A program made the translations under genes and the position numbers. Under the pieces are notes generated by a model. That model was not told the origin of the DNA and did no database searches. It was given only the letters and a program-made list of their open reading frames with translations. Shown here piece by piece: positions 1 through 60,545 of a stretch of DNA of 60,545 bases. Numbering within the stretch: the first letter of the stretch is position 1; the number at the start of each line of letters is the position of its first letter. The stretch is from an uncultured Bacteroidales bacterium (GTDB lineage: Bacteria; Bacteroidota; Bacteroidia; Bacteroidales; Bacteroidaceae). The stretch spans positions 1 through 60,545 of the forward strand of contig CADAJV010000017.1 of assembly GCA_902788275.1 (NCBI GenBank), in the 5' to 3' direction.

Positions 1-99
1 TCTAATCAACGCTGCTATGCAATAAACATACAACTAACGCAGTCAGAATTGGTTGCATTATGAGTAATCTGTGCCAACATCTATATTATTACCAAAATT

Positions 100-180
100 T
101 TAATCCCGTGGAGCGGTCGGTGTCCTTGGGATTAGATTGCGTTTCCTTGGGATTAGATTATTTTCAACGGGATTAGTTTT
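100..180. repeat. AT-rich TTAGATT-containing intergenic repeat (family F)
   Basis: The stretch repeats a short unit around CCTTGGGATTAGATT two to three times. It shares the string TTAGATTGCGTTTC with 46.86 kb, so it belongs to the same dispersed family. No open reading frame of note is seen in the first 398 bases, which hold this repeat, a family B copy and the terminator of the downstream minus-strand gene. Confidence 0.55.
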
Positions 181-262
181 AGGTTAGCTTCTTCGCAGCC
201 ACCTTTTCTCGCCTCAGGATAATCAAAGCAACTTTGCTTCTCCTTTCGGCATATCAAAAACG
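181..262 (-). repeat. Dispersed palindromic repeat, family B copy 1
   Basis: Read on the minus strand this is a diverged copy of the elements at about 21.49 and 24.17 kb. Shared blocks are CTTCGCA-CCAC, TCGCCTCA-GATAATC and GCAA-TTTGCTT. The internal GCAAAG/CTTTGC blocks make it partly self-complementary. It lies just beyond the 3' end of the TonB receptor gene. Confidence 0.55.
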
Positions 263-351
263 GGCTTAAGGCTCAAAAACGTTTGTTTAATTTAACAAAC
301 AGACGTTTTGCTTTGTACTGAAAAAGGTTGACAGTTTTGTTTGCCAAGTCT

Positions 352-386
352 GGAAAAAAGAACCGCGCAGGCTTTCTGCGCGGTCC
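352..386 (-). terminator. Rho-independent terminator of the TonB receptor gene
   Basis: ACCGCGCAG and CTGCGCGGT form a 9-bp GC-rich stem with a five-base loop. On the minus strand it is followed by a run of Ts (A run at 354-359 on plus), 13 bases past the stop codon of the receptor gene. Confidence 0.85.
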
Positions 387-398
387 TATAGTTATTGG

Positions 399-2483
399 TT
401 ATTGTTTCAACGCGAAACGATAGTTGGCCCCGATGAGGAAAGTGAAACCTGGCTGAGGCACTGTGCCTATATCGTAGTAGCGATGGGAGGTAAGGTTTTC
501 AAATGAGGCATAGACATCGTAAGTAGGCTTGGTCCAGCGGAGCTTGAGGTCCAGCAGGCAATACGGGCGGTTGGCGCGCTGCACGGCCTCTGCTCCATGA
601 TACTCCAGATGGGTGCCCTCACGCTCCTGCCAGCGGAGATGCCATGTGGCGCTGAGCGAGGAGAAGATGCCGTGCTCCAGCGAGGCCATCACCTTATGGC
701 GCAGATAGTCGAGGGCGTAGTTTGACTGATAGATGGGCGTGTCATCGTGGCGGTGCTGACGGTTATAGAAATAGCTTACGCTGGCAGCACGCAGCACCTG
801 TTGGCCAGGCAGCAGGCGCAGGAGATTGGCTCTGGCCTGCGCCGTTAGCTGATAGATGCTGAGCTTGAAGGCTGTGGAATGGTAGATATCATCAGCCGAG
901 TACATCACCCAGTCTATCATGTCGGTGCCGCGGCGGTAGATGCCGACAACTGACAAGCTGAGCCACGAACCGGTGAAATCGGCGCCCACCTTGAAGGTGC
1001 TGGTCTGCTCGGGCTTGAGACCAACGTTGCCCTCGTTGGTCGGCGACTTATAGTAGAGGTCGGTGAAGGTGGGCATTCGCATCGACTTATTCCATGAGGC
1101 ATAGAGCTTGACGGCCTTGTCTGGGCGATAGCTGATATCGATGCCGGGATAGAAACGGAATTTATCGTCCACAGCACTGTTGCGATTGGCCATCACACCA
1201 GCATTGATAGACCACTGTCTGAGCAACACTGCATGCTCCAGGAAGAGGCTCATATTGGTGCGACTGTCGCGATGGTCGTAGTAGCGGTCGTGATGGTGCT
1301 CTATGCGCACTCGCTGAGCCTCGTCGAGCGGGCGGCCCAGGTTGGAGGACAGTATGTCCTCATGGCGCAGCTCACCGCCAAGGGCCGTTCGTCCGAGCAC
1401 CCACTGGCTGTAGCCGCTGAGGGTAGCAGCCAAGACATCGTTGCGATGGAAGTTCTCGCCGGTCTGAGTGTCCTTGATGAGCTGGAAGTGGTCGAAATTG
1501 CGGGTAAAGGAAAGCGAGGGGGTGAAATGTATGTTGCCGGCAGCAGCATCGCCCTTGAGGGCTGCCATATAGCGCGTGCCCTCCTCCCATTGGTTGGGAA
1601 ACTTGGCGCTATAGAAGGTGTTGGCACCATAGCGTTGCTTGTTGTAGCCAGCCTGCCAGTTGAGGAGCACATTGTCAGCTGTGTAGCGCCCCTGATAGAA
1701 AAGTCGGATGCGGTTGAAATCGCTGTTCTGCACGGCACCGTCGGTGCGCAGATAGTCGCCCGACAAACGATTGCGCCACAGGGCTGTGCCGCCGGTTTTA
1801 CCACTGGCGATATTCGCATTGGCGCCACCGCCGAAGGTGCCGTAGCTGCCGCCTTCTGCATGAATGCCGACCTGAGAGGTAGGCTCTGTGCGAGTAATAA
1901 TATTGATTATGCCATTGAGAGCCTGGCTGCCAAACGTGCGAGCCGATGCTCCGTCAAGAATTTCTATGCGCTCGATGTCTGCAATGGCTACAGGGAAATC
2001 AGCTGCAAGATGACCGGTTTGGGGATTGTTGATGTTGATGCCGTTGAGCATAAAAGTGATTTGGTCGAATGTGCCGCCGCCGAGGGATATGTCGGTCTGC
2101 ACTCCCATGGCGCCGCGCTGTCTGACATCAACATTAGGACAAAGCTTAAGGATGTCGTTGATGGTCTGACATTTGGCATTGTCAATCTCCTGTCGTGTAA
2201 TCACGACAATCTTGCTCCACGCCTTGTCTAACGAGACGGGAAGCTGAGAACCGGTGACCGTGGCTTCAGACAATGCCAAGTCGGAGGTGCTGACTGCATC
2301 CTCCACAATGCGGAGCGAATCAGTGCGGGTAGCCAGGCTGTCGTTGTGAGCCACCATAAGTGTGCTCACTGCCAGCACGCCAATTCTAATTTCGCGCCCC
2401 AGACTGCAGAAGGCAGCGTAGCCCTTGCCGCTAAACTGGCGCCAGGTTACAACCGTGTTCTTCTTTGGTTGGTTTGAAAACAT
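399..2483 (-). CDS. TonB-dependent outer-membrane receptor, BtuB-like
   Basis: A 694-residue gated beta-barrel receptor expected to import a scarce ligand (cobalamin, siderophore or similar) across the outer membrane using TonB energy. The N-terminus carries the basic, WRQFSGKGYAAFCSLGREI-type leader and hydrophobic stretch seen in many Bacteroidales receptors. The plug domain follows at about residues 85-215 (VVITRQEI, a GININNP turn, and IERIEILDGASA.TFGSQALNGIINI). The rest is barrel strands, ending in the typical C-terminal aromatic strand (FTFLIGANYRFALKQ). Length and the TonB plug fit the BtuB/cobalamin-receptor-like class, but the substrate cannot be read from the sequence: no SusD partner or cobalamin riboswitch lies next to it. 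It is transcribed alone and ends at a strong terminator. The start is the ATG whose leader fits best. Confidence 0.85.
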   Translation of the reverse strand: MFSNQPKKNTVVTWRQFSGKGYAAFCSLGREIRIGVLAVSTLMVAHNDSLATRTDSLRIVEDAVSTSDLALSEATVTGSQLPVSLDKAWSKIVVITRQEIDNAKCQTINDILKLCPNVDVRQRGAMGVQTDISLGGGTFDQITFMLNGININNPQTGHLAADFPVAIADIERIEILDGASARTFGSQALNGIINIITRTEPTSQVGIHAEGGSYGTFGGGANANIASGKTGGTALWRNRLSGDYLRTDGAVQNSDFNRIRLFYQGRYTADNVLLNWQAGYNKQRYGANTFYSAKFPNQWEEGTRYMAALKGDAAAGNIHFTPSLSFTRNFDHFQLIKDTQTGENFHRNDVLAATLSGYSQWVLGRTALGGELRHEDILSSNLGRPLDEAQRVRIEHHHDRYYDHRDSRTNMSLFLEHAVLLRQWSINAGVMANRNSAVDDKFRFYPGIDISYRPDKAVKLYASWNKSMRMPTFTDLYYKSPTNEGNVGLKPEQTSTFKVGADFTGSWLSLSVVGIYRRGTDMIDWVMYSADDIYHSTAFKLSIYQLTAQARANLLRLLPGQQVLRAASVSYFYNRQHRHDDTPIYQSNYALDYLRHKVMASLEHGIFSSLSATWHLRWQEREGTHLEYHGAEAVQRANRPYCLLDLKLRWTKPTYDVYASFENLTSHRYYDIGTVPQPGFTFLIGANYRFALKQ

Positions 2484-2554
2484 AAATTAATTGGTTAAAA
2501 TGGTTAGTAAATGCGTCTCTAAGCTAAAGAAACGCGAAAAAGTTATGCTATTTG

Positions 2555-2585
2555 TTTGGTTATTCAAATATAAGTAGTATCTTTG
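2555..2585 (+). promoter_or_regulatory. Consensus Bacteroidetes promoter for the 2590-2752 RNA
   Basis: TTTG at 2555-2558, a 19-base spacer and TATCTTTG at 2578-2585 match the Bacteroidetes primary sigma consensus (TTTG-N19..21-TAnnTTTG) exactly. Start of transcription would fall at about 2590. A minus-strand TATATTTG (2572-2565), suited to the TonB receptor, overlaps it back to back. Confidence 0.75.
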
Positions 2586-2589
2586 CCAT

Positions 2590-2752
2590 GGTTGCATCGG
2601 TCTGATCGGGATACTCGTCATTAAATTTTACTTTTTCCGAGACCGTTTTCCATATTAACGGCATGCCTTCGGGAAACCCGCAATATGGAAGCCCTCAAAT
2701 CCTTTCTTTTCAGGAGTTTCATCACATCCACCGGTGCAACCACCTTTTTTTT
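2590..2752 (+). ncRNA. Candidate small structured RNA of unknown family
   Basis: The 5' end GGTTGCATCGG (2590-2600) pairs over 11 bp (one G-U) with CCGGTGCAACC (2731-2741), closing a multi-branch fold and followed by eight Ts (2745-2752). Inside are CGGTCT..AGACCG (2598-2603 with 2640-2645, extended by CGG/CCG at 2607-2609 and 2637-2639), a 9-bp stem TTCCATATT/AATATGGAA (2648-2656 with 2682-2690) enclosing CGGGAAACCCG, and AAATCCT..AGGA-TTT (2697-2719). The outer stem is intact only on the plus strand: its G-U becomes a C-A mismatch on minus. A consensus promoter sits just upstream. It does not look like tmRNA, RNase P, SRP or 6S RNA as I know them. No plus-strand gene follows, so a free small RNA is more likely than a leader. 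Confidence 0.6.
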
Positions 2753-2758
2753 ATCCAC

Positions 2759-3637
2759 TTATTTAATCGTGGAATAATAACCAAGTTTATAGATATTAAA
2801 CAGGGTGACTGACTGCCAGAGGCTGAGGAGCACCCTGCGCTCCAGCGAGCCAAAGAGCCTGTGCCAAAGCTTCACAGCCCACAGCATATGCCAGCGCTGC
2901 AGCTTGAGGGCCGTTGCAGAGATACGGATACGCTCCTGATAAAAGCGGTCAAGTCCCGCCAGCACATGGAGTGCCTTGTGAGTCTTATTGATAAAGGACT
3001 CGTTGGAATCAATATGATTATGAATCAGGGGGTTGTCAATGTGAACAATCTCCACACCCATCTGCTCGAGGTCTATACCGAGAATGGTGTCCTCGTAGCC
3101 GTACTGATAACAGTCCTTTGGGAAAGGCGTGGCAAGAAAGACGCTTCGCTTGATCAGGAGATTGATGGTGCAGAGGTTCTTGTAGGGGTGTTTGCGTCTG
3201 TACTCCAAGGCACGCTCACCAGCAGCGGCAAATTCGTAGCGGTGACGGAGCTGATTGTCCTTGCGCAAAGCTTCCTTTAGCACGATTACATGACCGGACA
3301 CGACATCATGGCCTTGAGCCGCCTGCCTGTATTTCTCAATAAAATCGTCGGCGGGCACGCGGGCGTCACTATCTATAATAATAAGGTAGGGATAGACAGC
3401 CTCGTCGGCAAGATGATATAGCATATATGCCTTGCCTATATTGCGTTCCTCATTCAGCACGCGGCAATGGGGCATTGTCGCAATCCTCTTAAGCGCAGCC
3501 AGAGTGCCGGGGTCGGTGCTGCAGTCGTTGCCAACCAATATCTCGTAGTCAACCTTTGCTACAGAGCAAGAGCGGATAAGCTCCTTCACAAGCTCCGTGC
3601 AGTCGTAGTTGAATACAGAAATAACTATCGAAAACAT
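2759..3637 (-). CDS. Family 2 glycosyltransferase
   Basis: A 292-residue GT-A fold sugar transferase. The N-terminal beta strand FSIVISVFNY, the nucleotide-binding GNDCSTD block near residue 36 and the metal-binding D-S-D at 89-91 are all visible, as is the ED of the acceptor/catalytic region (GYEDTILGIDLEQMG). The C-terminus holds a basic, amphipathic stretch (WHMLWAVKLWHRLFG...) that could bind the membrane. The donor and acceptor are unknown; the gene probably serves surface polysaccharide or lipid glycosylation. It lies nine bases downstream of the S9 peptidase gene and is probably co-transcribed with it. Its stop codon is six bases from the T-run of the opposite-strand RNA candidate, so read-through would make antisense to that RNA. 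Confidence 0.85.
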   Translation of the reverse strand: MFSIVISVFNYDCTELVKELIRSCSVAKVDYEILVGNDCSTDPGTLAALKRIATMPHCRVLNEERNIGKAYMLYHLADEAVYPYLIIIDSDARVPADDFIEKYRQAAQGHDVVSGHVIVLKEALRKDNQLRHRYEFAAAGERALEYRRKHPYKNLCTINLLIKRSVFLATPFPKDCYQYGYEDTILGIDLEQMGVEIVHIDNPLIHNHIDSNESFINKTHKALHVLAGLDRFYQERIRISATALKLQRWHMLWAVKLWHRLFGSLERRVLLSLWQSVTLFNIYKLGYYSTIK

Positions 3638-3646
3638 CGGGGTCCT

Positions 3647-5809
3647 TTATTTCAGCCACTTGTCGAGCCAACCGAAGAATGTGCGTTGCCAAAGGATGGC
3701 ATTCTGTGGGTGGAGCACCCAATGGTTTTCGTCGGGCAGGAGCAGAAGCTGGGCAGGAATACCGCGCATCTTAGCAGCCTGGAAAGCAGACTCGGCCTGG
3801 GTGAACATAATACGATAGTCCTTCATGCCATGGATGCAGAGGATAGGAGTATCCCACTTGTCAACGCTGAGGTGAGGCGAGTCGTTATATACCCGCTGGG
3901 CGTCAGCCACATCCTTGCGCCAGGGAGCTGCCTTGAGATCCCAGTTGGGGAACCACAGCTCATCGGTCTCCATATACTGCTGCTGCTCATTGAAGATACC
4001 GTCATGTGAGATAAAAGCCTTGAAGCGACCCTCATGATGACCGGCCAGCCAATAGACACTGTATCCGCCGAAGCTGGCACCCACGCAACCAAGCTTATCC
4101 TTGTCAACGTAAGGCTCGTTGCAAATATCGTCGATGCCTGAAAGGAGGTCGCGCATACACTGGCCGTCATAGTCACCGCTAATCTCCTCCAGCCACTCCA
4201 TACCGAAGCCGGGCACACCGCGGCGAGCAGGATGGACGGTGATATAGCCCTGAGCAGCCATCAACTGGAAATTCCAACGATAGCTCCAGCCCTGCCCCAC
4301 AGGGCTCTGGGGGCCACCCTCACAAATAAGCAGCGTAGGATATTTCTTGGATGGGTCGAAGTGAGGCGGATAAACCACAAAGCAAAGCATCTGCTTGCCA
4401 TCGGTGGTGGTGACCCAGCGCTCCTTGACCTCGCCGAAGCTGAGGTTGTCGTAGAAATAGTCATTCTCATGGGTTAGCTGGGTAATATTCTTCTCGGCCC
4501 TAGCCTTGAGGTCAACAAGGTAAACCTCGTCGGCCTGACTCATGGAATGGCGCTTGATGAGCAGCTGACGGCCATCGGCCATCAGTCCCTGCACACTGCA
4601 GTCGTAGTCGCCCTTGGTGATCTGGCGCATCTCTCCCTTCAGATTGGTGGCATAGACCTGCTCAGAGCCTCGCCAACTGCCGGCGAAATAGAGAGTCTGA
4701 TTGTCGGTAGCCCAACAGTAGGTATCCACATTAGACTGGAAGGTTTCGCTGACGTAAGTCTTCGTGCCCATGGCTATATCATATACACACAGCCTCATGC
4801 GGTCTGCCTCATAGCCCGCACGCTCCATCGAGAGCCAGGCAATCTTGGTGCCGTCAGGCGAGAACTGCGGGTCTTGGTCGTAGCCCACGCTGCAATCCTC
4901 GGGCAGGTTGTTGATAGCCTGGTCCTCATAGCTACGGGTGTCATCGGTCTCGGGCTCCACCCATCCGGCAGGCTTGCAAAGATTGCGGGTGGTGCGTGTG
5001 GCAAGGTCATAGAGGAAAATATCACTATCGGTTGACATGGAGTAAGCCTTGCCCACCTTCTTGCGACATGTATAGGCCAACTGCTTGCTATCGGGACTCC
5101 AGCTAAGCTCCTCCACGCCGCCGAAGGGCAGCATGGGGCACTCGTAGGGTTCACCCTCCAGCACGTCCTGCTCCTGCCCAACCCCATTGGCAGAGAAATC
5201 GGCCACAAAAGGATGAGGAACAGTCTTGACAAAATGGTCCCAGTGCTTATACATCATGTCATTGATTACCATACCGGTAGTCTTGGGCAGGTCATCTGGA
5301 TTCTTCTGGATGGAACTGGTGCTCTCCACCTGGCGGATGAGCACTATCTTGCTGCCATCGGGCGAGAGCAGAAACTCGTCAATATCCTCATCAGCCTTGG
5401 TGGTGGTAAGCTCGCGGCGATTGGTGCCATCAATATTCATGGCACAGAGCTTGCCTCCGCAGAGGAACAGCAGCTGGCGGTCGGAGTCAAAGAACACAGC
5501 ACCATTCTCTGAGTTGGTGTCATTGGTAAGCTGCGTAGCCTTGCAAGTCTTGACATCCATCAGGTAGAGCACCGAGCGGCTCTTGTCCTGCGGTACACTA
5601 TAGTATGTAACGTTATACACTATTTTGCTGCCGTCGTTGCTTGGGCAGACGGAGCCAATGCGGCCCATGGCCCACAGCACCTCCGGGGTCATAAGGTCAG
5701 ACTTAATAATACTTGTGTTACGACCAATCACGCCGGCCGCCTCATCGTTTGCATTCATAACTGGAATTACGCTTATAGTCAGAATTAGCGAAAGAAAAAA
5801 CTTTTTCAT
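3647..5809 (-). CDS. S9 family dipeptidyl peptidase, DPP5-like
   Basis: A 720-residue serine peptidase of the prolyl oligopeptidase clan that should release dipeptides from peptide N-termini in the periplasm. A signal peptide (MKKFFLSLILTISVIPVMNA) is followed by a beta-propeller with SPDGSKI/SPDSKQL/SPDGTKI repeats and then an alpha/beta hydrolase domain. The nucleophile elbow G-A-S-F-G-G-Y places the catalytic serine at residue 579; the acid is in HGMKDYRI and the histidine in DENHWV. The block GWSYRWNFQLMAAQGY is typical of DPP5 of Porphyromonas and relatives, enzymes of amino-acid fermenting and proteolytic Bacteroidales. The start is the ATG at the signal peptide. Only a short AT-rich spacer with a CTAG cluster separates it from the STAS gene upstream. 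Confidence 0.9.
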   Translation of the reverse strand: MKKFFLSLILTISVIPVMNANDEAAGVIGRNTSIIKSDLMTPEVLWAMGRIGSVCPSNDGSKIVYNVTYYSVPQDKSRSVLYLMDVKTCKATQLTNDTNSENGAVFFDSDRQLLFLCGGKLCAMNIDGTNRRELTTTKADEDIDEFLLSPDGSKIVLIRQVESTSSIQKNPDDLPKTTGMVINDMMYKHWDHFVKTVPHPFVADFSANGVGQEQDVLEGEPYECPMLPFGGVEELSWSPDSKQLAYTCRKKVGKAYSMSTDSDIFLYDLATRTTRNLCKPAGWVEPETDDTRSYEDQAINNLPEDCSVGYDQDPQFSPDGTKIAWLSMERAGYEADRMRLCVYDIAMGTKTYVSETFQSNVDTYCWATDNQTLYFAGSWRGSEQVYATNLKGEMRQITKGDYDCSVQGLMADGRQLLIKRHSMSQADEVYLVDLKARAEKNITQLTHENDYFYDNLSFGEVKERWVTTTDGKQMLCFVVYPPHFDPSKKYPTLLICEGGPQSPVGQGWSYRWNFQLMAAQGYITVHPARRGVPGFGMEWLEEISGDYDGQCMRDLLSGIDDICNEPYVDKDKLGCVGASFGGYSVYWLAGHHEGRFKAFISHDGIFNEQQQYMETDELWFPNWDLKAAPWRKDVADAQRVYNDSPHLSVDKWDTPILCIHGMKDYRIMFTQAESAFQAAKMRGIPAQLLLLPDENHWVLHPQNAILWQRTFFGWLDKWLK

Positions 5810-5877
5810 AATATTAAAGTTCGAGAGTGCGAAAGTACGAAAGTGAGAAAGTTGAAAAGATCAATATTTATTGGACC

Positions 5878-5928
5878 AGTCAGACTAGTTTAGACTAGTA
5901 ATTCTAGTGTTACTAGTTCTACTAGCTT
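5878..5928. other. Dense CTAG cluster between STAS and DPP5 genes
   Basis: Five CTAG tetramers occur within about 45 bases (GACTAGT twice, TCTAGT, ACTAGT, ACTAG), giving several overlapping self-complementary choices. It is downstream of the STAS gene and upstream of the peptidase gene on the minus strand, so it could act as an mRNA end or an operator. No T-run follows. Confidence 0.4.
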
Positions 5929-5952
5929 TCACGGGCTGGCTGAATAGCTCTG

Positions 5953-6255
5953 TTACTTAAACTCGAAGAGGTTAGAGAAACCGGTCATAGCCAGCACCTT
6001 GTTGATGTCAGCATTGACACCACGAATATAGACATGGCTACCCTTGCTTTTGGCATTTTTCAATACATTGAGGAACAGGCGCAATCCACTGGAGGATATA
6101 TACTCCAGCTCCGTGCAGTCAAGGATAATGTTGTGACCGTCACAATTCATGAGCACCTGTATGTCTTTCTCCACAGCGGGACTGGTAGCTGTGTCCAGGC
6201 GTCCGGAGAAATACATTACGAAATCGTTGTTTTCTTCTTTGAAAGTAGTCTTCAT
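5953..6255 (-). CDS. STAS-domain anti-sigma factor antagonist
   Basis: A 100-residue single STAS domain of the SpoIIAA/RsbV type. The phosphorylation loop is visible as CTELEYISSSGLRLFLNV, with the expected serine following the YIS turn. Proteins of this family switch partners: an anti-sigma or other HATPase kinase phosphorylates the serine and a PP2C phosphatase removes it. Both activities are encoded in one protein two genes upstream on the same strand (8120-10324), which makes this the likely substrate. It is 15 bases downstream of the SLC13 transporter gene. The target sigma factor or other output is not in the window. Confidence 0.9.
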   Translation of the reverse strand: MKTTFKEENNDFVMYFSGRLDTATSPAVEKDIQVLMNCDGHNIILDCTELEYISSSGLRLFLNVLKNAKSKGSHVYIRGVNADINKVLAMTGFSNLFEFK

Positions 6256-6270
6256 AACTATCTGTTTTTA

Positions 6271-8067
6271 TTATTTATACATTGGATAAATGAGGTTGAC
6301 AACCATCACACACAGTATCAACATGATAATGTGAAGGCGGACTCCTATTTTTGCAAAGTCAGTAAAGCGCAAGCTGCTCGGTCCAAATATCAGCATGTGA
6401 GTGGACGAGCCGATAGGCGTTGAATAGCTTATGCTGACGCATAGCATCAGCGAGATGACAAACGGCATAGGATTGCACCCCATAATCTCCACCTGCTGCC
6501 AGATGATGGGAAAAAGAGCCGCTGCCGCGCCCACATCTGTGATAAACTCGCTTATCAAAGATGCCAGCGCACACATCACCGCCAACACCACAAAGGGATT
6601 GTTGCCGCAGAGGTCAAGCACGCCGTTGGCAATCACTGTGGCCACACCAGTGTTGGTTATGGCCGTAGAGAAAACCATCGTGCATCCTATAACCATAAGC
6701 AACTCCCACTCAATATATCTGACCACATGCTCCACCCTGCAACACTTGAGCAGAAGCACTGCACCTGCAGCCAACATAGTGGCTGCCATAAGTGGCATGA
6801 TGCGAAATGAAGACAGCACAAACATCATAACCAATACGATAGCCGAAGTCAAGGTGCGGCGGCTTATCTGAGGCACGAAATGTGAGTCGAAGAAGGTCAG
6901 GCGGCGGCGGTTATTATTCTCCAGTCGCTCGTCACCCTTGGGCGGACACTCCAGCAGCAGGGTGTCGCCAGCCTGCAGTATTATCTCGCGAGGTTGTCCC
7001 TCCACACGCTGTCCCTGTCGGGCCACAGCCACCAGCACCACATCATTGTCAGACTCAAAGCCGCTCTGCACAATGGTCTGCCCAATCAGGTCGCTGCCAA
7101 AGGAGATATAGGCTGTGCGCATCTTGCGCTGGCTGTCAATTTCATCAATGCTCCACACATGGTGGTCGGCAGCCGCCAGGTGGTGGGTATTCTTCAGTTC
7201 AAGAATTTCGGTTATCTGTCCGGCATATATAAGGCGGTCACCGCCCATCACAAACTCATCGGCTGGCACCGGCGTGATAATCTCCTTGTCAAAGCGCACT
7301 ATCTCTACCAGCGAACCGCCCCTCACAGACAGCAGGCCAGCCTCCTCCACCGTCTGCCCCACGGCCTCATTGTCTGTAGGCACCAATAGCTCTACGGTAT
7401 AGTCGGAGATGGTCTCAAACTGCTCCTCCGGCGACTTACGCTCGGGGATATAGCGACGCATCAAAATGACTGTCAGCACTCCGGCCATCGTAAGGATAAC
7501 TCCGGGCAGGAGGGGGTCAAACATATTCATCGACTCGCCAGTCTGGTCCATATACAGACCAGCCACCACCAGATTGGAGGAATTGCCCAGCAATGTGCAC
7601 ATACCGCCCATGGTGGCTGCATAACTCAGCGGCACAAGCAGTTTAGAGGGACTGACGTTGAGCTTACGGGCCCATATCCTGACTGTGTCGATAAAAATCA
7701 TTACCACATTGACAGAATTAAGAAATGCAGCAAAGATGCTCACTGGCACCATCAGTCGGAACAGGGCCTTGAGATAGCTGCCGGGCATACCAAGCCCGTG
7801 CTGCGCAAGCCAATAGACCGCTCCTGTCTGTATCAGTCCTGCTGCCACTATGAAAAAGGCAGCGTGAACTCCTACCGGCTCAGAACCAAAACCCTCCAGC
7901 ACCTCCTTCTCTGACACCACTCCGGCAAGAAACAATATCGTCACGCCGCCCAGCATGATAACCTCTGTGGCTACATGTGAGCGCACCAGCATAACGAACA
8001 CCGTAATCAAGGTGGCGACTGTTGCCCATGCCTGCAAGCTTAATCCGAGAAAGAATATGCTGTCCAT
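6271..8067 (-). CDS. SLC13-family (DASS) membrane transporter with TrkA-C domains
   Basis: A 598-residue permease with about eleven hydrophobic segments. The DASS/ArsB-like core is split by a cytoplasmic insert with two RCK-C/TrkA-C modules (about residues 225-390: VEEAGLLSVRGGSLVEIVRFD and GFESDNDVVLVAVARQG). The substrate-site signatures GNSSNLVVAG and TPIGSSTHMLIFGPSS mark the two inverted halves. Relatives move sulfate, dicarboxylates or citrate with sodium; the substrate cannot be decided here. The gene sits between the STAS and the SpoIIE-like genes with short spacers (15 and 52 bases), so a regulated transporter in a signalling operon is a fair inference. Confidence 0.88.
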   Translation of the reverse strand: MDSIFFLGLSLQAWATVATLITVFVMLVRSHVATEVIMLGGVTILFLAGVVSEKEVLEGFGSEPVGVHAAFFIVAAGLIQTGAVYWLAQHGLGMPGSYLKALFRLMVPVSIFAAFLNSVNVVMIFIDTVRIWARKLNVSPSKLLVPLSYAATMGGMCTLLGNSSNLVVAGLYMDQTGESMNMFDPLLPGVILTMAGVLTVILMRRYIPERKSPEEQFETISDYTVELLVPTDNEAVGQTVEEAGLLSVRGGSLVEIVRFDKEIITPVPADEFVMGGDRLIYAGQITEILELKNTHHLAAADHHVWSIDEIDSQRKMRTAYISFGSDLIGQTIVQSGFESDNDVVLVAVARQGQRVEGQPREIILQAGDTLLLECPPKGDERLENNNRRRLTFFDSHFVPQISRRTLTSAIVLVMMFVLSSFRIMPLMAATMLAAGAVLLLKCCRVEHVVRYIEWELLMVIGCTMVFSTAITNTGVATVIANGVLDLCGNNPFVVLAVMCALASLISEFITDVGAAAALFPIIWQQVEIMGCNPMPFVISLMLCVSISYSTPIGSSTHMLIFGPSSLRFTDFAKIGVRLHIIMLILCVMVVNLIYPMYK

Positions 8068-8119
8068 TACGGGAGGGAGGAGTATAGGTTTGAGGTTTAT
8101 TGGTTATTGGTCAACGGCT

Positions 8120-10324
8120 CTACCTCAATTTCTTTAGCAGTGTGAGGATATTTTTGCCGTCCACGCGATTATAGTTGATAGAGTCCATCAGCTGGCGCAC
8201 CAGGTAGATGCCCAGTCCGCCGATGGGGCGTTCCTCCACCGACAGGCTGGTGTCAGCCTCGGCCTGAGCCGTGGGGTCAAACGGTATACCGCTGTCAATG
8301 ATTGACACCCTAAGACGCTTCTCGCTGGCCTTGGCCTCTATCTGTACCTCACCGTCGGTGCCGGCAGGATAAGCATACTTCATCACATTGACCACAGCCT
8401 CCTCCAGGGCCAGATTGAGCGACATGATGGTAGAGGGGTCAATGCCTAACATCTCGCCAATCTCGTCAACGAAGGATGCCAGCAGAGGCACTGAATTCAC
8501 ATCATTGGGTAGTGTCAGGCTGCGCTCCAGCTTGATGTCGGCCTGGTTCTTAGCAAACCTCACGGCCAGCATAGTGAGGTCGTCACTCTGCTCATTGCCA
8601 TCCACATAAGTCAGCACAGCCTTGTGCATCACGTTTATAAGCTCCTCGGAACTGTCGTAGGCATCTACATTGCGCGCCACGTCAATCATACGCTGCTCGC
8701 CAAAAAGTGCGTGGTTGGCATTCTCAGCCTCGGTCAGGCCATCCGTATATAGAAATAGGTAAGTGTGGGGGTCAATCACAGTTTCCTGCAGAGTATATTT
8801 CCACTTCATTATAAGCCCAATGGGCACATTGGCATCCATCTGCAGCAGCTCCACTCCATCGCTGCTCACCAGCATAGGAGGACAGTGGCCGGCGTTGCTA
8901 TAGCGCAACTGTCCCGTCAGCAGGTCCTGAACACCCACAAAGAGAGTGACAAACATATTCGACTCGTTCATCTCAGCCATGGCATCATTAATATGAGTCA
9001 TGATGCGCTCGGGCGAAGACTCGTGGGCCGACACTGTGCGGAAGAGGCTACGCGTTACGGCCATCACCAGCGAGGCCGGCACACCCTTACCGCTTACGTC
9101 GCCAATGCAGAAGAACAGTTTCTCATCGCGTATAAAGAAGTCGTAAAGGTCGCCGCCAATCTCCTTGGCAGCCTTCAGCAAGCCATAGATGTCAATATCG
9201 TTGCGCTCGGGAAATGGCGGGAATATCTTAGGCAGCATACCCCTCTGTATGCCGCTGGCAATTCGCAGTTCACTGCCTATGCGCTCCTTCTCGGCATTGA
9301 TGCTCTGCAACTTTGAGAACGCATTCATACTGCGGCTGACGATAAACACCAGCAGCACAAGGCCAGCCACCATAATCAGGATCAGCAAGAAGTTGCGCTG
9401 GCGCAAGTCCTGGAAGATTTCCTGGTCTGAGCAGACCACGGCCATCGACCATCCGGTGTTGCCTTCGATAGGCGAATAGAATATATAGTTCAACTTTCCC
9501 TTGGGGTCCTTCACCGTAGCACGTCCGCTGGAACCGCCAGCCATTGCCTCGATCACACGCTGCATGACGGTGTCGTTGTTCTTGGAGGCAAAGGTGTAGG
9601 CGTTATGCTTTAGGACAAGGCTGTCAACAGGCGACACGATTATCTGGCCTTCATGTGAGATAACCACATTATAGGATGAGGGAAAAGCCTTCTGCTTGTT
9701 AATCACGTCGCTGAGCCACTCCAGCGAGATGTCGGCAGTAAACACAGCCACCGTCTCTCCCTTGCTGTTGCGTACAGGATAGGAGTAAGTGGTCATCACC
9801 ATCTCGCCGCCGCTCTCATCAAAGTAAGGCTCGCTCCAGTGGCCCTGACCGGTACGCTTGGTCTCGGTGTACCACTCCATCTCGTGGTAGTCATACACGT
9901 CGGTGCCGAGCTGCTTGTCAACCACCTGCCCGTCCTTCCTGTAGCTGTAGGGCGAATATTGGCGGCCTTTATTTGGATAGTAGTAAGGCTCAAAGCCCAC
10001 GGCGCTGCCTACCACCACGCCGTTGTTGTCTGACAGCATCCGCCGCGTGATGGTGTATAGGGAGTCGGGCTTACCGAGGTTCTGCTCTACTACCCACACC
10101 ATGTTCTGCACAGCCACCTCAGCTGCGGTCATCACATTCTTGATTTCAAGGCTTTTCACCCTCAGTTCGCCGCGTGCACGTTCCTCCACCGCAGCCTTGA
10201 TACCACTGCTGGCAAACCAATACTGCACTGTGCCCATCACTATCACCAGCACGGTGGCAGTGATGAGGATACCTATGCTGGCACGGATCTTGGAGCCTTG
10301 ACGCAAGTCGGGATTATTAGTCAT
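8120..10324 (-). CDS. Membrane sensor with SpoIIE phosphatase and HATPase kinase domains
   Basis: A protein of about 734 residues. Domain order: a transmembrane helix (about 18-38), a Cache-like periplasmic sensor (WYTETKRTGQGHWSEPYFD), a second helix (NFLLILIMVAGLVLLVFIVS), a linker helix, a PP2C/SpoIIE phosphatase with metal ligands in GGDLYDFF, GDVSGKGVPASL and SDDLTMLAVR, and a C-terminal RsbW-like ATPase with an N box (LALEEAVVNVMKYAYP), DSGIPFDP and GGLGIYLVRQLMD. Carrying both phosphatase and kinase modules, it should set the phosphorylation of the neighbouring STAS protein in response to an external signal. The longer reading frame begins at 10390, but its first 22 residues look like leader sequence; the ATG at 10324 fits the usual short cytoplasmic start (MTNNPDLRQGSKIRAS) better. 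Confidence 0.88.
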   Translation of the reverse strand: MTNNPDLRQGSKIRASIGILITATVLVIVMGTVQYWFASSGIKAAVEERARGELRVKSLEIKNVMTAAEVAVQNMVWVVEQNLGKPDSLYTITRRMLSDNNGVVVGSAVGFEPYYYPNKGRQYSPYSYRKDGQVVDKQLGTDVYDYHEMEWYTETKRTGQGHWSEPYFDESGGEMVMTTYSYPVRNSKGETVAVFTADISLEWLSDVINKQKAFPSSYNVVISHEGQIIVSPVDSLVLKHNAYTFASKNNDTVMQRVIEAMAGGSSGRATVKDPKGKLNYIFYSPIEGNTGWSMAVVCSDQEIFQDLRQRNFLLILIMVAGLVLLVFIVSRSMNAFSKLQSINAEKERIGSELRIASGIQRGMLPKIFPPFPERNDIDIYGLLKAAKEIGGDLYDFFIRDEKLFFCIGDVSGKGVPASLVMAVTRSLFRTVSAHESSPERIMTHINDAMAEMNESNMFVTLFVGVQDLLTGQLRYSNAGHCPPMLVSSDGVELLQMDANVPIGLIMKWKYTLQETVIDPHTYLFLYTDGLTEAENANHALFGEQRMIDVARNVDAYDSSEELINVMHKAVLTYVDGNEQSDDLTMLAVRFAKNQADIKLERSLTLPNDVNSVPLLASFVDEIGEMLGIDPSTIMSLNLALEEAVVNVMKYAYPAGTDGEVQIEAKASEKRLRVSIIDSGIPFDPTAQAEADTSLSVEERPIGGLGIYLVRQLMDSINYNRVDGKNILTLLKKLR

Positions 10325-10417
10325 AATCAGGAGGACTTTCTTTTTATCATACAAATTCACACATTCAGGAGCCGGCCCGCTTTCTGGCATCCGGGCCTGT
10401 AGCCACGAGGGCTTCCC

Positions 10418-12289
10418 CTATCTCCCTCTCTGCCGGCGCTGGCGCTCCTGCATCTCCTGCATGGCCTGCATACGGGCAGCAAAGCCAGACATTTTCTTGG
10501 GGTTGTCCTTATTGCGGCGATAGTTCTCCTCCAACTTCTCCAGCAGCTTCTTGTCGTCGGTGCGCCAGCGCAGGAACCACATGGTCAGCGCAGAGCCGAG
10601 CAGCGAGATGAAGTAATAGTAGTTGAGACCCGAGCCGTAATCGTTGAAGATAAAGAAGAAGACTATCGGCATGAGCATCATCATCCACTGCATCATCTTC
10701 ATCTGTCCGCCACCGCCCTGCATGGCCATGGTGTCCTTCTGCATCTTCATGTTGAGCCAGGAGTAAAGCAGGTTGCTCACGCAGAAGAGCACGCAAAAGA
10801 TGCTCAGGTGGTCACCGATGCCCCAGATAGGCTCCTGCCAAGTCAGTATGTTCTCGTAGGTCGAGAGGTCGTCGGCCCACAGGAACGGCTGCTGGCGCAG
10901 CTCAATGGCGTTAGGCACAAAGTTAAACATCGCAATCCAGATAGGCATCTGTATCAGCATGGGCAGACATCCGCCCATCGGGTTGGCGCCATACTGGCTG
11001 TAGAGCTGCATCATCTCCTGCTGTTTCTTCAGGTTATCCTCGCTGTTGGGATATTTCTTGTTAATCTCGTCCACCTTGGGCCTCAGCACACGCATCTTGG
11101 CGCTCGAGAGGTAGCTCTTCTTGGTAGCAGGATAGACAATAATCTTGAGTATCAGCGTAATCACCAGCAGCACCATGCCCATCGAAAGACCTATGGCCGT
11201 CAGACCGTCAAAGAGATAGATGGTGATGTAGCGGTTGATATACTTAAACAGCGGCCAGCCCAGGTAAACCAACTCCTGCAACTCCAAGTCGCGCCCGTCG
11301 ATAGAATTCTTGTTCATCTTCTGTAACAGGCGATACTTGTTGGGGCCTATGTAGAGCTGCATACGGGTGGGCTTAGTGCCCGAGGGGTCAAAGCCCGTCT
11401 TCATCTGAGCCGTGTAGTAGCTGAGATAGCCGCTACCCTGCTCCAATGGGCTGGTAGCCAGTGTGGCATCGCGGAAGTCCTCATAGCTGATGAGCACATA
11501 GCTGAAGAACTGATTCTTGAAGGCCACCCAGTCAAGCGTCTCGCTCAGGTCCTCCTGGTTGGCAATCTCAGCGCGCAGATAGTCAGTGCCCTCGCCCTTC
11601 TCCTTGTAGGTGATATATGATCGCTGCTGCTCAAACTTATAGCCTCTCTCCTGCTGCGTCAGACTGTCGGTCCACTCCACCAGCAGGTCGCGCCTGCCGG
11701 GGTCAAAGAGGTTGGCCATGCCGCGGCTGCCTATAGTCATGTCCACCATATAGCTCTCGTGCCTCAAGGCATAGGTGATGGTCAGCTCAGCGCCGTCGCG
11801 GCCGCTGGCCGTCAGCGTCAGTGTAGAGTCGGTGGCTGCCGAGGGGGTGAAGTAAAGGTCGCGGGTATTGAGGTTCTCTTGCTTCATGGCCAGGGCAAAG
11901 TTGAGCGACGAGTTGTTGTCGTCAAACAGCACCACAGGCTGCTTCTGCTGGTTCTTAAACTCCTTGAGGGTAGCCTTGCTGATTACGCCGCCGTGAGTGT
12001 TGACCTCCAGCTTCACCAGCTTATTCTGCAGTGTGAGCGTCTGCTCGGCACCGTGCATGGCCGCACCGAAGAGTGAGGTGGTGTCCAGGGCCGCAGTGTC
12101 AGCCTTGGCCTTAGCCACGCTGTCAGCCACTATCTGCGCCTTGATGTCAGCCAAACGCTGCTCCTCCATAGCCAGACTGTCGGCTTCGCGCATGGCAGCA
12201 ATCTCCTCCTGCGAAGGCTGGTTGATTATACCGAAGCCGATGATAACGGCTGCTATCAGAACAATTCCTATAAGTGTGTCTCTATTCAT
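10418..12289 (-). CDS. yidC: Membrane protein insertase YidC
   Basis: A 623-residue Oxa1/YidC-family insertase that places proteins in the inner membrane alone or with SecYEG. It shows the first transmembrane anchor (TLIGIVLIAAVIIGFGIINQP), a large periplasmic beta domain (about 60-340) and the C-terminal core helices, with the GGCLPMLIQMPIWIAMFNF signature and a basic, glutamine/arginine-rich tail that may touch ribosomes. Length matches Bacteroidetes YidC. A full consensus promoter lies about 50-80 bases upstream. Downstream, a GC-rich hairpin (GGCCCG/CGGGCC, about 10373-10396) without a T-run separates it from the SpoIIE-like gene, so some read-through is possible. Confidence 0.97.
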   Translation of the reverse strand: MNRDTLIGIVLIAAVIIGFGIINQPSQEEIAAMREADSLAMEEQRLADIKAQIVADSVAKAKADTAALDTTSLFGAAMHGAEQTLTLQNKLVKLEVNTHGGVISKATLKEFKNQQKQPVVLFDDNNSSLNFALAMKQENLNTRDLYFTPSAATDSTLTLTASGRDGAELTITYALRHESYMVDMTIGSRGMANLFDPGRRDLLVEWTDSLTQQERGYKFEQQRSYITYKEKGEGTDYLRAEIANQEDLSETLDWVAFKNQFFSYVLISYEDFRDATLATSPLEQGSGYLSYYTAQMKTGFDPSGTKPTRMQLYIGPNKYRLLQKMNKNSIDGRDLELQELVYLGWPLFKYINRYITIYLFDGLTAIGLSMGMVLLVITLILKIIVYPATKKSYLSSAKMRVLRPKVDEINKKYPNSEDNLKKQQEMMQLYSQYGANPMGGCLPMLIQMPIWIAMFNFVPNAIELRQQPFLWADDLSTYENILTWQEPIWGIGDHLSIFCVLFCVSNLLYSWLNMKMQKDTMAMQGGGGQMKMMQWMMMLMPIVFFFIFNDYGSGLNYYYFISLLGSALTMWFLRWRTDDKKLLEKLEENYRRNKDNPKKMSGFAARMQAMQEMQERQRRQRGR

Positions 12290-12338
12290 AAGATAGTCGT
12301 TTGGTTACATGTAAATATTTAGCCTAAAAAATGAGCGA

Positions 12339-12370
12339 CAAAATTACGAAGATATTTTGACATAGCCAAA
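12339..12370 (-). promoter_or_regulatory. Promoter of yidC
   Basis: On the minus strand TTTG (12370-12367), a 20-base spacer and TAATTTTG (12346-12339) match the Bacteroidetes housekeeping consensus exactly, about 50 bases before the start codon. Confidence 0.8.
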
Positions 12371-12587
12371 TTGAAGTAGAATTGTGAGTTTAAAACCAGA
12401 GAACAACGAGGCATGTGGAAGTTATTTTATTTGAGGTTTGAGGTTTATGCCAAGCCTGGAAGCCGAACGGTTCACGTTTATTGGTTATTGGTTCACGTTT
12501 GTTGTTTTAACTCCCTTTTTAAATGCAACCTATTTCAGACCTTATATTGCAGTCAGTTTTCCTAAGCGCGACATAAGCAGAACAAAC

Positions 12588-12650
12588 GGCGACCTTAGAA
12601 AATTTAACGTGGACCTTAGAAAATCTAACGTGGACCTTAGAAAATTTAAG
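12588..12650 (+). repeat. Three 21-bp tandem repeats (family F)
   Basis: Three near-identical 21-bp units, centred on GTGGACCTTAGAAAATCTAA, run head to tail and a fourth, broken unit merges into the following hairpin. Read in frame they would give a seven-residue repeat (NVDLRKS-like), but no recognisable protein surrounds them. Related words occur at 46.69-46.80 kb. Confidence 0.75.
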
Positions 12651-12651
12651 C

Positions 12652-12681
12652 GCGACCTATTTTTTAGGTCGCACTTTTTTT
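12652..12681 (+). terminator. Plus-strand terminator without a known gene
   Basis: GCGACCTA and TAGGTCGC form a perfect 8-bp stem with a five-T loop, followed two bases later by seven Ts. It faces plus although both neighbouring genes are on minus. The remaining bases to 12892 hold nothing I recognise. Confidence 0.65.
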
Positions 12682-12892
12682 GTTAACTCGTATAGTTTCC
12701 CGCATAGCAATGAGAATTTCTTTCTCCTCACCACCCCATCCTTCAGGCTACAATAATCCGCATGGCCTCGCTATATATTGCAACCTCCTAATTGTTTTCA
12801 CTCATCATAGAAAGATGATCCCACGTCGTATAAGCCCACAAAAGAGCATCTAAAAGACACTCTTTCGCGATAGCTCTACTTACACAAACAGA

Positions 12893-13570
12893 CTACAATC
12901 TATGCTTTCTTTTCCACTTCCCTCTTTCAAGAATCCAATTTCTTCTTGGTAGTCTTAGCCTACTATAATCACGATAAGAATCACGATAAGCACGGACATT
13001 ACAGTCATAACAATGATAACTAAATACTGGTACTTGTAAACGCGGCATCATATCATTCAAGTCGTGTTCTTGTGGATAATATTTAAAAATCAATATATTA
13101 TTCTTCTTGTAATAAGTTAAGGCCTTTTCTTCTGGTTCATGTTCAACAACAATCTCCATAACTGCTACGACTTCTTTATTTTCATTAATCAAAGCAACAT
13201 CAGGACGAGGGCAATTTGTCCCTAATGACAGTTCTTCTTCTACACTTATTATTCCAGAAATAAGGTTAAGCTTATGCACCACTCCACAGTCTCTGCATGC
13301 CAACTCGACAACAAACGGTTTTTCTTCATTCAAACAGCCACGAAGAATTTTAACAGTTTCATGCTTAAATATAGCATGTAAAGATGATTCGTTACAATCA
13401 GAACCTCCAATATGGGAAAAATGAGCGCATCTACTTCCTGGCCCGGTTTTTCCACTGTTTTTAAACACTAATTTTTCATGACACGAAGGACAAAAATAGT
13501 CTTTGCCTTTTTTAGCCTCGCCTACAAATACAATATTCTCGTAAGCATCATAAGCAATTTCATTCTTCAT
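12893..13570 (-). CDS. CoiA-like zinc-ribbon and PD-(D/E)XK nuclease protein
   Basis: A 225-residue protein. The N-terminus holds a treble-clef-like motif (C27-P-S-C30, then RCAHFSH near 48-54), as in competence protein CoiA. A nuclease-type core follows: CPRPDVALINE, then VVAVMEIVVEHEPEEKA, which supplies the D...E-x-V/K pattern of a PD-(D/E)XK fold, though the usual lysine after the glutamate is not clear. A second Cys pair (YDCNV) and a basic tail end the protein. CoiA relatives act on DNA during competence or branch resolution; the role here is unknown. It overlaps the preceding gene by 11 bases and so belongs to a three-gene operon with an XRE regulator. The region is clearly richer in A+T than the flanking housekeeping genes, which suggests acquisition. 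Confidence 0.6.
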   Translation of the reverse strand: MKNEIAYDAYENIVFVGEAKKGKDYFCPSCHEKLVFKNSGKTGPGSRCAHFSHIGGSDCNESSLHAIFKHETVKILRGCLNEEKPFVVELACRDCGVVHKLNLISGIISVEEELSLGTNCPRPDVALINENKEVVAVMEIVVEHEPEEKALTYYKKNNILIFKYYPQEHDLNDMMPRLQVPVFSYHCYDCNVRAYRDSYRDYSRLRLPRRNWILERGKWKRKHRL

Positions 13571-13979
13571 CTTCTTTTGGCCAATTTACTTTAATAATGT
13601 TTACAAGCCTATATTCTTCTTCCATGGACCACTGTACTTGAAAAGTATCTCCGTCAATAGTATCCAACATTATAAAATTATATATATTAGTCGTTGGATA
13701 TAATTCGTATCGACCATCTCTCTCTTCTCTTCCGATAAGATCAGCCCAATTCCTTTCGGACAAAACATATTCCATGGAGTCGTATGTTCCGGTTCCCCAC
13801 TGAACATGCCAAATGCGACCAGTCCTTGTATCTAATTTAAGAAAAGTAAATTTGTTTTGCGTCTTATACAACTTATAACGTTGAGGAAAACATCTAACAT
13901 CTGTAGAATCCGTTTGAGAAAATCCTACTGTGCATAAGAGTAACAATACTCCAATGAATAATAAACGTCTGTTTTTCAT
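13560..13979 (-). CDS. Small secreted protein of unknown function
   Basis: A 139-residue product with a clear signal peptide (MKNRRLLFIGVLLLLCTVGFSQ). The mature part holds two similar halves: KFTFLKLDTRTGRIWHVQW and YNFIMLDTIDGDTFQVQW. Each has a F-LD-T-G-W-VQW pattern, consistent with a duplicated beta-strand unit. I do not recognise the family. It overlaps both neighbours (ATGA with the XRE gene, 11 bases with the CoiA-like gene), so translation is probably coupled. Confidence 0.75.
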   Translation of the reverse strand: MKNRRLLFIGVLLLLCTVGFSQTDSTDVRCFPQRYKLYKTQNKFTFLKLDTRTGRIWHVQWGTGTYDSMEYVLSERNWADLIGREERDGRYELYPTTNIYNFIMLDTIDGDTFQVQWSMEEEYRLVNIIKVNWPKEDEE

Positions 13980-14620
13980 ACTGCTTTATATTTTTTGATT
14001 AAGTCTCTCGTTGGTTTAAGATATATTAATTCTGCTGTTCTAAGAGCAAAAGAAACATAGTCCTTCCACTCCTGTTCAGTTTTGTAATCCAATTTTATAT
14101 CAAGAAACTGTAGTCCAGTATATCCGTTTATACATTCGATTATAGTCATCTTCCCTTCATCGTCTGTTATCAAATTAAAGGTCATAATATTTTCCAACAA
14201 GCCTTTGGTTCTCTGCTGAAAGGTCTCACCAACAGTAAAAGTAACAAAATATGGAACCAATGTAAAATCCGGTAAAGGTATATCATCAGTCACTAACTCA
14301 CCACGGCCATAACATATACATCCGTCAATCCCCAAATCTTTCATAACCATGTCAATAGACTTATGAAATTGAGCAATGGCTTTTGAATCGATATCGTCAT
14401 CCGTCCTTACTGACAATCCTGGATCATTAGCAAGATCTGAAAAGAAATTATGTCCAAGCACTTCTGATATACGGCGAAGCAAGTCAATATCAATACTATT
14501 ACGTTTAAATATATTATGGACATTCTGTCGAACACAATTAATCTGATTTGCAAACTCTGTGACAGAAAGCCCACGCTTTTGCACAATGGACTGTATTCTT
14601 GCTCCTATTGTTTTTTCCAT
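13976..14620 (-). CDS. XRE-family DNA-binding protein
   Basis: A 214-residue protein whose first 65 residues form a Cro/C1-type helix-turn-helix (IQSIVQKRGLSVTEFANQINCVRQNVHNIFKR, then the helix IDIDLLRRISEVLGHNFF). The rest (70-214) is an alpha/beta domain I do not recognise. It is the first gene of a three-gene overlapping operon and has a full consensus promoter just upstream. An autoregulator or a regulator coupled to the two downstream products is a reasonable inference. Confidence 0.8.
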   Translation of the reverse strand: MEKTIGARIQSIVQKRGLSVTEFANQINCVRQNVHNIFKRNSIDIDLLRRISEVLGHNFFSDLANDPGLSVRTDDDIDSKAIAQFHKSIDMVMKDLGIDGCICYGRGELVTDDIPLPDFTLVPYFVTFTVGETFQQRTKGLLENIMTFNLITDDEGKMTIIECINGYTGLQFLDIKLDYKTEQEWKDYVSFALRTAELIYLKPTRDLIKKYKAV

Positions 14621-14636
14621 CTTCTTATTTTTTGTG

Positions 14637-14668
14637 CAAAATTAGGCAGGCTTTTCCTCACAAGCAAA
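14637..14668 (-). promoter_or_regulatory. Promoter of the XRE operon
   Basis: Minus-strand TTTG (14668-14665), a 20-base spacer and TAATTTTG (14644-14637) match the consensus exactly, 16 bases before the start codon. The start of transcription would lie very close to the ATG, so the leader is short or absent. Confidence 0.75.
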
Positions 14669-14756
14669 AAAAAATGTAACATATTTTTTTACACTGATAG
14701 GATTTCAATACAGAATATCCATTCCACCAATAAAACTTACACCAACAATACACACG

Positions 14757-14804
14757 TAAACAAAAACGCCATCGGGCAAGCTGATTGACTCAGCCTGCCC
14801 GATG
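14757..14804 (-). terminator. Terminator of the gyrA-TPR operon
   Basis: CATCGGGCA-AGCTGA and TCAGC-C-TGCCCGATG pair over 14 bp with one mismatch and a five-base loop (14770-14804). On the minus strand a T-rich run (GCGTTTTTGTTT) follows. A run of nine Gs lies between it and the gene (14826-14834), a likely slippage site. Confidence 0.85.
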
Positions 14805-14848
14805 GATTGTGTTCCCTCTTTTTTTGGGGGGGGGCAAGAGGAGGTCTC

Positions 14849-16114
14849 TTATTTCTTGTCACGCTTGGCTACCTCGCTGAGGTTCTTCTCCACCACGGAG
14901 ATGAGCTCATCGATATTGTCGAGCTTGCTCTGCCAGAGGTCGCTGCGATCGGGAGCGAGCTCCTGTACCTTGGCAAAATAGGTGCGGGTGGTGGTGAGCT
15001 TGTCCTTAAGCTCCTGCTGCTGTGCCTTATACTGCGGGTCGCGGTTGTTGGTAGTGGCCTTCTGGTTGAGCACACGAATCTCATTGAAGTTTACGACACC
15101 GACGTTGGCAATGGCGTCAACAAAACCGGGATCAATCTCCAGGGCCTTGTTAAAGCTGGCGAGGGCCTCCTTGTCCTTGGTCTGGTCCATGAGCACTACA
15201 CCCTTGATGTAGTGGGCCATCTTGTTTTGGGGAGCCTTCTGGATAAACTCGTCGGCAATCTTCATGGCCTCTGCCTGCTGGTGCTTGTCATAGTAGTACT
15301 TAAGGATTATCTGAGGATAGTTTACGTTGGTTGTGTTCTCCATAGCATCCTTAAGGGTGGTGAGCCACTGGGCGGTGTCGCCCTTGTGGAGGAGAGATGT
15401 GGTCTTCATGTGGTAACCGTCCTCACGGGTGGTCTCGTCCTCTGACTGTATGGCATAGTCAACGGTCTTGAGTACGCGGTCGTAATCCTTGTCCTTAAAG
15501 GCCAGGATGGTGGCGAAGTATCCTACCTTGGGGTAGTTCTTGTCTGCCTTGTAGATAGAGTCAGTTTCTGCCTTGGTAAAGAGGGGGCTCTTGGGCAGCT
15601 CCAGGTGCTTCATGTAATACTTGTAGGCGCCATCGTTGTCGCCCTTGGTATAGCAAAGCTGTGCGGAGATGAGGTAGTAACCCACAATCTTCTTCATCCA
15701 CTCGACGTTGCCGTTGTGCTCACCGATGTCGTACTCGTTCTTCTTGGTGCCGTAGTCAAAGCGGGGCTTTACCCTACCCTTGGCATCGGGGGCGTGATCA
15801 ATCTCATACGACTTGGTCAGATACTCTACGGCATTGTCCATGCTGGAGAGGAAGAGGGCGGTGTCAACGTCGGCATTCTGCTGCATCTTGTTGACTTGCT
15901 CGTTGATAAGGCGCAACTCTACCTGTCCGGCCACGTTGTAGGCATAAGCCAACTTCTTGGTCTTGGGGTTTGTCAGCACGCCTTGAATGGTCTCACGAGC
16001 CTCCATAAATTTGTTCTCGTTGATTTGCTCCTGGGCCTTGTAAATCTGGCCGTCCTGAGCATAACTGACTATGGCAGTGACAATGGCTGCCAAGGTAAAC
16101 AATGTTTTTTTCAT
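14849..16114 (-). CDS. Secreted tetratricopeptide-repeat protein
   Basis: A 421-residue protein with a signal peptide (MKKTLFTLAAIVTAIVSYA). The mature part is helical with TPR units; the clearest is MAHYIKGVVLMDQTKDKEALASFNKALEIDPGFVDAIANVG near residues 320-360, preceded by KGDNDGAYKYYMKHLEL. TPR proteins scaffold protein complexes, here in the periplasm. The reading frame is open to 16201, but the first 29 codons overlap the end of gyrA, so the ATG at 16114 (signal peptide) is chosen. It follows gyrA by 13 bases and is probably co-transcribed with it. Molecular partner unknown. Confidence 0.85.
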   Translation of the reverse strand: MKKTLFTLAAIVTAIVSYAQDGQIYKAQEQINENKFMEARETIQGVLTNPKTKKLAYAYNVAGQVELRLINEQVNKMQQNADVDTALFLSSMDNAVEYLTKSYEIDHAPDAKGRVKPRFDYGTKKNEYDIGEHNGNVEWMKKIVGYYLISAQLCYTKGDNDGAYKYYMKHLELPKSPLFTKAETDSIYKADKNYPKVGYFATILAFKDKDYDRVLKTVDYAIQSEDETTREDGYHMKTTSLLHKGDTAQWLTTLKDAMENTTNVNYPQIILKYYYDKHQQAEAMKIADEFIQKAPQNKMAHYIKGVVLMDQTKDKEALASFNKALEIDPGFVDAIANVGVVNFNEIRVLNQKATTNNRDPQYKAQQQELKDKLTTTRTYFAKVQELAPDRSDLWQSKLDNIDELISVVEKNLSEVAKRDKK

Positions 16115-16127
16115 AGTTATTAGGGGT

Positions 16128-18650
16128 TTAAGCATTAGAGTCGTTTTCAGTGAAATCAAATTCGGCATCTGCTTCGGGAGCATCGGGCTCGGCCTCCACA
16201 TGGCATACGGAGGAGATGGTGTCGTTGCGCTTGGCCAGGTCTATGAGCTTGACGCCCTGGGTTACGCGACCCTGCACACTGATGGTGCGTACGGGCACGC
16301 GGATGGCTGTGCCACTCTTGTTGATGACCACCAGGTCGTTACTGTCGTTGACAAGGAGTATGGCCACCAGTTTGCCGGTCTTCTCGGTGATGTTGATGGT
16401 CTTGACTCCCTTGCCGCCACGACCCGTTAGGCGATAGTCGTCAATGAGTGAGCGCTTGCCGATACCCTTCTCTGAGAGTACCAAGATGGTGCTTTCGGCA
16501 TCCTGCGCCCATGCGCATATCATGCCTACGACCTCGTCGTCGGCACCGTCGAGGGTCACACCCTTCACGCCAGTGGCGTTGCGGCCCATGGCGCGCACCT
16601 TGCTCTCATTGAAGCGGATGGCGCGACCGTTGCGAGTGGCAATTATTATCTCGCTACTGCCGTCAGTAAGACTTACACTAACGATTGAGTCATCCTCACG
16701 TATATTGATGGCATTCACGCCGTTAGCACGCGGACGAGAGTAGTCGGCCAGTACGGTCTTCTTGATTATACCCTTGCGTGAGCAGAAGGTGATGAAGTGG
16801 CTCTTGCAGAAGTCCTCATCCTTGAGGTTCTGCACATGAATCATAGTGTTGAGGGCATCGTCGCCAGGGATATTGAGCATATTCTGAATGGCGCGTCCCT
16901 TGGAGTTCTTGACTCCCTCGGGCACCTCATAGACCTTAAGCCAATAGCAGCGACCCTTTTGGGTAAAGAAGAGCAGTGTGTCGTGCATATTGGCGCGATA
17001 GACTTTGTCAATAAAGTCGGCGTCGCGCGTAGATGACAGCTTACTGCCTATGCCGCCACGGCCCTGGGCATGGAACTCGCTCAGCGGGGTGCGCTTGATG
17101 TAGCCCAGATGGCTGGTGGTAATCATCATCGGGTCGTTGGCAAAAAAGTCTTCGGGGTTGAAGTTGTCGGCCTCGCCCGGCATTATCTCGGTGAGGCGCG
17201 GCTCAGACCACTTATCCTTGACCTCAAGGAGCTCGTCCTTGATGACCTTCTTGCAGAGCTCGTCGTCGGAGAGTATTTGATTGTAATACTCAATCTTGCG
17301 CATCAGCTCATCAAACTCAGCGTGCAGCTGCTCCTGCTGCAGACCGGTGAGCTGACGCAGGCGCATCTCAACGATGGCCTTGGCCTGGATGTCGTCAAGC
17401 TCAAAGCGCTTCATCAGGCCCTCTACGGCATCCTGCGGAGTCTTGGAGGCACGGATGATGCGTACCACCTCGTCGATATTGTCGGAGGCTATGATCAGGC
17501 CCTCCAGAATGTGGGCCCTCTCCTGTGCCTTGCGCAGATCATACTGCGTGCGACGAATCACTACGTCGTGGCGATGCTCGATAAAGTATTTGATACAGTC
17601 CTTGAGGGTGAGCAGGCGCGGACGGCCGTGCACCAGTGCTATATTATTGACGCTGAAGGAGCACTGCAGGTCAGTCATCTTAAGCAGCTTGTTAAGCACC
17701 ACATTGGCATTGGCATCGCGCTTAACGTCAACCACAATGCGCATACCCTCACGACCCGTCTCGTCATTGACATTGGCAATGCCCACCACCTTTTTCTCAT
17801 TGCTGAGCATGGCAATCTTCTTGATGAGCTCAGCCTTGTTGACGCCATAGGGAATCTCGGTGATGACGATGGCCGAGTGAGTACCCTCGTCCTCTATCTC
17901 ATAGCGAGCACGCATTACCACACGGCCGCGGCCGGTGGAATAGGCGTCCTTTACTCCCTGCAGACCGCAGATGATGCCGCCGGTGGGGAAGTCGGGAGCC
18001 GGGATATACTGCATCAGCTCGTCAACTGTGATGTCGGGATTGTCAACATAGGCTACGCAGCCGTCAATCACCTCGCCCAGATTATGGGTGGGCACATTGG
18101 TGGCCATACCTACGGCAATACCTGTTGCGCCGTTGACCAGGAAGTTGGGGATGCGGGTTGGCATAACGGTAGGCTCCTGCAGGGTGTCGTCGAAGTTGGG
18201 ACGCATGTCAACAGTCTCCTTGTCGAGATCCTGCATCATGGCCTCGCCCAGCTGTGTGAGACGGGCCTCGGTGTAACGCATGGCGGCAGCAGAGTCGCCG
18301 TCAACGCTACCGAAGTTACCCTGGCCGTCCACCAGCACCTGGCGCATATTCCATGGCTGGGCCAGCCTTACCAGTGCTCCATAAACAGAGGAGTCGCCGT
18401 GGGGATGGTACTTACCGAGCACCTCACCGACTATACGGGCACTCTTCTTGTAGGGGCTGTTGTGGGTGTTACCTATGCCCAGCATACCATAGAGAATGCG
18501 GCGGTGCACAGGCTTGAATCCGTCCCTCACGTCAGGCAAGGCACGGGCTACGATTACCGACATGGAGTAGTCAATATAGCTGCTCCGCATCTCACGGTTA
18601 AGGTCAACCTTGAGAATCCTGTCGTTGTTTAAATTTTGTGTGTCGTCCAT
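16128..18650 (-). CDS. gyrA: DNA gyrase subunit A
   Basis: The 840-residue breakage-reunion subunit of gyrase, which with GyrB adds negative supercoils using ATP. The N-terminus ([30 protein letters not shown]) is diagnostic. The catalytic tyrosine is Tyr126 in [10 protein letters not shown]. The quinolone-resistance region reads [19 protein letters not shown]: Ser87 is the equivalent of E. coli Ser83, while the position of E. coli Asp87 is Gly91. The C-terminal pinwheel is present with a GyrA-box-like [10 protein letters not shown]. The acidic tail ([22 protein letters not shown]) is usual. A minus-strand TAATTTTG (18714-18707) could be the -7 element; no good -33 partner is seen. Confidence 0.97.
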
Positions 18651-18921
18651 ATGATATATAAGTATTATGTTTTGAGGGTTAAGGTTTTCTTTCTGTTTTT
18701 GGACTTCAAAATTACTAATTTTTCTGCAAACGGCCCCTTAATGCAGGCAATAAAAATCACTTTGAACCCAAAAATTAGGCATTTTTAGCGTTTCTGGCGC
18801 ATTTTGGTTTGATTTCCGACAGGTTGTCGGCGGACATCGCCAACTTCGGCAGCAACAAGCTAAAGGCCGTTAACAGCCCTCCTGGGATTTCCGGCAGACG
18901 ATTCTCTTTGCTGTGAAACGC
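18651..18921. other. Intergenic region upstream of gyrA
   Basis: The stretch holds the putative gyrA -7 element (18707-18714) and a GC-richer block at 18790-18915 with inverted words (TTGTCGGCGGACATCGCCAA). A 60-codon minus-strand frame at 18775-18957 has no convincing protein features. The block may be another dispersed repeat, but no second copy is visible in this window. Confidence 0.4.
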
Positions 18922-18965
18922 AAAAGAAGGTGCAAGGCGTATTGCTACGTCCTGCACCTTCTTTT
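18922..18965 (-). terminator. Terminator of panC-panD
   Basis: AAAAGAAGGTGCA and TGCACCTTCTTTT form a perfect 13-bp stem; the 18-base interior can pair further (GGCGTA with TACGTCC). T-runs are built into the stem ends on both strands, so it may act in both directions. Confidence 0.85.
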
Positions 18966-18970
18966 CATTC

Positions 18971-19020
18971 TCTATTATTACAAGCGGTTACCCTCTCTAT
19001 TATTACAAGCGGTTACCCTC
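18971..19020. repeat. 25-bp tandem duplication of the panD 3' end
   Basis: Two identical 25-bp units abut (18971-18995 and 18996-19020). The unit at 18996 carries the last codons and stop of panD; the outer copy repeats GNRL plus stop beyond the gene. Confidence 0.9.
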
Positions 19021-19347
19021 CTTGGGGAACACTATCTGCGGCTTAAAGGTCTTGGCCTCCTCCAGTGGCATGGAGCCAAAGGCCATGATGATGACAATGT
19101 CACCCACCTCCACCTTGCGCGCTGCTGCACCATTGAGGCATACACATCCACTGCCACGCTCGCCGGCTATCACATAGGTCTCAAGGCGCTCGCCGTTATT
19201 GTTATCCACCACATAGACATGCTCGCCCCTGATAAGGCCGGCAGCATCCATGAGATCCTCGTCAATGGTGATACTGCCCACATAATCGAGGTTGGCATCG
19301 GTTACTGTTGCACGATGTATCTTTGACTTAAGAACTTCTACGTTCAT
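19003..19347 (-). CDS. panD: Aspartate 1-decarboxylase
   Basis: A 114-residue pyruvoyl-dependent enzyme that makes beta-alanine from aspartate for pantothenate and CoA. It is made as a zymogen cut between Gly24 and Ser25; with the ATG at 19347 the motif YVGS puts the pair at exactly 24-25, which supports that start over the upstream ATG at 19359. The active-site RHRATVT-type strand ([14 protein letters not shown]), the NGAAARK loop and the IIMAFGSM strand match the family. It lies 87 bases downstream of panC in the usual Bacteroidetes pair. The 3' end is tandemly duplicated. Confidence 0.96.
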
Positions 19348-19434
19348 ATCTGCTATCAATTATAAAAACGATCTAACCGCAAATGGCGTAGTCTGCCATC
19401 CCTAGGGCAAGTATTAAACCGCCCAATTACAAAT

Positions 19435-20283
19435 TTACTTATACCTTATATTATCTATCAGCCTGACGGGACGATGGCCGCAGAATACGGTGATACACCC
19501 CACCACGGAATCACTGTCGCTCCACTCGCTAAGACTGCTGAGGGAGTCACCGTCAACTATGTCGTAGTACTGCACCTCAAGCCCCTCGACATTGTTGATT
19601 CCGTCCACCACAAAGATCTTGGTCTCGGCCAGTGTATGCGACTGCATAAACTCCTTGCTCTCAAAGAGATACTTGGATATATTGAGGGCAATCTTGCGCT
19701 CGTCATCAGTCAGCAGGGCATTGCGGCTGCTGAGAGCCAGGCCGTCCTTCTCTCTCACAATGGGACACGGGCAAATCTCCACCTTAAACCCAAGGTCCTT
19801 AACCATAGCCTTGATTACGGCCACCTGCTGGTAGTCCTTCTCGCCAAAATAAGCGCGGTCGGGCTCCACAGCATAGAAAAGCTTGCTGACAATCTGGCAC
19901 ACACCATTGAAATGACCGGGACGGAAAGCACCCTCCATCACCGTGTCGGTGGGTGGATAGGAGAACTGGCGCGTATCGGGTTCAGGATACATCTCCCTGA
20001 CCGACGGGGCAAACACCACATCGGCTCCGATGCTCTCAAGCAGGGCACAGTCGGCATCCATAGTGTGAGGATAATTCTTGAGGTCATTCTTGTCATTAAA
20101 CTGGGTAGGATTGACAAAGTCGCTGACAACGGTAAACCCGTTCTCCTTGACGCTGCGCCTGACCAGAGAAGCATGACCTTCGTGCAGCGCACCCATAGTG
20201 GGCACCAACCCGATGGTCTTACCTTCCTGACGAGCTGTATCCAGCACAGCCTTTAGTTTCTTTATCGTCTTTACAATCTGCAT
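19435..20283 (-). CDS. panC: Pantothenate synthetase
   Basis: A 282-residue ATP-dependent ligase joining pantoate and beta-alanine. The nucleotidyl-transferase signature [20 protein letters not shown] (HxGH at about residues 34-37), the NPTQFN loop, GEKDYQQ and the KMSKS-like loop [12 protein letters not shown] are all present. The frame is open to 20328, but homologous PanC proteins begin at the equivalent of [15 protein letters not shown], so the ATG at 20283 is used. It is followed by panD, which supplies its beta-alanine. The gene is divergent from the starch-synthase-like gene. Confidence 0.96.
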
Positions 20284-20529
20284 TGTCGCGGTATTGATTT
20301 TCAGTTTTCGGAGTGCAAAATAACACATTTCTTTTCACATAGAGAAACTTTTGCGCACGAAAATACAATATCGATGCCAAAAGTCAATACCCACCCTACT
20401 TCACTGCACCGAACGCCTTCACCCTACAAAGCGACAGAAAAGTAAGAAAAAAGGGCAGAAGAAAGGACCACTTGCACACTTTTTGTCAGCTTTTTGCAAC
20501 AAAACGTGTTCTGTTTAAGAAAAAATCAC

Positions 20530-20537
20530 TATCTTTG
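20530..20537 (+). promoter_or_regulatory. Putative -7 element of the starch-synthase-like gene
   Basis: TATCTTTG matches the TAnnTTTG consensus about 109 bases before the start codon. No TTTG lies at the right distance, so the -33 part is weak. Confidence 0.5.
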
Positions 20538-20543
20538 CAATAC

Positions 20544-20612
20544 CTACGTATTACCTAAACCGATAGGATGAGCAAAGTTTACTATAGCAATCCTATGGAT
20601 TAAGGAACGTAG
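20544..20612 (+). promoter_or_regulatory. Structured 5' leader of unknown type
   Basis: CTACGT (20544-20549) can pair with ACGTAG (20607-20612), enclosing ATAGGAT (20563-20569) paired with ATCCTAT (20590-20596). The two nested stems begin seven bases after the -7 element, at about the expected start of the transcript. I do not recognise a known riboswitch. The remaining bases of the 362-base divergent gap hold nothing else clear. Confidence 0.4.
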
Positions 20613-20645
20613 CCGTGAAGAAAAAAGAATTTATAATTATAAATA

Positions 20646-21458
20646 ATGAGTAAGAAAGTACTCTTTATCTCACAGGAGATAACTCCTTTTGTTCCGGAAA
20701 CCCCCGCATCAGTGCTGGGCAAGGAAATTCCCCAAACAATCTTTGAGTTGGGCTATGAGGCCCGAGCCTTCCACCCCAAATGGGGCAACATCAACGAGCG
20801 ACGCAACCAGCTACATGAGGTACAGCGCCTTTCGGGCATGAACACCATCATTGACGACACTGACCACCCACTCATTATCAAGGTGGCCACCCTGCCCCAG
20901 ACAAAGATGCAGGTATATTTTGTTGACAATGAGGACTACTTCCTTAAGCGTCTGGCAGCCTGCGACCGCGACGGAGTGGAATATAACGACAACTATGAGC
21001 GCGCCGTATTCTTTGGACGCAGCGCACTGGAGATTACAAAAAAACTACGCTGGTATCCCAACTACGTGCTTTGCCAGGGCTGGATATCGGCCGTAGCTCC
21101 GTTCCTGATGAAGACTGTCTATAAGGACGAGCCCGCCTTCTGCGACGCTAAGGTGGTAACCGCCCTACAGCCTTTAGACATCACCAAGCCTATGCCCGAG
21201 CGATTCCCCTACTTCCTCGCTTTTCGCAATGTAGACATCAAGGAGGTCAACCGCTACAAGATGGAATTTAAGCAGCCACGCGACTTGATGAAGCTGGCTC
21301 TGAAATTCTCAGACGCCGCCGTTGTGACCGAAGAAGGCACAGACCCCGAACTGCTGAAATATGCAAAGTCTATCGGCCTGCCAATCATCAGCTACGAGCC
21401 TGGCAGCACACGCCAGGAGAAAACAGCCAAGCTCAACGCCCTGCTTGAAACCCTGTAA
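20646..21458 (+). CDS. Glycogen/starch synthase-like protein, N-terminal GT5 domain only
   Basis: A 270-residue protein resembling the first Rossmann domain of bacterial glycogen synthase: KVLFISQEITPFVPETPASVLGKEIPQTIFELGYEARAFHPKWGNINERR corresponds to the ADP-glucose-binding N-terminal half, and YNDNYERAVFFGRSALEITKKLRWYPNYVLCQGW to its second conserved block. The C-terminal GT-B half with the catalytic glutamate pair is absent, yet the gene ends cleanly, so this is the short form found next to panC in Bacteroidales and not an accidental truncation. Its activity is not established from sequence. It is divergent from panC and followed by the DUF4270 lipoprotein gene. Confidence 0.8.
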   Translation: MSKKVLFISQEITPFVPETPASVLGKEIPQTIFELGYEARAFHPKWGNINERRNQLHEVQRLSGMNTIIDDTDHPLIIKVATLPQTKMQVYFVDNEDYFLKRLAACDRDGVEYNDNYERAVFFGRSALEITKKLRWYPNYVLCQGWISAVAPFLMKTVYKDEPAFCDAKVVTALQPLDITKPMPERFPYFLAFRNVDIKEVNRYKMEFKQPRDLMKLALKFSDAAVVTEEGTDPELLKYAKSIGLPIISYEPGSTRQEKTAKLNALLETL

Positions 21459-21486
21459 CAAGAGTTAACCCCTATTCAGCTTTACA

Positions 21487-21562
21487 ACGTTTCGATTAAG
21501 CCACAGGAAGAAGGCATGTCTTATCATGTTACGGCAAAGAAATGTGGTTGCAAAGAAACCAG
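21487..21562 (+). repeat. Dispersed palindromic repeat, family B copy 2
   Basis: Begins ACGTTTCGATTAAGCC and ends TGTGGTTGCAAAGAA, matching the ends of the copy at 24.17 kb; the middle is diverged. It lies directly before the DUF4270 gene and may overlap its promoter or leader. Confidence 0.6.
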
Positions 21563-21577
21563 CTATTTAGTTGTAAT

Positions 21578-22975
21578 ATGGCCAAATTATTAAATAGTCA
21601 ACTAAAGACGCTCCTGTCGCTCTGCATTGCATTGGCAGCGAGCATATCCCTCACCTCTTGTGACGACGAAACCGGCACCCTCGGCATAAGCACTATGCCC
21701 TCCTACGACCAGAGCCGCACATCACAAGCCATTTATGACGTACTTACACGCTCGGTGGCCGCAGACTCGCTGGCAGCCTTTACATCCGACTGCTATCTGG
21801 GCCGTGTCTCCGACCCTGAGACAAACTCCACCACCACCTGCAATTTTATAGCACAGTTTGCCGTGCTGGAGGATGACATTCTGCCTGACATATCAGCCAT
21901 GTACAAGGAGGATGGACAAGTGGTGGCCGACTCCGTAGTGCTAAATCTCTACATCAAGACTTACTACGGCGACTCCGTTAACTCCATGAAGATAGGGGTA
22001 TATGAGCTTGACTCTGCCAACGTGATTCCCGAGGGACGCTACATCTACACCAACATAGACCCCGAAGACTACCTGAGCGACAGCCCCTCGGCTGTAAAGA
22101 AGGAGACCACCTTTGCGGTAGCTGACTTCGACGTAGCCGACACAGTGCGCTTTGCGTCAAGCTACACCAAGAACATACGCATATCACTGCCCGCAGAATA
22201 CGGCACCCGAATACTGCGCCTCTACTATGAACACCCCGAGTATTTCCGCAACTCATACGCCTTCATCCATCATGTGGTGCCAGGCTTCTACTTTAAGGTG
22301 CTTGGCGGCAATGGCACCATGGTGGACATTGACATCACTACGCTCAGCATATTCTTCCGCTTCAACATAGCTGACAAGACTTATGTGGGCGTTAAGCGAG
22401 TGGCATCCACCAGCGAGGTGATACAGTGCAACTACTTTGACAATCGCAACCTGCAGCCACTGATGGAGGCAGAAGGCTACACCTTCGTAAAGTCGCCTGT
22501 AGCCATCTTTACCGAGGCCACACTGCCTATTGAGTCCATAATGCATAATCACGAGAACGATTCAATAAACGGTGCCAAACTGGTGCTGCCACGATACAAC
22601 AACGGAAGTTCGTCCACTTACACCCTGCCCACGCCCAGTAAACTGCTGATGGTGCGCAAGAGCGAGCTGCACAAATTCTTTGAGCAGCGACAGGTGCCCG
22701 ACAACCGTACCAGCTATGTTGCCGACTTCTCGTCAACCAACAATTCATACACCTTCACCAACATTGCACCATTGGTAGCTAAGATGTATAAGGACAGCAA
22801 CACCTCCGACCCCGACTGGAACAAGGTGATACTCCTGCCGGTGAAAACCAGCACAAACAGCAGTGGCAAGATTATTGCTTTGGACAACGACCTGTCGATG
22901 GCCTCCGTAAAACTGATGGGAGGCCCCGACAATCCTATAGGTATAACAATTATTTACAGTAGCTTCAGCGACTAG
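21578..22975 (+). CDS. DUF4270 family lipoprotein
   Basis: A 465-residue surface or periplasmic lipoprotein. The signal ends in a lipobox (AASISLTSC, cysteine at about residue 28). It shows the DUF4270 pattern: VLTRSVAADSLAAFTSDCYLGRVSDPET near the start, then beta-rich sequence and a late INGAKLVLPRYN block. The family is Bacteroidetes-specific and its role is unknown; the link with a starch-synthase-like gene is conserved as I recall it. The frame opens at 21542, but those twelve codons derive from the family B repeat, so the ATG at 21578 before the signal peptide is chosen. A strong terminator follows. Confidence 0.85.
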   Translation: MAKLLNSQLKTLLSLCIALAASISLTSCDDETGTLGISTMPSYDQSRTSQAIYDVLTRSVAADSLAAFTSDCYLGRVSDPETNSTTTCNFIAQFAVLEDDILPDISAMYKEDGQVVADSVVLNLYIKTYYGDSVNSMKIGVYELDSANVIPEGRYIYTNIDPEDYLSDSPSAVKKETTFAVADFDVADTVRFASSYTKNIRISLPAEYGTRILRLYYEHPEYFRNSYAFIHHVVPGFYFKVLGGNGTMVDIDITTLSIFFRFNIADKTYVGVKRVASTSEVIQCNYFDNRNLQPLMEAEGYTFVKSPVAIFTEATLPIESIMHNHENDSINGAKLVLPRYNNGSSSTYTLPTPSKLLMVRKSELHKFFEQRQVPDNRTSYVADFSSTNNSYTFTNIAPLVAKMYKDSNTSDPDWNKVILLPVKTSTNSSGKIIALDNDLSMASVKLMGGPDNPIGITIIYSSFSD

Positions 22976-23006
22976 TAACATTGCTACACAGCGCACTACT
23001 ACTGAC

Positions 23007-23048
23007 CTGCACGGCATCTGCACACAACAAATGCCGTGCAGATTTTTT
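23007..23048 (+). terminator. Rho-independent terminator after the DUF4270 gene
   Basis: CTGCACGGCAT and ATGCCGTGCAG form a perfect 11-bp stem with a 13-base loop, followed by A and six Ts. Confidence 0.92.
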
Positions 23049-23135
23049 ATGAAATTTATGATAGCTCACTGATCAACAACATCTTTTTATATGTTTTTTA
23101 TGATTGCGCGCGTACATTATTATATATAAATTCAC

Positions 23136-23143
23136 TACCTTTG
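23136..23143 (+). promoter_or_regulatory. Putative -7 element of the GT2 gene
   Basis: TACCTTTG matches the TAnnTTTG consensus 20 bases before the start codon; no clear TTTG partner is present upstream. Confidence 0.55.
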
Positions 23144-23162
23144 CTCACGAAAAGACACTAAT

Positions 23163-24158
23163 ATGAAATATTCTATCATAATACCCGTTTACAATCGGCC
23201 TGATGAGTTGCGCGAACTTCTGGAGAGTATCGTAACCCAAGACCGTGACACAAGCGACGTGGAAGTGCTGGTAGTGGAAGACGGCTCCTCCATCAAGAGT
23301 GAGGATGTGGCCTGCCAATATGCCGACCGCATCAACGTACGCTATCTGCCCAAAGAGAACTCCGGCCCCGGCCCGGCACGCAACTATGGTGCCGAGAGAG
23401 CCACGGGCGAGTGGTTGCTGATACTGGACAGCGACGTAGTGCTGCCTCCAGGCTATCTACAGGCCATTGATGCCGAGCTGGACCGCGAAGATTGCGATGC
23501 CTTTGGCGGCCCCGACCGTGCCAGTAAAGACTTCTCCGTCATGCAGAAGGCTATCAACTACGCCATGACCTCCTTCTTCACCACCGGCGGCATTCGCGGC
23601 GGCAAAAAGAAGATGGACAAATTCTACCCTCGCTCATTCAACATGGGCGTAAGGCGCGAGGTTTATGAGACTCTGGACGGATTCAGCAAGATGCGTTTCG
23701 GTGAGGATATAGACCTCAGCATCCGTATCTTTAAGGGCGGCTACCGCTGCCGTCTGTTTCCCGAGGCATGGGTGTGGCACAAGCGTCGTACCGACCTCAA
23801 GAAATTCTTCAAGCAGGTGCATAACTCGGGCATTGCGCGCATCAACCTCTACAAGCGCTACCCTGACAGCCTCAAGCTTGTTCACACCCTGCCCGCAGTG
23901 TTCACTATCGGGTGCGCCCTACTACTGCTGATAAGCCCCTTCTTCCCGTGGGCACTCGCCCTGCTGTTCCTCTACGCCGTCATAATATTCCTTGATGCCA
24001 CGCTGGCAGACGGAAACATTGAGGTGGGTCTCATGGCTGTGCCTGCCGCCTTTGTGCAGCTCACCGGCTATGGTAGCGGATTCCTCCGCGCTGCTTGGGA
24101 GAGGCTGGTGATGGGGCGCGATGAATTTAGCGCTTTCAATCGCAATTTCTATAAATAA
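23163..24158 (+). CDS. Family 2 glycosyltransferase with C-terminal membrane helices
   Basis: A 331-residue GT-A transferase. Residues 1-10 form the Rossmann-like strand (MKYSIIIPVY), VVEDGSS near 38-43 contacts the nucleotide, and D89-S-D91 binds the metal. The motif FGEDIDLSIRIFKGGYRC marks the acceptor/catalytic site, followed by WVWHKRR. Two or three hydrophobic helices close the protein (FTIGCALLLLISPFFPWALALLFLYAVIIF...). The layout is that of polysaccharide or glycolipid transferases at the inner membrane. It stands alone between a terminator and a family B repeat. Confidence 0.87.
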   Translation: MKYSIIIPVYNRPDELRELLESIVTQDRDTSDVEVLVVEDGSSIKSEDVACQYADRINVRYLPKENSGPGPARNYGAERATGEWLLILDSDVVLPPGYLQAIDAELDREDCDAFGGPDRASKDFSVMQKAINYAMTSFFTTGGIRGGKKKMDKFYPRSFNMGVRREVYETLDGFSKMRFGEDIDLSIRIFKGGYRCRLFPEAWVWHKRRTDLKKFFKQVHNSGIARINLYKRYPDSLKLVHTLPAVFTIGCALLLLISPFFPWALALLFLYAVIIFLDATLADGNIEVGLMAVPAAFVQLTGYGSGFLRAAWERLVMGRDEFSAFNRNFYK

Positions 24159-24169
24159 CAGTTACAGGC

Positions 24170-24256
24170 ACGTTTCGATTAAGCCGAATAGAGAAAGCAA
24201 AGCTTGCTTCGATTATCTTGAGGCGAGGAAACGTGGTTGCGAAGAATCCAACTATT
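24170..24256 (+). repeat. Dispersed palindromic repeat, family B copy 3
   Basis: The clearest copy: CGTTTCGATTAAGCC at the left and AAACGTGGTTGCGAAGAA at the right, with GCAAAGCTTGC (a perfect self-complementary centre) and GATTATCTTGAGGCGAGG between. It fills the gap between the GT2 gene and radC. Confidence 0.65.
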
Positions 24257-24270
24257 AAAAAAGAACACAA

Positions 24271-24960
24271 ATGAGCATCAGCCTGAAACAGAGAAGCGAA
24301 GATTCACGCCCACGCGAGCGACTGCTACGCAACGGTGCCGCCAGCCTCAGCACCGCTGAGTTGCTGGCCATTCTCATTGGCTCAGGCACTACCCAGAAAG
24401 ATGCCGTACAGCTGATGGGTGAGGTGTTGGAATACTGCGACAATGACCTGACCCAACTGGGCCGCATAACCTATGAGGAGCTTACAGCTTTCAAGGGCAT
24501 AGGAGAAGCCAAGGCCATCACCGTTTTAGCTGCACTGGAGTTTGCCCGCCGCCGTATGTATGCGCGGCCCACCAAGAAACGTGAATTTAGGAACTCCGGC
24601 GAATTGTATGATTTTTTCCGCCCGCTAATGTGCGACAAGGACCACGAAGTCTTCTGGGTGCTGCTGCTTAACAATCGCCTGCAATACCTTGATGACCGCT
24701 GCCTGAGCCAGGGCGATGTCAAGGGTACAGTGATAGAGCCGCGAATGGTGTTCAACTACGTTGTGACCAAGCAGGCCGTAGCTTTTGCCGTGGCTCACAA
24801 TCATCCCTCGGGCAGCCCCAAGCCAAGCCGCGAGGACGACAACCTGACCAAACGCCTGGCATCCGTAGCGAAAGAACTGGGTGTCAGATTCGTTGACCAC
24901 ATAATAGTCTGCGAGGGAGAAAGCAATTACTACTCCTTTGCCGACCAAGGAAAAATATAA
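24271..24960 (+). CDS. radC: RadC-family JAB/MPN protein
   Basis: A 229-residue protein with an N-terminal helix-hairpin-helix (LRNGAASLSTAELLAILIGSGTTQKDAVQLM, then FKGIGEAKA) and a C-terminal JAMM metalloprotease-like domain. The zinc motif HNHPSGSPKPSREDD places histidines at 176 and 178 and the aspartate just after. RadC was long called a DNA repair protein; its biochemical role is unsettled. It starts a tightly packed plus-strand run (radC, MIP18-like, lpxH, alpha-2-macroglobulin). Confidence 0.93.
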   Translation: MSISLKQRSEDSRPRERLLRNGAASLSTAELLAILIGSGTTQKDAVQLMGEVLEYCDNDLTQLGRITYEELTAFKGIGEAKAITVLAALEFARRRMYARPTKKREFRNSGELYDFFRPLMCDKDHEVFWVLLLNNRLQYLDDRCLSQGDVKGTVIEPRMVFNYVVTKQAVAFAVAHNHPSGSPKPSREDDNLTKRLASVAKELGVRFVDHIIVCEGESNYYSFADQGKI

Positions 24961-24985
24961 ACAACACTACAAACTTTTTTCAAAA

Positions 24986-25300
24986 ATGGACAAACAACAA
25001 GTAGAAGAGCGGATAGTGGAAGTACTCAAAACTGTTTACGACCCTGAGATTCCTGCCAACATATATGACCTCGGGCTTATCTACCGTGTGGACTACAACC
25101 CCGAGGACGGCTCACTCGATTTGGATATGACTCTTACCGCCCCAGGATGTCCCCTGGCCGACTTCATTATGGAGGACGTGAGGCAGAAGGTGCTCTGCGT
25201 GGAGGGCGTCAAGACAGCCCAGGTCAACCTGGTTTTTGAACCCGAATGGACACAAGACATGATGAGCGATGAGGCCAAGATGGACCTCGGATTTATGTAG
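24986..25300 (+). CDS. MIP18/DUF59 family iron-sulfur assembly protein
   Basis: A 104-residue protein of the SufT/PaaD/MIP18 fold, thought to help transfer Fe-S clusters to client proteins. The family motif VYDPEIPANIYDLGLIY and the LTAPGCPLADFI loop with its conserved cysteine are both visible. The frame is open from 24938, which would overlap radC; the ATG at 24986 (MDKQQVEERIVEVL) matches the usual start. Three bases separate it from lpxH. Confidence 0.9.
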   Translation: MDKQQVEERIVEVLKTVYDPEIPANIYDLGLIYRVDYNPEDGSLDLDMTLTAPGCPLADFIMEDVRQKVLCVEGVKTAQVNLVFEPEWTQDMMSDEAKMDLGFM

Positions 25301-25303
25301 GAG

Positions 25304-26053
25304 ATGAAAAAAACATATTTTATAGCCGATGCACACCTGGGCTCGTGGGCCATCAAGGACACACGCGAGAAGGAGAAACACCTGGTGAGATTTCTAGACA
25401 GCATCAAAGACAATGCTGCCGCCCTCTATATGCTGGGCGATATGTTCGACTTCTGGTATGAGTATCGCTACACCATACCGCGCGGCTACACCCGATTTCT
25501 TGGCAAACTGAGTGAACTTACCGACAGCGGCGTGGAGGTGCACTTCCTCACAGGCAACCACGACCAATGGATGATGTACAACTATCTGCGCGAAGAGTGC
25601 GGCATAACCATCCATAGAGAGAAGCTGATGCCCATCACCATCGGCGGCAAGCAATTCTGCCTCGCCCACGGCGACGGCCTCGACCCGAAAGACCGCAAAT
25701 ACCTGATGCTGCGCGCCATCTTTCACAATAAAGTTTGCCAGCGGATGTTTTCCACGCTCCACCCCCGCTGGGCTATGAACTTCGGCTATAGCTGGGCTCG
25801 CCACAGCCGCCTCAAGCACGAAGGCCGCGAAGGCATCGTCCTGAGCGAGGAACAGGACAACACACTGGCCTTTGCCCGCCAATATGCTCAGGACAATCCC
25901 AAGACAGACTACTTCATCATCGGCCATCGCCACATCGACCAGCATAACGACCTGCCCAACGGTGGTCAGTTCATTGTACTGGGCGACTGGATAAGCAAAT
26001 ACACCTATGCCGAGTTTGACGGCGACCATCTGAACATAAATCATTTTAAATAA
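25304..26053 (+). CDS. lpxH: UDP-2,3-diacylglucosamine pyrophosphatase LpxH-like
   Basis: A 249-residue calcineurin-like phosphoesterase expected to cleave UDP-2,3-diacylglucosamine to lipid X in lipid A synthesis. Metal ligands are in order: D9-A-H11, G45-D46, G84-N-H-D87, later histidines in LAHGDG and FIIGHRHIDQ. The HARHSRLKHEGREG-type insert fits LpxH-like enzymes of Bacteroidetes. It is embedded in the radC run; close relatives can be LpxH-like without proven activity. Confidence 0.87.
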   Translation: MKKTYFIADAHLGSWAIKDTREKEKHLVRFLDSIKDNAAALYMLGDMFDFWYEYRYTIPRGYTRFLGKLSELTDSGVEVHFLTGNHDQWMMYNYLREECGITIHREKLMPITIGGKQFCLAHGDGLDPKDRKYLMLRAIFHNKVCQRMFSTLHPRWAMNFGYSWARHSRLKHEGREGIVLSEEQDNTLAFARQYAQDNPKTDYFIIGHRHIDQHNDLPNGGQFIVLGDWISKYTYAEFDGDHLNINHFK

Positions 26054-26060
26054 AACAGTT

Positions 26061-29000
26061 ATGAAACGCATCGGCTTCCTCTTGACAATGATGATTGTTC
26101 CGCTCATTATAATGGGCCAGAACTACAGTAAACTATGGAGTGAAGTGGAGCAGGCCCAAAACAATGACCTGCCCAAGACCGCTCTCACCAGCATCAACAA
26201 AATCATCCGCATTGCCAACAGCAAGGGCGACAGCGACCACCTGGCCAAGGCATTGATAGTAAGGATGTGCCTCGCCAATCAGATATCCCCCGACAGCGCA
26301 GAAGCCTTGCTGCCACAGATGGAGAAAATATGCCAAGACCGCAAGACGCCATCCGACCGCTGCATCTATAAGGCGTTGCTCGGATGGCTGTACAACTGCC
26401 GCACTACCGACATTGACCCGCAGACCAAGAACAAGGCTATCAAAGCATTTACGGAGGCCACGTCTGACCCGGCAGCCCTGGCCACTGCTAAAGCCGATGA
26501 CTATATGGCTCTGCTCATCAAAGGTGAGGACAGCAAATACTACAACCACGATATGCTCAGCGTCATCTTCCCCTTCGTGGCCAACCAGCTTGACGATATG
26601 TATATGCCCGAAGCCCAAAGGCTCGCCGCCACGGTGATGGGCAAGGAGATTGAGTGGTATAAGACCCACCAGATGCGCGAGGCCGCCATGCTCGCCAAGA
26701 TAGACTCTGTCAATATATTGTCCTATGGCAGCAAGAGTTTCTATGAGCAGATAACAAAGGAATACGGCGACCTCCCTGTCAGCACCCAGGCATACGCATG
26801 GCTGTGCTCCTACTACAACGACAAGGAGGCATACCTGCTGGGCAAGGATGTGCTCAAGCGCTATCCAAGGACCAAGTACACCAACCAAATCAAGAATGTG
26901 CTCAGCAAGATAGAGCAACCCACGCTCAGCATCAACACCAACGACATCAACACCTACCCCGGCGAAGAGGTAAGGCTTATCTATAGCTACAAGAACACCA
27001 AGAATGCCACCTTGCGCTACTATCGCCTACCCTTCGCTGCCTGCGATACTGCCTGGCTCAACCTCAAGGCAAAAAACTACCCGAAGTATGCCAAGAATGC
27101 CGACTTCACCCTGCCTCTGCCCATACGCAAGGGCGAGCCGTACGACAAATTTAAGGACACCATCACCTTCACCGTGCCCAACCCCGGCATCTATCTTGTG
27201 GAGATAGGCGGCAGCGACTACGACAACAGCTACTCCATTATCAATGTCTCACGGCTGGCCGTCATGCAGCTCCCACAGCTCGAACAGAAGCTGCGAATCT
27301 GCGTAGCAGACTACAAGAACGGCAAGCCGGTGCCCTACTCCACCATAAGGCTGCGCAATGTCCACAGAGACACCGTACGCTGGATGCAGTACGTTACCGA
27401 CGAGCGTGGTGAACTGGTGCTCCGCAACCTCAAGGGCGACACCGACATCTTCGCCCTCACCGAGGACGACAAGGCCCTCCAACCGGTGGACATGGCATAC
27501 AGCCCTGACTACAACTGGAATCGTCCCACCCACGACATAAGCACCGAGATCTACACCGACCGCGCCATCTATCGCCCGGGGCAGCAGGTAAAGATTGGCG
27601 GCTTCCTCTATAAGCAGGACGACGACAGCACATGTGTAATCCCCCAACAGTCGCTCGACCTCTTCATACGCGACGCCAACGGCAAGAAACTGCAGACCAT
27701 TACCGTGGTAACCGATGAGTTCGGCTCCTTCAGCACCGATTTCACCCTACCGCAGGAATGCCTCAACGGCACATTCAGCATACAAAGCACCATCAACGGC
27801 GGCACCAGTTTCAAGGTGGAGGAATACAAGCGTCCCAAGTTTAAGGTTACCATCAGCAAGCCCACCGACGGATATGTACTTGGCGACACCATCACGGTCA
27901 CAGGCCAGGTCATGACCTATTCAGGCCTGCCGCTGGCCAACACCACCGTCTACTGCAGCAACGAACGCAAGCAGACGTGGTGGTTCCGCTACGCCGACAA
28001 GGAGGCTCCCTTCATCCTGCGTGATACCGTCATGACCGACGACGAAGGCAAATTCTCATTGCCCGTGGTGCTGAGCATACCCAAGAGAAGCGACGACGGC
28101 TACTGGAGACCAATGTGCTACAGCTACTGCATCACCGCCAAGGCCACCGCTGACGACGGCGAGACCGAGGAGAGCAGCCTCACCATTACCGCCGGCAACA
28201 CCAAGACCTTCGTAACCTTGGATATCCCGCCCATCATCTGCAAGGAGCAGATGCCCGCCCTCACCGTAACGCAAAACAATGCCATGGGCGAGGCCGTGGA
28301 CGGCGAAGGCAGCTACTACCTCATTTGCGACACCGACACCCTGCGCCGCGGCACCCTGCAGTTCAACAAGCCCGACCAGCTTAGCTTCATCAGCCAGCTG
28401 CCCTCCGGCGAATATAAGCTCATCGTGCTGCCCACCGGCGAGACAAAGCTATACTACGGCCAATACGCCTACTTCAACCTCCTCTCCTTCAACGATACCA
28501 AGCCCCTCGGCAATAAGCCACTACAGCTTTGGCACAGCAGCGATGAGTTTAGCTATACAAAACCTGTTGACATCCTCGTGGCCACCCCGCTAAAGGATAT
28601 GTGGCTCCGCTATGACATAATAGCCAACGAGCAGGTGGCAGAGAGCAAAATCATACAGATAAGCGACACCGTAACCCACATCCTTCTTCCGTGGAACGAG
28701 AAGTACGGCCGCGGAGCCCACATCATCTTCGCCCTCTATAGCAATGGCAACCTCCACAGTCAGTCATTCGTCCTGACCAAGCCTCTGCCCAATAAGGAAC
28801 TCAAGCTGCAGTGGTCCTCCTTCCGCGACAAGCTGCAGCCTGGCTCCACCGAGCACTGGACTCTGCGCGTGCTCCATCAGGATAAGCCCGTTGAGGCCTC
28901 CATACTCGCCACGATGTACGATGCCAGCCTCGACAAGTTTGGCCATCACTCGCTGCCCTTCGGCCTCAGCTTCGACCGCTATGTGCCACAGACTTACTGG

Positions 29001-31607
29001 ACCTCCACCCACAACTATACATTCTCCGCCAGCCTGCAGAAAAGCTATTCCAGTCTCACCGAAGAATCGTTTGACTTCACCGAGATCGACCGCTATCTGC
29101 TTGACGAAAATCCCTTCCACTACCGTGGTCGCATAGCACTGCTCAGCGCTGCTGCGGGCAGGGATATGATGCTACGCGAGGTAGCCCTGACCAAAAGCGC
29201 CAGGAGCAACGCAAAGGCCAGGCGCCCCGCCATGGCTGAGGAGGAGGCAGACGTCGATTACTACAGCGACGATGAGGAGGACGCAGACATCACCGGCAAT
29301 GTGGAGATGCGCTCCAACTTCAATGAGACAGCCTACTTCACCTCCACCCTGCGCACCGATGCCCAGGGCGAGGCAACCATCGACTTTACCATGCCCGAGA
29401 GCCTCACGTCATGGAATTTCAAAGCTCTGGCTCACACACGCGACGTCAGCTACGGTTTCCTCAACAATGTCATCGTTGTGCAGAAGCCCCTCATGGTGCA
29501 GGCCAACATGCCGCGCTTCCTGCGTAGCGGTGACCAGACCAGCCTGGCCATAACCATACGCAACAACACCGACCTCCCGCAGAGTGGCAAGGCACAGCTC
29601 GTCATCATCAATGCCCAGACAGGTCAGCAGATTAAACTCATTACCAACAAATTCGCCATTGAGCCCGGTAAGACAGAAACCATCGACTTCCCGTTCCAGG
29701 TCAGCGGCGACCAGAGCATGCTCATCTGCCGCTATGCCGCCCTCACCGACGAATTCAGCGACGGAGAGCAGCAATACCTGCCCGTGCTCAGCGACCTGCA
29801 GAAGACCGTCAGCACCGTACCCTTCATGATCAACGACGGCCAGACTCACACTTTCCCGCTCGACTCGCTGCACTATAATCCCAATGCCACCCACTCGCTG
29901 CTCACCGTCGAGTACACAGGCAATCCCGCTTGGACTGCCATCAGCGCGCTGCCCTCCACCGTCAATTACCAGACCAAGTGCGCCACCCAGCTCGCTATCA
30001 ACTACAACGCCCTCACCCTCATGCGCCAGATTATCAAGCGCAATCCTCAGCTCACCGACGCCATCAGCCAATGGCAGCAGCAAGACAGCGTGCCAGCCTA
30101 CTTCGCCCAGCTGCAGAACAATCCCGAGCTCAAGATAGTGGCACTGCAGAACACCCCGTGGGTTGGCGATGCCGACCATGAGCGCAGCCGCCTTGACAAC
30201 CTCATGCAGGACGACCAGACGCTCACCCTCAAGCAGGCCTCCATGCTCCATAAGCTCAAGGAGATGCAGACCTATGAGGGCGGATGGCAGTGGTTCCCCG
30301 GCATGCCCGCCAGCACCTGGCTTACCATCGACATAGCCGAGATGCTCAGCAACACCCGCGCCCTATGTCCCGATGCAACCGACGAAATCGACGAACTGTT
30401 AGCTCCAGCGCTGCGATTCCTCGACACAGAGGCAGCCGAAGAAGTCACCTATATCAAGAAATATAAGACCAAATATGTGCCCACACTATGGATGCGCTAC
30501 CTTTACGCCAAGTCACTCTACTCTGCCGACTTTGCCAAAAGCAAGACAGTTAAGTATCTCGTCAAGCGTCTGCAGAAGAGTTCTAGGAGCTACGACCTCT
30601 ACAACAAGGCCATGGCCGCCGTCATACTGCAGCGTGCAGCACGCACCAAACAGGCCGACCTCACCCTCAAAAGTCTGATGGAGTACACCGTCAGCACACC
30701 TGAGATGGGCCGCTATTTCGACAGTCGCCGCGCCCCTAACTTCTGGTCAATGTATAAGGTGCCCACCCAAGTTGCCGCCATCGATGCCCTGCAGCTTATC
30801 CATCCCGATGACAAGCAGGCCCTCCAGGAGATGCGCCTTTGGCTGCTCCAGAGCAAGCACACCATGATGTGGGACGAGCCTTTGGCCGCCACACGTGCCA
30901 TCAGCTGTCTCCTTTCCGACGGCATGCTGGCAGCACCCACAGCCCTCCCATCGCAGCTCGACCTCAACCTCACCACACAAGAGGTTATCCCCGTGCAGGA
31001 GTACGCCAGCATAGAGCCCTTCGTGCAGGCAGGCTACATCAAAGCTACATTCACCGACAGTCTCCTTGCCGCCACACCTCAGAGCCTCACCGTGCGCCAG
31101 TCGGCCGCCACCGTAGAGCAGCCCCTCTCCTACGGAGCTGCCTACCTGCAGTCCTGGCTGCCAGCTATTGAGACTCCCGCCGCCGGCTCCGAGCTACGCC
31201 TCACCTGCCAGTATTACAAAGAGACGGCAGACGGATGGATGCTACTCACCAATGGGCAATCACCGGTCATCAACGGCCTGAGCAAGGGCGACCGCATCAT
31301 GGTGCGCTATGATATTGACGCCAGCCGCGACTTCGACTTCGTGGCACTCCGCGACGGGCGCCCTGCATGCCTCGAGCCTACCAGCACCGACTCTGGCTAT
31401 GAGTGGAGACACAACTGCTACCGCTCTGTGGAAGATGACGGCACTATCTGGTACTTCGACTCCCTCAGCAAGGGCCACCACGTAATAGAAGAAACCTATG
31501 ACGTTGACCGCATCGGCCGCTTCACCTCTGCATGTCCGCAGGTACAGTGCCAGTACGCTCCTGAGTTCTCAGCACGTGCCACGGCCATCACCCTCGCTAT
31601 AGAATAG
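26061..31607 (+). CDS. Alpha-2-macroglobulin family protein
   Basis: A very large (1848-residue) secreted protein with a signal peptide (MKRIGFLLTMMIVPLIIMG). After an alpha-helical N-terminal part (20-280), MG domains follow; the MG2-type block THDISTEIYTDRAIYRPGQQVKIGGFLYKQ lies near 490-520. The bait-like acidic linker (EEEADVDYYSDDEEDAD near 1060-1075) precedes FTSTLRTDAQGEATIDFTMPESLTSWNFKALAHT, the A2M core, and the helical thioester-type domain after 1290. The canonical C-x-E-Q thioester is absent, but C1307-A-T-Q1310 sits where it could be. Such proteins trap proteases at the cell surface; those without the thioester are common in Bacteroidetes. A bacterial A2M usually pairs with a PbpC-like gene, which is not seen here. 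Confidence 0.9.
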   Translation: MKRIGFLLTMMIVPLIIMGQNYSKLWSEVEQAQNNDLPKTALTSINKIIRIANSKGDSDHLAKALIVRMCLANQISPDSAEALLPQMEKICQDRKTPSDRCIYKALLGWLYNCRTTDIDPQTKNKAIKAFTEATSDPAALATAKADDYMALLIKGEDSKYYNHDMLSVIFPFVANQLDDMYMPEAQRLAATVMGKEIEWYKTHQMREAAMLAKIDSVNILSYGSKSFYEQITKEYGDLPVSTQAYAWLCSYYNDKEAYLLGKDVLKRYPRTKYTNQIKNVLSKIEQPTLSINTNDINTYPGEEVRLIYSYKNTKNATLRYYRLPFAACDTAWLNLKAKNYPKYAKNADFTLPLPIRKGEPYDKFKDTITFTVPNPGIYLVEIGGSDYDNSYSIINVSRLAVMQLPQLEQKLRICVADYKNGKPVPYSTIRLRNVHRDTVRWMQYVTDERGELVLRNLKGDTDIFALTEDDKALQPVDMAYSPDYNWNRPTHDISTEIYTDRAIYRPGQQVKIGGFLYKQDDDSTCVIPQQSLDLFIRDANGKKLQTITVVTDEFGSFSTDFTLPQECLNGTFSIQSTINGGTSFKVEEYKRPKFKVTISKPTDGYVLGDTITVTGQVMTYSGLPLANTTVYCSNERKQTWWFRYADKEAPFILRDTVMTDDEGKFSLPVVLSIPKRSDDGYWRPMCYSYCITAKATADDGETEESSLTITAGNTKTFVTLDIPPIICKEQMPALTVTQNNAMGEAVDGEGSYYLICDTDTLRRGTLQFNKPDQLSFISQLPSGEYKLIVLPTGETKLYYGQYAYFNLLSFNDTKPLGNKPLQLWHSSDEFSYTKPVDILVATPLKDMWLRYDIIANEQVAESKIIQISDTVTHILLPWNEKYGRGAHIIFALYSNGNLHSQSFVLTKPLPNKELKLQWSSFRDKLQPGSTEHWTLRVLHQDKPVEASILATMYDASLDKFGHHSLPFGLSFDRYVPQTYWTSTHNYTFSASLQKSYSSLTEESFDFTEIDRYLLDENPFHYRGRIALLSAAAGRDMMLREVALTKSARSNAKARRPAMAEEEADVDYYSDDEEDADITGNVEMRSNFNETAYFTSTLRTDAQGEATIDFTMPESLTSWNFKALAHTRDVSYGFLNNVIVVQKPLMVQANMPRFLRSGDQTSLAITIRNNTDLPQSGKAQLVIINAQTGQQIKLITNKFAIEPGKTETIDFPFQVSGDQSMLICRYAALTDEFSDGEQQYLPVLSDLQKTVSTVPFMINDGQTHTFPLDSLHYNPNATHSLLTVEYTGNPAWTAISALPSTVNYQTKCATQLAINYNALTLMRQIIKRNPQLTDAISQWQQQDSVPAYFAQLQNNPELKIVALQNTPWVGDADHERSRLDNLMQDDQTLTLKQASMLHKLKEMQTYEGGWQWFPGMPASTWLTIDIAEMLSNTRALCPDATDEIDELLAPALRFLDTEAAEEVTYIKKYKTKYVPTLWMRYLYAKSLYSADFAKSKTVKYLVKRLQKSSRSYDLYNKAMAAVILQRAARTKQADLTLKSLMEYTVSTPEMGRYFDSRRAPNFWSMYKVPTQVAAIDALQLIHPDDKQALQEMRLWLLQSKHTMMWDEPLAATRAISCLLSDGMLAAPTALPSQLDLNLTTQEVIPVQEYASIEPFVQAGYIKATFTDSLLAATPQSLTVRQSAATVEQPLSYGAAYLQSWLPAIETPAAGSELRLTCQYYKETADGWMLLTNGQSPVINGLSKGDRIMVRYDIDASRDFDFVALRDGRPACLEPTSTDSGYEWRHNCYRSVEDDGTIWYFDSLSKGHHVIEETYDVDRIGRFTSACPQVQCQYAPEFSARATAITLAIE

Positions 31608-31634
31608 TAATAAGTCTAAAAACTATAATCAAGA

Positions 31635-32627
31635 GTGGAAATTCCAAACATCATATCCTCCCCCTTTAGGGGGATAAAATGGCGGCTGCTTTTCCTCTTT
31701 GCTTTAGCCGCACTGCCGGCTATGGCAAAAGTTAAGGTGCTGCGCCAGCAGAACCTCAGTCGTTGGCACATCGCCCCCGCTAACTACAGCGGCATAACGC
31801 CCTTAGGCTCCAACCGCTATGCTGTGGTTGACGATAAAAGCACCACCGATGGTTTCCACATCTTTACCATTGACATCCATCCGCGCAATGGTAAAGTGCT
31901 CCGAGTAAGTAGCACGCCACTCCTGGGGAATCCCAACACAAATGCCAGAGCAGACTGCGAAGACATTATCTATTACTCCCCCCGCAACACACTCTTCATT
32001 GCCCAGGAGCGCACCGGCATCGTGGCAGAATATCACCTTGACGGCAGACCTACAGGCCGACAGCTCAGTCTGCCGCCCTATTTCTCCCTGGACTCCATGC
32101 AGCACAACGGTGCCTTTGAAGCCCTTGCCTACTGCAATAGCACCTGCACCTTCTATCTCACCACCGAGCAGCCCCTGAAGGGTGACTCCATCCACCGCAT
32201 CGTAGTCTTCGACTCCACCCTGCAGGTATGCAAAAGCTTAAACTATAGCATGGATGCCCCCAAATTCAAACAAGATACCAAATACTATGCTCACGGCATA
32301 GCCGCCATGACAGTTAAGCCTGACGGCAAACTACTTGTCATGGAGCGCGAACTCAGCATACCCCCGCGCTATGTTGGCGGCAAGTGCCGCATAAAAATCT
32401 ACGAGATAGATATAGAGCCAGGAATCATAAAAAATAAGCGACTACTATGCACCTTCACCACCCATATCAGCCGTCTCAACTATGCCAACTATGAAGGCAT
32501 GTGCCTCGGCCCCACGCTTGATGACGGTCGTCAAACCCTCATCATCATCAATGATTCGCAAGGTGGAGTACGCAACGGCCCCTTCCACCTAAAGGACTAT
32601 CTCAAGGTCGTAATACTCGACCATTAA
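31635..32627 (+). CDS. Phytase-like esterase domain protein, secreted
   Basis: A 330-residue product resembling the 'esterase-like activity of phytase' family: a beta-propeller with SGITPLGSNRYAVVDDKS near the start, then DCEDIIYYSPRNTLFIAQE, FEALAYC and YEGMCLGPTLDDGRQTLIIINDSQ. A hydrophobic signal (WRLLFLFALAALPAMA) is preceded by an odd 14 residues encoded partly by a CCCCCTTTAGGGGG element. No in-frame ATG precedes the signal; the start is probably the GTG at 31635, and an out-of-frame ATG lies at 31679. The substrate is unknown. It is 27 bases downstream of the alpha-2-macroglobulin gene. Confidence 0.75.
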   Translation: MEIPNIISSPFRGIKWRLLFLFALAALPAMAKVKVLRQQNLSRWHIAPANYSGITPLGSNRYAVVDDKSTTDGFHIFTIDIHPRNGKVLRVSSTPLLGNPNTNARADCEDIIYYSPRNTLFIAQERTGIVAEYHLDGRPTGRQLSLPPYFSLDSMQHNGAFEALAYCNSTCTFYLTTEQPLKGDSIHRIVVFDSTLQVCKSLNYSMDAPKFKQDTKYYAHGIAAMTVKPDGKLLVMERELSIPPRYVGGKCRIKIYEIDIEPGIIKNKRLLCTFTTHISRLNYANYEGMCLGPTLDDGRQTLIIINDSQGGVRNGPFHLKDYLKVVILDH

Positions 32628-32779
32628 AAGTTCAAGAATAGCAAAGTCGGCGAGTCTTAACAAGGTAAATTGCCATTCAATATTGCTAACGTTATTATCG
32701 TAGCGCTAATCCTGTTCGGCGCACTATAAATTGCCAGCATCTTTGTGCATGTTGGCAGCGGGAATACCATTAAAACTCT

Positions 32780-33883
32780 TCAACCTTTCAATTTCTCAAA
32801 GTATCGCTCCAGCAGTCGGTGGGCAGCCATAAAAGAAGTCTGCTGCCCCAGCTCAATGCTGTTCTCGGCAGCCACAAGGCGTTGCTCCATCTCCGGGTCT
32901 TGATAGAAGGAGTTGCGCAGCCGCTGGTCAATAGTCTCATACATCCAGTAGCGGTTCTGCTCCCTACGGCGGCGGTAGAAATAGCCGTTCTTCTTTACAA
33001 AGTCAATATACTCATAGATGCCGTCCCACAGCTCCTTGATGCCCAGGCCGTAGAATCCGCTGTAGGTATAAACCCTCGGTGTCCAGCCGCTGGGCGGCAG
33101 TGGAAACAGGTGCAGAGCATTCTTGTAGTGGCCTGCTGCCACCCGGCAGCGCTCCACATTGTCGCCATCACACTTGTTGATGGCTATGCCGTCGGCCATC
33201 TCCATGATGCCACGCTTGATGCCCTGCAGCTCATCGCCAGTACCCGCCACCTGAATCAGCAGGAAAAAGTCCACCATCGAGTGGCAGGCCGTCTCGCTCT
33301 GGCCCACACCCACTGTTTCAATAAAAATCTTGTCGTAGCCGGCAGCCTCACACAGCACTATCGTCTCTCTCGTCTTGCGAGCCACGCCGCCCAGTGAGCC
33401 GCTGCTTGGGCTGGGACGTATGAAACTCTTTGGGTGCACAGCCAGTTTCTCCATTCTCGTTTTGTCGCCCAGTATCGATCCCTTGGTGCGCTCACTCGTT
33501 GGGTCGATAGCCAGCACAGCCAGTTTGCCGCCCTTCTCTTCCAGCACATGTATTCCAAATTCGTCTATCGAGGTGCTCTTGCCTGCTCCCGGCACACCGC
33601 TGATACCAATGCGCACACTGTTGCCGGCAAAGGGGAGGCATTTCTCTATCACCTCCTGCGCCATGGCCTCATGCTCGGGGCGCACACTCTCCAGCAGCGT
33701 CACGGCGCGACTTAATATAGTAACATCGCCCTTGCGAATACCCTCCACATAGTCACTCACGCTAAGTTCACGCTTGCGTGCCCTCGGCCTCAGTTTCAGA
33801 TAGGGGTTCACTATGCCTGGGTTCTCGGGGCTGGTCTCCACCTTGAGACCCTGATATTCAGCTTGGTTTTCTGGATGTTCCAT
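32780..33883 (-). CDS. meaB: Methylmalonyl-CoA mutase-associated GTPase MeaB
   Basis: A 367-residue G3E-family GTPase that loads and protects the B12 enzyme methylmalonyl-CoA mutase, used in the succinate-propionate route of Bacteroidales. The P-loop is G96-V-P-G-A-G-K-S-T104, followed by VLAIDPTSERTKGSILGDKTRM, the switch region FIETVGVGQSE and NKCDGDN for guanine recognition. The C-terminal dimerisation arm (FVKKNGYFYRRRREQNRYWMYETIDQRL) is complete. The mutase genes are not in the window. Confidence 0.95.
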   Translation of the reverse strand: MEHPENQAEYQGLKVETSPENPGIVNPYLKLRPRARKRELSVSDYVEGIRKGDVTILSRAVTLLESVRPEHEAMAQEVIEKCLPFAGNSVRIGISGVPGAGKSTSIDEFGIHVLEEKGGKLAVLAIDPTSERTKGSILGDKTRMEKLAVHPKSFIRPSPSSGSLGGVARKTRETIVLCEAAGYDKIFIETVGVGQSETACHSMVDFFLLIQVAGTGDELQGIKRGIMEMADGIAINKCDGDNVERCRVAAGHYKNALHLFPLPPSGWTPRVYTYSGFYGLGIKELWDGIYEYIDFVKKNGYFYRRRREQNRYWMYETIDQRLRNSFYQDPEMEQRLVAAENSIELGQQTSFMAAHRLLERYFEKLKG

Positions 33884-33927
33884 TATGAAGAGTTGATTAT
33901 AGGTTGACGACAGAATATAATTGCCTG

Positions 33928-34353
33928 TTATCCTACGGTGATATTAAAGGCGTTGCTCAAATAGATGCCCAGCTTGAGAGAATAGTCGAAGTCACCGATA
34001 CTATTCCATGGTGCATAGTAATAATGGATTTCTTTTAGCACCCTGTCATCCTTATCATAATATTTCTTTGAGATGATGCGGTATGAAAGAACCGGCTCGT
34101 CAAATTCATAGAGCACTTCTGCCCTCACAGGCTTGCCGCACACCCCTTCACGGCGTGCAGCCTTCTTACAATCTTTGGGGCTGGAATAGTCATATCGCAC
34201 CCACAGCAGATAGTTCACACCCTGACGATCGAAGCAATCGCTCGCATTGAGTTCCATCGTCTCATCCTCCAGCACCTTCTGGTACGTCTTAACCTGTGCT
34301 GATGTAGTAATGCAGATTACCGCTAAGAGCAGAGGAAACAGAATTCGAGTCAT
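33928..34353 (-). CDS. Small secreted protein of unknown function
   Basis: A 141-residue product with a signal peptide (MTRILFPLLLAVICITTSA). The mature part is rich in Tyr and charged residues and contains two or three Cys (DCFDRQG, PKDCKKAARREGVCG), with SYRIISKKYYDKDDRVLKEIHYY suggesting beta strands. It may be related to surface-adhesin-E-like proteins, but the match is by shape only. It stands between the DUF1573 gene and meaB with no clear promoter. Confidence 0.7.
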   Translation of the reverse strand: MTRILFPLLLAVICITTSAQVKTYQKVLEDETMELNASDCFDRQGVNYLLWVRYDYSSPKDCKKAARREGVCGKPVRAEVLYEFDEPVLSYRIISKKYYDKDDRVLKEIHYYYAPWNSIGDFDYSLKLGIYLSNAFNITVG

Positions 34354-34410
34354 AATATAAGTTTTTTTAGGTTAGTTAACGTAGTTACCAATCAACGCCC
34401 TATGCCTTCC

Positions 34411-35496
34411 CTACCTGATGCTCACCAACACCACCGGCCGGCGGTAGTCGTTGGTAATCATCAGTATTCGGTATCGTGCGTTGCTGAGGTCGCGATATTT
34501 GTTTACCAGCTTCACCTGCATATTCACAGTCTCACCCGGTTCGATGGTCGTCTTGGGCAGACTAACGTTGATGGCAGGGTGAAACACCTGGAGCGAACGA
34601 ATCATCAGGTCGCTACGTCCTGTGTTGCTTATGCTCACGGTGCCTTTCACCTTGCTCTTCTTGACCTTGGGCATCTCCAGCACGTCTGTGCTCAGCAGAA
34701 TCGACGGGGCACGGTTAGACCGCTCCACTGTTGCCGTGTCAAACAGCACAATGCTCACCGGTATCTCGCGGTCTTTGCTCACGCTCTCACCCTCATAACT
34801 GCTCACATACACCACGTCCTGTGTCAGTCCCAGATTATGGTTCAACTTGCGGCTGTCCAGCGTTATGGTCAGATAGCCCGTACGTCCCGGACGCAGCACC
34901 TTGGGCGTAGCCTCCACGCTCAGATAGGCCGGCAGGTGCAACAGGTTAGGCTGGCAATTCTCCTCGCTGTTATTAGTCACCGCTATCGTCCTGTTCACCA
35001 CGTCTCCATCGTTCACATAGTCAAACTCAATATTGTCCGTCTTGAGTGTCAGCGGACCAAACACCACGCCAAAGTCGTCTTCCGGAGCCTTGGTGCCACT
35101 GTTCTCGTATGCTTTCCTGAGGTCAATATACACCTTACCCTTAATCTGCAAGGCCAGGGGCTTATCACTGCCCTCCACATATACATATATTCCATTAGTA
35201 AAGCGGCCCACCAGGTCAGTGTTGTAGCTCACGTTCACAGTGGCAGTCCCTCCCGCCCCGATAGTCATCGGCGAGCAGCTGGCCTTCATCTGCGAACTGG
35301 AGGTCACAATCCTGTCCACATTCACCGCCTTGCCCGACGTGTTCTTAATCTTAAAAGACGTTGTTGCCTCACTATACAGTTGCAGCGTACCCAGATTCTG
35401 CGTCCGTTTCTCAGCCGTCAACTGCGCCAGCACACACTGCGGCACAGCCGTCAGAGCAGCCATCGCCACCAATAAGGAAAAAATATGTCGCTTCAT
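34411..35496 (-). CDS. DUF1573/ASPM-SPD2-Hydin-like secreted protein
   Basis: A 361-residue protein with a signal peptide (MKRHIFSLLVAMAALTAVPQCVLA). It consists of three immunoglobulin-like beta sandwiches with the DUF1573 pattern: F-I-NTSGKAVNVDRIVTSSSQMKASCSP, then GGTATVNVSYNTD; later VSISNTGRSDLMIRSLQVFHPAINVSLPKTTIEPGETVNM. Such domains are common in exported Bacteroidetes proteins and probably mediate adhesion or complex assembly. The frame extends to 35685, through the divergent promoter region; the ATG at 35496 with the signal peptide is used. A -7 element TAACTTTG lies 24 bases upstream. Confidence 0.83.
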   Translation of the reverse strand: MKRHIFSLLVAMAALTAVPQCVLAQLTAEKRTQNLGTLQLYSEATTSFKIKNTSGKAVNVDRIVTSSSQMKASCSPMTIGAGGTATVNVSYNTDLVGRFTNGIYVYVEGSDKPLALQIKGKVYIDLRKAYENSGTKAPEDDFGVVFGPLTLKTDNIEFDYVNDGDVVNRTIAVTNNSEENCQPNLLHLPAYLSVEATPKVLRPGRTGYLTITLDSRKLNHNLGLTQDVVYVSSYEGESVSKDREIPVSIVLFDTATVERSNRAPSILLSTDVLEMPKVKKSKVKGTVSISNTGRSDLMIRSLQVFHPAINVSLPKTTIEPGETVNMQVKLVNKYRDLSNARYRILMITNDYRRPVVLVSIR

Positions 35497-35519
35497 ATCA
35501 AATAAACATCTAATTGCCG

Positions 35520-35527
35520 CAAAGTTA
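35520..35527 (-). promoter_or_regulatory. -7 element of the DUF1573 gene
   Basis: Minus-strand TAACTTTG, 24 bases before the start codon, in a 79-base divergent gap shared with xth. Confidence 0.6.
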
Positions 35528-35540
35528 GTCATTTTTTCTC

Positions 35541-35548
35541 TACTTTTG
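35541..35548 (+). promoter_or_regulatory. -7 element of xth
   Basis: TACTTTTG lies 27 bases before the chosen ATG. Transcription would begin near 35554, which rules out the in-frame ATG at 35552 as the start. Confidence 0.6.
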
Positions 35549-35575
35549 CAGATGATAACACTAAAAAACACCATT

Positions 35576-36331
35576 ATGCGTTTTATTTCATGGAATGTCA
35601 ACGGATTGAGAGCCTGTGCCGGCAAAGGCTTCGCAGACATCTTCGAGCGTCTGGATGCCGACATCTTCTCCCTGCAGGAGACCAAGATGCAGGCCGGTCA
35701 GCTTGACCTCAATTTCCTCGGCTACCAGAGCTACTGGAACTATGCTGAGAAGAAAGGCTACAGCGGCACTGCCGCCTACACCCGTCTCACCGCCCTCGGT
35801 GTCACCCTCGGCATGGGCATTGACCAGCATGACCACGAGGGGCGCGTCATCACCCTGGAGTACCCCGACTTCTACTATGTCACCGTCTATACCCCCAACT
35901 CCCAGGATGGCCTGCGCCGCCTGCCCTACCGCATGGAGTGGGACGATGCCTTCCGTCAGTTTGTCTGCCAGCTCGACCAACAAAAACCCGTCATCATCTG
36001 CGGCGATATGAACGTAGCCCACCATGAGATAGACATCAAGAACCCCAAGTCCAACCTCCGCAACGCCGGATTCACCCAGGAGGAGCGCGACAAGTTCACC
36101 CTACTGCTCGACAGCGGCTTCACCGACACCTTCCGACACCTCAATCCCGACCTGACCGGGGCATACTCTTGGTGGTCCTACCGTTTCAACGCCCGCCAGA
36201 ACAATGCCGGATGGCGCATCGACTACTATCTCATCAGCAACCGCCTCCTCCCCCACCTCAAGGACGCCCGTATCCTCAGCGACATCTACGGCTCCGACCA
36301 CTGCCCCGTCCTGCTGGAACTCGAGCTGTAA
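35576..36331 (+). CDS. xth: Exodeoxyribonuclease III / AP endonuclease
   Basis: A 251-residue EEP-fold nuclease for base-excision repair, cutting at abasic sites and trimming DNA 3' ends. Catalytic blocks are complete: SWNVNGLRAC, LQETKMQ (metal-binding Glu), YTPNSQ, GDMNVAHHEIDIKNP, TDTFRHLNPD, YSWWSY, WRIDYYLIS and GSDHCPV. The frame is open far upstream (from 35240, antisense to the DUF1573 gene), but MRFISWNVNG is the family start and the -7 element supports it. The gene ends directly at the tandem repeats. Confidence 0.96.
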   Translation: MRFISWNVNGLRACAGKGFADIFERLDADIFSLQETKMQAGQLDLNFLGYQSYWNYAEKKGYSGTAAYTRLTALGVTLGMGIDQHDHEGRVITLEYPDFYYVTVYTPNSQDGLRRLPYRMEWDDAFRQFVCQLDQQKPVIICGDMNVAHHEIDIKNPKSNLRNAGFTQEERDKFTLLLDSGFTDTFRHLNPDLTGAYSWWSYRFNARQNNAGWRIDYYLISNRLLPHLKDARILSDIYGSDHCPVLLELEL

Positions 36332-36583
36332 AGTGAGGAGTGAGGAGTGAGGAGTTAGGAGTTAGGAGTGAGGAGTTAGGAGTGAGGAATGCCGCAGGCA
36401 TCGCGAGCGGCTCGTCGGCTGTCGGCGAAGCCGGTGCCGACTTCAAAGAGTCGCGAGAGCGAAGCGGCAATGAGGAGTGAGGAGTTAGGAGTGAGGAGTG
36501 AGGAGTGAGGAGTGAGGAGTTAGGAGTTAGGAGTGAGGAGTTAGGAGTGAGGAGTTAGGAGTGAGGAGTTAGGAGTGAGGAAT
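36332..36583. repeat. GGAGTTAGGAGTGA tandem repeats (family C) with an embedded family A element
   Basis: Degenerate 7-bp words (AGGAGTG / AGGAGTT) fill 36332-36390 and 36471-36583. Between them at 36391-36470 is a family A palindromic element, starting GCCGCAGGCATCGCGAGCGG and ending GAGAGCGAAGCGGC. The same 7-bp words recur inside the coding sequence at 48.79 kb. Confidence 0.85.
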
Positions 36584-36924
36584 GCCGCAGGCATCGCGAA
36601 CGGCTCGCCAGTGGTCGCGCCAACGGCGCGGGCTGGCATGAAAGAGCTGTGAGAGCAAAGCGACAATGCCGTAGGCATCGCGAAGACTTTCGTTGGCTGT
36701 CGTGCCGGGGTCCCCTTTGGGGAAATAAAAAACAATCTCGTTGCAAGGCAACGGTGCCAACATACAGAGAAAGTCTGAGAGCAAAGCGGCAATGCCGTAG
36801 GCATCGCGAAGACCTCTATTGTTTTTCCGTTTTCATCTATTATTGTCTTCTTTTTAACAGATCCGCTTGGTGTAAACCACGGGTCATTGTATAAAATTAA
36901 CAATACATCCCTTTCTGTTATCAT
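36541..36924 (-). pseudogene. Unknown small gene with its 3' part made of repeats
   Basis: The minus-strand frame codes 127 residues. The first 37 (MITERDVLLILYNDPWFTPS...) look like a genuine protein start. From residue 38 on, all sequence is translated family A and family C repeat (VFAMPTALPLCSQ twice, then NSSLLTPHS). It seems a repeat array has replaced or buried the original 3' end. It lies 22 bases downstream of another small gene and was probably its operon partner. I do not recognise the family. Confidence 0.5.
36584..36812. repeat. Family A palindromic repeats in tandem
   Basis: One unit runs 36584-36667 (84 bp), a second starts at 36668 and is enlarged by an insert including CCGGGGTCCCCTTTGGGG, and a third partial copy starts at 36794. 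Each begins GCCGTAGGCATCGCGA and ends GAGAGCAAAGCGGCAAT. The complementary blocks AGACTTTC/GAAAGTCT, GTTGGC/GCCAAC and CGGCGAAGCCG would fold the unit into a hairpin. Confidence 0.85.
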
Positions 36925-36946
36925 TTCAATTTAAACTTTTTATACA

Positions 36947-37237
36947 TCAATCATATTCATATAGGGTTATGCCTTTCTGTTGAAAGAAATAATCCTTTAG
37001 CGATTTTTCCAATAATACCAACGTATCCCATATAACTTCATCAGTAATCTCTTCTTCCTTGTAACCAAAGGGAACGCTTACTGCGTCGGCATGGAGGCAG
37101 TCATCTTCGGGATTGTAATAATATGGTATGTATGGGTATTCTTCGTTGGTGTAATAGAATCTTCTTGCCATACCGCCCCTAAACTCATAAAGAGCGTTAT
37201 TAATAAAGTCTGCTCGTGATAGGTTTTTCTCTTTCAT
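36947..37237 (-). CDS. Small hypothetical protein
   Basis: A 96-residue acidic, aromatic-rich protein (YYTNEEYPYIPYYYNPEDDC; then EEEITDEVIWDTLVLLEKSLKDYFFQQKG). No signal peptide or known motif is visible. It precedes the broken small gene at 36541-36924 by 22 bases. Both have low GC for this window, which suggests a recent acquisition, perhaps a small immunity or toxin-linked pair, though nothing specific supports that. Confidence 0.65.
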   Translation of the reverse strand: MKEKNLSRADFINNALYEFRGGMARRFYYTNEEYPYIPYYYNPEDDCLHADAVSVPFGYKEEEITDEVIWDTLVLLEKSLKDYFFQQKGITLYEYD

Positions 37238-37667
37238 ATAATAAAAATATTATTTAATAGTTTATTTAGTTTATTTCGTCGCAAAGATACGAGAATTTTT
37301 TGACATCTTTTGCAAACAGTTAAGTATTTATATAAAAACAAACCAAAAACTATAAAATACTTGAAATACTTTGAAAACACCGCCGCAATAGGGGGCTTTC
37401 GTTGGCTGTCGGCGAAGCCGGTGCCAACATACAGAGAAAGTCTGAGAGCAAAGCGGCAATTAGGAGTTAGGAATTCCTAATTTCTAACAAAAAACCACGT
37501 CAGAGAAAAATAATTTTCAATTTTTCAACTTTTCAACTTTTCAATTTTATAATTATTTCTAACAACCACGTCAGAGAAAAATAATTTTCAATTTTCAATT
37601 GTCAATTGTCAATTATTTCTTACCTTTGCACTCGCTAAAACAAAAACAGCCAGTTTTAGTAATATTT
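37238..37667. repeat. AT-rich repeat zone upstream of tRNA-Ser
   Basis: Contains a partial family A copy (37397-37460), a short AGGAGTTAGGAATTCCTAA palindrome, and a direct duplication around CCACGTCAGAGAAAAATAAT (about 37495 and 37566), each followed by TTCAATTTTCAA-type words of family D. TACCTTTG at 37621-37628 is a good -7 element for the tRNA. No gene is seen. Confidence 0.75.
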
Positions 37668-37755
37668 GGAGAGGTGCTCGAGTGGCTGAAGAGGCACGCC
37701 TGGAAAGCGTGTAACCGTCGAAAGCGGTTCGTAGGTTCGAATCCTATCCTCTCCG
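37668..37755 (+). tRNA. tRNA-Ser(GGA)
   Basis: An 88-base class II tRNA. The acceptor stem GGAGAGG pairs with CCTCTCC, with discriminator G. The anticodon stem-loop CACGC-CTGGAAA-GCGTG gives anticodon GGA. The long variable arm CCGTC-GAAA-GCGG and the T arm (TAGGTTCGAATCCTA) are typical for serine. The 3' CCA is not fully encoded. A TACCTTTG promoter element lies 39 bases upstream. Confidence 0.95.
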
Positions 37756-37839
37756 CAGGATGGATTCAAAGCGTATAACGGTTTGAGTCCATTACTTTAA
37801 GCAGGATGGATTCAAAGCGCTTTTGAGAGAAAGCGCTTT
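37755..37839 (+). repeat. Duplicated 19-bp word with two hairpins after tRNA-Ser
   Basis: GCAGGATGGATTCAAAGCG occurs at 37755 and again at 37801. The first copy can fold as GGATTCAAA/TTTGAGTCC; the second leads into AAAGCGCTTT-TGAGAG-AAAGCGCTTT (37814-37839), a strong 10-bp hairpin that may end the tRNA transcript although few Ts follow. Confidence 0.6.
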
Positions 37840-37920
37840 ATTCGTAGGCAATGATATAGCAGTTGGCATTAATATGGCAATAACTGTTACTTTCATACGC
37901 CCCTGTCGGTCATAGTTACT

Positions 37921-38054
37921 TTCATACGCCCCCGGCAGCAAGCTGCCACCCCCTCTATCTTAGAGGGGGAGCTTGCAAGCCGTTCTACCGCAAGCCGTTC
38001 TGCTTTTGATGGCAAGGAGACGGCTCCCCCTCTAAGATAGAGGGGGGCGTATGA
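37921..38054. repeat. Large inverted repeat (family E) with a nested palindrome
   Basis: The right arm 38023-38054 (GCTCCCCCTCTAAGATAGAG, then GGGGGGCGTATGA) is the reverse complement of the left arm 37922-37972, except that the left arm is interrupted by the perfect 14-bp palindrome GGCAGCAAGCTGCC (37934-37947). Each arm is itself palindromic around CTCTAAGATAGAG. TTTGATGGCAAGGAGACGG is also duplicated nearby. Confidence 0.75.
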
Positions 38055-38132
38055 TACAATTTGATGGCAAGGAGACGGTCACTTTTGTCCACTTCCGGAC
38101 ATGGCTAATTCTCAATTCTCAATTCTCAATTC

Positions 38133-40943
38133 TCAATTGACCACTACCCTGCCATCACGGATATACACACCCTGGCTTGGCGGAGCCTGCAGGCGTCGTC
38201 CCTGCAAGTCGAAGAACCCCCCTGCCCTGCCGCTGCCCTCATCAGCCTCGCGTATCGGGCCGTCAACAGCCGTGGGGTCTTCGTAATCCTCGTCGGTGCC
38301 GTCAAACACATACACGCTGCTGGCTGGCAGCCTCAGCGTCAGCACCCTGTCAATGTCAATAGGCGCACTCTCGCTCAGTCCATTCAGCGCTTTCTGGTCA
38401 GCAAACGCCTTCTTAAACCAGATACTGCCACTCACGTTTGCCGGAATGTTGAGCATCTCTCGCAGCGTCGTCAGATACATCTGCGCAGTGGTACCGCCAT
38501 TGCGCAGCGCCAGCGTGGCCTTCGGTCCGTTCCAGCTGGCCCAGCCATAGACGGCAGCCCTGCTGCCGTCCCACGGATTACCGCCCACCCAGTGGACGTC
38601 GGGCAGCACATCGGCATTGCGCCGCTGCCACTCTATACACTCAGCCAGGTCACCCCACAGCTTGCCGCCATTGATAGAGTTCATCAGCTCATAGTCGTTA
38701 TACAGTTCCACCAGCCCACTGCCGCAGGCAAAGGCACACCTCAGCTCGCGCCTCACCGCATCGTAGCCATAGTCATTGCTCACATTGCCATACCTGGAGA
38801 GGATAAACCCGTGAGTCATCAGCGTATTGATAGGACAAATCGGCGAATTGCAGACATAGTTCTGATACACCAGCCTGTCGCGATAGGTAATCCAGTTCTC
38901 TCGGCTCGACGCATTGTTGCCAATCCTGTCATAGTCATTCTCCTGCCGCCATGTGGCATCCGTGTAGTGATACCAGAAAGGACTGGCCCACGTACCTACC
39001 GTAGTGTTAAAGAAGATATCCTCCTTCAGATTCTCCCTCACATAACGCTCCAGCCTTATTATGCCCTCTGCATTCTCGTTGCCGCTGTCACCGCTGTCGG
39101 GCCCTGTGGCACTGAACTGCGCACTGATGCCGTCAAACTTAAAGAATCTGAACAGCCCCCTGCCCTCGTCGTCAGTGCCCTGGTTGCGCACCAGGTTAGC
39201 AGCAGCATCCAGAAACACGTTGTAATAGTTCCTGTTGCCCAGCACCATGCTCTGCCCCATGTTGCTCCAGTATGCACGGCGGTAGTTGCCGCTCTGGCCA
39301 TATCCGCCCACCGGTCCCAGCCATGCCCCTACGCCGCTGCCCATCTCGTCAGCCAGCGCCGCAATGTCACGCATCTCATTGGGAAAACCGCTGTGAAACG
39401 TCCATGTGCCGTAGTTGTCCCATCCGTCGTCAATCACGAAGGCCGCCGGTGCCGTCCCATAGACATCATAGAAATCCTCCTTCCAGTGCCTCACCACGTC
39501 CATCACCTGATTAGCATTCATATTTTGCGTAGGGTCAGCGGCGTTATTGCGGTTGATGTTCAGTTCATACCAGCTGATATAGCACGGAAACGGCCTCCAG
39601 GGCACCGCCCTCTCCCTCTCGCTGTAAGCCAGGAAAGAGCGCCTCTTCTGCGTCTTGAGGATATCCGCATTGCCCTCCGTGCCGTCCTGCGCTATCAGGC
39701 CCACCACGGCACTCACCTTCCATGTCTCGCCGTTCTGCAGCACCGTGTTGCGGCTCCACCGTCCCTTGATGCTCACCACGTCATCATCAATCACCACACC
39801 CTCCTTAGCCTTATACACGGCCACGTCCATCACCGACGAAGCGTCAATGCTCTCCGTGCCGTCCTCCACAAAAGCCCTCAGCGTAAAGTTGCCGCTGCTG
39901 GGCACCACCATCGAGAAGACATTATTCTCAGCCTTGTTACCCGAGAAGCCGCTGTGATAGTCGCTCGCCACCACCGCCCCGTTAGCGTCCAGCAGGTCCA
40001 CACCGCCGAAGTTCAGTCGGTGATTACCGCTGCGGTAGTTAATGCCAACCTCCAGCCTGTGCCCCTTCTCCAGGGCCATGCCCTCGCGGCTGTAGCAGTA
40101 GATATTCGGGTAACCGTAGCCCGTAGCCTCCACCACCCTGGCAGGCACCAGTCCCGACTCCATCTTCAGCCAGCTGTTCGCCGTCAGACTCGTCGAGGCC
40201 AGCCGGCTCACCAGCTCCCATTTGTCCTCGTCGTCAGCACCGTTGCCCACCGTGTTATACCCCATCGGAGTCTCCAGGCCGGCAAAGATGCGGTCGTTCA
40301 TAATCACCGCACCGCGCGTATTGCCTACCACCACGGGCACAGAGCCCGCCTCGGCAACGTCAACGCTATACATCATCGGCACCACATTAAACATATCCAC
40401 ATCAGTGCGTCCCAGCAGCTCCATCTCCGTGCGCAGGTAGTGGCTGCCGTCGCGCAGCACAGCACGCCACACCACCTCCAGCACCCTGCCGTCGTCCACA
40501 TACTTATAGTTGGCCTCAATCTGCTGCCCGGCAAAGTGGCGCGCTCCGTTCACAGCGTCAGGCTCAGCCTCCAGAGCCTTAGTCCTCACGCTGCGCAGAA
40601 TCATCTCGCTGGCGTTCACCACCTTCTCGCCTTCGCCAAGAGCCAGGCAAAACAACTCCGTTCCGCCCCTCAGGTTCATAGCCTCGCAGCCCCCAAACAT
40701 CAGGGCTCCGCCAGAACGCACAAACGAAGCCGCCAGCACATTATTATATAAGGTATATCGCGTCAGCGTCCCATCGTCAGTAGTCTGTTCGTCAATATCC
40801 ATGCGAGCCTCACCCACAGCCTCCTGTTGCATAGGGTAAACCACCGGCAGTTCATACACATCCACGGCCACCTGCCCATATCCCGGCATCATCGTCATCA
40901 TGCTGCCCAGCAGCACAGACAGTCCAAAAACAAATCGTTTCAT
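38133..40943 (-). CDS. Secreted GH36-like (clan GH-D) glycosidase
   Basis: A 936-residue exported enzyme. After the signal peptide (MKRFVFGLSVLLGSMMTMMPGYG) comes a long beta-rich N-terminal half (30-500), then a TIM barrel of the alpha-galactosidase type: WYELNIN, FVIDDGWDNYGTW, GAWLGPVGGYG and RFFKFDGI, whose aspartate is the likely nucleophile, with an FFNTTVGTWASPFWYHY block after it. Bacteroidales proteins of this kind are often labelled 'enterotoxin' or alpha-galactosidase; the sugar is not determinable here. The last 30 residues (FFDLQGRRLQ ... QGVYIRDGRVVV) match the C-terminal tail common on exported Prevotella proteins, possibly a type IX secretion signal. The frame runs to 41123, but its first 60 codons cross a family A repeat; the ATG at 40943 is used. 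Confidence 0.75.
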   Translation of the reverse strand: MKRFVFGLSVLLGSMMTMMPGYGQVAVDVYELPVVYPMQQEAVGEARMDIDEQTTDDGTLTRYTLYNNVLAASFVRSGGALMFGGCEAMNLRGGTELFCLALGEGEKVVNASEMILRSVRTKALEAEPDAVNGARHFAGQQIEANYKYVDDGRVLEVVWRAVLRDGSHYLRTEMELLGRTDVDMFNVVPMMYSVDVAEAGSVPVVVGNTRGAVIMNDRIFAGLETPMGYNTVGNGADDEDKWELVSRLASTSLTANSWLKMESGLVPARVVEATGYGYPNIYCYSREGMALEKGHRLEVGINYRSGNHRLNFGGVDLLDANGAVVASDYHSGFSGNKAENNVFSMVVPSSGNFTLRAFVEDGTESIDASSVMDVAVYKAKEGVVIDDDVVSIKGRWSRNTVLQNGETWKVSAVVGLIAQDGTEGNADILKTQKRRSFLAYSERERAVPWRPFPCYISWYELNINRNNAADPTQNMNANQVMDVVRHWKEDFYDVYGTAPAAFVIDDGWDNYGTWTFHSGFPNEMRDIAALADEMGSGVGAWLGPVGGYGQSGNYRRAYWSNMGQSMVLGNRNYYNVFLDAAANLVRNQGTDDEGRGLFRFFKFDGISAQFSATGPDSGDSGNENAEGIIRLERYVRENLKEDIFFNTTVGTWASPFWYHYTDATWRQENDYDRIGNNASSRENWITYRDRLVYQNYVCNSPICPINTLMTHGFILSRYGNVSNDYGYDAVRRELRCAFACGSGLVELYNDYELMNSINGGKLWGDLAECIEWQRRNADVLPDVHWVGGNPWDGSRAAVYGWASWNGPKATLALRNGGTTAQMYLTTLREMLNIPANVSGSIWFKKAFADQKALNGLSESAPIDIDRVLTLRLPASSVYVFDGTDEDYEDPTAVDGPIREADEGSGRAGGFFDLQGRRLQAPPSQGVYIRDGRVVVN

Positions 40944-40966
40944 ATCAACATAAAAACTTGTTGATG

Positions 40967-40974
40967 CAAAGGTA
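40967..40974 (-). promoter_or_regulatory. -7 element of the glycosidase gene
   Basis: Minus-strand TACCTTTG, 24 bases before the start codon. No good -33 match is seen. Confidence 0.6.
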
Positions 40975-41574
40975 ATCATTTTTCTTAGCATTGCATAAGG
41001 CGGCAGCAGACTTTTGCGCAATACCATTTTTTCAGTTTCTCTGTGATTATCAAGAATTAGAAAATGCTGAAGGCATCGCGAAGACTTTCGTTGGCTGTCG
41101 GCGAAGCCGGTGCCAACATACAAAGAAAGTCTGAGAGCGAAGCGGCAATTAGAGAATTTATAATCATCCGTTCAATCCGAATAATCCGTGGTTAAAAAAA
41201 ACACAGATCACACAGATTACACAGATTTTCATTTTCGTCAAGAGTCATTTTAATTTGACAATTGGACAATTTACTATTTCACAATTTAGCAAGCCGTTGG
41301 GCATAAATTTTTGAATAATTTCTGATAATTTCTGTGCCGCTTCGCTCTCAGACTCTCTTTTGCCAGCCCGGCTTCGCCGACAGCGAAAGAGCCTTTTCGC
41401 GATACCTTCGGTATTCGTGTTATTCGTGAGATTCGTGTTTGTTTATGTCCACTGGCTTGCTAAATTTCAATTTTCAATTATCAATTCTCAATTTATCCAA
41501 GTCTGCGTGTCGCAAAGCGACCAACTTTCAAATTAAAATCGCTACCTTTGTAGCGTCAACCAATCCCCCCACCT
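40975..41574. repeat. Repeat-filled gap with two oppositely oriented family A elements
   Basis: A direct family A copy lies at about 41066-41148 and an inverted one at 41336-41414 (GCCGCTTCGCTCTCAGACTC at its left end). Family D words (CAATTTTCAATTATCAATTC) occur at 41466-41494, along with other short A+T repeats (ACACAGAT words near 41200). A TACCTTTG at 41543-41550 is a suitable -7 element for msrA. No gene is seen. Confidence 0.8.
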
Positions 41575-42087
41575 ATGAACACCAAAGAGATCTACCTTGC
41601 CGGTGGCTGCTTCTGGGGCACCGAGCATTATTTCAAGCAGCTGCATGGAGTCCTCGACACCGAGGTCGGCTACGCCAACGGCCACACCCCCAGCCCCACC
41701 TATCAGGACGTCTGCACAGACCTCACCGGCTATGCCGAGACCGTCCGCATCGTCTATGACCCCTCCGTTGTCAGCCTGGCCTTCCTCCTACGCATGTATT
41801 TCAAGGCCATCGACCCCGTCAGCGTCAACCGTCAGGGCCATGACGAAGGCACCCAGTACCGTACCGGCATCTATTTCACCGACCCGTCTGATCGGACTGT
41901 CATCCGTCAGTGCTGTCAGGACGAGCAAGCCCACCATGCCCAGCCCCTCGCCGTAGAGCAGCAGCCCCTCCAGAATTTCTATAAAGCTGAGGACTACCAT
42001 CAGGACTACCTCGACAAAAATCCCGAAGGCTACTGCCACCTCCCCCAAACCCTCTTCCAGATGGCCCGCAATGCCAAAGAACATTGA
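41575..42087 (+). CDS. msrA: Peptide methionine-(S)-sulfoxide reductase
   Basis: A 170-residue enzyme that reduces methionine-S-sulfoxide in proteins and free methionine. The catalytic motif GGCFWGTEHYF places the sulfenic-acid cysteine at residue 12; EVGYANGHTPSPTYQDVCT and FKAIDPVSVNRQGHDEGTQYRTGIY are the remaining signatures. A resolving cysteine may be in the RQCCQDEQA segment. No MsrB domain is fused. The gene stands alone after a repeat zone; a second, different reductase for free Met-R-sulfoxide is at 56.1 kb. Confidence 0.96.
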   Translation: MNTKEIYLAGGCFWGTEHYFKQLHGVLDTEVGYANGHTPSPTYQDVCTDLTGYAETVRIVYDPSVVSLAFLLRMYFKAIDPVSVNRQGHDEGTQYRTGIYFTDPSDRTVIRQCCQDEQAHHAQPLAVEQQPLQNFYKAEDYHQDYLDKNPEGYCHLPQTLFQMARNAKEH

Positions 42088-42227
42088 CCGATGACTGTTA
42101 ACAAGCGCCTCGCCTTCATCAAGACGACGACAGAGAGATAAAAATCTCATTGAAGAATTTTTTTTGATGATGAAATATTGCGGTATCAGGAAAAAAGCAT
42201 AACTTTGTAACCATTATAAACATAGAT

Positions 42228-43517
42228 ATGACAAAGGTAAAGGATATAAAGATTGTTGATTTCCCCGAGGAAGTTGACAGCAAGAATAAGGTCAAGGTTT
42301 ACGGCGAGACTTCGTACGAGAACCATCTGGCTGTGCTGAGCCATTATCTCCACAGCAACCGCGAGAAGGTCAGCAAAGAGGACAGGAGGGAAATTGTTAG
42401 TGCTGTCCGCGAGTTTCTGTCGCGAAAGGAGCTACGCCAAAATCCATACGGCGAGATGTCTGACGATGAACTGATGCGGGTGGCCGAGGATGCCACGCAG
42501 TACGACCTCTTCTCTGATTTCTTCAAGATTCCGTTCCCCAGCCCGGAGAATCCAAAGTTTACGTTCATAGATTTGTTTGCTGGAATGGGCGGTTTTCGTT
42601 TGGCAATGCAAGCCCAAGGCGGTCAATGCGTTTTCTCGTCAGAATGGAATGCATACTCGCAGAAAACATATTTTGCCAACTTCGGCGAAATGCCTTTTGG
42701 TGACATAACCAAGGAAGTGACAAAATCTTATATCCCCAAGCATTTTGATATTCTTTGCGCAGGTTTCCCCTGCCAGCCATTCTCTATAGCAGGTGTTTCC
42801 AAGAAAAAGAGTCTGGGGCGCGAAACTGGATTCAAGGACAAGACGCAGGGAACCCTTTTCTTCGATGTCGCCGATATTATCAGTCGTCATCGTCCCAAGG
42901 CGTTTTATCTGGAAAATGTCAAGAATCTGACTTCGCATGACAAGGGTAACACCTTTCGTGTTATTCGAGAAACGCTGGAAGAATTGAATTATTCTATTCA
43001 CTATCAGGTCATGGACGGTCAGACATATGTACCGCAGCACCGTGAGCGCATAATGATAGTAGGATTCGACAAAAAGATATTTCATGGCAAGGAGAAGTTC
43101 GTGTTTCCAGAGCAATGTGAATCTAAACATAGTATCAAGGAAATTCTCGACCCCGATATAGACTCCAAGTACACGCTTAGTGATAAATTATGGACTTACC
43201 TACAAAATTATGCAGAGAAGCATCGTGCAAAGGGCAATGGTTTTGGTTATGGCTTGGTTGACCTCAATGGTATTGCCCGAACATTAAGCGCGCGATATTA
43301 TAAGGATGGTTCAGAGATTCTGATACCTCAAGGAAAGGGAAAGAATCCCCGTCGACTCTCTCCCCGCGAGTGTGCACGACTGATGGGCTATCCCGACGAG
43401 TATATAATTGACCGCGTGTCTGACGTTCAAGCCTACAGACAATGTGGCAACTCCGTAATTGTGCCGTTGATTACTGCAGTTTCAAAGCAAATAGTAACAA
43501 CTCTTCAAAGCGCATAA
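42228..43517 (+). CDS. DNA (cytosine-5) methyltransferase, Dcm/M.EcoRII-like
   Basis: A 429-residue m5C methylase. An N-terminal extension (1-105) precedes the ten-motif core: [15 protein letters not shown] (SAM site), [11 protein letters not shown] with nucleophile Cys182, YLENVKNL (motif VI), [11 protein letters not shown] (motif VIII), and the C-terminal [17 protein letters not shown] and [11 protein letters not shown]. The [22 protein letters not shown] block is typical of M.EcoRII, Dcm and SsoII, and the neighbouring nuclease is EcoRII-like, so CCWGG or a close site is likely. TAACTTTG at 42200-42207 is a suitable -7 element. It is four bases upstream of the nuclease gene. Confidence 0.93.
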
Positions 43518-43521
43518 TGTT

Positions 43522-44718
43522 ATGAGTGAGGTTCTAAACTTAGCTATCAGCAAGGTAAAACAGTCGAAAGCGGCTCTATGTAAATTTATTACTGCCAACG
43601 ATACTGGCTCAACTGGCGGTCACCAATGTGGTTATCATATATCAAAGGAAGCATGGTCAATGTTTCTTGATGTAGAACCTGCAAGAGGAAATAATATTGA
43701 CATACCGATTCGTATTCATTGGCAGGGGGCATTCGATACAGATAGCCGTTTCAAATATTATGGTGTAGGTACGAGAAACGAATATCGTATTACTCGTTTT
43801 GGCAGAGGCTTCGATTTCCTGACTGATAACAACGTAGGCGATTTGCTGGTGCTGGCGCGTTTCGACAAAGACTACTACGAGGCATTTGTGTTGCAGACTG
43901 ATGATGATATCGACGATTTCTTCTCATTCTTTAATCTGTCATACGACAAAACCAACCAAATAATTGACATAGCTCAGACTGAAAAGCCAGAGCAGAGGCT
44001 GCTCACTCTTATAAGTGAGTTTGTGGCCCAATATGCAGACTTTCCTGACACTCGTATCATGGCAAATGGAGCAAGGCTGTGTTTCAATAAAGCAAACGGA
44101 ATTACCACACATAATATAGTGACGACTCCTGACGAGGTGCTTTTGGGTTGGCTGGATACAGAGTATACTCTTTTCAAATTTATGGAAGAGAAGGTGTATT
44201 CTGACATTACCGCCAAGCCGTTCCCAGACATTGACACCTTTGTCGCGATGGCTAACGAAGTGCTGAACCGTAGGAAGTCGAGAGCAGGAAAATCTTTGGA
44301 GCATCACCTGGCCGATATTTTCACTCATAACGAGCTGATATTCGAAGAGCAGGTTGTTACGGAAGAGAATAAGAAGCCAGATTTCTTGTTCCCGAATGGC
44401 AAGTGCTATCACAATCTTTCTTTTCCAGGCGAATTGTTGACTATGCTCGGAGCCAAGACCACATGCAAAGACAGGTGGCGCCAAGTGCTTAATGAGGCAG
44501 ACCGAGTGGATGACAAATACCTGTTCACATTGCAGCAAGGAATTTCTTCCAACCAGCTTAAGGAAATGCAAGACTATCATCTGCATCTTGTGGTTCCTCA
44601 CAAGTACCTGACAAGTTTCCCCAAGGAATATAGAAGCGGTATATGTGATTTGTCCGCATTTATCGGACTAGTTAAAGAGCGCCAAGAGAGGATGCCAAAA
44701 CACTACATATTTGCATAA
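43522..44718 (+). CDS. EcoRII-like type II restriction endonuclease
   Basis: A 398-residue nuclease with the two-domain EcoRII plan: an N-terminal B3-like effector-binding domain (about 1-170; STGGHQCGYHISKEAWSMF) and a C-terminal PD-(D/E)XK catalytic domain. The catalytic block reads RAGKSLEHHLADIF, then KKPDFLFPNG and LLTMLGAKTTCKDRWRQVLNEAD, as in EcoRII, ending in LHLVVPHKYL. EcoRII enzymes cleave before CCWGG and need two sites. It forms an operon with the methylase upstream and vsr downstream. After the TAA stop the same frame remains open for another 70 codons. Confidence 0.9.
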   Translation: MSEVLNLAISKVKQSKAALCKFITANDTGSTGGHQCGYHISKEAWSMFLDVEPARGNNIDIPIRIHWQGAFDTDSRFKYYGVGTRNEYRITRFGRGFDFLTDNNVGDLLVLARFDKDYYEAFVLQTDDDIDDFFSFFNLSYDKTNQIIDIAQTEKPEQRLLTLISEFVAQYADFPDTRIMANGARLCFNKANGITTHNIVTTPDEVLLGWLDTEYTLFKFMEEKVYSDITAKPFPDIDTFVAMANEVLNRRKSRAGKSLEHHLADIFTHNELIFEEQVVTEENKKPDFLFPNGKCYHNLSFPGELLTMLGAKTTCKDRWRQVLNEADRVDDKYLFTLQQGISSNQLKEMQDYHLHLVVPHKYLTSFPKEYRSGICDLSAFIGLVKERQERMPKHYIFA

Positions 44719-44931
44719 CCAAATCTGCCCGATTACTATTGTCGTGACGATGTCCTACAAAATAACATTCTCTATTGTATTCTTGAAGGCGAAGAGGTCT
44801 GCACTGATGATTTGGAGTGGATAGAGGAATATTTCCATGGAGACAAAAAGAAGATAGCTAAAGAGTTGCGTCGGCTGGAGGCTGAATTTATCTCGGAATT
44901 ATTGGAGTCTTATTACAAGAATATAGTTTAG
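44719..44931 (+). CDS. Possible small protein between the nuclease and vsr, no ATG start
   Basis: The frame of the nuclease continues after its stop for 70 sense codons to TAG at 44929-44931, six bases before vsr. The translation looks like protein (PDYYCRDDVLQNNILYCILE, then an acidic helix VCTDDLEWIEEYFHGD and a charged helix KKKIAKELRRLEAEFISELLES). No ATG or GTG begins it; CTG at 44725 is the best early candidate. It may be a real small protein with a rare start, a lost C-terminal extension of the nuclease, or a gene whose ATG has mutated. Confidence 0.4.
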   Translation, partial: PNLPDYYCRDDVLQNNILYCILEGEEVCTDDLEWIEEYFHGDKKKIAKELRRLEAEFISELLESYYKNIV

Positions 44932-44937
44932 ATATTT

Positions 44938-45471
44938 ATGCCAGACCACCTTACTCCTCAGCAGCGTCATGCAAATATGGCAGCTATTCACGGCAAGGAC
45001 ACGAAGCCGGAGATGATGGTACGCAGATACCTGTGGGCGAGGGGGTTCAGATATAGGCTCAACCACCCGAGGCTGCCAGGCAAGCCCGACATCGTGCTGC
45101 TGCGCTACCGCACATGTATCTTCGTGAACGGATGCTTCTGGCACGGACATCATGTAGCACTGCAACAAATTGAAAATGGAGAATTGAGGATTGGCAATTC
45201 CGAGTGTTGTAAGATTCCGAGTACGAATCATGACTTCTGGGTGGCAAAGATACGGAGAAACCAAGAGCGCGACGAGGAAGTGCAGAGGAAACTGGCGCAA
45301 ATGGGCTGGCACTCCATCACTGTCTGGGAGTGTGAGCTGAAGCCATCGAAGAGGGAGCAGACCCTTCAGTCGCTCGTTTATACCCTGAGCCACATATGGA
45401 TGAAAGACAATACGAAGCCATACTCATTGCCAGAAGACGAGCTGTCAATTGCAGCAGAAGGAGGGGGGTGA
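44938..45471 (+). CDS. vsr: Very short patch repair endonuclease
   Basis: A 177-residue mismatch nuclease that nicks 5' of the T in T:G pairs left by deaminated m5C, protecting the genome from mutation caused by the neighbouring methylase. The start LTPQQRHANMAAIHGKDTKPE, the core PGKPDIVLLRYR and the WECEL end are conserved. Cys66, His69 and His71 of the zinc site are present, but residue 73, normally the next cysteine ligand, is Val. It is followed by about 18 extra residues (ALQQIENGELRIGNSE...) encoded by AATTGAGAATTG-type repeat, after which C-C-K-I-P-S resumes the family sequence. The protein is longer than the usual 135-155 residues. Confidence 0.9.
   Translation: MPDHLTPQQRHANMAAIHGKDTKPEMMVRRYLWARGFRYRLNHPRLPGKPDIVLLRYRTCIFVNGCFWHGHHVALQQIENGELRIGNSECCKIPSTNHDFWVAKIRRNQERDEEVQRKLAQMGWHSITVWECELKPSKREQTLQSLVYTLSHIWMKDNTKPYSLPEDELSIAAEGGG
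45160..45203 (+). repeat. Family D repeat inside vsr
   Basis: The coding DNA around AAATTGAAAATGGAGAATTG is the reverse complement type of the CAATTCTCAATTCTCAATT arrays at 38.11 and 41.47 kb. It adds about 18 residues in frame in the zinc loop. Confidence 0.6.
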
Positions 45472-45613
45472 AAGAATAGCTAAGATAAAGATAAATAAAA
45501 ATAACACAGCTGAATTCCTAATTTTTCAAGGTCAGACAAAGAAAGTCGAGGTAATGTATGCCGAAGAAACAATTAGGCCATACGAGTAAAAACCGAACAA
45601 ACACACTCTCAAC

Positions 45614-46519
45614 ATGAAAAGACTATTTTACTTCGCTATCATTGCCCTCATTGCGGGGATGGCAGTACTCACAGGATGCACCAACAAGAGTACGCCTGGC
45701 ACCTCAGAAGGCGAAAGTGCGCAGTGGATAGCAAGGCTTGATGAGACGCCTCAACCAAAGGACATAGGTAGCGACTCTGCCATAGCTGTTTACTTCAAAT
45801 ACAATCAGACTGTATCGGGATATGAAGTGACTGTCAAATGGTGGCCTTTCGACAAGATGGCGGAAACGGGAGCGGTAGTCATCAACTTTCATAATCTGAA
45901 GAGTGGGAAGGACTATTATTACTTTGCCGAGAAATATCATTCGTTCGATACTGACAAGATAAGCTTCGCCAATGGTTTCAAAGGACACAACAACGGTGAC
46001 ATACATTATTTCGATTACACCTCCCCCGACACTATTGATGCGTTTAAGGAAACAAACGGCAATTCGCCTTTGGGGTACTACACTCCATTCCAGTTTCTAG
46101 ACATTGACTTTGACGGCAATGACGAACTGCTTATATCCGACTGGTATCAAGGACAGGCGGGCAACGAATATGAGGTATTCAAGATGGCTGGCGACGGTCT
46201 GAAGAAGCTGGATTACATTCCGTTGGACAGACTGACGAACGTGGATATGATTGACATGAAGAAAAAAATCATTGCTCATGTTTCCTTTTGTGGAGCTGAT
46301 GACACAGCTATATTCTTCTTCTCAAACAAAAAGCGCGAAAAGAAGATTACAAGCATCCCACGGTTCTATTCCAACACTGCCAACAGTTTTGATTTTGAAA
46401 AGTACAACAGGGAACTTGGTGCTCCATTTACCTTGGACTCAATTATTGAAGACTGCACAACCGATGGCCGGGAACACTATGTGAAATATGTCGTAAACAA
46501 TAGCGCTATTCGTTTTTGA
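45614..46519 (+). CDS. Lipoprotein of unknown function
   Basis: A 301-residue product with a clear lipobox (IALIAGMAVLTGC, cysteine at residue 22). The middle carries FLDIDFDGNDELLISDWYQG, an FG-GAP/VCBS-like calcium-binding strand also found in secreted proteins of Bacteroidetes. Other parts are beta-rich with no family I recognise. It stands alone; no clear promoter is seen in the 142 bases before it. Confidence 0.75.
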   Translation: MKRLFYFAIIALIAGMAVLTGCTNKSTPGTSEGESAQWIARLDETPQPKDIGSDSAIAVYFKYNQTVSGYEVTVKWWPFDKMAETGAVVINFHNLKSGKDYYYFAEKYHSFDTDKISFANGFKGHNNGDIHYFDYTSPDTIDAFKETNGNSPLGYYTPFQFLDIDFDGNDELLISDWYQGQAGNEYEVFKMAGDGLKKLDYIPLDRLTNVDMIDMKKKIIAHVSFCGADDTAIFFFSNKKREKKITSIPRFYSNTANSFDFEKYNRELGAPFTLDSIIEDCTTDGREHYVKYVVNNSAIRF

Positions 46520-47489
46520 CAAGAGGCATCTATATCCGATGACTCTCCATGTAAGTGATGATAGGATAATCAAACTTTACTATAAACACATATTGCCCAG
46601 GTGTATGCCGCAAGCCTATCGCACTTGTGATTTTATCAGCAGATAAGAACATGATCCTATACCTCGCTGAAACAGGGAAAACTAAAGCTGACTTAACGAA
46701 ATCTAACGGCGACCTTAGAAATTTTAACGTGGAGATAAAATCAGGAAATGTGGACATAACAAAATCTAATCCCCTTAAAAAAAAATCTAACTCCGTGGAA
46801 AAATAATCTAACTCCGTGGAAAAAAAATCTAAGAGCCTCGAGCTGTCATTTTCAAGGCTTTTAGATTGCGTTTCAAGGCTCTTAGAATTGCCGCCAAGGC
46901 TCTCAGATTTCTTAATGTCGGCCCGCGCCTAAAGAGGCCCAGCCTCTTTCAAGACGGCGCGACCACCGACGAAATCTTCGCGAAGGCACGGGATTAGAAT
47001 GAAAGGTTATAGGTTATTGGTTATAGGTTATAGAGGGAGTTAGAAGGAGTTAGAAGGAGATAGAGGACGATAGTAAATTGAGAATTGAATGCTGAAAGCA
47101 TCGCGAAGGCTCTGTCAGTGGTCGGCGAAGCCGGGCTGACAAAAAAGAGCCTGAGAGCGCAGCGGCAAAGTTGATAATTGATAATTACCCAAGTGATTTG
47201 GTTGCAGATGTAAAGAAGTATGGGGCTTATGACTGCCCTCTTCTATCTTATTACCTTTTTTATTACGCGCGTAAAGAAAAATTGTCGTATCTTTGCGGAG
47301 AGAAAAAGCCCCCGACAAAAAGTTAAGAAGTTAAAAAGTTAAGAAGTTAAAAAGTTAAGTAGTTAAGAAGTTAAGAAGTTAAGCCGATAGAAGGAGATAG
47401 AAGGAGATAGAAGGAGATAAAAGGAGATAGAGGACGTTAGTCTTTCTTCTTTCGAACTTTTCAAATCTGTAAACCGTAAACTGTAAACG
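46520..47489. repeat. 970-base repeat-rich gap
   Basis: Holds family F words (46690-46920: AATCTAACTCCGTGGAAAAA twice, TTTTAGATTGCGTTTCAAGG, AAGGCTCTTAGA), short tandem runs (GGTTATAGGTTATTGGTTAT near 47003; AGTTAAGAAGTTAAAAAGTT at 47320-47380; AGAAGGAGATAGAAGGAGAT at 47393-47430), one family A element (47091-47166) and family D words. TATCTTTG at 47288-47295 is a plausible -7 element for the gene at 47490. No coding region is convincing. Confidence 0.75.
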
Positions 47490-50018
47490 ATGTTTAGAAT
47501 AACTTATAAGGAACAATACTCTGAGAATGTCTTCCGCATTGACGTGGAGGCTCCTCTCATTGCCCGCAGCCGCAAGGCGGGCCACTTCGTAATAGTAAGA
47601 GTAGATGAAGGCGGCGAACGCATACCGCTCACCATCAGTGACAGCGACACCCGGAAGGGCACCATCATGCTGGTAGTACAGCAGGTGGGCGTGAGCACCC
47701 GCAAGCTGTGTGCCCTCAACGTGGGCGACAAGATTGCCGACGTGGTGGGACCGCTGGGACAGGCTACCAAGATTGAGAACTTCGGCACGGTGGTATGCGC
47801 CGGCGGTGGCGTGGGCGTAGCTCCTATGCTGCCTATCATCAAGGCGCTGAAGGAGAAGGGCAACCGCGTGGTCTCGGTGCTGGCCGGCCGCACCAAGGAG
47901 CTGATTATCCTGGAGGACATGGTCAGAGAGAGCAGCGACGAGGTTATCATCATGACGGACGACGGCAGCTACGGCGAGAAGGGTCTCGTGACTGCGGGCA
48001 TCGAGCGGGTCATCCTGCGCGAGAAGGTGGACAAATGCTTCGCCATAGGCCCTGCAGTGATGATGAAGTTCTGCTGCCTGCTGACGAAGAAATATAATAT
48101 CCCCACGGACGTGTCGCTGAACACTATCATGGTGGACGGCACGGGTATGTGCGGCGCCTGCCGCGTTACGGTGGGGGGCAAGACCCGCTTTGTATGCGTG
48201 GACGGCCCTGAGTTTGACGGCCACGAGGTGGACTTCGACGAGATGATGAAGCGCATGAAGGCGTATAGCCCAGAGACCACCATAACTCCGGAGCCCCCTC
48301 TAACTCCCCCTCAAGGGGAGAACCCTGACGCCAGAGTACTCCCCCTTGAGGGGGGAGATAGAGAGGGGCTGAGGGCTGGGGAGACTCTCACCGCCAAGGA
48401 GCGGATGGCCATCCCTAGGGTGGTGATGCCTGAGCTGGAGCCTAAGTACAGGGCTACGAAGCTGAGGGAGGAAGTCAACATGGGCCTGACACTGGAGATG
48501 GCGCAGAGGGAGGCTCAGCGCTGCCTGGCATGCAAGAACCCGGGATGCGTGAAGGGCTGCCCCGTTGGCATCGACATACCATCGTTTGTCAAGCATATTG
48601 AGCACGGCGAGGTGGCAGAGGCTGCCGCCGTGCTGAAGAGATACAGCGCCCTGCCTGCCGTATGCGGACGCGTATGTCCGCAGGAGAAGCAGTGCGAGGC
48701 GCAGTGTATTCACCTCAAGACAGGAGGCCAGCCGGTAGCGATTGGCTATCTGGAGAGGTTTGCGGCTGACTGGGGAGTAAGCCACACCCCAGTTAGGAGT
48801 GAGGAGTTAGGAGTTAGGAGTGAGGAGTTAGGAGTTAATCATACGCCCCCGTCGCTTCGCGACACCCCCTCGCTCCGCGAGGATATCCATATTTATCTTC
48901 CCCAAAGGGGACCCCGCTTAGAGGGGGAGCCTGACACGCCAGTGGACATTAGGAGTGAGGAGGAGGCCCCCCAGCCCCCTAAAGGGGAGGAAACTCTCAA
49001 TTCTCAATTATCAACTATCAATTATCAATTTCCCCCTAAAGGGGAGAGAATTGCCGTGGTGGGCAGTGGGCCTGCGGGCTTGTCGTTTGCCGGCGAGATG
49101 GTTCAACGCGGCTACGACGTGACTGTCTTTGAGGCGCTGCACGAGATTGGCGGTGTACTGAAATATGGCATACCCGAATACCGACTGCCCAACAGCATCG
49201 TGGAGCAGGAGATAGAGAGTCTCAAGGAGAGCGGCGTGAAGTTTGTGACGGACTGCGTGATTGGCAAGACCATCACTGTGGACGAGCTGAAAGAGCAGGG
49301 ATTTAAGGGCGTGTTTGTGGCCAGCGGTGCCGGACTGCCCAACTTCATGAACATTCCAGGCGAGAACCTTATCAACGTGCTGTCGAGCAACGAATATCTG
49401 ACGCGCGTCAACCTGATGGACGCCAGCAACGAGGCTACCGACACGCCTGTGCCCCACGGCAAGAGGGTGGCAGTGATTGGCGGCGGCAACACGGCGATGG
49501 ACTCGGTGCGCACAGCGCTGAGGCTGGGCGCCGAGAGGGCGATGATTATCTACCGCCGCTCGGAGGCTGAGATGCCGGCACGTGCCGAGGAGGTGAAGCA
49601 TGCCAAAGAGGAGGGCGTGGAGTTTCTCACTCTGCATAACCCGATAGAATACCACGGCGACGAGGATGGCAGGGTGCGCCAGATAGTGCTGCAGAAAATG
49701 GAACTGGGCGAACCCGACCAGAGCGGCAGACGCAGCCCCGTGCCCATTGAAGGGGCTACCGAGGTGCTGGACGTGGACCTTGTGATAGTGGCCGTAGGTG
49801 TAAGCCCCAACCCCATAGTGCCCCGCAGCGTGCAAGGACTGGAACTGGGACGCAAGAATACTATCTGCGTCAACGAGCAGATGGAGTCGAACATACCTAT
49901 GCTCTTCGCCGGAGGCGACATAGTGAGAGGCGGTGCCACCGTGATACTGGCTATGGGTGACGGCAAGCGCGCCGCTAAGGAGATGGACGAAAAGCTGAGG
50001 AGAGACACCGGAAATTGA
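47490..50018 (+). CDS. NfnA-NfnB-type fused flavoprotein (FAD/NAD reductase plus GltD-like)
   Basis: An 842-residue fusion. Residues 1-265 are a ferredoxin-reductase-like FAD/NAD subunit (VCAGGGVGVAPMLPIIKALK) with a [2Fe-2S] site (MCGACRVTVGGKTRFVC). Residues 300-842 resemble NADPH-dependent glutamate synthase small subunit/NfnB: CLACKNPGCVKGC and CGRVCPQEKQCEAQC for Fe-S clusters, VVGSGPAGLSFAGE for FAD, and VIGGGNTAMDSVRTALRLGA for NADPH. Such fusions in Bacteroidetes probably bifurcate electrons between NADH, NADPH and ferredoxin. Two repeat-derived inserts, at about residues 267-299 and 434-520, lie exactly in linkers between domains and keep the frame; they explain why it is about 100 residues longer than expected. 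Confidence 0.87.
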   Translation: MFRITYKEQYSENVFRIDVEAPLIARSRKAGHFVIVRVDEGGERIPLTISDSDTRKGTIMLVVQQVGVSTRKLCALNVGDKIADVVGPLGQATKIENFGTVVCAGGGVGVAPMLPIIKALKEKGNRVVSVLAGRTKELIILEDMVRESSDEVIIMTDDGSYGEKGLVTAGIERVILREKVDKCFAIGPAVMMKFCCLLTKKYNIPTDVSLNTIMVDGTGMCGACRVTVGGKTRFVCVDGPEFDGHEVDFDEMMKRMKAYSPETTITPEPPLTPPQGENPDARVLPLEGGDREGLRAGETLTAKERMAIPRVVMPELEPKYRATKLREEVNMGLTLEMAQREAQRCLACKNPGCVKGCPVGIDIPSFVKHIEHGEVAEAAAVLKRYSALPAVCGRVCPQEKQCEAQCIHLKTGGQPVAIGYLERFAADWGVSHTPVRSEELGVRSEELGVNHTPPSLRDTPSLREDIHIYLPQRGPRLEGEPDTPVDIRSEEEAPQPPKGEETLNSQLSTINYQFPPKGERIAVVGSGPAGLSFAGEMVQRGYDVTVFEALHEIGGVLKYGIPEYRLPNSIVEQEIESLKESGVKFVTDCVIGKTITVDELKEQGFKGVFVASGAGLPNFMNIPGENLINVLSSNEYLTRVNLMDASNEATDTPVPHGKRVAVIGGGNTAMDSVRTALRLGAERAMIIYRRSEAEMPARAEEVKHAKEEGVEFLTLHNPIEYHGDEDGRVRQIVLQKMELGEPDQSGRRSPVPIEGATEVLDVDLVIVAVGVSPNPIVPRSVQGLELGRKNTICVNEQMESNIPMLFAGGDIVRGGATVILAMGDGKRAAKEMDEKLRRDTGN
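48290..48385 (+). repeat. Family E repeat in frame in the fusion gene, first linker
   Basis: CTCCCCCTCAAGGGGAG and CTCCCCCTTGAGGGGGGAG, the palindromic words of family E, are translated as PEPPLTPPQGENPD...LEGGDREG between the [2Fe-2S] domain and the GltD-like half. Confidence 0.8.
48790..49048 (+). repeat. Mosaic of repeat families C, D and E in frame, second linker
   Basis: In order: AGGAGTTAGGAGTGAGGAG words (family C, translated as RSEELGV repeats), a CCCCTTTGG/family E segment with ATACGCCCCCG, CAAAGGGGACC and CTTAGAGGGGGAG, AGGAGTGAGGAGG again, and CAATTCTCAATTATCAACTA (family D), ending in CCCCTAAAGGGGAG. About 87 residues are added without a stop or frame change. Confidence 0.85.
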
Positions 50019-50024
50019 AACACA

Positions 50025-51326
50025 ATGAATAAGATTGTCTTCCTTACGATTATAGCAATGATTGTAGGTGCTGGCAGCCTGCAAGCCCAGAAGAGGGGTG
50101 GCAAAGCGGGCGCCAAGACGCAGGCCAGGGTGCAGCAGCCGACGGCTGAGCGCAAGCCCAAGACAGCGGAGATTGACTCGCTGATTGGCTGCTACCTCTT
50201 CAGCGAGGCAGACGACCTGATTAGCTCGGAGCTGGAGGGACAGCCCGCCGCAGAATATGCCGCCAGGCTGAGGGCACGCCAGAAGCAGGCCGAGAAGGGC
50301 AGAATGATGCTAGAGGCCACACAGAAAGTGGTGGTGGTGGATAGTCAGGTGGTGGGGCGCGAGGCGATAGCCAAGGCCTTTGCCCTGCACGAGAGTTGCG
50401 GCAAGATGCTCAACGTCAAGCAGGTGAAGGACCTGCTGGGCAATGGTGTGCAACCGCTGGGAATGGCGTTTATCAACGACTTTGGCGACCACATAATCTT
50501 CAGCCAGGCAGTCGGCGGCAAGGGAGCAAAGCTGATGCAGACTAACCTCTTTGGCGACAAATGGAGCTCCCCCACCCCGCTGGACGGCATCGGCGACAGC
50601 CTGAGCACAGAGGGATTTCCCTTTATGATGGCCGACGGCACTACACTATACTTCGCCTCGAAGGATGAGGGCAGCCTGGGCGGTTATGACATCTACGTCA
50701 CCCGCTATGATGCCGGCAGCGGCCAGTATCTGAAACCTGAGAACGTGGGCATGCCCTTCTGCTCGCCGGCCAACGACTACCTGATGGCCTACGACGAGGT
50801 GAACAACCTGGGATGGTTTGTCAGCGACCGCAACCAGCCAGCCGACAAGGTGTGTGTATATACCTTCATTCCGACAGAGCTGAGGGAGACCTACGGCGAC
50901 ATGGCTGAGGAGCAGCTTCTGCGAATGGCGGCGCTGCACAGCATCGGCGACACGCAGAAGGGCAACAAGGCGGCTGCCGATGAGGCGCTGAAGCGACTGG
51001 AAGAGGCACGCTCGGCACACACAGCCACAGCGGGCAACGATGACTTCTGCTTCGACGTAGGCTACGGCAAGCGATACGTCAGCCTCAGCAACTTTAAGAA
51101 CGCCAGGGCGAGGGAGAAGGCCGAGGAGTGGACAAAGAAACTATCTCGCCAATCACAGCTGGCTGACATGCTGAAGGAGAACCGCAGCAAGTATGCCGCC
51201 GCACGCTCTGACACTGAGCGCAAGGCTCTGGCACCGGTAATACTGAGACAGGAGCAGGAACTGCAGACACAAGAGCTGCAGCTCAGGGCTCTGGCCAACG
51301 AGGTGCGCAAATTGGAGAGCAACTGA
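50025..51326 (+). CDS. Secreted PD40-like repeat protein with coiled-coil tail
   Basis: A 433-residue product with a signal peptide (MNKIVFLTIIAMIVGAGSLQA) and a basic stretch after it. The middle has propeller-type strands with the PD40/OmpA-associated look: LSTEGFPFMMADGTTLYFASKDEGSLGGYDIYVTRYD and SPANDYLMAYDEVNNLGWFVSDR. The last 120 residues are charged helices with heptad spacing (RQEQELQTQELQLRALANEVRKLES). It follows the fusion gene by six bases. Function unknown; a periplasmic scaffold is plausible. Confidence 0.78.
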   Translation: MNKIVFLTIIAMIVGAGSLQAQKRGGKAGAKTQARVQQPTAERKPKTAEIDSLIGCYLFSEADDLISSELEGQPAAEYAARLRARQKQAEKGRMMLEATQKVVVVDSQVVGREAIAKAFALHESCGKMLNVKQVKDLLGNGVQPLGMAFINDFGDHIIFSQAVGGKGAKLMQTNLFGDKWSSPTPLDGIGDSLSTEGFPFMMADGTTLYFASKDEGSLGGYDIYVTRYDAGSGQYLKPENVGMPFCSPANDYLMAYDEVNNLGWFVSDRNQPADKVCVYTFIPTELRETYGDMAEEQLLRMAALHSIGDTQKGNKAAADEALKRLEEARSAHTATAGNDDFCFDVGYGKRYVSLSNFKNARAREKAEEWTKKLSRQSQLADMLKENRSKYAAARSDTERKALAPVILRQEQELQTQELQLRALANEVRKLESN

Positions 51327-51362
51327 CTGATAACAAACTCAAAAACAATCATATAAACACGT

Positions 51363-53621
51363 ATGCGCAAGTTTGCCGTCTGCATAATAGCATTACTGTT
51401 CTCCAGCCTGACGCTGACGGCTCAGGAGGAGGAGATGGAGAGATTTGTCTCTGCCCTGATGGAGAAGATGACCGTAGAGGAGAAGATCGGCCAGCTCAAC
51501 CTGATGCCCGGCAGTTCCTTCACTACAGGGGAGCCGAAAGACAATCCGCTGCTACAGCTTGCGGCTGACGGCAAGCTGGGAGCTGTGCTCAACCTGTGCG
51601 GAGAGAAAGACCTGAGGATGCTGCAGGATGTGGCTACACGCCAAAGCAGACTCGGCATTCCCGTGATGGCAGGTCTGGATGTGGTCCACGGCTATGAGAC
51701 AGTATTTCCTATTCCGCTGGCCATGTCGTGCAGCTGGGACATGGAGGCCATAGAGCAATCGGCACGCATTGCTGCCAAGGAAGCTACAGCAGACGGTATC
51801 TGCTGGACATTCAGCCCGATGGTTGACATTGCCCTTGATGCCAGATGGGGACGTATAGCTGAGGGCAGCGGAGAAGACCCGTTCTTAGGCAGCTGCATAG
51901 CCGAGGCGATGGTGAGAGGCTACCAGGGCGACTTCAGCGAACAGAACATGATGGCCTGCGTCAAGCACTATGCGCTCTACGGAGCTGCTGAGGCAGGACG
52001 CGACTACAACACGGTGGATATGAGCCGCATACGCATGTTTAACCAGTTTATGCCTCCCTACAAAGCTGCGGCTGAGGCTGGTGCGGGCTCATTTATGACC
52101 TCATTCAACATTGTGGAGTATGTGCCTGCCACAGCCAACCGCTGGCTGCTGGACGATGTGCTGCGCAAGGGTTGGAACTGGAACGGTTTCATCGTTACTG
52201 ACTATGGCTCTATAGAAGAAATGTCGGCCCACGGACTGGGCAATCTCGCCAAAGCGTCTGCCATGGCACTGAAAGCCGGCACCGACATGGATATGTGTTC
52301 GGGCGGATTTATAAAGACGCTATCCCAATCACTGAACGACGGCAAGATAACCATGGAAGATATCGACAATGCTTGCCGACGTGTGCTGGAGGCCAAATAC
52401 AAGCTGGGACTCTTTCAAGACCCTTACCGTTTCCTAGATGCCAAGCGTCGCGCCACCGATATTTATACAGCAGAGCACAGACTCCTTGCCCGCCAAACGG
52501 CAGCAAAGACTTTTGTGCTGCTGAAAAACGAAGGCAACATCCTGCCGCTAAAACCGCAAGGACGTATTGCCCTGATAGGACCGATGGCTCACAACGCTGC
52601 CAACATGGTGGGAACATGGGCACCGATGGCCCAGCGCTCGAGAGTGACATCGCTGAAGGAGACGATGGAGCAGCGGCTGAAAGGCAAGGCACAAATTGAT
52701 TATGCCCAAGGCAGCAATTTCACCAGCGACCCGGTGCTACAAGCCGACGGCGGAGCATGGATAGCCGCACCATGGAAAAATCCCGACACACTTTTGGCAG
52801 AAGCCATCAGTGTGGCAGAGAAGGCTGACGTAATCGTATGTGCTATGGGCGAGGAGTCGGAGATGAGCGGCGAAAGCCACTGCCGTGCCTCACTGGAGAT
52901 ATTTGATGCCCAGCAAAAGCTGCTTGAGCAACTGCTGAAATTAGGCAAGCCGATAGTGCTGCTTAACTTTGCAGGACGCCCCACCGTGATGACATGGGAG
53001 CAGAACCACATACCGGCCATTATGAACGTATGGTTTCCCGGCAGCGAGGCGAGCGATGCCATCTGCGACGTACTCTTTGGCGAGGTTGTACCAAGCGGCA
53101 AGCTCACCGTGTCGATGCCGCAGGCCACCGGTCAGGAACCGCTGTATTACAACCAACTCCCTACGGGCCGACCTGCAGGTGAGAATGCGCAACGTTTCCG
53201 CCTCTACAAGAGCAACTACCTTGATGTGCGCAATGACGCACTCTACCCCTTCGGCTTCGGACTAAGCTACACCACCTTTGAGTACAGCGACATCACCCTT
53301 GACGGTCGCACGGCAAGTGTCAGGGTCAGCAATACCGGCAACTATGATGCCGATGAGATAGTACAACTCTATATCCACGACGTGGAGGCCAGCATCAGCC
53401 GACCGGTGAAGGAGCTGAAAGGCTTCAAGCGCATACATCTGGCCAAAGGCGAGAGCACAGAGGTGAGCTTCACGATTACTGACGACATGCTCAAATTCTA
53501 CAACCAAGAGCTTGACTATGTGCTTGAGCCGGGTGATTTCGAGATAATGATTGGGCCCGACAGCAACATCAAGAACCTGAAGAAAACCATTCTCAGCATT
53601 ACTGACAGCACAAACCAATAA
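51363..53621 (+). CDS. bglX: Family 3 beta-glucosidase, BglX-like
   Basis: A 752-residue exported glycoside hydrolase that removes beta-linked glucose or related sugars from oligosaccharide ends. Signal peptide MRKFAVCIIALLFSSLTLTA, GH3 barrel (MTVEEKIGQLNLMPG; GLDVVHGYETVFPIPLAMSCSWD; WGRIAEGSGEDPFLG; VKHYALYG), and nucleophile Asp280 in FIVTDYGSI. The alpha/beta sandwich (ALIGPMAHNAANMVGTWA; MGEESEMSGESH) follows, then the fibronectin-like domain (YPFGFGLSYTTFEYSD; VSNTGNYDADEIVQLYIHD). All parts are complete, so it should be active. It is followed 12 bases later by a secreted beta-helix protein. Confidence 0.93.
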   Translation: MRKFAVCIIALLFSSLTLTAQEEEMERFVSALMEKMTVEEKIGQLNLMPGSSFTTGEPKDNPLLQLAADGKLGAVLNLCGEKDLRMLQDVATRQSRLGIPVMAGLDVVHGYETVFPIPLAMSCSWDMEAIEQSARIAAKEATADGICWTFSPMVDIALDARWGRIAEGSGEDPFLGSCIAEAMVRGYQGDFSEQNMMACVKHYALYGAAEAGRDYNTVDMSRIRMFNQFMPPYKAAAEAGAGSFMTSFNIVEYVPATANRWLLDDVLRKGWNWNGFIVTDYGSIEEMSAHGLGNLAKASAMALKAGTDMDMCSGGFIKTLSQSLNDGKITMEDIDNACRRVLEAKYKLGLFQDPYRFLDAKRRATDIYTAEHRLLARQTAAKTFVLLKNEGNILPLKPQGRIALIGPMAHNAANMVGTWAPMAQRSRVTSLKETMEQRLKGKAQIDYAQGSNFTSDPVLQADGGAWIAAPWKNPDTLLAEAISVAEKADVIVCAMGEESEMSGESHCRASLEIFDAQQKLLEQLLKLGKPIVLLNFAGRPTVMTWEQNHIPAIMNVWFPGSEASDAICDVLFGEVVPSGKLTVSMPQATGQEPLYYNQLPTGRPAGENAQRFRLYKSNYLDVRNDALYPFGFGLSYTTFEYSDITLDGRTASVRVSNTGNYDADEIVQLYIHDVEASISRPVKELKGFKRIHLAKGESTEVSFTITDDMLKFYNQELDYVLEPGDFEIMIGPDSNIKNLKKTILSITDSTNQ

Positions 53622-53633
53622 ACACACAACACT

Positions 53634-55235
53634 ATGAAAAAGATTGCCCTGTTTTTGATTGCAGTGTGCGGATGCCTCATCAGCATGAGCGGCGCACCTA
53701 AGCAGAAAGTGGTGAAGGTAAAGAGCGCCACAGAACTGGTGCAGGCTATTGCCAGCAACACCAAGATTGTCATCACCACCTCAGAGCCCCTTAACATCAC
53801 CAAGGCTGTTGATGGCATGATTGCAGCAGGAGAGATTCCCGCCATCGACTGGGATGCCCCCGAGCTGGACTTCGGTATATATTTTGATCAGGAGTACGAT
53901 GGGCCCGAATTGATTATCGCTGGCATGATAGGCCTTACCATCGAAGGCAACGGAGATAAACCTGTAGAACTGCAGGTCACTCCGCGCTATACCGATGTGC
54001 TGCACTTTGAGAACTGCGAAAACCTCACACTTAACAACCTCAAGTTCGGCCACACAGATGGCGGCACATGCAGCAGCGGCGTACTCACCTTCAACGACTG
54101 CCGCACCGCCAATATCAACGGCTGCGACATCTACGGCTGCGGCGAGGTTGGAATGTACATAAGCCATTGCAGCAATCTGCTGGTGAACAACACTACCATC
54201 CATGATTGCTCTGAGCGTGCAATGTATATTGACATGGGTGACAATCAGAGCAGTGGACTCACGTTCAGCAACAGCACCTTTACCAAGTGCCAGAGTGGCG
54301 TTATGATAGGCGAAGGCACAAATAACGTAGTTTTCAACAACTGCAAATTCATGGAAAACATGGGCGAACTCTTCTGGCTGCGGAGCCATGTCACTCTCAA
54401 CAACTGCGATGTGGAGCACCACTATAGCGATGATAGCGACAATCAGTTTATCACCCGCAACGGCGGAACGTGGCAGACCGACTATCGTGATGCAAGTGAA
54501 TACCCCGACATCGAACCTGATAATGAAGACGACTACACCGCCGAATATAATGCCATAATTAAGCGCTACGCTTGGGAAGGCTACCTTGATGCAACGACTC
54601 ATTTCCGCCTTGAACTGGAGCAGGCCAACAACAACCTTGTAATCGGCGAGATGACTTACTTCCGCAAAAACGGCAAAGTGAGCGATATACCTGTCTATGG
54701 CACCTTCCGCGAGATAGGCGACGGCGAATGGCTGCTACTGCATGAATACAACGAACGCAAGGAGTGCGGCACCATCACCATTGACATCGGTGCCAACGAT
54801 GCCATATATGCCGGCACTTGGAGCAATGGCAATAAAGAGATGAAGATGACCAAGACAGAGAAAGTCAGTTTCTCCGAAGGCAAGCACGAGACATTCTTCC
54901 AGCCCGCCTCACCTGCAGAGATGAATGGCGAGTTTGGCTTTTCCTTTGTAAAGAGCGAAGAGCCTCTTGTTGAAGGTGGCGGCTATGCCAAGCTCACTCC
55001 GTATGGCAGCGATATGGTTCGCTGGGAGATAAACAACATCAGCAGTGGCATTGCCGAGGCCAACGGTGAAAGCATTATCGAGTTCAACACTTTCATGGGC
55101 AACTACCAGAACTTTGACTTCCGTGCCTTTATCTATAAGGACTGCCTCTACATTATGCGCACCAATCCCGACGATGGTCGGGTAGAAGATTGGGGCGTAG
55201 CCGGCACACTGGAAGGCATCTACCTGAGAAAATAA
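53634..55235 (+). CDS. Secreted right-handed beta-helix repeat protein
   Basis: A 533-residue exported product (signal MKKIALFLIAVCGCLISMSGA). Residues about 95-280 form a parallel beta-helix with ladder-like Asn/Cys positions: NCENLTLNNLKFGHTDGGTCSSGVLTFNDCRTANINGCDIYGCGEVGMYISHCSNLLVNNTTIHDC. A calcium/acid-rich segment follows (DIEPDNEDDYTAEYNA), then a beta-rich C-terminal half. Many such proteins are polysaccharide lyases or surface adhesins; no catalytic residues can be named. The GH3 enzyme just upstream hints at joint glycan use. Confidence 0.8.
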   Translation: MKKIALFLIAVCGCLISMSGAPKQKVVKVKSATELVQAIASNTKIVITTSEPLNITKAVDGMIAAGEIPAIDWDAPELDFGIYFDQEYDGPELIIAGMIGLTIEGNGDKPVELQVTPRYTDVLHFENCENLTLNNLKFGHTDGGTCSSGVLTFNDCRTANINGCDIYGCGEVGMYISHCSNLLVNNTTIHDCSERAMYIDMGDNQSSGLTFSNSTFTKCQSGVMIGEGTNNVVFNNCKFMENMGELFWLRSHVTLNNCDVEHHYSDDSDNQFITRNGGTWQTDYRDASEYPDIEPDNEDDYTAEYNAIIKRYAWEGYLDATTHFRLELEQANNNLVIGEMTYFRKNGKVSDIPVYGTFREIGDGEWLLLHEYNERKECGTITIDIGANDAIYAGTWSNGNKEMKMTKTEKVSFSEGKHETFFQPASPAEMNGEFGFSFVKSEEPLVEGGGYAKLTPYGSDMVRWEINNISSGIAEANGESIIEFNTFMGNYQNFDFRAFIYKDCLYIMRTNPDDGRVEDWGVAGTLEGIYLRK

Positions 55236-55287
55236 GAACACGAGCAAGACTGTAGAAACTATTGGTCTCTCTAAAAAAGCAAAAAAC

Positions 55288-56151
55288 ATGATTGCAGCAT
55301 CAGAACTGATTATCAACGAGGACGGCAGCATCTTTCATCTCCATCTGCGACCGGAACAGCTGGCCCACAAGGTAATCCTCGTTGGCGACCCCGGCAGGGT
55401 GAGCACCATAGCTGCACACTTCGACAGTCAGGAAACCGAGGTTGAGAGCCGCGAGTTTCACACTATCACCGGCAGTTACCGAGGCAAGCGAATCAGCGTT
55501 GTCTCCACCGGCATCGGCTGCGACAATATAGACATAGTGCTTACCGAGCTCGATGCCCTGGTCAATATCGACTTCAACACTCGCGAGGTCAAGCAGACTC
55601 TCACCCAACTGGAGATAGTAAGACTCGGCACCTGCGGTGGCTTGCAGGACTACACCCCGGTGGGCACGTTCATAGCCTCGCAGAAGAGCATCGGCTTTGA
55701 CGGGCTGCTCAACTTCTATGCCTATCGTGACAGGGTCTGCGACCTCGATATGGAAGATGACTTCCTTCACTATATGCGCTGGAAGCAACCCTTATGTCTG
55801 CCTTATGTCATTGACGCTGACCCCTCACTGCTTGACCGCATAGCCCAGGAAGATATGGTAAGAGGCATCACCATTGCCTGCAACGGATTCTATGGTCCGC
55901 AGGGACGTCGGCTGCGACTGCCGCTTGCCGACCCCGAACAGAACAGCAAGGTGGAAGAATACGAATACCAAGGGCTGCGCATCACCAACTACGAGATGGA
56001 GAGTAGTGCCGTAGCAGGCATGAGCGCCATGCTCGGCCATAAGGCCATGACCTGCTGCATGGTAGTTGCCGGCCGTCGCACCGGTGAAGCTGACACCAGC
56101 TACAAGAACACTATTGACACACTCATTATCAAAGTGCTTGACAGGATATGA
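55288..56151 (+). CDS. Uridine/purine nucleoside phosphorylase family protein
   Basis: A 287-residue phosphorylase that splits a nucleoside with phosphate to base and ribose-1-phosphate. The phosphate-binding GDPGRVSTIAAHFDS, the STGIGCDNIDIVLTELDAL block, RLGTCGGLQ and the sugar-binding NYEMESSAVAGMSAMLGHKAMT are all conserved, in the order of uridine phosphorylase-type enzymes. Substrate cannot be fixed. Its stop codon overlaps the start of the next gene (ATGA). Confidence 0.9.
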   Translation: MIAASELIINEDGSIFHLHLRPEQLAHKVILVGDPGRVSTIAAHFDSQETEVESREFHTITGSYRGKRISVVSTGIGCDNIDIVLTELDALVNIDFNTREVKQTLTQLEIVRLGTCGGLQDYTPVGTFIASQKSIGFDGLLNFYAYRDRVCDLDMEDDFLHYMRWKQPLCLPYVIDADPSLLDRIAQEDMVRGITIACNGFYGPQGRRLRLPLADPEQNSKVEEYEYQGLRITNYEMESSAVAGMSAMLGHKAMTCCMVVAGRRTGEADTSYKNTIDTLIIKVLDRI

Positions 56152-56885
56152 GCGAACCCGCAATCATGATAACGGCAGCTGACAAAGCCGAAGGCTTCGC
56201 GAGCGGCTCGCCAATGATCACGCCAACGGCGCGGACTGGCATTAAAGAGCCGCGAGAGCATAGCGACAAAGCCGAAGGCTTCGCGAGCGGCTCGCCAACG
56301 ATCACGCCAACGGCGCGGACTGGCATTAAAGAGCCGCGAGAGCATAGCGACAAAGCCGAAGGCTTCGCGAGCGGCTCGCCAATGATCACGCCAACGGCGT
56401 GGACTGGCATTAAAGAGCCGCGAGAGCATAGCGACAAAGCCGAAGGCTATGCCCAGTTTCTGGAGCAGGTGACATACTACATAGAAGCCTCGCCCCACGA
56501 GGTATCAGTGATGGCCAACATATCTGCAGCCTTACGCGAAACCTTCGGATTCTTTTGGGTGGGTTTCTATCTGGTACGCAACGAAGAACTGATACTGGGC
56601 CCATTTCAAGGCAGTATGGCCTGCACTACCATCAAGTATGGTCGCGGTGTGTGCGGCACAGCATGGCAGAGGAAGCAGAGCATCGTCGTAGCTGACGTGG
56701 AGCAGTTTCCCGGCCACATAGCATGCAGCAGCCTTTCCCGCTCAGAGATAGTAGTGCCCCTCATCAGTGAGGGAGAGGTAAAAGCCGTGCTCGATATCGA
56801 CAGCGACAGCCTCGCCGCTTTTGACGAGACAGACCGCCAGGCACTTGAGCAACTCGCAGCCCTTATTGCCAAGCAGATTTATTGA
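56148..56885 (+). CDS. msrC: Free methionine-(R)-sulfoxide reductase with a repeat-expanded N-terminus
   Basis: A 245-residue GAF-domain enzyme of the fRMsr type that reduces free methionine-R-sulfoxide. The three functional cysteines are Cys159 (SMACTTI), Cys169 (GRGVCGTAW) and Cys193 (GHIACSS); their spacing of 10 and 24 equals that of E. coli Cys84, Cys94 and Cys118. The GAF domain starts near residue 101; typical proteins have only about 15 residues before it. Here residues 12-95 are three 28-residue repeats (DKAEGFASGSPMITPTARTG, then IKEPREHS) made by three in-frame family A elements. The start ATG overlaps the stop of the phosphorylase gene. The next gene, mnmE, begins one base after the stop. 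Confidence 0.88.
   Translation: MSEPAIMITAADKAEGFASGSPMITPTARTGIKEPREHSDKAEGFASGSPTITPTARTGIKEPREHSDKAEGFASGSPMITPTAWTGIKEPREHSDKAEGYAQFLEQVTYYIEASPHEVSVMANISAALRETFGFFWVGFYLVRNEELILGPFQGSMACTTIKYGRGVCGTAWQRKQSIVVADVEQFPGHIACSSLSRSEIVVPLISEGEVKAVLDIDSDSLAAFDETDRQALEQLAALIAKQIY
56181..56446 (+). repeat. Three 84-bp family A units plus a 14-bp partial unit inside msrC
   Basis: Units at 56181-56264, 56265-56348 and 56349-56432 are nearly identical; GACAAAGCCGAAGG at 56433-56446 starts a fourth. 84 is divisible by three and the unit has no stop in this frame. The unit resembles the intergenic element 36584-36667, which has the same 84-bp length. Confidence 0.95.
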
Positions 56886-56886
56886 C

Positions 56887-58203
56887 ATGCCTGACTTTGA
56901 TACCTCCCTCCAGACTATCTGCGCCATAGCCACTCCCACAGGCGGCGCTATAGGGATAGTACGTGTCTCCGGTCCGGAGGCCATCAGTATTGTCGACTCT
57001 ATATTCCGTGTCAAAACTGGCAAGCCCCTCAAGGAGCGCAAAGCCTACACCATTGCCTATGGCACAATCTCTGACGACAACGGTGATGAGCTTGACGATG
57101 TACTCGCGAGCCTCTTCCGGGCCCCTCACAGCTATACCGGCGAAGACTCGGTAGAGTTAGCCTGTCATGGTTCCCCCTATATATTAAATAAGGTGCTGCA
57201 ACTGCTCACAAGCCACGGTTGCCGCATGGCCGAAGCTGGCGAATACACCCGGCGGGCCTTCCTCAATGGCAAGATGGACCTCAGCCAGGCAGAGGGCGTT
57301 GCCGACCTCATTGCAGCCCGCTCGGCAGCTGGTCACCGGTTGGCATACAGCCAGATGAGAGGCTCCGTAAGCCAACGGTTAGGCGAGCTGCGCAACCGAC
57401 TCCTGCAACTTACCAGCCTGCTGGAGCTGGAGCTGGACTTTTCCGACCACGAAGACCTAGAGTTTGCCGATCGCCATGAGCTGCTGAGCCTGGCCCGACA
57501 GACCGCCGCAGAGATAAGCCGTCTCGCTGCCACCTTTACCGCCGGCAATGCCCTTAAGGAGGGAGTGAGCGTAGCCATCGTCGGAGCACCCAATGTAGGC
57601 AAATCGACCCTGCTCAATGCACTGGTAGGCGATGACCGAGCCATCGTCAGTCCGGAGAGCGGCACCACCCGCGACCTTATAGAGGACACCACCACCCTCG
57701 GAGGCATCCTCTTCCGCTTTATCGATACCGCAGGACTGCGCCACACCACCAACCGCATAGAGCAGATAGGCATAGAGCGCACCGCCGCTGCTGCTGCCAA
57801 GGCACGCATCATTATCATGATGACCCAGCCGGGGGTACCCTACCCCTCCTTGGCCACACGCCAAGACCAGACCGTCATCCGCATCGAGAACAAGACCCCC
57901 TCCTTTCAAGCCATCAACGGCACAGGCCTGCCATGGCTGGAGCAGCAGCTCATCAATGCAGCCAAAGCCACGGGCGATGACACAACCACCGTACTTATCA
58001 GCAACATCCGGCATAAGCAAGCCCTTGACCTTGCCCATGCCGACCTGTTGCGCACCATAGAGAGCCTGCAAGACGGAGTAAGCACAGACCTCGTAGCCGA
58101 GGACCTGCGCCAATGTCTCTCCCACTTGGCCGAGATAGTCGGTGAAGTCACCACCCCCGATGTGCTGTCCAACATCTTCAGCCACTTCTGCGTGGGAAAG
58201 TAG
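56887..58203 (+). CDS. mnmE: tRNA modification GTPase MnmE
   Basis: A 438-residue GTPase that with MnmG places (carboxymethyl)aminomethyl groups on wobble uridine 34 of some tRNAs. The N-terminal folate-binding domain (TICAIATPTGGAIGIVRVSGP), the helical domain, and the G domain (GAPNVGKSTLLN at about 233-244; DTAGLR; SGTTRDLIED) are complete, and the invariant C-terminal C-x-G-K is present as FCVGK. The frame opens at 56821 inside the previous gene, but MPDFDTSLQTICAIATPTG at 56887 matches the family. The last 16 bases before the stop are duplicated just downstream. Confidence 0.96.
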   Translation: MPDFDTSLQTICAIATPTGGAIGIVRVSGPEAISIVDSIFRVKTGKPLKERKAYTIAYGTISDDNGDELDDVLASLFRAPHSYTGEDSVELACHGSPYILNKVLQLLTSHGCRMAEAGEYTRRAFLNGKMDLSQAEGVADLIAARSAAGHRLAYSQMRGSVSQRLGELRNRLLQLTSLLELELDFSDHEDLEFADRHELLSLARQTAAEISRLAATFTAGNALKEGVSVAIVGAPNVGKSTLLNALVGDDRAIVSPESGTTRDLIEDTTTLGGILFRFIDTAGLRHTTNRIEQIGIERTAAAAAKARIIIMMTQPGVPYPSLATRQDQTVIRIENKTPSFQAINGTGLPWLEQQLINAAKATGDDTTTVLISNIRHKQALDLAHADLLRTIESLQDGVSTDLVAEDLRQCLSHLAEIVGEVTTPDVLSNIFSHFCVGK

Positions 58204-58220
58204 ATTCTGCGTGGGAAAGT
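58186..58220 (+). repeat. Direct repeat of the mnmE 3' end, possible attachment site
   Basis: TTCTGCGTGGGAAAGT occurs at 58186-58201 (mnmE codons FCVGK and stop) and again at 58205-58220. The mnmE/trmE 3' end is the known target of SGI1-type integrative elements. Beyond it, 58221-58428 is A+T-rich with repeated TTTGCAGATTTT words and no gene. Confidence 0.6.
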
Positions 58221-58428
58221 GATTTTTTGCAAAGAAAAGCATATTATCTGCAAATATAGCCCGTAAATCACATCATTTCAGGCATTTAAATTTCGTCCGT
58301 TTTTGCAGATTTTTGATTTTTAACTTCGATATTTGCAGATTTTCGCCCGTTTTGTCCCCCATCTGTCCCCCGAGATAGTCGAAAACAGCCGAGGGACAAA
58401 AATATCTCATGGGTGGTGATTTACATTT

Positions 58429-59187
58429 TTACTCGTGTTTTGGCAGATATACATTCCAGCTTAAACAATGTAACGCTCCACCTTTTTTTGCTATCTCTTT
58501 CATTTCTATTTGACGAATATTGCAATTAGGGAAAGCAGTTTGAATATATTGTAAGGCTATTGCATCTTCGTCAATGATGTTTTTACCTACCTGAAGAAAG
58601 TTGATATATGCCCAGTTGAACTCATAACAAGGAGTATCAACTTTGTCCTTGAAACGAATTTCTGTAACTTCAAAGCCATAACTTTCAAGAATCCAACGGA
58701 TGGATGCAGCTTCTTCAGGATAACAATCACCATGATTACCCATCAGTATTCGATTATCACCACACCATTTGATGAAACCATCTGAATGTCCATACACATC
58801 ATCTTCATGTGAAGTCCAGGGAATAATGATAACAGGATGCCCAATTTCAGATTCCAGCAAAACCTTGAAATCTGTATCTCCTTTCTCACGTCCATTTTCC
58901 ATAAATACTTTATCAGTCATCACAATATATGGACCGCATGGTACCATATTACCACCATCTATGATAAGGTCAGTCGAACGACAGCTAATCCCCATACCTC
59001 GTAACACTTTGGTAGCATCAGTAATTGTCTCAATATCTTTTTTATTCTTGCTCTTCACAAGATAATCAGGATAATAGCGATACTTCAAAAACTCATTTTC
59101 GCCCAATTGAATCGGCATATAATCGCGAGCCCAATAATCATTTGTAGATTTCAGTTCTTTGGACTCAATTTCCATTTCATTAAGCAC
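58429..59187 (-). CDS. Agmatine/peptidylarginine deiminase family protein, short form
   Basis: A 252-residue member of the guanidino-modifying superfamily. Conserved blocks: TNDYWARDYMPIQL (Trp19-x-Arg21-Asp22), LIIDGGNMV, DVYGHSDGFIKW with the catalytic histidine, and GGALHCLSW with the nucleophilic Cys241. These fit hydrolysis of a guanidino group to a ureido group, as in agmatine deiminase. The roughly 90 residues usually present before the W-x-R-D motif are missing, so it is a short subfamily or lacks its first part. The frame overlaps the upstream gene by 37 bases, so the two are translated together. Base composition is lower in GC than mnmE next door. Confidence 0.75.
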   Translation of the reverse strand: MLNEMEIESKELKSTNDYWARDYMPIQLGENEFLKYRYYPDYLVKSKNKKDIETITDATKVLRGMGISCRSTDLIIDGGNMVPCGPYIVMTDKVFMENGREKGDTDFKVLLESEIGHPVIIIPWTSHEDDVYGHSDGFIKWCGDNRILMGNHGDCYPEEAASIRWILESYGFEVTEIRFKDKVDTPCYEFNWAYINFLQVGKNIIDEDAIALQYIQTAFPNCNIRQIEMKEIAKKGGALHCLSWNVYLPKHE

Positions 59188-59930
59188 ACCTTCAGACGCT
59201 TATAAAACTCTGGATGTCCTTCTTTATTGTCTTTTAACCAAGGAGAGAAATACACGAGGTTTGTATCTTTATCGTGCATTAATGTATCACAACGCACATA
59301 TCTATAACGTCTATCCACAAATCTCGAAAAATCACTATATAGACATTTCCTTTCAGAAACTTCATAATATTCTTCAAGAATATAATCAACCTTACCCTCT
59401 ACTGTTTGTTTGGATGTAAGTAGATTGATACGAGGTTCACGAATATAGCCCACCATACCATTATCATGCTCCAAAAGAACATCATGGCATCTAAATAATT
59501 CCGCACAAGCAATTGGACCGCTTAAAATCGCACTGCCATCTTCACTTATCAACTGACGAATTAAGATGCCACCAAAATATGCACTATCATCGAGAACATA
59601 CTTTTCAACATTCTTTCCTTTACTGTTAGCTCTAGACTCACGCTTAATATTACTGGCAAAATTTAAATCAATCCCTCCAAAGTCATTTACATACCAACAC
59701 AATGGTTTTGACTCCCGTGGATGAGTGATGATATCGCGATTATTCTTGTTGTAGAAGTAAAACTCAATCTCTTTAAAGAGGTATATGATATTTCCCTTCT
59801 GAATAGCAAAACAACTAAACAGCATCTTTGCTATTTGTTCAAAACGTGACTCGACGTCAATGGTGTTCATATTGGCATCAAGAGTCATTAGTTGTTGGAG
59901 TCGTTCTATCATTTGTTTTTTTATAATCAT
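59151..59930 (-). CDS. Hypothetical protein of an AT-rich island
   Basis: A 259-residue protein that I do not recognise with certainty. Features: RFEQIAKMLFSCFAIQKGNIIYLFKEIEFYFYNKNNRDIITHPRESKPLCWYVNDFGGIDLNF and AYFGGILIRQLISEDGSAILSGP. This order (EIEFYFY, a His-Pro turn, GGID and GGILIR) resembles a family of small beta-rich proteins distantly like alkyladenine DNA glycosylase, but that is a guess. It lies 9 bases downstream of the nuclease gene and overlaps the deiminase gene. Confidence 0.55.
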   Translation of the reverse strand: MIIKKQMIERLQQLMTLDANMNTIDVESRFEQIAKMLFSCFAIQKGNIIYLFKEIEFYFYNKNNRDIITHPRESKPLCWYVNDFGGIDLNFASNIKRESRANSKGKNVEKYVLDDSAYFGGILIRQLISEDGSAILSGPIACAELFRCHDVLLEHDNGMVGYIREPRINLLTSKQTVEGKVDYILEEYYEVSERKCLYSDFSRFVDRRYRYVRCDTLMHDKDTNLVYFSPWLKDNKEGHPEFYKRLKVCLMKWKLSPKN

Positions 59931-59939
59931 ACTGTTACA

Positions 59940-60545
59940 CTACTCAATTCCCAAATACACCTTTTTATACCAATTAGCCCAATCAGGCAAATAATCTTCA
60001 GCTACATTCACAAGCGCATTAGATTTGAAGTCATAGAACTTGGGGGAGTTATTTGTAAGTTGCCGATATTCATTCATAGTTTTATCAAGAAAAGAATTTT
60101 CGGGATGAGAGACAACCGAGAAATAGACATCTTCAAATACACCTCTATTCTCAAGTTCCAAAGCAAGTAACTGATTTCTCCAAAGTTGATTCATGCCGCC
60201 TCGAAACGGACAGCCATTGCCTTCATATTTACCACAGAAGAATGAAGATTGGGCATCCATAATATTCCAATAAAAGTAACCACAATGCTTGTGGTAATAA
60301 CACCTATCGTGGTTTTCCAAAATTTCTTCAATACCACAAGAAGTGCAATATACCTTCTCTGAGTGAGAAATTCCCTTTGAACGATAGCCTCCACAAGTCG
60401 TGAATTCTTGCTCCGTTAACTTGTGTTCTATCAGCCAAAGGCACAGTTTGTTGTTCTTGTTGCGATATGCAATGGCAACATCTGAGTCTGTACCAGCATT
60501 AGGACTATGATCTCCAAGAAGCCCTTTTGTTCCTTCAAGTGTTGA
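59940..60545 (-). CDS. PD-(D/E)XK nuclease-like protein, 5' end outside the window
   Basis: The minus-strand frame is open to the window edge (about 201 codons visible, stop at 59940). The visible part starts with GLLGDHSPNAGTDSDVAIAYRN and LCLWLIEHKLTEQEF: an aspartate, then a strand ending in Glu-x-Lys, the pattern of PD-(D/E)XK nucleases. Two Cys pairs follow (VYCTSCG; CYYHKHCGYFYW), suggesting a zinc-binding part. The best family guess is the PGN_0703-like putative restriction endonucleases. It leads the operon with the unknown protein and the deiminase-like protein. A shorter start at a TTG (60318-60320) was not used because the upstream frame looks coding. Confidence 0.6.
   Translation of the reverse strand, partial: STLEGTKGLLGDHSPNAGTDSDVAIAYRNKNNKLCLWLIEHKLTEQEFTTCGGYRSKGISHSEKVYCTSCGIEEILENHDRCYYHKHCGYFYWNIMDAQSSFFCGKYEGNGCPFRGGMNQLWRNQLLALELENRGVFEDVYFSVVSHPENSFLDKTMNEYRQLTNNSPKFYDFKSNALVNVAEDYLPDWANWYKKVYLGIE

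What the first reader, a model, noticed from the sequence alone, without database searches (positions are those of the whole stretch)
2590..2752. Stand-alone structured RNA candidate with its own promoter and U-tract
A perfect Bacteroidetes promoter (TTTG-N19-TATCTTTG) ends five bases before a region whose two ends pair over 11 bp and which contains three more stems (6+3, 9 and 7 bp) before a run of eight Ts. The closing stem is intact as plus-strand RNA and has a C-A mismatch on minus, which argues for plus. No plus-strand gene follows. I know no RNA family with this layout.
Basis: partly seen in the sequence, partly recalled or inferred. Interest (0 to 1): 0.8.

Follow-up and report, generated by a model that had tools for sequence, protein, structure and literature searches.

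The report
Known Bacteroidales 6S-type RNA gene

Summary
The claim that no family has this layout is wrong. Window 2590-2747 (+) matches Rfam RF01693, Bacteroidales-1 ("6S-Bacteroidales RNA suggested"), at 67.2 bits against a gathering score of 60. It is the only such hit in its genome. The family occurs in 16 of 19 genomes of the genus and 190 of 201 sampled in the family.

The 12-bp closing stem, left unpaired in Rfam's model, has changes on both sides at 12 of 12 pairs in 64 homologues. A model that includes it hits 21 genomes of the phylum sample outside the order; 20 of these 21 hits contain a 6S-Flavo (RF01685) hit. The two families look like one. Polymerase binding and pRNA templating are inferred; 6S RNA and pRNAs are reported in B. 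thetaiotaomicron (PMC7366714, passages).

One departure: an apical loop motif present in 68 of 75 fetched homologues is replaced in 7, the window and six relatives. Ordinary overall, with one small lineage-specific oddity.

The parts
2555..2558 (+). -33 box TTTG of the sigma-ABfr-type promoter
   Evidence: sequence; 19-nt spacer to the -7 box
2578..2585 (+). -7 box TATCTTTG (consensus TAnnTTTG)
   Evidence: TAnnTTTG within 45 nt upstream in 67 of 75 homologues
2590..2752 (+). Bacteroidales-1 (RF01693) RNA, suggested Bacteroidales 6S RNA, with its U-tract; Rfam match 2590-2747
   Evidence: 67.2 bits, gathering 60
2590..2601 (+). 5' strand of the closing stem P1
   Evidence: 12 of 12 pairs with a change on both sides in 64 sequences
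2730..2741 (+). 3' strand of the closing stem P1
2613..2616 (+). 5' strand (ACUC) of a proposed inner helix; putative downstream-duplex equivalent
   Evidence: aligned with the same letters of 6S-Flavo; folding support in the window itself is low
2714..2717 (+). 3' strand (GAGU) of the proposed inner helix; could instead pair in a 3'-bubble hairpin
2617..2638 (+). 5' side of the central bubble, presumed pRNA template region (inferred)
   Evidence: position relative to conserved blocks; function inferred from other 6S RNAs (PMC8876501, passages)
2697..2713 (+). 3' side of the central bubble, AAAUCC core
   Evidence: CTCAAA in 74 of 75 loci
2639..2696 (+). apical arm: GAG/CUC base, 10-bp stem, CGG/CCG, CC/GG and UUCG loop
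   Evidence: centroid
2662..2665 (+). replaced internal loop, 5' side (CAUG)
   Evidence: family motif present in 68 of 75 loci, absent in 7
2674..2677 (+). replaced internal loop, 3' side (AAAC)
2745..2752 (+). U-tract just after the closing stem (terminator)
   Evidence: sequence; the 12 fetched 6S-Flavo loci have a U-tract at the same place; T-rich by my pattern in 49 of 75 homologues

Best explanation
This is the single-copy 6S RNA gene of a bacterium probably of the Bacteroidaceae (inferred from the record titles of its near relatives), a member of Rfam RF01693. Shown: its own TTTG-N19-TAnnTTTG promoter; a covarying closing stem that starts 4 nt after the -7 box; conserved sequences on both sides of a central bubble; an apical arm; a U-tract after the closing stem. 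Inferred: the RNA imitates a melted promoter, binds the housekeeping sigma-ABfr RNA polymerase holoenzyme, accumulates when growth slows, and is released on nutrient return when the polymerase copies a short pRNA from the 5' bubble strand towards the ACUC block. An inner ACUC/GAGU helix would then open, and its 3' strand may re-pair with AAAUCC of the 3' bubble, as described for E. coli 6S RNA. This last step is the least supported.
For: RF01693 match over the gathering score. Closing stem: 12 of 12 pairs with changes on both sides; whole structure 94.5% of cells paired against 33-43% for slid versions; 0 of 500 shuffles as high on any of the five measures. The second-best Rfam match is 6S-Flavo over 2613-2719, below threshold. 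All 3 genomes outside the order hit by RF01693 (38-41 bits, below gathering) are hit by 6S-Flavo at the same place. Model R1, built with the closing stem, hits 12 of 12 fetched 6S-Flavo loci, and 20 of its 21 hits outside the order contain a 6S-Flavo hit. Those 12 loci carry a closing stem and U-tract outside Rfam's model. RF00013 is absent from this genome, and its 34 below-threshold hits in the phylum sample are in other genomes than those hit by RF01693 or RF01685. The layout agrees with published 6S descriptions (PMC8414754, PMC8876501; passages). 6S RNA and pRNAs were detected in B. thetaiotaomicron (PMC7366714, passages).
Against: No expression, polymerase binding or pRNA could be tested. 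I could not check that the 6S RNA of PMC7366714 is the RF01693 locus. The match is modest (67 bits, against 202.9 for the best relative). The family's apical loop motif is missing. The inner helix is weak: one compensatory sequence in 64 and 16 of 64 mispaired at one position, 2 of 13 pairs with changes on both sides in 6S-Flavo, probability 0.02 in the window itself, and RNAalifold on 74 sequences pairs CUC of that block with GAG of CCGAG instead. The re-pairing got little support: blocking the 5' strand raised the mean probability of the 3' hairpin only from 0.09 to 0.12 over 68 of 75 loci, and in the window it fell from 0.20 to 0.13; the bubble hairpins show no covariation beyond shuffles. 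131 of 198 sampled genomes of the order gave no hit even with R1, and 10 of 30 genomes hit by 6S-Flavo are not hit by R1.
Confidence: 0.87

Rival explanations
1. It is a Bacteroidales-1 RNA, but the family does something other than 6S work, for example binding a translation or ribosomal protein, since in many genomes it lies downstream of infC and rplT.
For: L20 is encoded within the fetched flanks (up to 1.5 kb) in 27 of 75 loci and IF-3 in 26 of 75 (identities by Pfam for one locus). The apical motif GGCGNG[CT] / [GA]ATTAC[AC], not a general 6S feature as far as I recall, is kept in 68 of 75.
Against: 0 of 16 loci of the window's genus have L20 or IF-3 in those flanks, yet the RNA is kept with a promoter, which speaks against a cis role. 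Homology with 6S-Flavo.
Confidence: 0.09
2. A terminator or untranslated leader of a neighbouring gene rather than an independent RNA.
For: The closing stem followed by eight Ts has the form of a terminator.
Against: Both flanking genes are on the minus strand; own promoter; the RNA is kept among different neighbours; strong conservation in the bubble.
Confidence: 0.02
3. Chance secondary structure in a gap between genes, or a decayed copy of the family.
For: Low Rfam score for the family; the minus strand also folds well; covariation within the seven window-type sequences alone is not above shuffles (84 of 500).
Against: Seven genomes, the window's included, keep this form with 99.2% of cells paired; promoter intact; R1 score 117.1 bits, though the window was one of the 64 sequences R1 was built from.
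Confidence: 0.02

Closest known systems
Rfam RF01693 Bacteroidales-1 (6S-Bacteroidales suggested)
   Same: Over the gathering score, end to end 1-179 of the model; conserved ACUC, CCGAG, CUCAAAUCC and GGAGUUUCAUCACAUC blocks; single copy; promoter
   Different: Apical internal loop replaced; only 4 nt between the -7 box and the stem (9 or more in the other loci with a match, L028 and the six near relatives apart); 158 nt of match against a 179-position model
Rfam RF01685 6S-Flavo
   Same: Closing stem, ACUC and GGAGUUU blocks, bubble, apical arm, U-tract; homologous positions hit by both models in other genomes
   Different: 28.8 bits here against a gathering score of 85, so not a member by Rfam's rule; different apical sequence
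Rfam RF00013 6S (E. coli and B. subtilis type)
   Same: Closing stem, central bubble, apical arm, similar length
   Different: No match to the model in this genome; promoter type recognised differs, by inference

Membership tests
RF01693 Bacteroidales-1 | Covariance-model score at or above the gathering score (60 bits) | tested here: met
   67.2 bits, window 2590-2747
RF01693 Bacteroidales-1 | Conserved bubble blocks (CTCAAA, C[CA]GAG, GGAGTTT) | tested here: met
   present in the window; 74, 74 and 71 of 75 loci
RF01693 Bacteroidales-1 | Apical internal-loop motif GGCGNG[CT] with [GA]ATTAC[AC] (conserved in the family, not Rfam's criterion) | tested here: not met
   present in 68 of 75, absent in the window and six relatives
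6S RNA (functional class) | Closing stem, central bubble, apical stem | tested here: met
   closing stem and an apical pairing covary; layout in PMC8414754 and PMC8876501 passages
6S RNA (functional class) | Downstream helix and alternative 3'-bubble hairpin on release | tested here: inconclusive
   possible by sequence; no covariation beyond shuffles for the hairpin; weak folding support
6S RNA (functional class) | Binds primary-sigma RNA polymerase and templates pRNAs | not testable with these tools
   pRNA evidence reported for the 6S RNA of B. thetaiotaomicron (PMC7366714, passages)
RF00013 6S | Match to the Rfam model | tested here: not met
   0 matches in the window's genome
RF01685 6S-Flavo | Covariance-model score at or above 85 bits | tested here: not met
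   28.8 bits

The most novel reading that the evidence does not exclude
In one small clade of Bacteroidales, mostly from rumen samples by their record titles, the 6S RNA has swapped an apical internal loop that is kept in all other fetched homologues, and has almost no 5' leader. If that loop is a contact for sigma region 4 or for an unknown partner protein, this clade has rewired how its 6S RNA is recognised, and the loop marks a lineage-specific layer of 6S control not known from E. coli or B. subtilis.
Probability: 0.18. Interest if true: 0.45.

Novelty: new member of a known kind. Interest (0 to 1): 0.22.

Why it matters
It shows that this striking stand-alone RNA is already catalogued, and it sharpens the catalogue: neither Rfam model, Bacteroidales-1 nor 6S-Flavo, includes the closing stem among its pairs, and with it the two look like one Bacteroidota 6S RNA. 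A model with the stem, built partly from hits in the same sample, found 67 of 198 genomes of the order against 48 with Rfam's. The conserved apical loop, and its replacement in one clade, is a testable entry to how sigma-ABfr polymerase recognises 6S RNA.

Tried and rejected
Unknown RNA class: rejected by the Rfam match. Minus-strand RNA or protein: rejected by the model strand, the promoter, the lack of an ORF and the indels, although the minus strand folds well. suhB/mmgR and SNORD41 matches in the permissive scan are far below their gathering scores. RNAalifold on a MAFFT alignment of 74 sequences gave the closing stem and part of the apical arm, but a local CUC/GAG pairing instead of the inner helix. 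A pRNA-driven hairpin switch: tested by blocking 11 nt of the 5' strand in 68 of 75 loci (7 skipped because my motif search failed on them); mean 3'-hairpin probability 0.09 to 0.12, up in 16 and down in 3; with a control block up in 7 and down in 7; in the window itself down from 0.20 to 0.13. I count that as no real support. Covariation in the seven window-type sequences alone is not above shuffles (84 of 500). The apical motif was first counted with a stricter pattern (both halves in 65 of 75) and then loosened by single bases after seeing L018, L022 and L031 (68 of 75). Viral contigs with the altered loop: 0 found. Whether the joining of the two Rfam families is in print: searched 'Bacteroidales-1', '6S RNA' with Bacteroidetes and 6S-Flavo, 'Dissemination of 6S RNA' and 'RF01693'; the likeliest paper, Wehner et al. 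2014, is not held, so I make no claim of novelty for it.

Full report
What is there. Window 2590-2752 (+) holds a small RNA gene. Its promoter is TTTG (2555-2558), 19 nt, TATCTTTG (2578-2585), which fits the consensus quoted in PMC7366714 (passage). The ends 2590-2601 and 2730-2741 pair over 12 bp and eight Ts follow at 2745-2752. The fold is better than shuffles (z -3.58, 1 of 200 as good). The minus strand also folds well (z -2.61).

What it is. Rfam 15 gives RF01693 Bacteroidales-1, "6S-Bacteroidales RNA suggested", 67.2 bits against a gathering score of 60, over model positions 1-179. The genome, 86.79% complete, has one copy and no RF00013 6S. RF01693 is found in 16 of 19 genomes of the genus, 190 of 201 sampled in the family, 48 of 198 sampled in the order and 6 of 247 in the phylum sample, 3 of them over the cut-off. 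The three genus genomes without it are 78-86% complete. The family was listed by Weinberg et al. 2010 (PMC2864571, passages) and annotated in Porphyromonas gingivalis (PMC5771137, passage).

Structure. I fetched 75 loci, the best-scoring ones of three searches and not all hits, and aligned 64 after leaving out 11 near-duplicates. A structure with closing stem, inner helix, GAG/CUC and CCAC/GUGG has 94.5% of cells paired, 17 of 25 pairs with changes on both sides and 183 such cells; 0 of 500 shuffles reach any of the five measures, and slid versions pair 33-43%. The closing stem has 12 of 12 pairs with changes on both sides, the apical CCAC/GUGG 4 of 4. Rfam's own model leaves the closing stem unpaired. 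GAG/CUC never varies and says nothing. The inner helix has one compensatory sequence, and 16 of 64 are mispaired at one position; RNAalifold chose a local CUC/GAG pairing in its place. The bubble hairpins show no covariation beyond shuffles. So the closing stem is firm and the bubble's inner pairing is open.

Link with 6S. The next Rfam match at this place is 6S-Flavo, 28.8 bits, below its threshold of 85. Outside the order, all 3 genomes hit by RF01693, each below its cut-off, are hit by 6S-Flavo at the same place. A model built from my alignment with the closing stem (R1) hits 12 of 12 fetched 6S-Flavo loci and 0 of 4 loci with weak RF00013 matches. In the phylum sample it hits 24 of 247 genomes; 3 are in the window's family, and of the 21 others 20 contain a 6S-Flavo hit. 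6S-Flavo itself hits 30 of 247, 12 over its cut-off; ten of the 30 are not hit by R1. The 12 fetched 6S-Flavo loci carry a closing stem and a U-tract just outside Rfam's model, with changes on both sides at 5 of 12 closing pairs and 2 of 13 inner pairs (one row cut short). R1 finds 67 of 198 genomes of the order, including all 48 found by RF01693 (comparison of the tables); its E-values are rough, and it was built partly from these hits.

Mechanism. Published 6S RNAs have a closing stem, a central bubble and an apical arm, imitate an open promoter and template pRNAs. In E. coli, opening of the downstream helix lets its 3' strand form a hairpin in the 3' bubble (PMC8876501, passages; PMC8414754, passages). 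This RNA has letters for the matching parts: ACUC 2613-2616 with GAGU 2714-2717 as downstream helix, and AAAUCCU 2697-2703 able to pair with AGGAGUUU 2712-2719. In B. thetaiotaomicron the 6S RNA and two classes of pRNA were detected (PMC7366714, passages). That their locus is RF01693 is my inference. My folding test of the switch did not support it: mean hairpin probability 0.09 to 0.12 in 68 of 75 loci, and in the window 0.20 to 0.13, with an inner-helix probability of 0.02.

What is unusual. 68 of 75 loci have GGCGNG[CT] and [GA]ATTAC[AC] in the apical arm; the 7 that lack both are the window and L070-L075 (a stricter pattern gave 65 of 75), all in the window's genus. They have CAUG/AAAC between CGG/CCG and CC/GG instead. 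Of the other nine genus loci, five (L061, L062, L063, L067, L068) have both the glycosyltransferase and the S9 peptidase gene found beside the window's RNA, a sixth (L069, a short locus) the glycosyltransferase, and three (L064-L066) neither; so for most the two forms are very likely the same gene. All 7 also have only 4 nt between the -7 box and the stem, as does L028; the other loci with a TAnnTTTG match have 9 or more, and 3 of 75 have no match in 70 nt. The altered loop was found in 6 records of the genome collection. In viral contigs it was found 0 times. Truncated B. subtilis 6S-1 RNAs with short arms still work in vitro at about tenfold lower affinity (PMC8876501, abstract), so the change need not be damaging.

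Verdict. Real, and a member of a known family. The 6S function is likely but rests on homology. Interest is low, apart from the loop swap and the apparent unity of two Rfam families.

Noticed in passing
L076-L087 and L001-L075: Rfam's Bacteroidales-1 and 6S-Flavo, shown without a clan, appear to be one family with a shared closing stem that neither model pairs.
   Followed up: yes
L034:3-614 and 964-1332 (+), and similar loci: L20 is encoded near the RNA in 27 of 75 loci and IF-3 in 26 of 75; neither is found in the flanks of the 16 loci of the window's genus.
   Followed up: partly
G260 (contigs C219 and C214): One genome of the family sample gives 3 RF01693 matches where the others listed with a match give 1; duplication, strain mixture or assembly artefact not examined.
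   Followed up: no
genomes of family labels f136, f153, f147 and f156 in the phylum sample: 34 of 247 genomes, outside the window's class, give RF00013 6S matches, all below the gathering score; possibly a divergent 6S that Rfam covers poorly.
   Followed up: no
G477:C1:1337817-1338013 (-): R1 hit of 39.6 bits in a genome not among the 6S-Flavo or RF01693 matches; candidate 6S RNA of another family.
   Followed up: no
window 56181-56448: 84-base tandem repeat, 3.2 copies, 98% matches.
   Followed up: no
window 36332-36581 and 47317-47431: Clusters of short tandem repeats of 7 to 16 bases, such as AGTGAGG, TGAGGAG, AAGTTAAG and GATAGAAGGA.
   Followed up: no
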